DNA of 35,841 nucleotides from the IMG/VR virus record IMGVR_UViG_3300025769_000369, positions 1 through 35,841 of that record; one strand, 5' to 3'. Of this stretch, positions 1 through 35,841 are shown one piece after another. The translations under genes were made by a program, and so were the position numbers. How positions within the stretch are numbered: the first letter of the stretch is position 1; every line of letters begins with the position of its first letter. The notes under the pieces were generated by a model, which searched no databases, was not told where the DNA came from, and saw only the letters and a list, made by a program, of their open reading frames with translations. The stretch is from a virus.

Positions 1-2
1 CT

Positions 3-32
3 GCTCGTAAAAATACGGGCGAGCCGTTCTAG
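3..32 (+). CDS. 3' end of an upstream gene (partial)
   Basis: Frame 3 is open from the left edge and ends at TAG 30-32, giving a nine-residue tail ARKNTGEPF. It is followed at once by a strong ribosome binding site (AGAGGGGG, 31-38) for the next gene, as expected of a packed phage operon. From its place before the head-tail adaptor it could be the end of a capsid-region gene, but nine residues cannot show this. Frame 1 is also open up to TAA 43-45, so the assignment is weak. Confidence 0.35.
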   Translation, partial: ARKNTGEPF

Positions 33-47
33 AGGGGGTAGGTAACA

Positions 48-689
48 ATGGCTCTTATTACAGTCTCTGATATTACCACCTACATGGACATTACGCTCAC
101 AAACACTCAGGAAGACGCCGCCGAGTTTATTATTGAAGGCTTGCAGTCTGAGTTAGAGGCGTATTTGCGTCGCCCTGTTGAGCAGACAGAGTTTACGGAA
201 ACGTATCGTGTTCCTGATGTGGGTAGGGGTGTTGTAAACCAGCAGTACTATTACAATTACACTACTGATCCTGCTTCCACGTTGACTTCTCCTGGCATTA
301 TTTATACGCCTATGTATACGTTGTATTTGGATAATAGTCCGGTTGTTTCGGTGTCTTCTGTTTCGATTACGCCTGCTTCTGCGTCTGCTACGGCGACGGC
401 TCAGGTTGCGGAGCGTGATTTTGTGACTCGGGATTATGGTATCGATTTGTTTAATGCTTTTGCGAATGATCGTATTGAGGTGACGTATACGGCGGGTTTG
501 GATGGCCCGAATATTAAAGCGTTTAAGATTTTGATGTTGCGTGCGGCTACTCGTGAGATGCAGAATATGCATGATGATGTAGTTGGTTTGAAGGATTTGA
601 CGACGAGGAATGTTGCGCCGTTGGAGACTGGTTTTTCTGATAGGGAGTTGTTTACTCTTCGGAAGTATCGTCGTGTAAGGGTTGCCTAG
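48..689 (+). CDS. Head-tail connector/adaptor protein (gp6-like)
   Basis: A 213-residue protein, probably the adaptor that binds below the portal and links head to tail. The N-terminus (ITVSDITTYMDI, then a helical stretch with EAYLRRPVEQ) resembles the helical core of gp6/gp15-type phage connectors, where short helices precede a beta-containing insertion. The middle, about residues 60-130, is rich in Tyr, Ser and Thr. The C-terminus returns to helix (FKILMLRAATREMQNM). The ATG is preceded by AGAGGGGGTAGGT. It is first in a run with the next two genes, and the following frame starts around its stop codon, so translation is probably coupled. The assignment rests on the N-terminal pattern, size and gene order. 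Confidence 0.6.
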   Translation: MALITVSDITTYMDITLTNTQEDAAEFIIEGLQSELEAYLRRPVEQTEFTETYRVPDVGRGVVNQQYYYNYTTDPASTLTSPGIIYTPMYTLYLDNSPVVSVSSVSITPASASATATAQVAERDFVTRDYGIDLFNAFANDRIEVTYTAGLDGPNIKAFKILMLRAATREMQNMHDDVVGLKDLTTRNVAPLETGFSDRELFTLRKYRRVRVA

Positions 690-690
690 G

Positions 691-1314
691 ATGATTAAAA
701 AAGTAAAGGTTAAGGTAAGACCTTATTCTACGCTTAAGCACTTGACTGCGATGAAGCGTAGGGGTGCTGCTGGTTTTAATAATGTTTTTCAGTGGACTCA
801 GAAAAAGCTTCAAGCCGATATGCGTAACCGGTTTAAAACGAATGCGTATGGGACGTGGAAGCCTCTAGAGCCTAGAACGGTTGCTTGGAAAACATCTGAG
901 GGTTATGGTAGGAAAGGGGTTTTGGTTCGAACTGGTGCGTTGCGGGATTCTTTAACAAAAGACAATTCTCGGGGGGCGGTTAGACGTTCTGGTAGGTTCC
1001 GCATGCAGTTTGGTACAGATATTGAATACGCCAAGTACCACCAGTTTGGTGACGGTGTTCCGCAGCGTGTACTTATTCCATTTGACTTCGTAGGGCCAGT
1101 AGGTGTTATTACTCACATGTATCCTAAGTCCCTTAAACTTACAGTTGGTGCTTTAGCTATGGAAAGAATAATATACGGATATAAGCGTCCTGGGCAGGTT
1201 TACACATTTGTTAAAAAGTCTGGTTTGCGAGGAAGTGTTCCTATCGGGTGGCTCAAAACATCTTTCGATGAAGCAAGCTACATTGATGGCGGTAAGTTAA
1301 CTAGAGATCGTTAA
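691..1314 (+). CDS. Phage virion morphogenesis / tail completion protein
   Basis: A 207-residue basic protein of the Mu gpG/P2 gpS-like virion morphogenesis type, which acts where tail joins head. The visible pattern is a Lys/Arg-rich start, helix FQWTQKKLQADMRNRF, then WKPLEPRTVAWK, RTGALRDSLT and IEYAKYHQFGDG. The RTGxLrdS and yakyHqfG pair is the hallmark of this family. The last 70 residues are less typical. I chose ATG 691 over the in-frame TTG 682, because 682 overlaps the upstream stop and adds only three residues. TAAGGG near 675 could serve as ribosome binding site. It sits between adaptor and terminator, the usual order. Confidence 0.7.
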   Translation: MIKKVKVKVRPYSTLKHLTAMKRRGAAGFNNVFQWTQKKLQADMRNRFKTNAYGTWKPLEPRTVAWKTSEGYGRKGVLVRTGALRDSLTKDNSRGAVRRSGRFRMQFGTDIEYAKYHQFGDGVPQRVLIPFDFVGPVGVITHMYPKSLKLTVGALAMERIIYGYKRPGQVYTFVKKSGLRGSVPIGWLKTSFDEASYIDGGKLTRDR

Positions 1315-1328
1315 AGAGGTTATGTATT

Positions 1329-2201
1329 ATGATGAGCGGTAGCCGGATGGCGAAGCAGTTCGTTTCAAATTATTTAGCAGCAGATTTACCTTCTAGGCTG
1401 GTTGCCTACAGGAACCATTGGAACCTGAGCGCAAGTCAACTGCCTGAACCTAGGTTGTATGCTAGCCACGAACCATTCCAGTTGGATCGTTGGCCCACAA
1501 TTATTACTGTTGTGATGAGCACGCAGGCTATTGAACGGCAGGGGTATACTTCTGCGTCTGACCCTGACATTCGAGTGACGTATGAGATGCGTACCTATGT
1601 TTGGGTTAGAGATGCTGGTCCTCAAATCGTTACGGACCAGCGAGATAACTTAACGACGGTTGTTCGTGAAGCTTTGATGGACGGTCCTTCGTTGTCCGCA
1701 TACGATTCTACAGTTCCGTGCTCTCCCAAGATAGATGAAGCGTCTATGGAGGAACAGTTTTCTGAATTGTCTTTGATTAAGGGCGAACGTTTGCTTGCGG
1801 GCGCTTTTATCAGTTATGAGCTTGCTTTGGAAGAAACGATTACGCATGATGCTTTGGGAACAGTTCAGAGCACCGATCATACTTTGAGCCGTATTGCTGT
1901 GACCCCGAACGCTCCTTTGAATGTTGTGGCTGTGGCGGGCGATACTGAAGCTACGTTATCTTGGGTTGAGTCCACGTGGAATGGCGGTGTCTACGATATT
2001 TCTGGTTATAAGATTCAGCAGAGCACTGATGATGGCGATACGTGGTCTACTGTTGTTGCCGATACAGGTTCGGTGGATGGTTTCTACCGGGTGACTGGTT
2101 TGACGAATGGTACGGGTTACAAGTTCCGTGTTGCTGCGTTGAATGATGGCGGTACTGGTGCGTATTCTGCGAGTTCGTTAGAGGTCACGCCGTCTGCTTA
2201 G
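1329..2201 (+). CDS. Tail terminator-like protein with C-terminal fibronectin III domain
   Basis: A 290-residue protein. Residues 1-180 are alpha/beta, with IITVVMSTQAIERQG, a conserved-looking YEMRTYVWVRD strand and a closing GAFISYELALEE strand. By position and size this resembles minor tail/terminator proteins that cap the tail tube. Residues about 193-290 form a fibronectin type III domain: PNAPLNVVAVAGD at the first strand, the core tryptophan in ATLSWVES, YKIQQSTDDGDTW, then the TGLTNGTGYKFRVAALN signature. FN3 domains are common on exposed phage tail and capsid proteins, where they may bind cell-surface sugars. AGAGG at 1315-1319 is the ribosome binding site. The terminator role is inferred; the FN3 call is firm. 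Confidence 0.6.
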   Translation: MMSGSRMAKQFVSNYLAADLPSRLVAYRNHWNLSASQLPEPRLYASHEPFQLDRWPTIITVVMSTQAIERQGYTSASDPDIRVTYEMRTYVWVRDAGPQIVTDQRDNLTTVVREALMDGPSLSAYDSTVPCSPKIDEASMEEQFSELSLIKGERLLAGAFISYELALEETITHDALGTVQSTDHTLSRIAVTPNAPLNVVAVAGDTEATLSWVESTWNGGVYDISGYKIQQSTDDGDTWSTVVADTGSVDGFYRVTGLTNGTGYKFRVAALNDGGTGAYSASSLEVTPSA

Positions 2202-2230
2202 TGTTTGTGGCTGTGGCTGTGGCGTGGGGG

Positions 2231-2243
2231 TATAATAGAGATT
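2231..2243 (+). promoter_or_regulatory. Possible -10 element directly before the giant gene
   Basis: A perfect TATAAT lies at 2231-2236, and ATG 2244 begins seven bases after it. If used, transcription would start on or next to the start codon, giving a leaderless mRNA. No good Shine-Dalgarno lies in front of this ATG. The best -35 match, TTGTGG at 2205-2210, has a poor 20-base spacer, so the promoter is only a candidate. Confidence 0.35.
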
Positions 2244-5200
2244 ATGGCTAGAGCACCTAGGGTTGTACCTTTTAATCCGGCGCCTCGTGACGCTGACCTT
2301 GACCAGATTGTGCAGGAGGGCACGATTTGGGAGCGCCCTAAGGGTGCTGATATTATTTATTTGACGGGCCGTGTTTGGGATCAGACTGGTAGAGCGCCTC
2401 TTCGTAGTGATGTTCGTATTGTTTATAATGGGCGCGTGTATGAACCGGGTGATGGTTTTAGGTTTGATTCGTCGTCTGTTGGGGCACAGGCTGGCGTGAT
2501 TGGTGATCGGGCTGGCACTATTGGTGATCGGGTTGGTACGATTGCACCACCTCCTCCTCGTCCGAAACCGACACTGCGGGAATCTGAGGGTACTGTTGGT
2601 GTAGCTCCTCCGCCTCCTCGTCCTACTTCTATTGCGGAAGCTGCGCGCCCTTCAGCGCCTCCGCCTCCTCCACGACCCACTTTGGGTGAGTCTCGTGGTA
2701 CGTTGGATTCTCCTCCGAAGCCGCCTCCGCCTCGTGAAGTTCCTTCTGATCCATTTGAGAACATTCCCAGAGATAGGCCGGTTGTGCAGGAACCGCCGCC
2801 TCCTCCGCCGCGGATTCCGCCTGAGGAACAGGTTCGGCCTCCGAGTATTTCTGCTGATGAGGATGCGGCAGCTAAGCGTTCTATATTAAGGGTTCGTGAT
2901 CGGTGGGGCCGTAAAAAGCGTGATAATGAACGTCGTTATGAGGAGGAGCGTATTGTTCCTTCTATGGAGGAGGCGGTCGAGGCTGAGGTGCAGGAAGAGA
3001 GGGTGGATCAGATTGTTGCACAGGTCGAAGCAGTAGATAAAGCTTTAGATGAGGTCGTTGAGGTTGCTGATGTTCCTGAGTCTTCTTCTATTGATGTTTT
3101 GGTTGCGGAAGATGTGGAGGAGATTCTTAGAATCCGTCGCCAGAATACGGCGGATCATCCAGATTATTACAAGTCTCGTGGAGAGAGAATATATGCTACG
3201 AGAAGTAAATTTGATCTTGGGGGTAGCAGGCTTGATAATGAATTAAAAATTGATACTATTTCTTCTCGTGATAGGCGTGAGTATGAGGAGATGCTTGCTG
3301 AGGTTCTTGAGCGTGAGGCGTTTGCTGATAAACTTGCAGCAATAACTGGTTTTTCGTTTCCGGACGAGGGCGGTATTGTTAATAATTTGTATGATTCTCC
3401 AGATGACGTTCCTGAAGAGGTTCTTGAGGCAGTTGCCGAACTTGTTCGTAACACTAAGTTTATAGATAAGTTTATAGGTGACCAAAAACCTCCTGAGGAT
3501 TTAAAGCAGTTGTTTTTTTACGCTGCTCAGCTGGCTAATAAAAATGAGTCAACTCATAGGGAAACGGTTCAGTTGCGGCTGGAGGTAAATTATCGGAGGA
3601 AGCTGTTGACAGATCCTCCTAAATATGTGACACGAACAGAGTTGGCGCAACGAGTTGGTTTTTCTAGTTGGGAAGAAGCTAGGGAGGCTGCTCAGACCGA
3701 TCAGGCGCTTGCCTTACATTTAGACAGAATGGAAACAGCCGCAAGGTATGGCTATGATTTTTATGACGATACTGTCCGTGATTTAGATACGGAGATCGGA
3801 GAAGCCGCATATAAAATAACTAGACTCACCCGTGCTGGTAGGCAAGTCTATTTGAAAAGAGATAATAGTAGATTTGGTGTTGGTCAGCAAATTCCGAAAG
3901 ATGTTACTTCTGAAGATGTGGCCCGTTTAACTAGAGAGTTTATTGCAGAGGCTGATAAGTTTCTGCCAAAGGCATTTTCTGAAGAAGCTAGGGCTATAAT
4001 TACTGAACGGGTAAGAGCTATCGAAGCCATGAGTCCTGAAGAAGTTGAAACTCTTGTTTTAAATTACGCTCGACAAGTTCTGGAAGATCCCGATACTCGT
4101 ATTGGCGTCATGATAGACCCTAAGGATGCTCCGGCGTTAAAAAGACAGGGGCGGTATCTTACTACACACTCAAAGCTTTCAGCTTCTCGTAGCGACGATT
4201 ACGATGCTGCTCGGGTTGTTTATGAAACAGGTATGCTTCAAATGCCTGCCGATGAAGACACACGAGCTGACCTTGCCCCATCTTCCGGGTTTCTAATTCC
4301 TGGGGCTAGAATGAGAGCGGCCCGACGTGAGGCTGAAGAGAAATATGTCGAAGAATTTGGTGTACCTTACGATCCTGCTAATGCAACTCCTGAGCAACAT
4401 GCGTTTTTTGAAAACGTTCGGATTTCGCAAGCATCAGTAGGTATTGAGGCGTACGCTGAAGAACTTGTCGTTTTGAAGCCTTCTGTAAAAGCTAAAAGCC
4501 GTTTTACAGAAGGAGACAGTTTTAATGAGTTTGCGATGACATCTCTCATGCAGAATCCTGATGGCTCTCCTTTGTCTGATCAGCAGCTTCGGAATGCGCT
4601 ATTTGGACGTGGCACATTTACTAAGGAGTTATCAACAGGTGGTGGTGATGGCGGGCACCTAGGGCCAACAAAACATACTCTTGGTAACTTTTTTGTAGCT
4701 GCTGCTTTGGGACTTGATCCTGCCATTTTAGGTCGCCACCGTGCTATGGACCGTGAGATAAATGAAGCATGGGATGAAGGCGATATTGACAAAGAGATTG
4801 CAGTCGGTGCTCGTTTCTTGCACGGTCACACAAAAGTATCTGAGTTTGCTATGGGATTCCCCTACTCTGCTGCATACATAGAAACCATGACGTTCGGCGG
4901 TTTTCACACCAGCGAAATCGAATCAGCATCAGAAGGTTTACGAGACATCCTAGACGTAGCTATACCCGCTGAAGTTCAGCAACAAATAGAAAGCTACTCC
5001 GGACAATTCCTGCCAACATCCGCATTCGTTGAAGAAAACATTGAACAAACAACCAGATCAGCTTTAAACCGTGCAGCCGCCGCTACCGGAACAGACCTTC
5101 CAGAAACAGGAGGCACCGCAAAGTTCTTAACTGCTCGGGCAGGAGAGCTGCCTGGAAAGTTTGTCTCCACGATTACAATAATGGAACTGAGAGCCGACTT

Positions 5201-8200
5201 AAAATCTCGACGTGAGGTGCTACTCCTATTAGAAGCCGACCCGGATGCTGATCCTGACGCTATCGCTTTTGCAAAGAAGGAGATTGAAACTCTGCTTCGA
5301 GGAATCGGTCGTCTTGATAAAGGTAAAGACATAGCTGTCGTTCCGCACACTAGTTCTTCCGACGGTTGGCCGTCTTATCTGCGGGTAGATCATCCAAGTA
5401 TTGTTGCGCAAATTCATGCCGCTACAGACAAGTTAAGTCCTGAAGTTCGTCCTGAGACAGTTATTGTTTCTTTCGATGCACCTTACGGTGGCGGTATGTA
5501 TGTTCATGGGCGGGGCGGCGTGATCTATATTCATCCGGCTGCTTTGGATTGGAAAGATGCGTCGTTCAACATTAATCAGAAAGATTTAGCTACCCGTCTT
5601 GCTAAGGCTGGTGCTACTTCTCCTGAAGAGTTTGATGCGTTTTTCCGTCCTTCGCAGGCGTGGGTAGATGACATTATTATTCACGAGGGTTTCCATAGGG
5701 TTGATTTCCTTTTGGCTAAGGCCAGTAAGGATCCTCAGGCTGCGGCTTCGTTGTTGTCTTCTCCGGAGATGGCTGCGGCGTTTGATGAGTGGCTTACAAC
5801 GAGTATGCCGTTCTTGTTGGAGTATTTTGAGGGTGTGGATAAGGCTGATTTGCGGCTACACGAGTTCGCTTATTTGGGCGAGTTGTTGGGTGTGACTGGT
5901 ACTGATCGGGATGAGGCTGTTCGTAGCAAGCTGGTTAAGTTGTATGCTGCACGGGTTAAGAAGCCTGTTGATTCTGTTGATCCTGATGTGGCGTTGAAGG
6001 AGGAGCGTTGGCGGCTTATTTCTGAGGTTTATGCCGAGTTGGCTCGTTTGGATGCGAAGGGTATTCCGTTCCCGAATTCTGAGATTTTGATTGATGGTAT
6101 GACTCCGGCTTTTTCGAGAATTTATGAGGGTTCTGACGGGTCTGGGGATGTTTTGCGTGCTGCGTTTGCTGACGCTGCTGCGTCGTTGTCTGATATTGAT
6201 GATGCTGTGGGGGCGGCGCAGGCTGGTTTAGATAGTGCGGTGCGTGACGTTGCGTCTGATGTTTCGGCTTCGGTTGATGATATTGATGACACTGTTGAGA
6301 GTCTTCGTGTGGGCGCTATTCCTGTTAGGCGCGGCTTGTATGATGGGGTGGATGGTGCATATGTTCCTGATCCGGTGACTCGTGACGATATTGCCCGAAA
6401 CTTGGGGTTTGCTGATGCTGACGAGTTAGATGCCGCTATAGCTGATGATCCGATCATGGCGAATAATGCTCGTATTTTGGAAGAGCTTGCCACGTATGGT
6501 TTTGATATTGGGGTTGTTGGTAGTTTGTCTGCGGATGAGGCACGGGCTAGGTATGAGGCGGCTAAACCAGGCGGTTACATGGCTACCCGTCATGTCTCTA
6601 AGCCTGTAGACACTGCTGAGATTAAAGACATCATGGATGGTATGGCATCCAAGCTCAGAAAGTCTCTGGCAGAGGCGGATGCTTTACCTCAAGATCCGGA
6701 TCGTGTCAAACAAAGCGCTAAAAAGCGGGAATTATTGGAGCGAATTGAGGCCACTTCCCCAGAGGAAGCTAAACAACTTCTGATTGATTTTATGCGTGAT
6801 ATTTTTGATGATCCTGACACAACTATGGCTGTTAATACCGGCTTCCTTGACGAGGTTATGGAGTCTGGTAGGTTTTTGTCCGTTCGGGAAGCTCCCAAAA
6901 ACAGAAGTGAAGGCGGTGACGGATACGCCCGTTACGACACTGAACGGGCGCTCTGGGGCTTACATGAGGATACTCCCGGCAGTTTGAGTCCTGCTTACGG
7001 TTTTGTGGTGTCTGGGGCGCAACGACGTGCTGCACGTGAAAAAGCTTTGGAGGAATACGGTGCTAGAGTAGAAACGCTCCCTGATGGTACAACCGGTATC
7101 CGTTGGGGTTATAGTGAGGAAATTAGGGATGAAGTCTTAGAAATAGCGTTGGAAGTCACGAATGACTTGTACCCTGGCGTGACGCGCTCCGCCGATTTGC
7201 CGGATGATGAAGCTAAGAGAATTGTTGCAGATGCTATTCATAAAAAAGTTGTAGAACGGTTTGGACTAAACGCTATAGATGCAAAATTTAGAAAAGAGGC
7301 GGTCAATAAAGAGCTTAAGAGTCTAAGGCTGCCTGGTTACGGTGATGGAGTCATTCTGATAGATCCCAAGGTCATGCATCGTTCTACATTTACACAAGGA
7401 GATACTGTTAATGGTGCCGGTAGGCCCGTTCACTACAGCCGCAATATGACCGATCAACAGTTGCTAGATATGGCGGCAAGGGCGGAAAGGAACCCTAGTA
7501 AAAGTCGAGATCGTGGTGAAGCTCTTTTAGCGCGAGCCATTTTGGGTTATGATTCAAGATCGTTAAACAGGTCGAAAGTTTCTGAAGAAACTACTGGGGT
7601 TTTTATGGGTGACGTAGCGCCTGTGTTTGAGCATGATTATATCGAAGCTCAGATTTTCGGAGCCTTTACAACAGAAGAAATTCTTACGGCTACTGACGGT
7701 AAAAGAGAATTTGATCCAGCGCCGTACGCTCCTGCTGTGCCTACGGATCTTACGCCTGAGAGTGAAGTTGCTGCCATCAAAGCACAGCTTGCAGCAGAAC
7801 GAGCCGGACAGTCTATCGACGCAGTAGTTGCTGATGCTGCTGCTACGATTGATGATTTGGATGATGCTGGGGATGAAGTGGTTTCGTTTATGGCCCGTTC
7901 GAGTGATGACATTGACCCCAACTTTGGTCTTCCTCCAGGGCCTGATTCGCCTACAGAATGGGACAGGGAGCGCTTGTCTAATGCTGACAGACTAGACGGT
8001 TTCACTCAGCCTCCCACGAATATTAGTGCGCTGGATGGTGAGGGCCTGCGGGAGGATCAAAAATCTTTGAATCGTGTTGTAGCTGAGGCGGCTACTGAAG
8101 AGGATCTTGTGCCGTTGCAGGAAGCTTTACGGCAAGCAGTGGAAGATGAAGGTAGCCCGCTGTATCTAGAAGCAGAGCGAGGCAGTCTTAGTGACGAGAA

Positions 8201-10910
8201 AACATTTAAAGTGATACAGGCATTAGATGATTTGATTGCTTTCAGATCGTCTTCTGATGAAAGTGCGGACCAGCAGCAGCGTATACGTGAGGCCGAAGAA
8301 GAACTTGCGATACAGCTAAGGAACGCTATTGGCCATCATTGGGGAGCAGCAAGAAGTGAAGTGTTTCATTGGGACTTTTTGTCGGAACGTGTTCAAACAG
8401 TTTTAGGGGACGAGTTTGGAGTTTCTATACAGCATGAACGACGAGAGTCGCCTTCTGATTTTGAAAGTATCCGAAATCTACAGGAGGCCCTTGCGCCGTT
8501 TGTTGACGCTTGGGCGAGAAGTCAGTATTCTGCAACACAGCAGTATTTGAAAGAAAATGATATTACAGAAGTTAACTTGTATCGAGGTTTGTTTATTCCG
8601 AGGTCAAAGTCGTCCGAAGTTCCTCGTGGCACGACGACTGATCGTGGCGTACCCAGGGCACGTGGTCTACAGTCGTGGACTAGCAGGTTAGAAACGGCTC
8701 TTCTGTTTTTAGGTAATAAATACGAAACTGCTAAGGATGAAATTAAAAAGATTGAAGATAGCGGTGAAGATCTTGCAATGCCTGAGCATGTTTTGCTACA
8801 TGATGTAGTGCCTGCTGAGTTAATATTTGGGTTTGCTAGCGATGCCCACAAGGAATCTTTCCGGTTTGGTGTTTCTGTCGAGCAAGAAGTTGTTGTTCTT
8901 GGAGATAGCTCACGGCGTGTTAACATGTTGGGAGACGATTTTTTGGATCTTCACCGAGAACCTTCTGGTAACTTTATCATTGACAGACGAGAGAGTGCTT
9001 TTAGATTGTCAGAAGATGAGGTGTTTGATTACTTATCAAGCGACGCCGAGGTAACTCAGTTAGATAATCTCAGCAGTGCGGATGAGCTAACTGGTGTTGA
9101 TGATTTGACCGCCAGCGTTGAACGCATTCAGGAACAATTCGGTCTACAAGATTTGGAAACCAGACTGGACTCTGGCTCTCGCATTTTCTACGACATGGAG
9201 ACAGATCTTTATTTTGCATTAGACGATTCGGGTGACGGGCCTACCGAAATTCAAACTTTTGAAAGCTTTGATGATTTTGTTTACAGTATTGATACTTCTG
9301 AGTTAGAAGAGCAAGCTTTACAAGATTGGCGTGAAGGTGACGCAAAGCGCACGGTTGTCTTCCACGGTACTACAGCAGAAGCTTTGGAGACTATCAGGAC
9401 GGAAGGTTTGGATCCACGTAGCGACACTAGAGGAATTGTTAACAGAGGTGTTGGTGATGCTGTGTATACGTCGGAGACTGCTGATGCGGCTGAGGCTTTT
9501 TATGATGTTGTGGTAGAGATTGATTTGCCTAGAGCTATTGAGGATGGGGTAATTTCTGTTGATAGTTTGGATAGGGAACCGGATGTGATCCGCAACGAAG
9601 TTTTGGAAGGGATTGCTAGCAGTTTCGCTGTTGACGATTTTGTACCTGAGGAAAGTTTTGACGGTACGAGGCCGGATACTGTTGTGATTAGTGAGCGGAT
9701 TCCTCCGGAGTATTTGCTTGTTAATGGTGAGCCGCTTGTTCCTCAATCTGTTTCTGCTAACCCTGACTTTGGCCTTCCTCCAGGGCCTGATACTCCTACA
9801 CAGTGGGCTAGAGGGCGTTTGGATAAGGCTGAGATACAGAATTCAGATTTACCCGATGCAAACCTTAGTGTTGTTTTGGGTGATGGTTTGCGTGAAGATC
9901 AAAAATCTGTGAGTAAGCTATTGGTAGAGGCTTCTAGTGAAGATTTGCGAGAACTAAATGAAACTATTGGCGCCTATTGGAAGGCGGAGCTGGTGAAAGA
10001 CTTGCGTGGTCGCCAACCATGGGTGAACTTAAGTCGCCAGTTGGAAAAACTGCTGGACAAACGCAAGGAAACATCTCAACGTAAAGATTTGGCGTTGGCA
10101 GAGCAGGGAGTGATGACTGAATTACAGGACTTAATCAACCGTTCTTGGACATCATCTAGGGATGAAGTCATGCATTGGGACTTCATGTCTGAAATCGTTC
10201 AGAACGTTTTGGGGGACGAGTTTGGAATTTCTGTCGTCCATGAACGCCGAGAGCCACCTTCTGATGTTGAAAGTATTCAAAAACTGCAAGAGTTACTTAC
10301 ACCGTTTGTTGAAGCTTGGGCTAGAGGTCAGTATGCTGCAACACAGCAGTATTTGAAAGATAATGATATTACCGAAGTTAACTTGTATCGAGGTTTGTTT
10401 ATTCCTACGGCTAAGGGAGATGGCCGGGACGGTACTGCAACTGCTCGTGGTGTAGGTTCGGTGCGTGGTCTACAGTCGTGGACTAGGAGTTTGGAGATGG
10501 CTCTTAACTTTGCAGGCAATAGATATGGTACCGCTAAAAATGAAATTGCGGAGATTGAAGAGAGTGGTGAAGAGCTTGACCTGCCTGAGCACATGTTGTT
10601 GCATGATGTTGTTCCCGCTGAATTAATATTTGGTATAGCTTCTTATGATTCTTCTAGCAACACTGGATTTTCGTTTGGTTATGGAAAAGAATCTGAAGTT
10701 GTGGTTTTAGGGAGTTCACGTCCTGTTGATATCTTGGGGGACGATTTTTTGCGAACTTATCAAATATCTGGAGATACTATTCCAGAACCGCCTACTTACA
10801 TTGCCCGATCTTCTCATCCTACAAGAAGGACTAGTTATAGACTTTCAGAAAACGATTTGTTTGATTACTTATCAAGTGAGACTCCTAATGATTTGGATAC
10901 AGAAAGGTAA
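2244..10910 (+). CDS. Giant modular protein: duplicated domains, HEXXH metalloprotease motif and ADP-ribosyltransferase-like modules
   Basis: An 2888-residue protein with no single known counterpart that I recognise. Numbered from ATG 2244, it has a proline-rich region (about 90-200, repeated PPPPRP), a highly charged helical stretch (200-330), module A1 (461-896), a zinc-metalloprotease-like region with HEGFH at 1147-1151, module A2 (1373-1823), module B1 (1893-2266), a PARP-like module (H2374 in FHGTT, Y2408 in VYTS), and module B2 (2508-2885). B1 and B2 each carry an R-S-E type ADP-ribosyltransferase set: R2114/R2716 in LYRGL, the S-W-T segment at 2144/2745, and E-x-E at 2213-2215/2816-2818. 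I prefer ATG 2244 to TTG 2205, which adds a Trp/Leu-rich stretch. It lies between connector and sheath genes, where phages often place internal or ejected proteins, so delivery into the host is plausible. Substrates are unknown. Confidence 0.6.
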   Translation: MARAPRVVPFNPAPRDADLDQIVQEGTIWERPKGADIIYLTGRVWDQTGRAPLRSDVRIVYNGRVYEPGDGFRFDSSSVGAQAGVIGDRAGTIGDRVGTIAPPPPRPKPTLRESEGTVGVAPPPPRPTSIAEAARPSAPPPPPRPTLGESRGTLDSPPKPPPPREVPSDPFENIPRDRPVVQEPPPPPPRIPPEEQVRPPSISADEDAAAKRSILRVRDRWGRKKRDNERRYEEERIVPSMEEAVEAEVQEERVDQIVAQVEAVDKALDEVVEVADVPESSSIDVLVAEDVEEILRIRRQNTADHPDYYKSRGERIYATRSKFDLGGSRLDNELKIDTISSRDRREYEEMLAEVLEREAFADKLAAITGFSFPDEGGIVNNLYDSPDDVPEEVLEAVAELVRNTKFIDKFIGDQKPPEDLKQLFFYAAQLANKNESTHRETVQLRLEVNYRRKLLTDPPKYVTRTELAQRVGFSSWEEAREAAQTDQALALHLDRMETAARYGYDFYDDTVRDLDTEIGEAAYKITRLTRAGRQVYLKRDNSRFGVGQQIPKDVTSEDVARLTREFIAEADKFLPKAFSEEARAIITERVRAIEAMSPEEVETLVLNYARQVLEDPDTRIGVMIDPKDAPALKRQGRYLTTHSKLSASRSDDYDAARVVYETGMLQMPADEDTRADLAPSSGFLIPGARMRAARREAEEKYVEEFGVPYDPANATPEQHAFFENVRISQASVGIEAYAEELVVLKPSVKAKSRFTEGDSFNEFAMTSLMQNPDGSPLSDQQLRNALFGRGTFTKELSTGGGDGGHLGPTKHTLGNFFVAAALGLDPAILGRHRAMDREINEAWDEGDIDKEIAVGARFLHGHTKVSEFAMGFPYSAAYIETMTFGGFHTSEIESASEGLRDILDVAIPAEVQQQIESYSGQFLPTSAFVEENIEQTTRSALNRAAAATGTDLPETGGTAKFLTARAGELPGKFVSTITIMELRADLKSRREVLLLLEADPDADPDAIAFAKKEIETLLRGIGRLDKGKDIAVVPHTSSSDGWPSYLRVDHPSIVAQIHAATDKLSPEVRPETVIVSFDAPYGGGMYVHGRGGVIYIHPAALDWKDASFNINQKDLATRLAKAGATSPEEFDAFFRPSQAWVDDIIIHEGFHRVDFLLAKASKDPQAAASLLSSPEMAAAFDEWLTTSMPFLLEYFEGVDKADLRLHEFAYLGELLGVTGTDRDEAVRSKLVKLYAARVKKPVDSVDPDVALKEERWRLISEVYAELARLDAKGIPFPNSEILIDGMTPAFSRIYEGSDGSGDVLRAAFADAAASLSDIDDAVGAAQAGLDSAVRDVASDVSASVDDIDDTVESLRVGAIPVRRGLYDGVDGAYVPDPVTRDDIARNLGFADADELDAAIADDPIMANNARILEELATYGFDIGVVGSLSADEARARYEAAKPGGYMATRHVSKPVDTAEIKDIMDGMASKLRKSLAEADALPQDPDRVKQSAKKRELLERIEATSPEEAKQLLIDFMRDIFDDPDTTMAVNTGFLDEVMESGRFLSVREAPKNRSEGGDGYARYDTERALWGLHEDTPGSLSPAYGFVVSGAQRRAAREKALEEYGARVETLPDGTTGIRWGYSEEIRDEVLEIALEVTNDLYPGVTRSADLPDDEAKRIVADAIHKKVVERFGLNAIDAKFRKEAVNKELKSLRLPGYGDGVILIDPKVMHRSTFTQGDTVNGAGRPVHYSRNMTDQQLLDMAARAERNPSKSRDRGEALLARAILGYDSRSLNRSKVSEETTGVFMGDVAPVFEHDYIEAQIFGAFTTEEILTATDGKREFDPAPYAPAVPTDLTPESEVAAIKAQLAAERAGQSIDAVVADAAATIDDLDDAGDEVVSFMARSSDDIDPNFGLPPGPDSPTEWDRERLSNADRLDGFTQPPTNISALDGEGLREDQKSLNRVVAEAATEEDLVPLQEALRQAVEDEGSPLYLEAERGSLSDEKTFKVIQALDDLIAFRSSSDESADQQQRIREAEEELAIQLRNAIGHHWGAARSEVFHWDFLSERVQTVLGDEFGVSIQHERRESPSDFESIRNLQEALAPFVDAWARSQYSATQQYLKENDITEVNLYRGLFIPRSKSSEVPRGTTTDRGVPRARGLQSWTSRLETALLFLGNKYETAKDEIKKIEDSGEDLAMPEHVLLHDVVPAELIFGFASDAHKESFRFGVSVEQEVVVLGDSSRRVNMLGDDFLDLHREPSGNFIIDRRESAFRLSEDEVFDYLSSDAEVTQLDNLSSADELTGVDDLTASVERIQEQFGLQDLETRLDSGSRIFYDMETDLYFALDDSGDGPTEIQTFESFDDFVYSIDTSELEEQALQDWREGDAKRTVVFHGTTAEALETIRTEGLDPRSDTRGIVNRGVGDAVYTSETADAAEAFYDVVVEIDLPRAIEDGVISVDSLDREPDVIRNEVLEGIASSFAVDDFVPEESFDGTRPDTVVISERIPPEYLLVNGEPLVPQSVSANPDFGLPPGPDTPTQWARGRLDKAEIQNSDLPDANLSVVLGDGLREDQKSVSKLLVEASSEDLRELNETIGAYWKAELVKDLRGRQPWVNLSRQLEKLLDKRKETSQRKDLALAEQGVMTELQDLINRSWTSSRDEVMHWDFMSEIVQNVLGDEFGISVVHERREPPSDVESIQKLQELLTPFVEAWARGQYAATQQYLKDNDITEVNLYRGLFIPTAKGDGRDGTATARGVGSVRGLQSWTRSLEMALNFAGNRYGTAKNEIAEIEESGEELDLPEHMLLHDVVPAELIFGIASYDSSSNTGFSFGYGKESEVVVLGSSRPVDILGDDFLRTYQISGDTIPEPPTYIARSSHPTRRTSYRLSENDLFDYLSSETPNDLDTER
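3624..4931 (+). repeat. Module A, copy 1 (protein-level repeat)
   Basis: Residues 461-896 of the giant protein. Shared landmarks with copy 2 are the start (TRTELAQRVGF here), a DPDT segment, a GFLIPGARMRAARREA helix, an SRFTEGDSFNEF stretch (S752, R753) and a closing YIETMTFGGFHTSEI. The last element recalls the EAQ-HG segment of DUF3626-type proteins. That link is from memory and weak. The copies are clearly paralogous in order and spacing but diverged. Confidence 0.7.
6360..7712 (+). repeat. Module A, copy 2 (protein-level repeat)
   Basis: Residues 1373-1823 of the giant protein, parallel to copy 1. It starts with TRDDIARNLGF, followed by DPDTTMAVN, GFVVSGAQRRAAREKA, RSTFTQGDTVNG (R1713, S1714) and YIEAQIFGAFTTEEI. 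The metalloprotease-like region lies between the two copies. Confidence 0.7.
7920..9040 (+). repeat. Module B, copy 1 (ADP-ribosyltransferase-like)
   Basis: Residues 1893-2266. It starts NFGLPPGPDSPTEW and ends FDYLSS. It contains LYRGL (R2114), LQSWTS (2142-2147), HDVVPAELIFG and E2213-Q-E2215, in the order expected for the NAD-binding core of R-S-E ADP-ribosyltransferases. Its DNA is almost identical to copy 2 over about 70 bases near 8530-8605 versus 10336-10410, so the duplication is recent or kept by conversion. Confidence 0.7.
9765..10890 (+). repeat. Module B, copy 2 (ADP-ribosyltransferase-like)
   Basis: Residues 2508-2885. It starts DFGLPPGPDTPTQW and ends FDYLSS shortly before the stop. 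LYRGL (R2716), LQSWT (2743-2747; the next residue is R2748, where copy 1 has the second Ser), HDVVPAELIFG and E2816-S-E2818 follow the order of copy 1. All candidate catalytic residues are kept, so neither copy looks decayed. Confidence 0.7.
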
Positions 10911-10918
10911 GAATAGAA

Positions 10919-11086
10919 ATGACAAAACCTAAAAAAGGTAGATTGGCCAGTGAAGTATTGAAGGATCCGAAAATTGCCAGGATGTTAGATTATTCGCATC
11001 GGCGTCCGGAGTTTTGGGAGGGCAAGCCTGACAAAAAGAATTCTTTACTCAGCGACCCTGCTGCTTCGATTGATGACATCAAATAG
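10919..11086 (+). CDS. Small basic hypothetical protein (55 aa)
   Basis: Starts eight bases after the giant gene's stop and encodes MTKPKKGRLASEV... ending in DPAASIDDIK. It is Lys/Arg-rich at the start, with an acidic end. No family is recognised. Only a weak ribosome binding site is visible (AGAAAGGTAAG, within the end of the giant gene), so it is probably translated through coupling. The acidic SIDDI ending recalls the repeated (S/T)IDDxDD segments of the giant protein, which may be coincidence. Its place suggests a partner of the giant protein, without direct proof. Confidence 0.5.
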   Translation: MTKPKKGRLASEVLKDPKIARMLDYSHRRPEFWEGKPDKKNSLLSDPAASIDDIK

Positions 11087-11098
11087 GTGCCGGTTGCC

Positions 11099-11127
11099 TT
11101 GCCGATGTGTTCAAAATGTTGTAAAAT
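11099..11127 (+). promoter_or_regulatory. Sigma-70-like promoter
   Basis: TTGCCG (11099-11104), a 17-base spacer and TAAAAT (11122-11127) lie before the 61-residue gene. The -10 matches five of six bases, the -35 only three. The ribosome binding site AAAGG at 11140-11144 falls inside the predicted leader. Confidence 0.5.
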
Positions 11128-11153
11128 ACCAGTAAGTGTAAAGGTAACTGATT

Positions 11154-11339
11154 ATGTCTAAATTTGCTGAAAAATATACTGGCGTGTACAATCCTCGCCT
11201 TAAACAACGTGACGAGTATTGGGACATGTTGAAAGCTGAACGTGAGACCGAAATGTCATTCGATGAAATGGTCGAAAAATCAAAGAAGAACTTTATTAGA
11301 CGGCTTGAAGAAAAGTTCGGTCCCATCAAAAAAGATTAA
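11154..11339 (+). CDS. Small charged helical protein (61 aa)
   Basis: MSKFAEKYTGVYNPRL followed by an almost wholly charged amphipathic stretch (ERETEMSFDEMVEKSKKNFIRRLEEKFG) and ending KKD. No family is recognised. Predicted all-helical, cytoplasmic, with no signal or membrane segment. It has its own AAAGG ribosome binding site and a candidate promoter, so it is probably expressed separately from the giant gene. The base run CATCAAAAAAGATTAAA at its end has no hairpin and is not a terminator. Confidence 0.6.
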   Translation: MSKFAEKYTGVYNPRLKQRDEYWDMLKAERETEMSFDEMVEKSKKNFIRRLEEKFGPIKKD

Positions 11340-11478
11340 AGCTATATTGACATCTGGCACAAAGTTTCATTAGTTCCGTCATTTTTGGTGGTAAACTAAT
11401 ATTTGAGAGCGTACCCTTTGCGTACCCCGCAGGGCAGTTCAATACTAGTATTGTATCTACAAGAATATGGAGGCAATT
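11340..11478 (+). promoter_or_regulatory. Leader region of the tail sheath/tube operon
   Basis: This 139-base stretch has several control-like elements. There is a consensus -35 (TTGACA 11347-11352) without a good -10. GCGTACCC is repeated at 11409-11416 and 11420-11427. A perfect 14-base palindrome, CAATACTAGTATTG, lies at 11440-11453. TTGCGT (11418-11423) with a 17-base spacer to AATACT (11441-11446) is a possible promoter whose -10 lies inside the palindrome. GGAGG at 11469-11473 is the ribosome binding site for ATG 11479. Confidence 0.4.
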
Positions 11479-13038
11479 ATGCCGGGAGTTAATGTCACCA
11501 CTACAGTGCGTACCGGTCCTGCGGGCACTAATAACAATGTGGCGGGACAGGTGTTTATGGTTGGCACCGCTGAGCGTGGATCAACGACTGAGCCGACGCT
11601 TCTTCGTAGTTTCAGCGACTACACAACCTACTACGGTAACTATCAGTCGGGGAATCTGTATTCCCACGTGAAGACGTTCTTTGATGAGGGCGGTTCTCGT
11701 TGCTATGTTTTCCGTGTTTACAACTATGATGATACCGATGTACTTGTTAAGGCAAAGACTGCTACGATCGACTTGACTGATTCTAGTGGGTCTGCGACGA
11801 TGACGCTGACTTCTAAGAATGTTGGTACTTGGGGCAATAATCTTTCGGTCGCTGTTGAGAACAACAGTGATGATAGCAACATTCTTTCTGGTTATTTCCG
11901 GCTTAAGATTTCACTAGATGGTGAACTTCTTCTGTCTACTCGTGATCTTCTAGATGTTGATGATGCTGTCAATGTTATCAATACTTCTATTGTGAAGCAT
12001 CTTGTGACAGCTGCGGATAATACGACTTCTAGTAACGATCCTGATTCGCTTGCTGACACGAACTTTTCTGGTGGTCTAGATGGTTCGGCTGTTACGGCAG
12101 ATCATATTGTGGATGCGTTGGACGGAACGTTTGATTCCGATCCGGATGTAACGACTTGCTTTAGTGTGAATCTTAAGGATGGCGCTGTTGCGGCTCCGGG
12201 ATATACTGGTTCAGCGGTTTGGAATGCGCTTCGTACTCATGCTGCGAACAATAACCGTATCGCTCTGTGTGGGTTCACGCTGGGTGAGTCGTCTGCTAAC
12301 GCTAAGACTAGTGCTTCTTCGTACTACTCTGATGCAAACGCTAAGCACATGGCTTTCTATTGGCCGCACATTAAGGTCACGTCACCGAATGCTGCTGAGC
12401 TTGCCACGGGTGAGTCTACTGTAACGACGGCCACAATCAATCTTTCACCAGAGAGTTATGCGGCTGCTGCTCGGGCTAAGGGCATTGCGGCGGCTGGTGG
12501 CCCTTGGCGGGCCGGTGCCGGTCAACTTTCAGCAGCTAAGAGCATTGTTGATTTGTATCAGGATGTGACTCCGGCTACTGCGGAAACGCTTGATAAGGCG
12601 CGAGTTAACGCTATTCGCAAGGTCAACAACTCGATTAGAGTGTATGGTGCCCGTTCGGTTTCTAATGATGAAACGAATTGGCGTTACATTACTCAGCAGG
12701 ACACGATGAACTATATTGCGGTTCGTATTGAAGAGCGTATGGAAAGCTTTGTATTCTCAACGATTGACTCTCGTGGTAACTTGTTTGGCCTGATTCGTGC
12801 TTCCATTAAGGGCTTTTTGAAGGGCGTTGCTTTGCAGGATGGCCTGTATGCGGCGTACGATGTAGAGGGCGCTCAGGTTGATCCGGGTTATACGGTTTCA
12901 GTTTCTGCAGCGAATAACCCAAATTCACAGCTTGCTACGGGTTTGGTTAAAGCTACGGTCGGTGTCCGGGTTTCGGGTGTCGCTGATTTGATTGATATTG
13001 TTATCACTAAGAGCAATCTGAGTGATCCTCTAGTTTAA
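11479..13038 (+). CDS. Contractile tail sheath protein
   Basis: A 519-residue sheath subunit, which surrounds the tube and contracts on infection. The N-terminus MPGVNVTTTVRTGPAGTNNNVAGQVFMVGTAERG, followed by SFSDYTTYYG and a GGSRCYVFRVY strand, is the standard start of phage sheath proteins: the tube-clamping extension and first domain. The C-terminal part has RVNAIRKVNNSIRVYGARSVS, WRYITQQDTMNYIAVRIEERM and LVKATVGVRVSGVADLIDI, matching the conserved sheath core. Length is normal for a compact sheath. I chose ATG 11479 over ATG 11467 because GGAGG lies five bases before 11479 and within the longer reading frame. It is followed by the tube gene 13 bases on. Confidence 0.92.
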   Translation: MPGVNVTTTVRTGPAGTNNNVAGQVFMVGTAERGSTTEPTLLRSFSDYTTYYGNYQSGNLYSHVKTFFDEGGSRCYVFRVYNYDDTDVLVKAKTATIDLTDSSGSATMTLTSKNVGTWGNNLSVAVENNSDDSNILSGYFRLKISLDGELLLSTRDLLDVDDAVNVINTSIVKHLVTAADNTTSSNDPDSLADTNFSGGLDGSAVTADHIVDALDGTFDSDPDVTTCFSVNLKDGAVAAPGYTGSAVWNALRTHAANNNRIALCGFTLGESSANAKTSASSYYSDANAKHMAFYWPHIKVTSPNAAELATGESTVTTATINLSPESYAAAARAKGIAAAGGPWRAGAGQLSAAKSIVDLYQDVTPATAETLDKARVNAIRKVNNSIRVYGARSVSNDETNWRYITQQDTMNYIAVRIEERMESFVFSTIDSRGNLFGLIRASIKGFLKGVALQDGLYAAYDVEGAQVDPGYTVSVSAANNPNSQLATGLVKATVGVRVSGVADLIDIVITKSNLSDPLV

Positions 13039-13051
13039 GGAGACATGATTA

Positions 13052-13540
13052 ATGGCTAAAGCAACTCAGAGGCAGATTGTAGCCTCACTTATTCCCACCT
13101 CGACGGGTGTGGCATCTGTCGCTCCCCAGATTAATGGTGGTGGCGGTGAAGCAGGTACCTACTTTACGACCGTTAGTGGTGGTGAAATTAGCGCTGCTGT
13201 CGAAAAGATTTACGATGGCGGTAATATCCATCCAGAGGTATTGTGTGCGCCTTCTGAAATTGGTGACATTACTGTTAGCCGCTATGCTACAGACGATACA
13301 GTTGATCACAACCTCCTTCAGGATATTCGTCAGCTAGTTGGTCGGGCGTATTACGATATTACAGTGTTTACGCTTAACTGTGATCTTGCGGTTCCGGGTT
13401 CTGAGCGAGTCTATCCGAAAGCACTTTTGGTTGGCTTAACTGAACCTGACGGTGACGCTTCTTCGGGAGCACCTGCTACCTATTCGCTGACGTTCTCAAT
13501 TTCATCTGTGGACGACAGCAAAGAAACAGAAAATACCTAA
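13052..13540 (+). CDS. Tail tube protein
   Basis: A 162-residue protein directly after the sheath, the usual place for the tube subunit. It is beta-rich, with GTYFTTVSGGEISAAVEKIYDGG, a DITVSRYATDD segment, YYDITVFTLNCDLAVPG and a final ATYSLTFSISSVDD strand, all as in T4 gp19-like tube subunits, whose hexamer rings form a beta barrel. GGAG at 13039-13042 is the ribosome binding site. The cotranscribed pair ends at the terminator at 13574-13600, so sheath and tube form a unit that can be made in large amounts. Confidence 0.85.
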   Translation: MAKATQRQIVASLIPTSTGVASVAPQINGGGGEAGTYFTTVSGGEISAAVEKIYDGGNIHPEVLCAPSEIGDITVSRYATDDTVDHNLLQDIRQLVGRAYYDITVFTLNCDLAVPGSERVYPKALLVGLTEPDGDASSGAPATYSLTFSISSVDDSKETENT

Positions 13541-13573
13541 TATTATCACATTTAATATTCTTTAATAGAGAAG

Positions 13574-13602
13574 CGCCACCTGTTTAGGTGGCGTTTTTCT
13601 TT
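13574..13602 (+). terminator. Rho-independent terminator after sheath-tube
   Basis: Stem CGCCACC (13574-13580), loop TGTTTA, stem GGTGGCG (13587-13593), then TTTTTCTTTTT. All seven base pairs are perfect. It separates the tube gene from the endolysin, which has its own promoter beginning at 13611. Confidence 0.9.
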
Positions 13603-13610
13603 TTCCTTGC

Positions 13611-13639
13611 TTGACACCTAACACAAGTTTTGGTAGGTT
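13611..13639 (+). promoter_or_regulatory. Promoter of the endolysin gene
   Basis: A perfect TTGACA (13611-13616), 17-base spacer and TAGGTT (13634-13639). The -10 is weak, but the position right after a terminator and before a gene supports use. The leader is about 30 bases, with an AAAGG ribosome binding site near 13663. Confidence 0.55.
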
Positions 13640-13675
13640 ATGTAGGAAAGTTATTCTCTAGCAAAGGATTATCGA

Positions 13676-14413
13676 ATGACTATTCCTGTTACAAGTAGCA
13701 GGGTGAACGTGAAGGACCTTCACCCGAAGTTTAAGGCCCGTCTGGAAGCGTTCTTCGCTGATCCACGCATTGCGGGCAAGGTTGCTGTTGTGTCTGGTGT
13801 CCGCACCTATCAGCAGCAGAAGTACCTGTATGATGGCTATAAGAGCCGTAAGCCCGGTTTCAATCTGGCAGCTAACCCTGACCGTATTAACCGTGCGGGC
13901 TTCCAGGGTTCGTATCATATGAGCCAGCCAAAGTTTGATGGTTACGGTTATGCTGTTGACTTCCGTATTATCAAGAAGGGTGCTATCTCTACCACGCAGG
14001 TGAATAAGATTGCTGAAGAGTACGGTATTCGTAAGACCGTGGCTTCGGAGTGGTGGCATCATCAGCCGTGCCGTGTTAGCGGTTCTAAGATGGATTGGTT
14101 CCCTGTTAAGGGTGACATTACGGTTCCGAGAGCTGCTTCGGTGAAGTCTGAGCAGGCTCAGGTTCTTGAGTTCATTGCGGCTTGTTTCAAGACTGTTGTG
14201 CGTAAGGGCGATAAGGGTCCGGTTGTTGAGTTCCTTCAGAAGCTTCTGGATAAGAACGGTTACAAGCTGACTTCTCGTCCTCGTAAGAATTCTGGTGTTG
14301 ACGGCGACTTTGGTCCGAAGACGTTGAAGGCTGTGAAGCAGTTCCAGCGTGACGAGGGGCTTGCTGCTGACGGTGTTGTTGGTCCTAAGACTTGGGCAGC
14401 GCTTGCTGACTGA
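13676..14413 (+). CDS. Endolysin: M15 family peptidase with peptidoglycan-binding domain
   Basis: A 245-residue cell-wall hydrolase. Residues 1-140 form a VanY/M15 zinc peptidase: zinc ligands H81 (in SYH) and D95 (in YAVDF), then E125 and H128 in EWWHH, all at family spacing. Such enzymes cut D-Ala-D-Ala or related stem-peptide bonds. Residues about 172-245 form a PG_binding_1 domain, with GPVVEFLQKLL, VDGDFGPKTLKAVKQFQ and DGVVGPKTWAAL. No signal peptide is present, so it would need a holin or damage to leave the cell, or could be carried in the virion. Its place between tube and chaperone genes is unusual for a lysis gene and leaves open a structural, tail-associated role. Confidence 0.85.
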   Translation: MTIPVTSSRVNVKDLHPKFKARLEAFFADPRIAGKVAVVSGVRTYQQQKYLYDGYKSRKPGFNLAANPDRINRAGFQGSYHMSQPKFDGYGYAVDFRIIKKGAISTTQVNKIAEEYGIRKTVASEWWHHQPCRVSGSKMDWFPVKGDITVPRAASVKSEQAQVLEFIAACFKTVVRKGDKGPVVEFLQKLLDKNGYKLTSRPRKNSGVDGDFGPKTLKAVKQFQRDEGLAADGVVGPKTWAALAD

Positions 14414-14439
14414 GTAGGTTAAAGAAAGAAAGGTTAATA

Positions 14440-14958
14440 ATGGCTGATGAAATTATTGAGGTAGCTGGTTCTGCCCCTAAGGCGGACCCTGATAAGCTGA
14501 CGGAAAGCAAGCGTCGTGTTTCTGTTCTTGACATGCTTAAGGAAGAAATTTCTCGTGAGGTGACACGCCCCGAGGTTGAGATGAATGTTCCGGAGCGTAA
14601 GGGTGTTACAGTACGTTTTTCTCCCAACATCACGAACGATCAGTTGAAGGCGTGGCGTCGTAACTCCACGAACCGTAAGACTGAAGAGTTGGATTCGATT
14701 AAGTTTTCTTGCTATGTGGTTGGTAATACTGTTAGCGGTATTTACTTTAACGATGAGCTGGTTCTTGATGATGAGGGGAACGCTATCACGTTTGCTTCGC
14801 CTGTGATGATGGAGATGACTGGTACGGAGCGTCCTTTGCCGGATGCTATTCGTGCGTTTTATGGTGTTGATCCTCATCTTGAGAATGTTGCGTTGAAGAT
14901 TCTTGATTACGCTGGTTATGGTGATGATGTTGATGCTGAAGACCCTACGCAGGGCTAG
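14440..14958 (+). CDS. Tail assembly chaperone (short form, gpG-like)
   Basis: A 172-residue protein that would coat the tape measure during tail assembly. The ending, RAFYGVDPHLENVALKILDYAGYGDDVDAEDPTQG, has the FYG..PH and DPTxG pattern of actinobacteriophage tail assembly chaperones and stops at the position where those genes frameshift. The N-terminal half is charged, with an ERKGVTVRFSPNITNDQLKAW segment. Ribosome binding site AGAAAGG lies nine bases before ATG. It precedes the tape measure gene, the universal order for this gene pair. The product of ordinary termination at TAG 14956 should be the more abundant form. Confidence 0.85.
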   Translation: MADEIIEVAGSAPKADPDKLTESKRRVSVLDMLKEEISREVTRPEVEMNVPERKGVTVRFSPNITNDQLKAWRRNSTNRKTEELDSIKFSCYVVGNTVSGIYFNDELVLDDEGNAITFASPVMMEMTGTERPLPDAIRAFYGVDPHLENVALKILDYAGYGDDVDAEDPTQG

Positions 14959-15149
14959 TTGATGAACTAGCCCAAGATCCGAGGGTTAAGGCTGCAGGTA
15001 ATCTTGCTGAGGCTTTTCATTGTGATCCGATCGCTATTTTGGATTCGGATATTGATGAGTGGTTGATTCGGATGGCTGCGGCGAAAGCAGTTTCGGCTGC
15101 CCATGAGGCTAGAGAAAAAAACCGAAGAGGAACTCATGGTGGTTACTGA
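14940..15149 (+). CDS. Frameshift extension of the tail assembly chaperone (gpGT-like)
   Basis: Frame -1 relative to the chaperone is open from 14940 (after TGA 14937) to TGA 15147-15149. From 14961 it encodes DELAQDPRVKAAGNLAEAFHCDPIAIL..., ending KNRRGTHGGY, about 65 residues. There is no ATG, GTG or TTG near its start; the only ATG by the stop, at 14962, is in frame 0 and gives Met-Asn-stop. So it must be reached by a -1 shift between 14940 and 14958. In the G/GT system the longer product binds the tape measure. The exact slip codon is not certain: CCT 14944-14946 slipping to CCC 14943-14945 re-pairs best. Confidence 0.75.
   Translation, partial: RPYAGLVDELAQDPRVKAAGNLAEAFHCDPIAILDSDIDEWLIRMAAAKAVSAAHEAREKNRRGTHGGY
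14952..14973 (+). promoter_or_regulatory. Perfect hairpin over the chaperone stop codon
   Basis: GGGCTAGTT (14952-14960) pairs without mismatch with AACTAGCCC (14965-14973) around a GATG tetraloop. It starts five bases after CCT 14946, a normal spacer for a -1 frameshift stimulator, and it contains the frame-0 stop TAG. There is no T-tract, so it is not an intrinsic terminator. Confidence 0.75.
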
Positions 15150-15152
15150 GGG

Positions 15153-15198
15153 CCGGGAATTTCTATAGAATAATAGAAGTTCCCGGTTTCTCATTTTT
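15153..15198 (+). terminator. Hairpin between chaperone and tape measure
   Basis: CCGGGAATTTCTAT (15153-15166) and ATAGAAGTTCCCGG (15173-15186) pair over 13 bases with one bulged or mismatched base, followed by TTTCTCATTTTT. It fits an intrinsic terminator or attenuator lowering tape measure expression relative to the chaperone. The tape measure ribosome binding site GAGGGGG follows at once. Confidence 0.7.
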
Positions 15199-15212
15199 GA
15201 GGGGGTGTTTGC

Positions 15213-18200
15213 ATGGCTGCAAGAGATAGAGTTGTTATCAATATTAAGGTTGATGTTGATGATGGCGAGCTAGATAAGCTTATTATTCGTATCGCTACTT
15301 TAGAGCGTCGTTTTCAGGCGTTACAGAAGCGTATTTCTAAAATGGCGACCTCTTCCCGGCAGATGAATGAGAACCTGCGGAACACTAATAAGACGCTGCG
15401 TACTACAAATGATCAAGTTGATAAAGTAGGTAAAAAGTTTGATGATGCTGCTAAGAAAATTGACGCTACTCACAAAAAGTTACAAGAGAGCAATAAGGGC
15501 TTACAGGATTACGCAGACACTACTAAAAAACTAAATAAACAAATGGACGACCACGACCGGCGCAACAAGCGTATGCGTCGAAGTTTTGGTAAGTTCGATC
15601 AAATTCTTAAACGCGTGGTTATGCAAATAGGCAAGTTTATTATGACGCTGGCAAAGCTGTCGTTTATTGCGGTAGCAGGTCAGCTTGCGTTGTTCACGGC
15701 AGGCTTGTTGGCAGTTAAACTTGCGTTGATTACAGGCAGGGCAGCGGTTCAGATCTATCAGATAGCTTTGAAAGGTTTATCGGTTACGGCTGCTGGTGTA
15801 GCTACTGCTTTGTCGGTTGCGGCTGCAGCGATGCGTGAATATAACGAAGCCATGTTAGCGCCTTCGATGGGTGGAGGGCTACAAGGCTACCAGAAAGCTT
15901 CTAGACTTTCGAGAGCTGTCGGTTCTCAAAACGCTGGTTTGCTTGGTGGAGAAAGCACCACGGCTGTAGTTGCCGCATTAGCAAAAGCTGGTGTTTCTAC
16001 GGGTAGGGTTTCGCCTATTGCACGACAGCTCATTAATTTGACAGGCGGTGACCCTGCTGCTGTTGCCGCTGTGGCAAAAACGTTAGGTGGTAAAGATTTT
16101 AACGCTGCTTCGTCTGCTGTGAAGGGCGCTGCCGGGTTTAGGGCTGATTCTCTTGAGGGTGTCACTACCATGTCGCAGTTGTTGAATGCGATCCAGTCAG
16201 GGTCGGTTGTTTCGGGGGCGTATGCGAATCAGAGCGACATGTTGGCAGGCACGTTTATTGGTACGGCTAAGACTCAGTTTGCTGGTTTGAAAGACCTGTT
16301 TGCTGACATGGGTCAGCCTTTGCTTGGCCCGTTTAGAGATACGATGTTGGATATTTCTCAAATTTTGAGAAGTAACTTTATTGCTTTGGGTGCGATAATT
16401 AACAAGTTTGGTGCTGAGTCGTTTGCGCCTACTTTGACGACCATGATTGAAAAAACTATGGATTTTGTTCGTATGAACATTTTTGATCATCTTGAAGATA
16501 TTGAGCAGATGGGTGAGAACTTTGTTGGGTTCTTTAGGTCTGTTCGTAATTTCTTTGGTGACATGGCGAACTTTTTGGGCCAGTTTGAGCCTGCTGCTAA
16601 TGTGGTGATCGACATGTTTGGTGCTATGCGTGGTACTGGCGGCGGTCGTAGTTTGTTTAGGCAGTTTTCTGATTTGGTTGTGAAAAACGCTGAGGGGTTT
16701 AAGAACTTTGGTGCTTCTATCGGCAGTGTTTTGGGGGCTTTGTTTGACGCTTTAGGTAGTGGTCAGAGCGGCTTTTTTGCGAAGCTGCCTTTGTTTAGCG
16801 ATATTTTGAATAAGGTTGCGTCAGATTTGATTCCGGGTTTGGCTGCAACGATGGAAGGCATTATGCCTATTCTTGAGGCGCTCCCTGATCTTATATCTCA
16901 GATCGGTGATCTCTTTAAGTATACGATCGCTCCTGCGTTTAAGACGTTGACCACGATCTTAGGGTTTATTCTCGGGATGCCGGGTGGCGGTATTTTGGGT
17001 CTTGCTGGTCTAGCGTTTATGAAGGCCCCCGGGCGTAAGGGTATGATGAAGAATGCGATGGGATTGGGCGGCGGTCAGCCGAGATTCTTTTCTGAGAGAA
17101 TGGCTAAGATTAATGAAAGGCGTGCATTAAAGGGGCAGGATCCGTTAAATAGTGGTCATGCGCTTCGCGGCTTAGTGGGACTCTCTTTAGGTTTGGGTGG
17201 CGCAAATCAGGCTTATCAGGAAGGCTCTATGGCAGGTACGGGTACGTTCACTGCTGCTGCAGGCGGCGCTATGATTGGTTCGATTGCGGGACCGTTAGGT
17301 GCTGCGATTGGTGCTGCGATTGGCGCTGGTGTTGGTATGATTGCTGGCGCTTTTGGTTCTGCTGCTCAAACTAGACGGCGTGCGGAAAATGTTCGTAAAG
17401 CTGCTGAGCGACTTAGGTCGATTGATACTGGGATGATGACTAGTGCTGAGTTGAATGCTTTACAGGGGCAATATAGTCTAGCTAATAGTTTAATTCTCTC
17501 ATCCAGGGTAGCGGATGCGACTTTAGGTCTTTTTTCCTCGGTGTCAAACGCTAGCGTCGGTGGTACGGTCCTGGATCGCTTTGCAGAAGAGAATCCGGAG
17601 ATGCGGAATATTACACTTGGGCGGCTTTTAGAGATTCAAGGTGTGTCAGCAGATTTTTCGAGCAGCGAGTTAGGTATTACTGTGGGTGCGTATCGATCGG
17701 CAGTTGAGGGCTTTAAGCAACAAAGGTTAGACCTAATTAGTGCATTAGCTGAGGCCAACGGTATGACAGTAAAAGAGTATTCTAACGACCGTTTTGGTAC
17801 TGAGTTGGATATGGACTCAACAATAATGGATTTTGATAGCGTGACGGATAAGCTAAGCGAGGAACTAGATGAGGTTGTGGACACTTTTGAGCGAACACAG
17901 GATGCTATAGCTAATCTGACTGTAAACGTTGCGGCATTAGCGGACGAGTTTGGTGTTACTTCTGATAAAGTTTTGGAACTGGCTGAAAATCTTGGTTACA
18001 GACTGCAAACTGGTGTGACTGATTTTCAAAGATTAGTGCTTCAAGCTTTCCTTCAACCTATTGACCGGACTCAAACGTTTTTACCTGATATGGCCAAGAC
18101 CCCTATTGGCTACGCTGAGCAGAACGCTACAGCTAGAGCAGCCTTTACTACGTTGCGTGATGGTTTAATTGCAGGGGATGTTACTGCAGATATGTATAGC

Positions 18201-18902
18201 GACGCTATTGAGGCATTTGCTACATTGTTTGTTTTAGGTGGGGGGTCTCCAGATGTTGGGGGGCTTGCAGGTATTTCGGAGTTGTACGAGTTTTATGGAA
18301 AAGATCCACAGAACGCCGCTGGTATTAGCTTCTTTGACGTAATTAATCCTAACTTGGAAGCAGCGACGACGGACATACTTGAGCGAATGTCTGCTCAGTA
18401 CAATATTCCTATTGAAGTGCTAAAGGGGGCGTTGTATACAAACGGCCAGGGTGTCGGCTTTGATAATTTTGGTATTTCGAATCTTTCTTACACTGTGTTA
18501 GCCGAAGAACAGAAGCGGCGACAAGCATTTACTGGCGGAGTTTCGGTGCGTAATCCGTTAGAGCGTCTAAGTCTTCTAGAGAACCAGTTAAGCGATTTTG
18601 ATTATGCAAATGTATCTGATCAAATATTGACCTTGCTGGGAGAAGACACCGGCACTGCTCGCGGTGCAATCAACAGATCCGAATTAACTGACTCTGAACT
18701 AGGCGCTATCATCAATACCGCTGTTGTCCAAGCTAGTTTAATTCCTGCGAAAGAAGCTAGAGAAATTGAAAATAATGAGTTTTTAAGAAAAGTAGCAGGG
18801 GTTACCGACGATAGCGGAATGAAAATAGGTGGAGTTAGTATTAACAATATCGGAAGGGTAATTGGTAAAATTATAAGAGAAGAAACTGAAAGAGAGCCGT
18901 AA
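15213..18902 (+). CDS. Tape measure protein
   Basis: A 1229-residue protein whose length sets tail length and which sits inside the tube. Residues 20-130 are a long charged coiled coil. Residues 135-206 are strongly hydrophobic and could insert in the host membrane on DNA entry. About 681-720 is a glycine-zipper stretch (AGGAMIGSIAGPLGAAIGAA and following). The rest is helical with many Gly/Ala. All this is typical of tape measures, as is the place after the chaperones. At about 1.5 angstrom per residue it would imply a tail near 180 nm; this uses a known rule, not data from here. GAGGGGG is the ribosome binding site. Confidence 0.92.
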   Translation: MAARDRVVINIKVDVDDGELDKLIIRIATLERRFQALQKRISKMATSSRQMNENLRNTNKTLRTTNDQVDKVGKKFDDAAKKIDATHKKLQESNKGLQDYADTTKKLNKQMDDHDRRNKRMRRSFGKFDQILKRVVMQIGKFIMTLAKLSFIAVAGQLALFTAGLLAVKLALITGRAAVQIYQIALKGLSVTAAGVATALSVAAAAMREYNEAMLAPSMGGGLQGYQKASRLSRAVGSQNAGLLGGESTTAVVAALAKAGVSTGRVSPIARQLINLTGGDPAAVAAVAKTLGGKDFNAASSAVKGAAGFRADSLEGVTTMSQLLNAIQSGSVVSGAYANQSDMLAGTFIGTAKTQFAGLKDLFADMGQPLLGPFRDTMLDISQILRSNFIALGAIINKFGAESFAPTLTTMIEKTMDFVRMNIFDHLEDIEQMGENFVGFFRSVRNFFGDMANFLGQFEPAANVVIDMFGAMRGTGGGRSLFRQFSDLVVKNAEGFKNFGASIGSVLGALFDALGSGQSGFFAKLPLFSDILNKVASDLIPGLAATMEGIMPILEALPDLISQIGDLFKYTIAPAFKTLTTILGFILGMPGGGILGLAGLAFMKAPGRKGMMKNAMGLGGGQPRFFSERMAKINERRALKGQDPLNSGHALRGLVGLSLGLGGANQAYQEGSMAGTGTFTAAAGGAMIGSIAGPLGAAIGAAIGAGVGMIAGAFGSAAQTRRRAENVRKAAERLRSIDTGMMTSAELNALQGQYSLANSLILSSRVADATLGLFSSVSNASVGGTVLDRFAEENPEMRNITLGRLLEIQGVSADFSSSELGITVGAYRSAVEGFKQQRLDLISALAEANGMTVKEYSNDRFGTELDMDSTIMDFDSVTDKLSEELDEVVDTFERTQDAIANLTVNVAALADEFGVTSDKVLELAENLGYRLQTGVTDFQRLVLQAFLQPIDRTQTFLPDMAKTPIGYAEQNATARAAFTTLRDGLIAGDVTADMYSDAIEAFATLFVLGGGSPDVGGLAGISELYEFYGKDPQNAAGISFFDVINPNLEAATTDILERMSAQYNIPIEVLKGALYTNGQGVGFDNFGISNLSYTVLAEEQKRRQAFTGGVSVRNPLERLSLLENQLSDFDYANVSDQILTLLGEDTGTARGAINRSELTDSELGAIINTAVVQASLIPAKEAREIENNEFLRKVAGVTDDSGMKIGGVSINNIGRVIGKIIREETEREP

Positions 18903-18903
18903 A

Positions 18904-19674
18904 ATGCCGCTTCTCCAACAAAACATTGTACCAATCGGACAGGATAACCTCTTCCTTACAGAAGACATCAACTACACGCCTTCTACGCCTCTGCGTGCGT
19001 CGCTTCAACCGTTCCAACCAGAAACACTTACAACCACAATAAAAAATGAAGACGGCGAGGAGCAAGTTTTAGCGTTAACCGTAAATACAGAATTTACGCT
19101 TCCTGAAGGAGACACGTGGGAAGATTACAAGGTTGATTTTCCATACGGTCCACAGAACCTAAAGTTTGACGAGTACGCAGGCAATAATAAGCAAGTCCCG
19201 CGTCCTAAGAGAGCACCGCTGCTGGTGTATGAGCACCCAAAGTTGCGTACTGTCACGTTTTCTGCTATGATTGCTGATAAGGCTTCTGGCGGTTGCGTCC
19301 CGGGAGACGTTGAAATCATTTTAGATAATTTGGCTACGATTGCGAGAAATGGTGTGCCGTGTAGGTTTATGTATGGCATTTCGGCGTTGCCTTATGTGGT
19401 TGCGTTGACGAAGTTTTCTTTTACGGTGGACAGGAGAAATATGTCTGGTTTACCGACGCAGGTTTCTGTGGATTTGCAGTTGACTGAGAAGTTGCTTATT
19501 CAACAGATTGTTACTGAGTTGCAGGCTATTGTGGAAACCCCTAAAACACCTGAGACTGTGATTGATGCGCCTCCCCCTGAAGACGAGCTTCCTGATGATA
19601 ATCCCTCATTCAACCCGGATGCTTCGATTGGATCTGGTCAGGAAGGCAATGTCAATCCTGCAACTGGGAATTAA
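18904..19674 (+). CDS. Tail tube initiator / CIS-tube-like baseplate protein
   Basis: A 256-residue protein after the tape measure. The core, about residues 70-200, reads PLLVYEHPKLRTVTFSAMIADK, then DVEIILDNLATIARNGVPCRFMYG, VVALTKFSFTVDRRNMSGLPTQVSVDLQLTE. This matches the layout of contractile-injection-system tube-adaptor proteins (Afp7/PVC7-like, XkdP-like), in which a field WG strand is followed by a strand that ends in lsLkE. Such proteins sit between tube and hub and often carry a LysM domain; none is seen here. Instead the end (about 210-256) is acidic and Pro-rich. Its ATG lies one base after the previous stop, so translation is coupled. Confidence 0.65.
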   Translation: MPLLQQNIVPIGQDNLFLTEDINYTPSTPLRASLQPFQPETLTTTIKNEDGEEQVLALTVNTEFTLPEGDTWEDYKVDFPYGPQNLKFDEYAGNNKQVPRPKRAPLLVYEHPKLRTVTFSAMIADKASGGCVPGDVEIILDNLATIARNGVPCRFMYGISALPYVVALTKFSFTVDRRNMSGLPTQVSVDLQLTEKLLIQQIVTELQAIVETPKTPETVIDAPPPEDELPDDNPSFNPDASIGSGQEGNVNPATGN

Positions 19675-19676
19675 TT

Positions 19677-20999
19677 ATGACTTTAGTAGATGGTTTATTT
19701 ACTGGCGAACATGGCCTCATCGACTTGTTACGAGTCGGTGAGATTGGTGATAGCCTGATCCCTATTATCGAATCTGTAACGGAGTTTGATTACGATTTAA
19801 CTGCTAAAATGGTGTCGCAAATCAGTTTTTCCGTGTATGACCCTGGCTTCAACATGCTTAACAACAACTTTTTCTTAATTGGGCGAAGAGTTGAGTTCGG
19901 CGTTTATCCAGGCGACCTAGATACCGAAGTTCCTGTAGACAGCGATTTGCTTGACCTAAAATATTCACCTACTTCTTTTGAAATTGTTGCTATTGAAGCC
20001 TCCTACTCTCAACACGACATTGTTAAAGTTACCGCACGAAGCGCAGGCATGCAGGCTTTGAAGAAAGAAAAAGGTCAGCAGTCGTTTGGAAAAATATCCC
20101 CCACCGCTTTTGCAGAACAAGCAGCGGAAAGAGCTAACTTACGATTTTTTGGTGAATTCACAAACGTAGAAGGGAACATTGTTAGAGAACAAAACGACGA
20201 CAAAGACGAATCTACCTACGACGTGTTAGCGCGTCTAGCAAAAGAAGCAGAATTCATGTTTTTTGAAGCAAACAACGTGCTGTTCTTTGCGTCCGAAAAA
20301 TACATCATTGAGAAACAGCCACGTATTACTTTAAACCTACCCTCGAACGATAACGATTCTTTCTACGTTTCTAATTTGACTGTCAGAAAGTCCACAGACT
20401 CTAAAGACTCTTCGGCAACTATTCAGGTAAACTTGTTAAAGAACACTTCGTCCGTGACGTTGTTTCCTGGGGTTGGTGTTGAGGTTAAGGGCCTTAATGG
20501 TTTCACGTTGCCGTTTATGATTGATAAAGTAAATTATGATGCTTCTGCGTCTGGTTTTGTTAGTATTTCTGGTACTGCGGTGGAAGACACTGAGGATATG
20601 ATGTGTGAGTTGGAGACTTTCCAGCGTGGTTCTCGTGGTGATTGTGTGAAGCGGATTCAGCAGGCTATGAATACGTTTGCGAGTGAGGCGTCTACTGGTG
20701 GCGGGGTTACGTATACGGTTCCGTCGGTTAGTTATGTTGTTAATACTGGTGGAACTACAACGATTCGTTCCAATTTGACTCAGACTGAGATTGATGCTGT
20801 TCGTGAGTTGGGCGGTACAGTGCAGGTTACGTCTTCTAATGTTGCGTTTAGAACTTTGGCTGTTGACGGTATTTTTGGTCCTCGTACTGAGGCTGCTGTG
20901 AAAGTTTTCCAAGATAATTATGGTTTGGCTCAGTCTGGTGTTGTGGATGCGGAAACGTGGTTTTATATTAAGACTCCTGGGGCGTCTAAGGCAGAGTAG
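19677..20999 (+). CDS. Baseplate hub protein (gpD/gp27-like) with C-terminal peptidoglycan-binding domain
   Basis: A 440-residue hub subunit. Residues 1-290 follow the late-control gpD/gp27 pattern: a DLTAKMVSQISFSVYD strand, YSQHDIVKVTARSAGMQALKKEKG, KISPTAFAEQAAERANLRFFGE and STYDVLARLAKEAEFMFFEANNVLFFA. Residues about 305-440 form a peptidoglycan-binding domain split by a Ser/Thr-rich insertion: FQRGSRGDCVKRIQQAMNTF, then LAVDGIFGPRTEAAVKVFQDNYGLAQSGVVDAETW. A wall-binding domain on the hub would hold the tip to peptidoglycan during penetration. It starts two bases after the previous stop and is followed by the spike gene. Confidence 0.75.
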   Translation: MTLVDGLFTGEHGLIDLLRVGEIGDSLIPIIESVTEFDYDLTAKMVSQISFSVYDPGFNMLNNNFFLIGRRVEFGVYPGDLDTEVPVDSDLLDLKYSPTSFEIVAIEASYSQHDIVKVTARSAGMQALKKEKGQQSFGKISPTAFAEQAAERANLRFFGEFTNVEGNIVREQNDDKDESTYDVLARLAKEAEFMFFEANNVLFFASEKYIIEKQPRITLNLPSNDNDSFYVSNLTVRKSTDSKDSSATIQVNLLKNTSSVTLFPGVGVEVKGLNGFTLPFMIDKVNYDASASGFVSISGTAVEDTEDMMCELETFQRGSRGDCVKRIQQAMNTFASEASTGGGVTYTVPSVSYVVNTGGTTTIRSNLTQTEIDAVRELGGTVQVTSSNVAFRTLAVDGIFGPRTEAAVKVFQDNYGLAQSGVVDAETWFYIKTPGASKAE

Positions 21000-21013
21000 G
21001 GTTTGGGGAGATT

Positions 21014-23866
21014 ATGCGTAGAACTAGTTTTAATACTGCAGCGTCAAATAATGTAACGCAGAGCGGCATTTTTCGTGCGACGGTTGTGTCTGTCGGGTCG
21101 GATGATTTGTTGTCTGTCAGGATTCCTCGGTTGGGGTTACAGAATATTTATGAAGATATTCCGTATGCGGGTCCTATGCCTGCTGCCGGGGATGTTGTGT
21201 TTGTTGGGTTTTTGGAGGGCAAGTCTGGGTCGTTTGTTGCGTTTACAGGCGTAGCGTATGAGGGCAATACTGGTGATCCTGCAGGAGACATTACTTCGGT
21301 TACTGCCGGTATAGGTATTAGCGGCGGTGGGACTTCTGGGGACGTTACCGTAGATTTTGAACCAAGCGAACTCACAACCGTAACATTAGCGTACGACGAC
21401 AAAGTAGTCATCAGTGATGATAGCGACAGCGGCGAACCCAAACTTGTCCCTATCTCTGAAGTAATCACAACTGCGAATGGTGACGGCGGCGAACCTATCG
21501 GTCATGAAGATAAATCTGAGAGCGTTATCTCTTTTGATTATTCCACGAGAACGTTTACGATTGCTCCGGTAGGCGATAGTTATGTGGTTTGGTGTGCCGG
21601 TCAGAAGTTTGTTAAGACAGCTTCTGAGAGCGTAGTTATAGGTAGTTCTTCGGATTTGTATTACATTTCGTTTGACGCTGACGGCGTGTTGCAGGCTACT
21701 ACGACATTTTACCAGTGGGATTCAGAAACCCCCACTGCCTACATTCACTACAACTCTGGTGAGCCTGCTAAGTACATGCTGTTTGATGAGCGGCACGGTA
21801 TTGTTTTGGATTGGCAGACGCACGAATATCTGCATCGAACCCGTGGAGCGGCGATTGCTAATGGCTTTGAGGCGTCTAATTTTGATGTTTCTACACAGAA
21901 TGGTAGCACTGACGATCAGGCGTATATTGATATTGCTGATGGCACGTTCTTTGATGAGGACTTGCAGGTAGATATTGTTCATTCTGATACGCCCACGGCG
22001 AATACGTGGGAGCAAGATTTGCAGGGGCCTGCTCAGATTCCTGTGTTTTATCAGAGTGGTACTACTGGGTGGACTTATGATGCTCCGACTAACTTTCCTT
22101 TGAAGTATGGCGGCACTCCAAGTCCGACTTATAATTTGAACTCTGGCGGCACATGGAGCACTCCTGAGATCACTTCAAATAATTATGGTATCAGTTGGAT
22201 CGTGGCAACTAACCAGTTGAATTATCCTGTGATTGCCATTATGGGCCAGGATTATTACACGAATGTGGGTGATGCTGAGGCGGTGACTTGGGATTCTATG
22301 GACTTGACTGATTTGCCGGTGGTTGAGTTGCGGGTGTTGTATAAGGTTATTTATCGACAGTTTGGTTCGAACACTCCGGGCGCTTATTTTGTTGAGGTTG
22401 ATGATTATCGTAGGGCGTTGTCGTCTGCTACGAGCACGGCTGCGGCTGTGGTGGATCATGGTAATTTGACTGGTTTGGGTGATGATGATCATACGCAGTA
22501 TTTGTTGGTTGATGGTTCTCGGGCTGCTGATGAGTTGACGGTTACTGGTGATCTTGCGGTTGATACGGACACGTTGTTTGTGGATGCGACAAATAACCGT
22601 GTGGGTATCAACACTACCTCTGTGACTGCTGGTCATGTTTTGGAGACAAGAGGAGCAGTCCTCATCTCGTCTACGGCTGGCGTTGGCAACACGCACTTCC
22701 CGTTCACCGACGGACGGTTCTATTACACCGCCGACCCGGAGACTGGCGGGACCGGCGACCATGTGTTCCGTCATTACTCCGGCGGGTCGTATGTGGAGCA
22801 GATGCGGATTCTGGAGAATGGCAACGTCGGCATTGGTGACTCCACGCCGTCGTTCAAGCTGGACGTAAACGGCACGGGTGGATTCATGGATCGCCTGTTC
22901 GTGCAGGCAAACGGCAGCGACATTCTTACGCTCCGAGACACGGGCGGCACCGACACGGGCGGCTACATTGCGTTTGAGCAAAGTGGCGGCACCCGCATGG
23001 GCTACATGGGGTTCGGTAACAACGACGACATCCACATCAGAAACGAAAACTCTGGCGGCAATATGTTCTTCGGTGTGCAGGCGGGCTGGGCAGCCTACTT
23101 CAACACCAGCAGAGACTTTGTTCCTTACACCGATAACACCCACGACCTTGGCTCGACCTCGCTGCATTGGGCGCAGGTTCACGCCGAGCGGTACTACACC
23201 GAGGACTCCGACACCTACATTGAATATGACGGCGACAGCGGTGCTGGCATCGACGGTCCCGGTATCCGGTTCGTCATCAACAACTCCGAGATGTTCAAGT
23301 TCCTGAGGGAGAACAACGACGGCAATCACTCAATGCTTACGTTCGGTGAGAACAACGACGGCATCCTGTATGAGAAAGACGCTGAGAAGTTCAACTTCTA
23401 TCGAGGCGGCGCAGCGAAGTTTGAGATTGAGGACAGCGTCTACGTCAAGACCAGCGGAGCAACATATCTCGCAGCCAACCCTCCGACCGGCACCGGCAAC
23501 GACGCCGAGTGGGCGGCACCGTTCGGCATCTACATCCTGCGACGGAACTCATCGCTCGCTGCTGAGAAAGAGAACATCACTGCGGACCTGGGCGAATGGC
23601 TGACCGCCGACATGATCGACCAAGTAGTTCCTAAGATGTGGAACCGCATCCACGCACCCGGCTATCCTGAAATCGGTCCGATCGCCGAGGAGATGGACGC
23701 TATCTCACCGTTCCTGGCAGCAAACGGTACGACCGCTGAAGGCGAGCAGTTCTTGACCGGCATCAACAAGACCGCCTACCTGTCGCTGCTCGTGCTGGCC
23801 GTGAAGGACTTGCGTTCTCAGGTAGCGACTCTCACAACAAGACTAGAAGCATTAGAAGCAGAGTAA
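21014..23866 (+). CDS. Spike-fibre fusion: gpV-like OB domain, fibre shaft, S74 intramolecular chaperone
   Basis: A 950-residue protein. Residues about 18-95 match a gpV/gp5 OB domain: GIFRATVVSVGSDDLLSVRIPRLG, then YAGPMPAAGDVVFVGFLEG and SFVAFTGVAY. A glycine-rich linker follows (VTAGIGISGGGTSGDV). The centre is a beta-rich shaft, with DDDHTQYLLVDGSRAADEL near residue 491, a widespread fibre motif. The end, about 842-950, looks like a Peptidase_S74 chaperone: SSLAAEKENITADL with Ser and Lys of the self-cleaving dyad, IGPIAEEMDAISPFL and a closing trimer helix (DLRSQVATLTTRLEALEAE). Such chaperones cut themselves off after trimerisation. GGGGAG precedes ATG. Joining spike and receptor fibre in one chain is unusual. 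From about 22640 the codon usage changes sharply. Confidence 0.75.
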   Translation: MRRTSFNTAASNNVTQSGIFRATVVSVGSDDLLSVRIPRLGLQNIYEDIPYAGPMPAAGDVVFVGFLEGKSGSFVAFTGVAYEGNTGDPAGDITSVTAGIGISGGGTSGDVTVDFEPSELTTVTLAYDDKVVISDDSDSGEPKLVPISEVITTANGDGGEPIGHEDKSESVISFDYSTRTFTIAPVGDSYVVWCAGQKFVKTASESVVIGSSSDLYYISFDADGVLQATTTFYQWDSETPTAYIHYNSGEPAKYMLFDERHGIVLDWQTHEYLHRTRGAAIANGFEASNFDVSTQNGSTDDQAYIDIADGTFFDEDLQVDIVHSDTPTANTWEQDLQGPAQIPVFYQSGTTGWTYDAPTNFPLKYGGTPSPTYNLNSGGTWSTPEITSNNYGISWIVATNQLNYPVIAIMGQDYYTNVGDAEAVTWDSMDLTDLPVVELRVLYKVIYRQFGSNTPGAYFVEVDDYRRALSSATSTAAAVVDHGNLTGLGDDDHTQYLLVDGSRAADELTVTGDLAVDTDTLFVDATNNRVGINTTSVTAGHVLETRGAVLISSTAGVGNTHFPFTDGRFYYTADPETGGTGDHVFRHYSGGSYVEQMRILENGNVGIGDSTPSFKLDVNGTGGFMDRLFVQANGSDILTLRDTGGTDTGGYIAFEQSGGTRMGYMGFGNNDDIHIRNENSGGNMFFGVQAGWAAYFNTSRDFVPYTDNTHDLGSTSLHWAQVHAERYYTEDSDTYIEYDGDSGAGIDGPGIRFVINNSEMFKFLRENNDGNHSMLTFGENNDGILYEKDAEKFNFYRGGAAKFEIEDSVYVKTSGATYLAANPPTGTGNDAEWAAPFGIYILRRNSSLAAEKENITADLGEWLTADMIDQVVPKMWNRIHAPGYPEIGPIAEEMDAISPFLAANGTTAEGEQFLTGINKTAYLSLLVLAVKDLRSQVATLTTRLEALEAE

Positions 23867-23883
23867 CTTCACGTTTATGGAAA

Positions 23884-23930
23884 CAAGGTTGCTTCCGTAA
23901 CCAATATGCAATACAATATTGGAAGCAATC
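23884..23930 (+). promoter_or_regulatory. Promoter with overlapping inverted repeats
   Basis: TTGCTT (23889-23894), 17-base spacer, TACAAT (23912-23917). CCAATAT (23901-23907) and ATATTGG (23916-23922) form an inverted repeat over the -10. TTGCTTCC (23889-23896) pairs with GGAAGCAA (23921-23928), and the two pairings share GG 23921-23922, so they exclude one another. This could be an operator or an RNA switch in the leader of the transglycosylase gene. Confidence 0.5.
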
Positions 23931-23943
23931 AAAGGAGCTACAC

Positions 23944-24672
23944 ATGTTTCCCAAAACACTTACCCTTGTCGCAGCACTACTGCTTTCAGGGTGCGCTGCC
24001 GATGACCCGTTAGATATTAATGATCCTGAGCCACAGACACTGCCTGTTGTCATTGTTGAAGAAGTTGAAGAGCCTTCACCTACACCACGCCGAGTTGAAG
24101 ACTATTCGTCTGCAGCGCCTGTCGATTTGACCGCTTTAGAACCAGTTATTGAAGTTGTGCTAGACGAATATGCGTGGGGAAGCGGAGATAACGTAGAAGC
24201 TCTACAGGACATCTTAGGGGTCACGGCAGACGGCCAGTATGGTCCTCAAACCCGAGCCGTCCACATTGAACTGTTAGAGGGTATGGGTTGGAGCACAGAG
24301 AATGTTCCCGGCGCTCCGGCTGGAAGTTCAGGATCATTCTCAAACTCAAACCCTACTCCGCAGTGCACTGAATGGTGGGATGTGGCCCGTTCTGCAGGTT
24401 GGGCTGAAGAAGACCTGCCTAAACTCGGGCGGATCATGTTCGAGGAGTCTACTTGTCGGCCAGGGGCTATTAGTCCTACGAGAGATTATGGTTTGACTCA
24501 GATCAACTGGGCTGCACACGGAGGACGGTTGACGGGTCTGGGTATCACTCGTGAAGATTTGCTTGACCCGTACACTAATCTGGTGCAAGCCAAGTACATT
24601 GCTGATTCGGCTGCTAGTTGGGCCGGATGCAAGTGGCAACCTTGGTATATGAGTGGCAGCTGGTGCGAGTAA
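23944..24672 (+). CDS. Lipoprotein with lytic transglycosylase-like domain and peptidoglycan-binding domain
   Basis: A 242-residue secreted protein. Residues 1-17 are a lipoprotein signal: Lys4, hydrophobic LTLVAALLL and lipobox LSGC with C17. After an acidic, Pro-rich linker, residues about 80-115 resemble a small peptidoglycan-binding repeat (NVEALQDILGVTADGQYGPQTRAVHIELLEG). Residues 140-242 form a lysozyme-like fold of the SLT type: catalytic Glu candidate E168 before S169 (MFEES), then DYGLTQINW, the G-L-x-Q-I signature. It would cleave glycan strands while anchored at the outer face of the membrane, in lysis or in blocking superinfection. CAAAGGAG is the ribosome binding site. C171, C229 and C241 may form a disulphide. 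Confidence 0.75.
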   Translation: MFPKTLTLVAALLLSGCAADDPLDINDPEPQTLPVVIVEEVEEPSPTPRRVEDYSSAAPVDLTALEPVIEVVLDEYAWGSGDNVEALQDILGVTADGQYGPQTRAVHIELLEGMGWSTENVPGAPAGSSGSFSNSNPTPQCTEWWDVARSAGWAEEDLPKLGRIMFEESTCRPGAISPTRDYGLTQINWAAHGGRLTGLGITREDLLDPYTNLVQAKYIADSAASWAGCKWQPWYMSGSWCE

Positions 24673-24683
24673 TGTGTTATAAT
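24673..24683 (+). promoter_or_regulatory. Extended -10 promoter
   Basis: TGTTATAAT at 24675-24683 is an extended -10 with a perfect TATAAT hexamer at 24678-24683, immediately after the previous gene's stop. No convincing -35 is present, as is common with extended -10 elements. A start near 24690 would leave a leader of about 20 bases, with TGGAG as ribosome binding site. Confidence 0.5.
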
Positions 24684-24711
24684 ACTTGTGTAGTCTATTT
24701 TGGAGTGTGTC

Positions 24712-24960
24712 ATGGCTAGAAAGAAAGCTGTTAGAAAAACTGCGCCTGCTAAACCGGCGCCCCCGGTTTTTCCGGGACGCGCTTTACAAGAGAACTTGAG
24801 GTCGGATGTTGTGCGTCCTGTTCAGAACGTTTTGGGTATTGAGGCGGACGGCTGGTATGGTCGTAAGACTCTGGAGGCTGTCGCTGCTTTTCAGTCGAAG
24901 AGCGGCCTTCAGTGTACAGGTATTGTAGATAAGATTACGTGGGATAGGCTGTTTGCCTAA
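24712..24960 (+). CDS. Small peptidoglycan-binding protein (82 aa)
   Basis: Lys/Ala/Pro-rich basic start (about residues 1-22), then a single PG_binding_1 domain: LRSDVVRPVQNVLGIEADGWYGRKTLEAVAAFQSKSGLQCTGIVDKITWDRLF. No catalytic domain and no signal peptide are present. It may be a wall-binding part of the virion, an add-on subunit of the lysis enzymes, or an inhibitor. I chose ATG 24712 over TTG 24700 because TGGAG lies within the longer frame, seven bases before ATG. It ends the lysis/wall cluster. Confidence 0.75.
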   Translation: MARKKAVRKTAPAKPAPPVFPGRALQENLRSDVVRPVQNVLGIEADGWYGRKTLEAVAAFQSKSGLQCTGIVDKITWDRLFA

Positions 24961-24980
24961 ATTGTTGTGAAACGATAGTC

Positions 24981-25009
24981 TTGACAGACGATTACAGTCC
25001 CTATAGAAT
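24981..25009 (+). promoter_or_regulatory. Strong sigma-70-type promoter giving a leaderless start
   Basis: Perfect TTGACA (24981-24986), an ideal 17-base spacer, and TAGAAT (25004-25009; five of six). ATG 25016 begins seven bases after the -10, where transcription is expected to start, and there is no Shine-Dalgarno in between. So a leaderless mRNA is predicted. Confidence 0.7.
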
Positions 25010-25015
25010 AGCCAC

Positions 25016-25531
25016 ATGGATAAGAAGACAGTAACTGAGGCGGTTAGCAGCCAGATCCGAAAGCAAGGATCTGATGATGTTACACGTGCTTTAGATTTGC
25101 TGATCAATAAGAACGGCGTGTTCAGGACCGATGAGAAATGGGTCCATACTGCTTTGCGTCCGCTTATTGATCGTGGCTACGTTAATCGTGATGGCGCAAC
25201 ACTTACGATCGGTAGAGACTTTGAGAGTCTCCTGATTAGCCTTGCTGACGCAGATCCGGGAACCTCTAAGCTTCTCAGCGGGTACCGCAGGTTTGTTTCT
25301 TCAAAGGTTGAAGAATATGATGTGACCGAGTTTACGGTACTTGAAAAGATGAGTGCTATCCCGACCACTGATGAGAAGATTATCTACCTGACTAGTGTTC
25401 TTGCTGACACGTTTGCTAAGCTTGATGTTGCTTTGGAAAAGACAGCGTTTCTTGAGGGTAAGTTGGCCGAGATGGATATTTCGTTGTCCGTTATGGAGTC
25501 TGTGACTTTCGATGAGGATTCTGACAGTTAA
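25016..25531 (+). CDS. Probable winged-helix DNA-binding protein (171 aa)
   Basis: No family is recognised for certain. Residues 1-70 read like a winged helix: helices SSQIRKQGSDDVTRALDLLINK and EKWVHTALRPLIDRGYV, followed by a wing-like strand pair DGATLTIG. The middle is helical, and residues 120-165 are a possible coiled coil (DTFAKLDVALEKTAFLEGKLAEMDISL), suggesting a dimer. The end is acidic. It is first in the non-structural block and sits seven bases after a strong promoter, so early expression and a regulatory role are plausible. The next gene, another winged helix, overlaps its last 20 bases in a different frame. Confidence 0.55.
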   Translation: MDKKTVTEAVSSQIRKQGSDDVTRALDLLINKNGVFRTDEKWVHTALRPLIDRGYVNRDGATLTIGRDFESLLISLADADPGTSKLLSGYRRFVSSKVEEYDVTEFTVLEKMSAIPTTDEKIIYLTSVLADTFAKLDVALEKTAFLEGKLAEMDISLSVMESVTFDEDSDS

Positions 25532-25772
25532 TGCGAGAGTGCTTGTTACCGTGCTAGAGAACCCTAATCTTACACAGCAGCAGATTGCTGACAAAGTAGG
25601 AATTAGATATCAGCATGTTTGGCGGGCACTAGATAGACTTGTTAAAGAAGGCATATTGGAAAAAGAAAGAAAGAACCGGAGAACGTTTTTTTCGGCGGGA
25701 AGCAAATTTTACGAACTAGACGACATTAAACGACTGAGAGCTTGCCTTTCACAAGTAGATGCGTTAAACTGA
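25512..25772 (+). CDS. Winged-helix transcription regulator (86 aa)
   Basis: A compact HTH: residues 10-60 give ARVLVTVLENPNLTQQQIADKVGIRYQHVWRALDRLVKEGILEKE, with the LTQQQIADKVGI turn-helix and recognition helix YQHVWRALDRLV, then a wing (RRTFFSAG). This is the MarR/ArsR-like architecture of small regulators; there is no ligand domain. ATG 25512 overlaps the previous gene by 20 bases. In-frame GTG 25539 or 25551 are alternative starts that would still keep the HTH. The pairing of two DNA-binding proteins under one promoter suggests a control switch for the phage. Confidence 0.7.
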   Translation: MRILTVNARVLVTVLENPNLTQQQIADKVGIRYQHVWRALDRLVKEGILEKERKNRRTFFSAGSKFYELDDIKRLRACLSQVDALN

Positions 25773-25786
25773 AAGCAGTGATTCAA

Positions 25787-26545
25787 ATGGCAAAAATCTT
25801 ATACTACGATATCGAGACCGCACCGAACCTCAGTATGGTGTGGGGACAGTACGAGCAGAACGTGATTGCGCACGAGCGGGAATGGTATATGCTTTGTGTT
25901 TCGTACCGTTGGGAGCATGAGAACAAGACACATGTGACTTCTCTTGTTGACTTCCCTTCCTTCTACAAGAAGGATCCAGAAAACGATTTCCATGTCGTTA
26001 AGAAGCTGTGGGAACTGTTTGACGAAGCTGATATTGTGATCGCACACAACGGCGATAGGTTCGATATGCGTAAGGCTAACGCTCGTTTTGTTGCCCACGG
26101 CTTAGGTCCGGCTTCTCCTGTTAAGTCTGTAGATACTTTGAAGGCCGCTCGTAGGTACTTTATGTTCAACAGTAACAAGCTGGATCATCTTGGCGATCAT
26201 CTAGGTGTTGGTCGTAAGGTTTCTACGGGAGGGTTTGAAACTTGGGCAGGCTGTATGCGTGGCGACATGAAGTATTGGAAGTTGATGATTAAGTACGCTA
26301 AGCAGGATGTTGATTTGCTCCGCAAAGTTTACATGAAGTTGCGTCCTTGGATGAAGAACCACCCGAATCTTAACGTGTATGATGGTGGACATAACTGCCC
26401 GACTTGTGGCTCTAGCAAGCTACAAAAGCGAGGTGTACGTTACACCCAGGTCGCTACGTATCAGCAGTGGCAGTGCAACGACTGCAAGTCGTACAGTAGA
26501 ACCCGAGTTTCTGAACAGGTCGAACGTCCCTCAATCGTCCCGTAA
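25787..26545 (+). CDS. DEDDy 3'-5' exonuclease (RNase H-like fold) with zinc ribbon
   Basis: A 252-residue nuclease. Catalytic residues at family spacing: D8 and E10 in YYDIETAP, D93 in HNGDRFD, and Y170 with D174 in YAKQDVD, which is the DEDDy arrangement of DnaQ/PolB-type exonucleases. Residues 204-233 carry C204-P-T-C207 and C230-N-D-C233, a four-cysteine zinc ribbon that probably binds nucleic acid. The protein resembles the PF13482-type RNase H-like nucleases in phages. ATG 25787 is favoured over TTG 25742, which would overlap the regulator gene. A role in proofreading, repair or host DNA breakdown is possible; the polymerase downstream already has its own exonuclease domain. Confidence 0.8.
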   Translation: MAKILYYDIETAPNLSMVWGQYEQNVIAHEREWYMLCVSYRWEHENKTHVTSLVDFPSFYKKDPENDFHVVKKLWELFDEADIVIAHNGDRFDMRKANARFVAHGLGPASPVKSVDTLKAARRYFMFNSNKLDHLGDHLGVGRKVSTGGFETWAGCMRGDMKYWKLMIKYAKQDVDLLRKVYMKLRPWMKNHPNLNVYDGGHNCPTCGSSKLQKRGVRYTQVATYQQWQCNDCKSYSRTRVSEQVERPSIVP

Positions 26546-26549
26546 TAAT

Positions 26550-26783
26550 ATGACACTTGAAGAAGATCTTTACGAGTCCGTGCCCGATAGGCTGTACTAT
26601 GATCGTAGCTACACGACATGGTACGCCTGCTATGACAGTGACCTGTGTGTACTGACAAACAGTACGGGTACTTTAGAATCGTTCTGCTATTCGTCTAAGA
26701 GCGAATACAGAGACGTGCGGAGGACAATTGTAGAAGAATACGACCTTAAGCAGGTGAAGCAAACATATGTTGAAGATGACTGA
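26550..26783 (+). CDS. Hypothetical Tyr-rich acidic protein (77 aa)
   Basis: MTLEEDLYESVPDRLYYDRSYTTWYACYD..., ending KQTYVEDD. Eleven or so tyrosines in 77 residues and a net acidic charge. No family is recognised. It starts four bases after the exonuclease stop and its end overlaps the next start by 17 bases, so it is part of a translationally coupled set and real by context. An earlier GTG-led extension of this frame would lie wholly within the exonuclease gene and is not used here. No Shine-Dalgarno is visible. Confidence 0.6.
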   Translation: MTLEEDLYESVPDRLYYDRSYTTWYACYDSDLCVLTNSTGTLESFCYSSKSEYRDVRRTIVEEYDLKQVKQTYVEDD

Positions 26784-27789
26784 AACTGAAGGACTTTCTT
26801 TCGAAGATGTCCTTATTGTTCCTCGGTATTCGGAAGTTCGTAGCCGGTCAGACGTAGATTTGTCTACTCGTTTAGGCCATGTTGATATGCGGATTCCTAT
26901 AATCGCTGCCAACATGGATACTGTTTGCGGGCATGAAATGGCTGGAGCTTTGGATCGTTTGGGAGGTTTCGGTGTAATTCACCGCAACATCCCTTTGAAG
27001 ACTATGGATCCGCTAGCGTCCCGATTTGGTTGTGTAGCGGGTAGAACTAACCGCACTGCTGTAGCGTTCGGCGTCAACGACGACCTTGATACGGTAATTA
27101 GAGAGGTCAACAATTGGCGAACTAAGATCGTTGTCCTAGATATTGCCCACGGCCACAGCGCTCACGCATTGGACGCTATCCACTACATTAAGGATCAGTT
27201 TGATCACGAAGTGACGATTGTCGGTGGTAATGTGGCTACCGGTCAGGGTGTTGCTGACTTTGCTGAAGCTGGTGCTAATGTCGTTAAGGTCGGTATCGGT
27301 CCGGGCGGTGCTTGTTCGACCAGGGTTGTGACCGGTGTTGGCGTTCCGCAGCTAACTGCTATTGCTGATTGTGCTGAAGCCGCCGACGCCTATGATGTGC
27401 AGATTATTGCTGATGGCGGTATTAAGACTCCCGGCGATGCCGCTAAGGCACTAGCCGCTGGTGCAGATGCTGTCATGATTGGCAATATGTTTGCAGGCAC
27501 CGACGAGGCCCCAGGCGAGATCATGGAAGTAGACGGTAAGAAGGTAAAGGCTTACCGTGGTATGGCTTCAGCAGCCGCAGGCTCTGACTACCCCGAGGGC
27601 GTGTCAGGCTACGTTGACTACAAGGGCAGCGTTGACTCCATCGTTGAAGGGTTAGAGCGAGGCATTAAGTCTACTTGCAGCTATGTGGGTGCGAAGAACA
27701 TTCTTGAGCTTCATAACAACGCTACGTTTATGAAAGTTTCCAACGCCTCCTTGCGTGAGTCCGCTCCGCATGATATGATTGTGGCATGA
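26767..27789 (+). CDS. GMP reductase / IMP dehydrogenase family enzyme, probably GMP reductase
   Basis: A 340-residue (beta/alpha)8 enzyme without CBS domains. Visible motifs: [21 protein letters not shown], the [10 protein letters not shown] strand, nucleotide loop GIGPGG with catalytic C183 and T185 (GACSTR), [17 protein letters not shown], and [12 protein letters not shown] with E277. IMPDH converts IMP to XMP; GMP reductase converts GMP to IMP with NADPH. The SRSDVDL start, AANMDTV and [12 protein letters not shown] resemble GMP reductase. The flap between GMAS and PEG is short and lacks the Arg-Tyr pair needed for IMPDH hydrolysis, which also favours GMP reductase; E277 fits its catalytic Glu. 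PEGVSGYV is more IMPDH-like, so activity is not settled. AGGTGAAG is the ribosome binding site. Confidence 0.8.
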
Positions 27790-29720
27790 GTGAAGATACC
27801 TCCCTTACTTTGTTTGATGATTGGCTGCACGAAACGTATGTAGCTGATACATCTATCGGCAACGTCACGCTGGTAAGGTCTGACGACGATTTCGCTAATT
27901 TCAGAGACTGGCTGTTTAGTAAGCAGCGTCCTCTTGCATACGACATTGAGGCCACGGGCCTTGATATTTTCTCCACAACTTGGGAGATTAAGAGTATTCA
28001 ATGGGGCGATCAGGATGAAGCGTTTGTGTTCATTTGGAAAGAGCCGTGGTTTCAGCGATCTATTGATATCGTGATGAATGAGACCGATTGTAGGCTTCTG
28101 GCCCACAACGCTGTTTTCGATGCGTTGGGGCTAGATCGCCACAATCATGTTGACGCTATCGAACTTTTAGATAGAACTTATGATACGAAGATTTTGTCGC
28201 ATTTGGCTGACCCTCGTAGCCGAGTTGAGGGCGGTGTCGGTCACGGTTTGAAGAACCTTGCAGCGCATCACGTTGACAAGAGTGCTCCTGATTCGGATCA
28301 GGCGCTTAAGGACTTGTTTAAGCAGCAGAAGTGGTCGGTTAAGGAAGGTTGGCAAAACATTCCTGCCGCACATCCGACTCTGGTGCATTATGCAGGTACC
28401 GACGTTATTTTGACGGCTCGTCTGTTTCCTCATTTGCGTAAGGAAATTAAACGTCAAACTATGGACCATTTGGTCAGGTATGAGCATCAGATTCTGAAGC
28501 TTGTTGCCGATATGGAACGTCGGGGTCTGCGTATTGACGTAGACTACGCCGAGCAGCTTGTTGAGCAAATGAATGCTGAAGAACAGGCCCATATTGATGT
28601 TGTTCGCTCGTTTGGGGTCGAAAACCATAACGCTACGAAAGATGTAGCTGAAGCTTTAACTAAGCTGGGCGTGCGGCTTACCGAAACCACTGCCTCGGGC
28701 GGCTTGAAGGTCGATAAGATGGTTTTGCAGGCCATTATTGACGATGAAGACTCTGGTATGGCTGGAGAGCTTGCCCGTGCAGTTATGGCAGCTAAAAACA
28801 GTGCTAAATGGCGAGATAGTTACGTAATCGCTTCTCTTGCCAGCATGGACAGCAATTTGAGAGTCCATCCGAAAATGAACAGCTTGCAGGCACGGACAGG
28901 CAGAATGTCTTTGACAGACCCTCCGTTGCAGCAGCTACCGTCTAGCGGTGATGCTATACGTCGAATGTTCCTTGCAGAAGAAGGATGCCGGATGGCTTCT
29001 ATCGACTTCTCTGGCGTTGAGCTAAGAGTTTTAGCTGCACTTTCCCAAGACCCTGTTATGTTGCAGGTGTTCAAAGAAGGTGGCGATCTGCACCAAACCA
29101 CCGCTGACAACACGGGAGTTACCAGAAAGATCGCTAAAACAGTGAATTTCGGAAAGGTTTATGGGGCAGGACCGCAGACGCTTTCTAGACAATCAGGACT
29201 TTCAGTTGAAGAAGCCCAGAAAGTGTGCGACTTGTTCGACAGCACCTACCAGGGCGTGACCCGCTATGCACACCAGCTAGCCCATCCTGTTAAAACCGGC
29301 AAACGCAACTATGTTATTACACACACGGGTAGGAAGCTTCCTGTAGACGCTGAGAGGCCCTATGCTGCACTCAACTACTGCATTCAGTCCACGGCCCGAG
29401 ATGTTCTCGGTAGAGCCATGGTGAAGCTGTACGAGGCCGGTTATTGGGACTATGCTTTGCTGCCTATCCACGATGAGATATTGTTTAGTTTCCCTGAGGA
29501 AACGGCTGTAGAGATGTGCCGGGAAGCGGGTGTGGTTATGGAGATGATACTCAAAGATGTTCACATTTCTACTGAGCCTGATCTTGGTGGAGAGTCGTGG
29601 GGTACGTTATATACAGAAGGCGAACATGAGGTGATTGAGTTGACTGACGACGACCGCAAGAAGTATGGTGACGAGACTTTGAGGAAGGCACTTTTTGAGT
29701 CACCGACTTACGAGTTTTAG
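27786..29720 (+). CDS. polA: Family A DNA polymerase with 3'-5' exonuclease domain
   Basis: A 644-residue replicative polymerase. Residues 50-220 form the exonuclease: D53 and E55 in YDIEATG, LLAHNAVFDAL, and HYAGTDVILTARL. The polymerase domain has motif A with D407 (SIDFSGVELRVLA), motif B with R447, K451 and F455 (RKIAKTVNFGKVYGAG), and motif C with H562-D563-E564 (PIHDEILF). F455 matches Phe762 of E. coli Pol I at exact spacing; studies of marine phage polymerases tied Phe at this site to lytic growth. No 5'-3' exonuclease is attached. Its ATG overlaps the previous stop (ATGA), so the two are coupled. The C-terminus is somewhat extended and acidic. No helicase or primase lies in this window. 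Confidence 0.95.
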   Translation: MSEDTSLTLFDDWLHETYVADTSIGNVTLVRSDDDFANFRDWLFSKQRPLAYDIEATGLDIFSTTWEIKSIQWGDQDEAFVFIWKEPWFQRSIDIVMNETDCRLLAHNAVFDALGLDRHNHVDAIELLDRTYDTKILSHLADPRSRVEGGVGHGLKNLAAHHVDKSAPDSDQALKDLFKQQKWSVKEGWQNIPAAHPTLVHYAGTDVILTARLFPHLRKEIKRQTMDHLVRYEHQILKLVADMERRGLRIDVDYAEQLVEQMNAEEQAHIDVVRSFGVENHNATKDVAEALTKLGVRLTETTASGGLKVDKMVLQAIIDDEDSGMAGELARAVMAAKNSAKWRDSYVIASLASMDSNLRVHPKMNSLQARTGRMSLTDPPLQQLPSSGDAIRRMFLAEEGCRMASIDFSGVELRVLAALSQDPVMLQVFKEGGDLHQTTADNTGVTRKIAKTVNFGKVYGAGPQTLSRQSGLSVEEAQKVCDLFDSTYQGVTRYAHQLAHPVKTGKRNYVITHTGRKLPVDAERPYAALNYCIQSTARDVLGRAMVKLYEAGYWDYALLPIHDEILFSFPEETAVEMCREAGVVMEMILKDVHISTEPDLGGESWGTLYTEGEHEVIELTDDDRKKYGDETLRKALFESPTYEF

Positions 29721-29817
29721 GCTCGTATTACTTACAAAACCGGCGACTTACTGGCATTTCTTCAAAATTATTCGCAAAACTTGGCGATGTGGGGTTGTGT
29801 CCCCGTTTGATCGGTGC

Positions 29818-29882
29818 TAAGGTCTCCGACATCTTCCGCAAAGCGTAGAAGATACCGTATATCCCAGATGAAAGGCAGCTAT
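29818..29882 (+). promoter_or_regulatory. Possible promoter and leader of the sigma factor gene
   Basis: TTGTGT (29795-29800), 17-base spacer and TGC-TAAGGT (29815-29823) give a weak extended -10 promoter. The leader ends with AAAGG (29871-29875), seven bases before ATG 29883. The whole 162-base gap 29721-29882 shows only a short GGGG/CCCC hairpin (29791-29804) besides. Confidence 0.3.
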
Positions 29883-30806
29883 ATGGCTGGATACACTCTA
29901 AGTTCAAAGCACAAGATTCTTACCCGTGAGGAAGAGATTGTGTTGGGGCGGGCAATTCAAGAAGGACTAGAAGCCGACCGGATTCTCAACGAATCCCACA
30001 TTGAAGGCATCAGCATTGATCCAATGGAGAGGCGGCGGTTGAACGCAGCCGTTCGAGAAGGTAAGCGCTCTAAGGACACGTTCGTTTCGCACAACTTGCG
30101 GCTTGCGATGGATACGGCAGCAAAGTACGCACGTTCGCAGTCCCGTATGGAGTACGAAGATCTCATTCAGGAAGCCACGATTGGTCTTATGAGGGCAGCA
30201 GACAAGTTCGATCCTGAGCGGGGGTTCAAGTTCTCTACATATGCGACGTGGTGGTGCCGACAGGCGTGTCAGCGTGCTATAGCGAACCAGGGTCGTGCTA
30301 TACGTCTGCCTATGCATGTTGAGGCTGATGTGCGTAAGCTTGCTGCTGTGGTTGAGGAGTTTGAGTCTAGCCGTAGCAGTTTTTCGATGTATGAGATTGC
30401 TGACTATCTGGATTGGGAAGACGATTATTTGGATGAGATTTGGGGTCATATGGAGAACACGAAGTTGGAGTCTTTGGATGTGCCTTTGAGCGAGGAGAGC
30501 ATGGTTTCGCATGCTGACACGTTGGTGAATTCGGACCAGATTGCGGTAGAGGACGCAGGCATTGAGGGCAGCTTCGCTGACGATATCATGCAGGCTTTGT
30601 CGATTCTGCCTGACCGGGAGTATGATGTCTTGATTAAGCATCATGGTCTAGCGGGTCAGGGCGCTCCGAAGACGTTGCAGGAGATTGGCGAGTCGATGGG
30701 GTTGACTCGTGAACGTGTCCGGCAGCTAGAGGCTAAGGCTATTGCCCGGTTGCGTCATCCTTCTTCTGGGATTGCTTGGGCGTTTAGTCAAGAAAACGAC
30801 GACTGA
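29883..30806 (+). CDS. Sigma-70 family RNA polymerase sigma factor
   Basis: A 307-residue sigma factor. Region 1.2/2.1 begins at LSSKHKILTREEE; region 2.1-2.2 is NLRLAMDTAAKYARS and MEYEDLIQEATIGLMRAADKFDPERGFKFSTYATWW; 2.3-2.4 is CRQACQRAIANQGRAIRLPMHV, close to the housekeeping ATWWIRQAITRSIADQ.RTIRIPVH. Region 3 follows at about residues 150-200. Region 4 has LPDREYDVLIKHHG and the HTH LQEIGESMGLTRERVRQLEAKAIARLR. All RNA polymerase and DNA contacts look intact. It would redirect host RNA polymerase to phage promoters; the near-RpoD recognition helix fits the TATAAT/TTGACA-like promoters in this window. I chose ATG 29883 for its AAAGG. ATG 29868 is an alternative. Confidence 0.95.
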   Translation: MAGYTLSSKHKILTREEEIVLGRAIQEGLEADRILNESHIEGISIDPMERRRLNAAVREGKRSKDTFVSHNLRLAMDTAAKYARSQSRMEYEDLIQEATIGLMRAADKFDPERGFKFSTYATWWCRQACQRAIANQGRAIRLPMHVEADVRKLAAVVEEFESSRSSFSMYEIADYLDWEDDYLDEIWGHMENTKLESLDVPLSEESMVSHADTLVNSDQIAVEDAGIEGSFADDIMQALSILPDREYDVLIKHHGLAGQGAPKTLQEIGESMGLTRERVRQLEAKAIARLRHPSSGIAWAFSQENDD

Positions 30807-30808
30807 GG

Positions 30809-30836
30809 TTGTTGTTTGAGAAGTAGGTGCTACACT
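30809..30836 (+). promoter_or_regulatory. Promoter before tRNA-Leu
   Basis: TTGTTG (30809-30814), 16-base spacer, TGC-TACACT (30828-30836): an extended -10 with four of six bases. Transcription would begin near 30843, a few bases before the tRNA. GAGAAG (30818-30823) and CTTCTC (30838-30843) form an inverted repeat across it. Confidence 0.45.
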
Positions 30837-30847
30837 GCTTCTCACTA

Positions 30848-30930
30848 GCCCCCGTGGCGGAATTGGCATACGCAGCGGACTTAAAATCCGTCACCTTCAC
30901 GGTTTGTGGGTTCGAGTCCCACCGGGGGTA
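30848..30930 (+). tRNA. tRNA-Leu (anticodon UAA)
   Basis: An 83-base class II tRNA. Acceptor stem GCCCCCG/CGGGGGT (first pair a G-U), D arm with GGCGGAATTGGCAT, anticodon stem GCGGA/TCCGT with loop CTTAAAA (anticodon TAA, reads UUA), a long variable arm (CACCTTCACGGT), T arm GTGGG-TTCGAGT-CCCAC, and discriminator A. CCA is not encoded. UUA codons are frequent in this genome's genes, as in the sheath and tape measure, so the tRNA probably supports their translation in a host where UUA is rare. Its 3' end lies two bases before the next gene's ATG. Confidence 0.95.
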
Positions 30931-30932
30931 CT

Positions 30933-31451
30933 ATGAACATATTTGTTGTTGAGACTGATCCGGTAGAAGCAGCGCAGGCTCTGTGTGATAAGCATGTGCC
31001 GAAAATGACTGTTGAGAGCGTCCAGATGCTTGTGTCTGCTCTTCGTAGGCATGGTGCTACGGACGACGATGTGCCTTTGACTGCTAAGGGTACGCCGCAT
31101 CGTGGCGGGTATGCGAATCATCCGAGTACCCGTTGGGTGGGCGAGTCGATCAGTAACTTTAACTGGCTTTTTGAGCACGCCTATGCGTTGTGTGAAGAGT
31201 TCAGTTTCCGGTTCAACAAGGAGCATGCTTGTTTGAAGCAGTTGGACAAGATTGTTGATTCGTCCCATCTGCTTCCTGATGGCGAGTTGACTGATATTGC
31301 GTTGGCTGTTGGTGATGCATTCCACGAACGTCTTGGTTTTAAGCACGCTCCGATTGATGAAGCCGTTGACATTTATCGTGAGTTTTATATAATAGACAAA
31401 GAATCTTTTGCCGTATGGTCAAAAGGACGCCCAGCACCGGCTTGGTGGTAA
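30933..31451 (+). CDS. Conserved phage hypothetical protein (172 aa)
   Basis: The start MNIFVVETDPVEAAQALCDKHVPKMTVESVQMLVSAL, then NHPSTRWVGESISNFNWLFEHAYALCEEFSFRFNKEHAC and TPHRGGYANHPS, is a pattern I recall in uncharacterised proteins of many tailed phages; no function is known to me. Conserved His, Cys, Trp and Asp in that segment suggest an enzyme or metal site, with no proof. It starts two bases after the tRNA; the longer GTG 30906 frame would lie in the tRNA T arm and is rejected. The tRNA acceptor run CGGGGGT is the only Shine-Dalgarno-like run. The end of the gene contains a strong promoter at 31366-31393. Confidence 0.75.
   Translation: MNIFVVETDPVEAAQALCDKHVPKMTVESVQMLVSALRRHGATDDDVPLTAKGTPHRGGYANHPSTRWVGESISNFNWLFEHAYALCEEFSFRFNKEHACLKQLDKIVDSSHLLPDGELTDIALAVGDAFHERLGFKHAPIDEAVDIYREFYIIDKESFAVWSKGRPAPAWW
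31366..31393 (+). promoter_or_regulatory. Perfect-hexamer sigma-70 promoter inside a gene
   Basis: TTGACA (31366-31371), 16-base spacer, TATAAT (31388-31393). Both hexamers are perfect. It lies inside the last 30 codons of the 172-residue gene and would start near 31400, about 70 bases before ATG 31471. It probably drives the coiled-coil protein and possibly the following structural genes. Confidence 0.65.
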
Positions 31452-31470
31452 ACTTCCTGAAAGGTTGGAA

Positions 31471-31662
31471 ATGGAAACAAATATTGATCCTAATGCAATT
31501 GTAGAAGACCTGCTTGAGCAGATTAAGCAGCTAACGGCTGCTAACACGGTTTTGCGTGTGAACCTGAACACTGCTCAGCGTGTTATTGCTGAACTTCAGG
31601 CGCAGGCTGCTCTGGCTGAAGAAGAAACTCCGAAGGAGTCAGGTAAGACTGCCAAGTCGTGA
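31471..31662 (+). CDS. Small coiled-coil protein (63 aa)
   Basis: METNIDPNAIVEDLLEQIKQLTAANTVLRVNLNTAQRVIAELQAQAALAEEETPKESGKTAKS. Residues 9-48 form a heptad-patterned helix (leucine, isoleucine, alanine at a/d places); the end is charged and flexible. No family is recognised. ATG 31471 is chosen because AAAGG lies at 31460-31464; ATG 31408 lies inside the previous gene and would add a stretch with no similar pattern. Likely a small scaffolding or oligomerisation factor for the baseplate genes that follow. Confidence 0.65.
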   Translation: METNIDPNAIVEDLLEQIKQLTAANTVLRVNLNTAQRVIAELQAQAALAEEETPKESGKTAKS

Positions 31663-31718
31663 GATAAGTACCCTGCAGCTTCGGTATACTAGAGATAAGT
31701 CTTGTAAAGGAGATTTCT

Positions 31719-32063
31719 ATGGCTGCTGGAGCTTATGACATGGTGTGTGAGCAGGGTTCTACGTTTTCTCGCACTCTAACTGTAAAAGATAGTAACGGGG
31801 ACGCACGTGACCTTAGTTCGTATACTGGCCGAATGCATGTTCGCCGCACTACAGGTTCTTCTACCACGATTATCGAGTTAACTACCGCTAACGGTAGAAT
31901 TTCAACGAATAGTTCTGGTGAGATCGTGTTGTCTATCTCAGCTACTGACACCGCCGCTTTAACTGACGGGGGTGTTTACGACTTGGAGATTGAGGATAGC
32001 GAAGGCAACGTTGAGCGGGTTGTTGAAGGCATCTTTACGCTTGACTTAGAGGTTACACGGTAA
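31719..32063 (+). CDS. Conserved phage beta-rich structural protein
   Basis: A 114-residue all-beta protein: YDMVCEQGSTFSRTLTVKDSNG, DLSSYTGRMHVRRTTGS, GRISTNSSGEIVLSISATDTAAL, GGVYDLEIEDSEGNVERVVEGIFTLDLEVTR. This layout (EQG.tf..tl...d..g.p.DLtgy.armqvR, then yDLel.d..G.v.rl.eG...v..evTR) recurs in phage tail clusters of many hosts and recalls the N-terminal domain of BppU-like baseplate proteins. It probably packs on the baseplate. AGGAGA precedes ATG by four bases, and a TATACT lies at 31685-31690 without a -35. Confidence 0.7.
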   Translation: MAAGAYDMVCEQGSTFSRTLTVKDSNGDARDLSSYTGRMHVRRTTGSSTTIIELTTANGRISTNSSGEIVLSISATDTAALTDGGVYDLEIEDSEGNVERVVEGIFTLDLEVTR

Positions 32064-32073
32064 GGTAAATCTT

Positions 32074-32409
32074 ATGATTAACGAAGTAGAATGGCATGTT
32101 GATGGTCACCGCATTCTACTAAACATTAATAAGACAAATATTGATATTGCTCCCAGTATTTGCCCTCATGGTAACAGCGAGGATGCTCCTTGTTACCACG
32201 AGGGCATTTCTGGTTGTATGGTCAACTATTTTATTAACGTGTTTGGTTTAGAGTGCAATATTGGGACGGTTCCTGCTGAGTCAAGTCTTGAGATAGCGTG
32301 GGCGACTGTTGAGGATAACAAGTGGGAGATTGACTTGGTTGATTTGTGTGTCATTCCTGTGACTGATCCGTATTTTGCTGATTGGTTTAGTGAAGTTTCT
32401 TCAGGCTAG
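32074..32409 (+). CDS. Hypothetical protein, Cys/His containing (111 aa)
   Basis: No family is recognised. It has strand-like segments (EVEWHVDGHRILLNI, ESSLEIAWATVEDNKWEIDLVDLCVI) and a central patch with C33, H34, C41, H43 and C49 in about seventeen residues (about 33-50), a possible metal site. There is no signal peptide. A likely ribosome binding site is AAGGTAA, 4-10 bases before ATG. Its neighbours are structural, so it may be a small baseplate or assembly part. Confidence 0.6.
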   Translation: MINEVEWHVDGHRILLNINKTNIDIAPSICPHGNSEDAPCYHEGISGCMVNYFINVFGLECNIGTVPAESSLEIAWATVEDNKWEIDLVDLCVIPVTDPYFADWFSEVSSG

Positions 32410-32412
32410 TAG

Positions 32413-32442
32413 TTGTTGGCTTGTTTATTTTTTCGGTAGAAT
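32413..32442 (+). promoter_or_regulatory. Candidate promoter before the gp25-like gene
   Basis: TTGTTG (32413-32418), 18-base spacer, TAGAAT (32437-32442; five of six). It lies in the only sizeable gap between the two genes, with GGAGG following at 32460-32464. Confidence 0.4.
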
Positions 32443-32469
32443 GTATATGAGGGCTTTTTGGAGGCAATG

Positions 32470-32778
32470 ATGGCTGCTTTTGTTATGTCTTATCCTTTCA
32501 GCATTGACACGGCAAACTCTAAGATTTCTACTGTCAATTCCGAGACAGATACGTACAAGGCAGAGCAGATTTCTGCGTTTCTAAAAACGAGGAAAAACGA
32601 AAGAGTGCTGATGCCGGAGTTTGGTATCAGAGATCCAGTGTTCGATAAGTTTGACGTTGCGGCTTTTTCTGTAGATTTTTTGAATTTCTATCCTGCCGAT
32701 AAGGATATTGTTTTAGAAGAAATTAGTCTTCTTAAAAATGCTGGTGTTGTAACTGATGTTTTAATTCAGTTTAAGTGA
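32470..32778 (+). CDS. Baseplate wedge protein, gp25-like
   Basis: A 102-residue protein of the T4 gp25/IraD-like family, a wedge part that joins baseplate to the sheath. The visible pattern is MSYPFSID, KAEQISAFLKTRKNERVLMPEFGIRDPVFDKFD, where the helix followed by TrkGErvl.p.fG is the family signature, and a final VVTDVLIQFK strand. Length is normal. I chose ATG 32470 over ATG 32467 and TTG 32458, since GGAGG ends five bases before 32470. It precedes the J-like gene, the conserved order gp25-J-I of contractile tails. Confidence 0.9.
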   Translation: MAAFVMSYPFSIDTANSKISTVNSETDTYKAEQISAFLKTRKNERVLMPEFGIRDPVFDKFDVAAFSVDFLNFYPADKDIVLEEISLLKNAGVVTDVLIQFK

Positions 32779-32788
32779 GTGAGGTATT

Positions 32789-34396
32789 ATGGCGTCCCCC
32801 GATGTTTCTTCATATGTGGACTTGACTGTTTACGACGATAATCCAGTAGAAGTTTTAAATACAATTCTCAAGTCTGGTCGTGGTAACCTGCCTGTTTGGC
32901 GACCTGAAGCTGGGCAGATTGAAGTTGTTTTGGCTGAAGCGATTGCTAACCGTTCTTCGGAGCTTGCTGCTGATATTAACCGACTTCCTGCGGCGACTAC
33001 AGAAGTTTTACTTCAACTCTTTGGTCTTACAAGAAGCGACGGTGTTAAAGCTACTGCTACTATTGATGTCGCTTTGTTCTCTTCGGGCACTTTGCGGGCA
33101 GGAACAGAGTTTTTATACTACGATGCGTCTACGGCTAGGTCTTACCGGTTTACTTTAGATGCTGACTTTACTGGAACTACGGGTTCTGGTTTGGCTGTGA
33201 CAGCGCAAGCTGTTGGTACAGCCTACAACTTGAGTGGGGTTACTGGTTCGTCCTTGTCTTTGCTGACGGGTAGTGATATTTTCGATTCAGCTACTTTTGC
33301 TACGAACCCCTCTGGCGGTTTGAACGCTGAGACTGATAATGAGTATTTCGACCGTGGTGTAGCGTTACTTGCTAGTTACACAACGGCTTCTACCACGGCT
33401 ACACAGATTAAATCTTTTGTATCTGCGAACAAGTCTTACGCTAACCGGGTGGAAGTGTATAATCGTAAACGTTACCGGGACCGTGATACTACCGCCACGG
33501 ATTACGGCACCCATGATGGTTATGTTCTTGTTGCTGTTGGCGGCAATGTGAGTACGGCTGCCTCTGCGACGGCGCAGGTTCCTGTTTCGACTAGCAATCT
33601 GTCAGACTTGTATGATTCTCTGACTTCTAGGGTTGCTTCTGGTGTGACGATTGATGTGATGAGCGCTGAGCTTGCTTCGGTTAGTGTTACAGCTACTGTT
33701 GTTAAGACTTCTGGTGCGGTTGCTTCGACTGTAAAGACTGCTGTGGAGAATGCGATAAAAGATTATTTTGACCCGAACCAGTGGGATTGGTCTGCGAACA
33801 CGGTTCGGAAGAATGAGTTGATTTCGCTGATTGATGGTATTTCTGGTGTGGATTATGTTTCTTCTTTGACGCTTGATGGTCAGACTCTTATTGGTACAGA
33901 TAACATTGGTTATTACACATCATCTGGTGGTACGAAGACTACTGTTAATTTAGATATAGGTACCGGAGCACTCGCTACAGTTTCCCCGGATGGGACATAT
34001 ACAGCGGGACAACTTGGATTTTACTATGTTGATGCCGACGCTGCTGATCCAGTTTTATATGAGTTTAGAAATACTTCTGATGTAGTTATTTCTAGCGGGC
34101 AGGCAACTAACCAGCCGTTTGAAGCCGTAGCTAACGGTATTCTGTATAACGATACTTCGAACGGAGGTAGCGTCGATGCTTCAGCAACCTACCCTGGAAC
34201 GGGGTCTACTGCTGGGGGTAGTCCAAGTACACTAGGTGAGGCTGAAATGAATTCGGGTAGCGCTTTCACCGGAGGAAGTAACGACAGCAACACATTTACG
34301 GTACTAAACGGTACAGGAGCAGTTGATAGTGACCTGACAGTTCGCAACCTTGGTACTTTGCTAACTTACGGCACGCTGAATATTACAGTTTCGTAG
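32789..34396 (+). CDS. Baseplate J-like protein (gp6-like wedge)
   Basis: A 535-residue wedge protein. Residues about 25-95 form the helical entry (EVLNTILKSGRGNLPVWRPEAGQIEVVLAEAIANRSSELAADINRLPAATTEVLLQLFGLTRSDG). The core has RAGTEFLYYDASTARSYRF, then GTAYNLSGVTGSSLSLL, NPSGGLNAETDNEYFDRGVALLASY, NRVEVYNRKRYR and DGYVLVAVGGN, as in Baseplate_J proteins, and the conserved ending YFDPNQWDWSANTVRKNELISLIDGISGVDYVSSLTL. A further beta-rich extension of about 130 residues at the C-terminus is Gly/Ser/Thr-rich and unlike the family core. The C-terminal part may be a fibre-binding addition. Confidence 0.9.
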   Translation: MASPDVSSYVDLTVYDDNPVEVLNTILKSGRGNLPVWRPEAGQIEVVLAEAIANRSSELAADINRLPAATTEVLLQLFGLTRSDGVKATATIDVALFSSGTLRAGTEFLYYDASTARSYRFTLDADFTGTTGSGLAVTAQAVGTAYNLSGVTGSSLSLLTGSDIFDSATFATNPSGGLNAETDNEYFDRGVALLASYTTASTTATQIKSFVSANKSYANRVEVYNRKRYRDRDTTATDYGTHDGYVLVAVGGNVSTAASATAQVPVSTSNLSDLYDSLTSRVASGVTIDVMSAELASVSVTATVVKTSGAVASTVKTAVENAIKDYFDPNQWDWSANTVRKNELISLIDGISGVDYVSSLTLDGQTLIGTDNIGYYTSSGGTKTTVNLDIGTGALATVSPDGTYTAGQLGFYYVDADAADPVLYEFRNTSDVVISSGQATNQPFEAVANGILYNDTSNGGSVDASATYPGTGSTAGGSPSTLGEAEMNSGSAFTGGSNDSNTFTVLNGTGAVDSDLTVRNLGTLLTYGTLNITVS

Positions 34397-34409
34397 TTGG
34401 GATTTCAGC

Positions 34410-35841
34410 ATGGCTCTAAGAACATACAACGGTTTTTCAGATACAGAGAACAATTTTGGTACGCCACAAGACAGCGACTACGGCGGTTGGACGCTATCTT
34501 CAGGCTCAGCGACCATAACCTTTTTGCGAGACACACCGTTCTACAACAAATACGTTCCGGGCAGCGCTTTCGCCGCCGCATACACCGGAAACAGTTTACG
34601 GTTTGAGTCGGACACTACGCAAGCTTCGCTTGTTATTGAGTCTCCGTTTGTTACGGCGGTTGAAGCTAGAAGTTATTTGGCTTCTATTGCTGTAGCTTCA
34701 AACGCTTCTACGGAAGCAACTATTGAGTACAAATTTTATAAATCTAGTACAGACGCATCACCAACTACTGGATCCAAATCTTTTACAGCTCCTTTAAGCT
34801 CTGGCACGTTTAGCTATTTATTTTTGTCTGAAGAAAGCGTCACTGAAACAACGCTGCTAAAAATAAAAATTACGTTTACTGGAGCATCTGCAGCCAACTT
34901 AACCTCGGGCAACAGACTAGTTTTATTTGACCCGTTCGTGTGCGAAGACCACTACGAAGGTTACGGCTACGTTTCTTATAAAGTTTACCGAGACCTGCCA
35001 GAGTTTATGCGTTTAGATGACGCAAATATTCAATCACTTAAAGGATCAAACCAAATCCCGTTTCCACTGAAACGATTTGTGGAACTTTTGTGCGTATACC
35101 TTGACCAGATTGCGGACACCGCCGCTAGTTTTCAATACACAAGAGCGACCGAAGGTACCGAAAGTAAATCTAAGCTCACTGACCCCGATACTGTAGACGC
35201 AGCCTATCTGTTTTGGCTAGCATCCATTACAGCCACGACTTTGTTGTCATCTTCTTCTGGGTTTACCCCATGGGCCGCATTGCAAGATTATGACGGCGAT
35301 TCGGACACTAATCCTGGCGAATGGGAAGATTTTGAAACGTTAGCTGATTGGATCGCTCTTCAAAGTTTAGATCCTGATTTCTTTGACACAATTCAAGGTT
35401 TCCGTGACCAGATTCGTACAGGTTTCTCAGGCATCAACGCAGGCCGTGCTGATACGATCGTAAGCTACATTCGTACCCTGCTCGACACAGCAACACCAGA
35501 CGATACTGCTGTTGTTGTAAACAAAAACGCTATGGAAAATCCTTTCCAAATAAGTGTCCTTGTTGACCCTACAGTCGATCCTGACTCAGCAGGCAGTTTC
35601 ATTACTGACGCTGTAAACAGCAGCTTGTCTGCCGGTGCATTTGCAACCAAAGTTTCTGAAGCAACCAACTCAGGTGATGTGTCTTACGACATAACAAGCC
35701 TGCTTTACCCTGCTACGCATTCTAATTCTGCTGCTGGCGGTGTAGACATTTACGGCAAATCTTTTGTTTCGGACGAACGTAACTTTGCTAGACACATTCG
35801 ACTTAACGAAACGTCTTCAAATACTGTTGTTGAGATTGGTG
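34410..35841 (+). CDS. Large tail/baseplate protein, gpI-like, 3' end beyond the window
   Basis: ATG 34410 opens a frame with no stop to the right edge, at least 477 residues. Residues 1-190 are beta-rich and Ser/Thr/Tyr-rich, like a carbohydrate- or fibre-type domain (SYLASIAVASNAST, TLLKIKITFTGASAANL). Residues about 191-330 are helical and more tail-protein-I-like: YRDLPEFMRLDDANIQSLKGSNQIPFPLKRFVELLCVYLDQIADTA. A further alpha/beta part follows (NAMENPFQISVLVDPTVD). The position after the J-like gene fits the third wedge protein, or a long wedge/fibre fusion. Codons here prefer A- and C-ended forms, unlike the T-rich genes before. Shine-Dalgarno is poor (GGGATTTCAGC). Confidence 0.75.
   Translation, partial: MALRTYNGFSDTENNFGTPQDSDYGGWTLSSGSATITFLRDTPFYNKYVPGSAFAAAYTGNSLRFESDTTQASLVIESPFVTAVEARSYLASIAVASNASTEATIEYKFYKSSTDASPTTGSKSFTAPLSSGTFSYLFLSEESVTETTLLKIKITFTGASAANLTSGNRLVLFDPFVCEDHYEGYGYVSYKVYRDLPEFMRLDDANIQSLKGSNQIPFPLKRFVELLCVYLDQIADTAASFQYTRATEGTESKSKLTDPDTVDAAYLFWLASITATTLLSSSSGFTPWAALQDYDGDSDTNPGEWEDFETLADWIALQSLDPDFFDTIQGFRDQIRTGFSGINAGRADTIVSYIRTLLDTATPDDTAVVVNKNAMENPFQISVLVDPTVDPDSAGSFITDAVNSSLSAGAFATKVSEATNSGDVSYDITSLLYPATHSNSAAGGVDIYGKSFVSDERNFARHIRLNETSSNTVVEIG

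Follow-up and report, generated by a model that had tools for sequence, protein, structure and literature searches.

The −1 frameshift of lambda G/GT and related frameshifts in tail assembly chaperone genes were reportedly described by Xu, Hendrix and Duda in 2004 (as cited in PMC4524720). Frameshifts of this kind have since been reviewed (PMC5009743). Work in Escherichia coli by Sharma et al. (2014) has also addressed all of the shorter Z_ZZN tetramers, only six of which proved clearly shift-prone when combined with a strong pseudoknot, at 0.26-5.6% (PMC4066793). C_CCU and C_CCC shifted equally in that survey and C_CCA and C_CCG less; by itself C_CCU was weak and needed the strong pseudoknot (PMC4066793). 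Downstream stimulators are expected to begin 4-10 nt from the slip site, to start with a G-C pair and to need 7.6 kcal/mol or more to unfold (PMC4066793).

The 35,841-base window analysed here, an IMG/VR virus record, carries a myovirus tail module, with sheath, tube, endolysin-like ORF, tail assembly chaperone and tape measure in that order. The tail sheath protein (11467..13038; phrog_23, E 1e-33), the tail tube protein (13052..13540; phrog_5102, E 1e-25), the 172-aa frame-0 tail assembly chaperone G (14440..14958; phrog_5088, E 1e-20) and the 1229-aa tape measure protein (15213..18902; phrog_167, E 8e-8) are all encoded on the plus strand, and G additionally matches Arthrobacter and Gordonia chaperones in tblastn. 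The chaperone locus thus occupies the G/GT position between the tube and tape measure genes, an order shared by the cultured relatives. The endolysin-like ORF (13676-14413; peptidoglycan-binding domain PF01471, phrog_2649) lies between the tube and chaperone genes, which is an unusual position inside a tail module. The sheath gene is preceded by a single 2901-aa ORF (2205-10910) whose listed start is TTG; for a fragment of 36 kb this is a very large ORF. The sole tRNA in the window is a tRNA-Leu with anticodon TAA (30848-30931).

G is read in frame 0 from 14440 to 14955 and ends at a TAG at 14956-14958. In the −1 frame, the last upstream stop is a TGA at 14937..14939 (plus strand), after which the frame is open from 14940 to a TGA at 15147-15149. 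A shift is therefore confined to 16 nt between the opening of the −1 frame and the G stop; the initial annotation had given the same bounds, and all of its coordinates proved correct. In frame 0 this stretch reads A GAC CCT ACG CAG GGC TAG. As had also been noted, no X_XXY_YYZ heptamer lies in frame between 14940 and 14958, which places the site outside the canonical heptamer class, and the only Z_ZZN tetramers present are C_CCT (14943-14946) and G_GGC. The in-frame C_CCT allows cognate re-pairing to CCC, as membership of the Z_ZZN class requires. After such a slip the next codon would be TAC (14946-14948), the first of a 67-codon −1 extension, T (14946..15149, plus strand), that ends at the TGA at 15147-15149 and encodes a domain homologous in all relatives. 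Among the C tetramers it is C_CCU and C_CCC that shift readily in E. coli, so a Z_ZZN −1 frameshift site is the best interpretation of the junction, and we consider it very probable that a programmed −1 frameshift at C_CCU makes a G-T tail assembly chaperone fusion. The earlier expectation that this would be a type other than the purine heptamer is borne out by the fit to this known tetramer class.

To place the junction in an evolutionary context, we drew on 33 IMG/VR loci with a related chaperone (51 with a profile search), on more distant loci at 46-50% identity, and on cultured Arthrobacter and Gordonia phages whose chaperones are about 30% identical. The fusion protein matched 72 Arthrobacter records, and Brevibacterium phage Cantare (L114) was found through the T domain; genome-contig scans and a plasmid search yielded no further relatives. 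Wherever the contig of an inspected relative extends across the junction, a −1 ORF of about 56-69 codons overlaps the end of G and encodes the same T domain; the contigs of L028 and L087 stop short of the shift site. The comparison covered 59 distinct junctions (53 plus L113, L114, L115, L157, L158 and L163), taken from IMG/VR contigs as well as from phages of Arthrobacter, Gordonia and Brevibacterium, with L158-L161 sharing one junction.

The T domain is conserved in a second, overlapping frame and lacks a start of its own, as in G/GT pairs. Were T translated from a start within its own frame, or by ribosomes re-initiating downstream of the G stop, there would be no frameshift, and annotators have indeed assigned a start to the T ORF in several Arthrobacter phages. 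However, no ATG, GTG or TTG occurs before codon 32 of T in the window, the first candidates in relatives fall anywhere from codon 12 to codon 62 at positions that differ among them, and the conserved T domain is not preceded by a start codon. In five loci (L091, L043, L046, L050 and L053) the T frame is devoid of start codons, which excludes independent translation. An own start, which the initial annotation had named as one finding that would overturn its proposal, would in addition leave the frozen GAC CCT unexplained, and we give it next to no credence.

Conservation at the proposed C_CCU slip site is nearly complete. An in-frame C_CCY precedes the G stop in 59/59 distinct junctions (C_CCT in 58, C_CCC in 1), and GAC stands directly 5' of it in 58/59, the exception being Cantare with AGC; within the window, the site GAC CCT lies at 14941..14946 on the plus strand. 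CCA and CCG never occur among the natural junctions, a pattern that agrees with the ranking of the C tetramers in E. coli (PMC4066793). The freeze extends to synonymous positions. By codon counts, the window's clade uses GAC in 32/32 cases at the site vs 186/676 elsewhere and CCT in 32/32 vs 186/331. CCT is likewise fixed in Arthrobacter phages (18/18 at the site vs 21/191 elsewhere) and in Gordonia phages (4/4 vs 4/42), though it makes up only 9-11% of their proline codons. Among the upstream codon columns examined in the clade, nearly all invariant amino acids other than Met are encoded by at least two codons, whereas GAC and CCT are constant. These codon statistics indicate that the site is conserved beyond what protein conservation alone would require. 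The fusion tree has 1-4 changes per column on the branches between lineages, and such long branches imply that the motif has outlasted most of the protein sequence.

Two junctions depart from the common form. The C_CCC variant of L158-L161 (GAC CCC TCG AAG GGG) lies some 24 nt upstream of the G stop, which comes later in frame 0, with T still in the −1 frame. Cantare reads AGC CCT TTA, that is C_CCT_TTA with Ser replacing Asp, and its annotated T has an internal start. An aspartate as a strict requirement was also considered and is weakened by the AGC CCT of Cantare.

For the point of slippage, the initial annotation had preferred CCT to CCC, which would give the junction peptide EDPYAGLVDEL, and had offered GGC to GGG, next to the stop, as an alternative. 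In the latter case the slow stop codon would stimulate the slip and the product would be EDPTQGLVDEL. G_GGC TAR is invariant within the window's clade, and its first two positions can re-pair. Outside that clade the motif dissolves: GGC is missing in Gordonia, Brevibacterium, many Arthrobacter and distant IMG/VR relatives, with ATCGCC TGA in Brent, CAAGTCC TAG in DrYang and TTGGCG TGA in Gordonia, and ArV1 has CAC TAG straight after CCT. The stop itself is displaced downstream in L157, L163 and L158, and across relatives it lies 3 to 24 nt 3' of the proline codon, whereas the position of C_CCY is constant. Within the clade, the nine bases 3' of CCT vary as −1 codons, with Tyr kept invariant through TAC and TAT, where frame 0 would read Thr, Met or Ile. 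Furthermore, G_GGN tetramers fall outside the truly shift-prone set in E. coli (PMC4066793). A likelihood based on column variability was about 1.9 log units better for a switch no later than CCT than for one at GGC, which is a weak preference. In our reading of the alignments the comparative argument, namely that GGC and the stop vary and C_CCY does not, is the stronger of the two. A slip at GGC is thus highly improbable, and the proposed slip at CCT gains support as C_CCY is the sole element common to every relative.

A tandem slip on a degenerate heptamer would involve either tRNA-Asp in the P site (GAC to NGA) together with tRNA-Pro in the A site, or tRNA-Pro in the P site together with the next tRNA in the A site. 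Real heptamers of the form C_CCT_TTR are found only in the Gordonia (C_CCT_TTG) and Brevibacterium (Cantare, C_CCT_TTA) relatives, and C_CC.U_UU.A/G shifts at >0.10% without stimulators in E. coli (PMC4066793). In the window, however, the ACG that follows CCT does not permit re-pairing on UAC, and GAC can have A, G, C or T on its 5' side, so that tRNA-Asp would meet AGA, GGA, CGA or TGA. These two observations make a tandem slip unnecessary in the window's clade, for which we regard it as quite improbable.

Next to the slip site, the initial annotation had described a perfect 9-bp stem with a GATG loop that begins five bases after CCT and contains the TAG, and this is correct. The hairpin, GGGCTAGTT-GATG-AACTAGCCC, occupies 14952..14973 on the plus strand and includes the frame-0 stop. 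Its 5-nt spacing, G-C first pair and energy of about −16 kcal/mol agree with the stimulator rules. It is more stable than dinucleotide shuffles (z = −4.4) and than shuffles keeping the encoded T protein (z = −3.8), both of which show that it exceeds what chance or coding would produce. The signature of selection extends to relatives: 22/29 clade members are more stably folded than 95% of T-protein-preserving shuffles, and 84.5% of cells pair at the named stem pairs vs 19-48% when these are slid. Covariation in the stem is slight: a single pair, the one that involves the last base of the stop codon, changes on both sides (G-C to A-U). RNAalifold, run on the clade, favoured instead a 4-bp hairpin, CCCU/AGGG, that covers the slip site; we rejected it, as it would be impossible during decoding there.

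Conservation of the hairpin, which the initial annotation had proposed as a check, holds for most of the window's clade (22/29) and fails for the family as a whole. No shared 3' structure was found in Arthrobacter phages at 40 nt (0/17), which rules out a universal hairpin; when longer stretches are folded, a few of these phages attain p < 0.05, but no common fold was established. Gordonia phages also lack a matching hairpin. Even within the clade, the basal members L093, L094, L102 and L105 are without the compact stem, although at 65 nt three of these four, plus L095, have longer folds (p ≤0.04). In L093, L094 and L102, the GGGCT that normally enters the stem pairs instead with an AGCCC located some 40 nt further on, with an inner stem enclosed between the two, which suggests a swapped stimulator structure. 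Because the basal members lack the compact stem and the Arthrobacter phages lack a shared structure, the comparison indicates that the hairpin, although real, was added at the level of the clade and is not the defining element. It probably serves as an added, clade-specific stimulator and not as the core signal.

One point against the C_CCU reading is that this tetramer is weak alone, yet the Arthrobacter phages carry it without a shared 3' structure. A search for Shine-Dalgarno-like stimulators at 6-17 nt on the 5' side gave 5/29 clade members, 5/17 Arthrobacter phages and 4/4 Gordonia phages, and a stimulator of that type is therefore not general. A speculative and on balance unlikely answer is that C_CCY works in Arthrobacter phages without downstream structure through slow Asp-Pro bond formation. 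With Asp in the P site and tRNA-Pro in the A site, the ribosome would be held where tRNA-Pro can re-pair, and the window's clade would have gained its hairpin later, as a booster. Stalling at Asp-Pro is known (PMC11381351), and our literature search found no link between Asp-Pro stalling and −1 frameshifting.

Taken together, we propose that most ribosomes would read GAC CCU ACG CAG GGC UAG and release G. In a minority, the tRNA-Pro on CCU, in the A or P site, would re-pair with the overlapping CCC, after which UAC GCA GGG CUA would be read and the 67-residue T domain added. In the window's clade, the stable hairpin 5 nt downstream, with the G stop inside it, probably acts by stalling the ribosome or pulling on it, which would raise the rate of slippage.

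None of the 19 Arthrobacter phage records opened (in the range L036-L056 and L115) contains a joined CDS, and T, where it is listed at all, appears as a separate 'hypothetical protein'. Annotation of the Gordonia phages is mixed, with the fusion given in some records and missing from others. A C_CCY tetramer site would explain why the chaperone fusions are missing from the Arthrobacter phage annotations. Klyczek 2017 makes no mention of frameshifts, and no description of a C_CCU frameshift site in a tail gene turned up in a literature search of partial coverage. The eight backward motifs of PRFect include no tetramer (PMC10885494), and our results suggest that search tools could add C_CCY. Judging from the alignments, C_CCU is most likely a rarely noticed kind of proline slip site, nearly unchanged in distant relatives and missed by many records. 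It would carry the Z_ZZN class, so far represented mainly by insertion sequences and reporters, into a widespread phage morphogenesis gene. It would also offer an evolutionary series within one gene, comprising the tetramer alone (Arthrobacter), the tetramer with a hairpin (the window's clade), the heptamer C_CCU_UUR (Gordonia and Brevibacterium) and the C_CCC variant.

Compared with known systems, the locus shares with lambda G/GT the order of tail tube, G with T in the −1 frame, and tape measure, and, as proposed here, a minority fusion that would lengthen the chaperone. Sites of the lambda type are usually X_XXY_YYZ heptamers such as G_GGA_AAG, whereas the window has a C_CCU tetramer and no heptamer. 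The Z_ZZN signals of IS1 and IS3 (PMC4066793) are similar in having a four-base motif that allows one tRNA to re-pair and a hairpin 4-10 nt downstream. Their natural tetramers, however, are mostly A_AAG, U_UUY and A_AAA, while here C_CCY is found in phage tail genes and, in the Arthrobacter phages, without a shared hairpin. The Gordonia phages ChisanaKitsune, GMA6, DalanDe and ScarletRaider have homologous G and T, an annotated frameshift and an identically placed GAC CCT, but differ in the TTG after CCT, which creates C_CCT_TTG, and in the absence of a matching hairpin. Listeria phage PSA likewise shifts at a proline codon in phage structural genes; there, in contrast, the shifts are +1, at CCC_U, and lie in the capsid and tail-shaft genes (PMC5009743).
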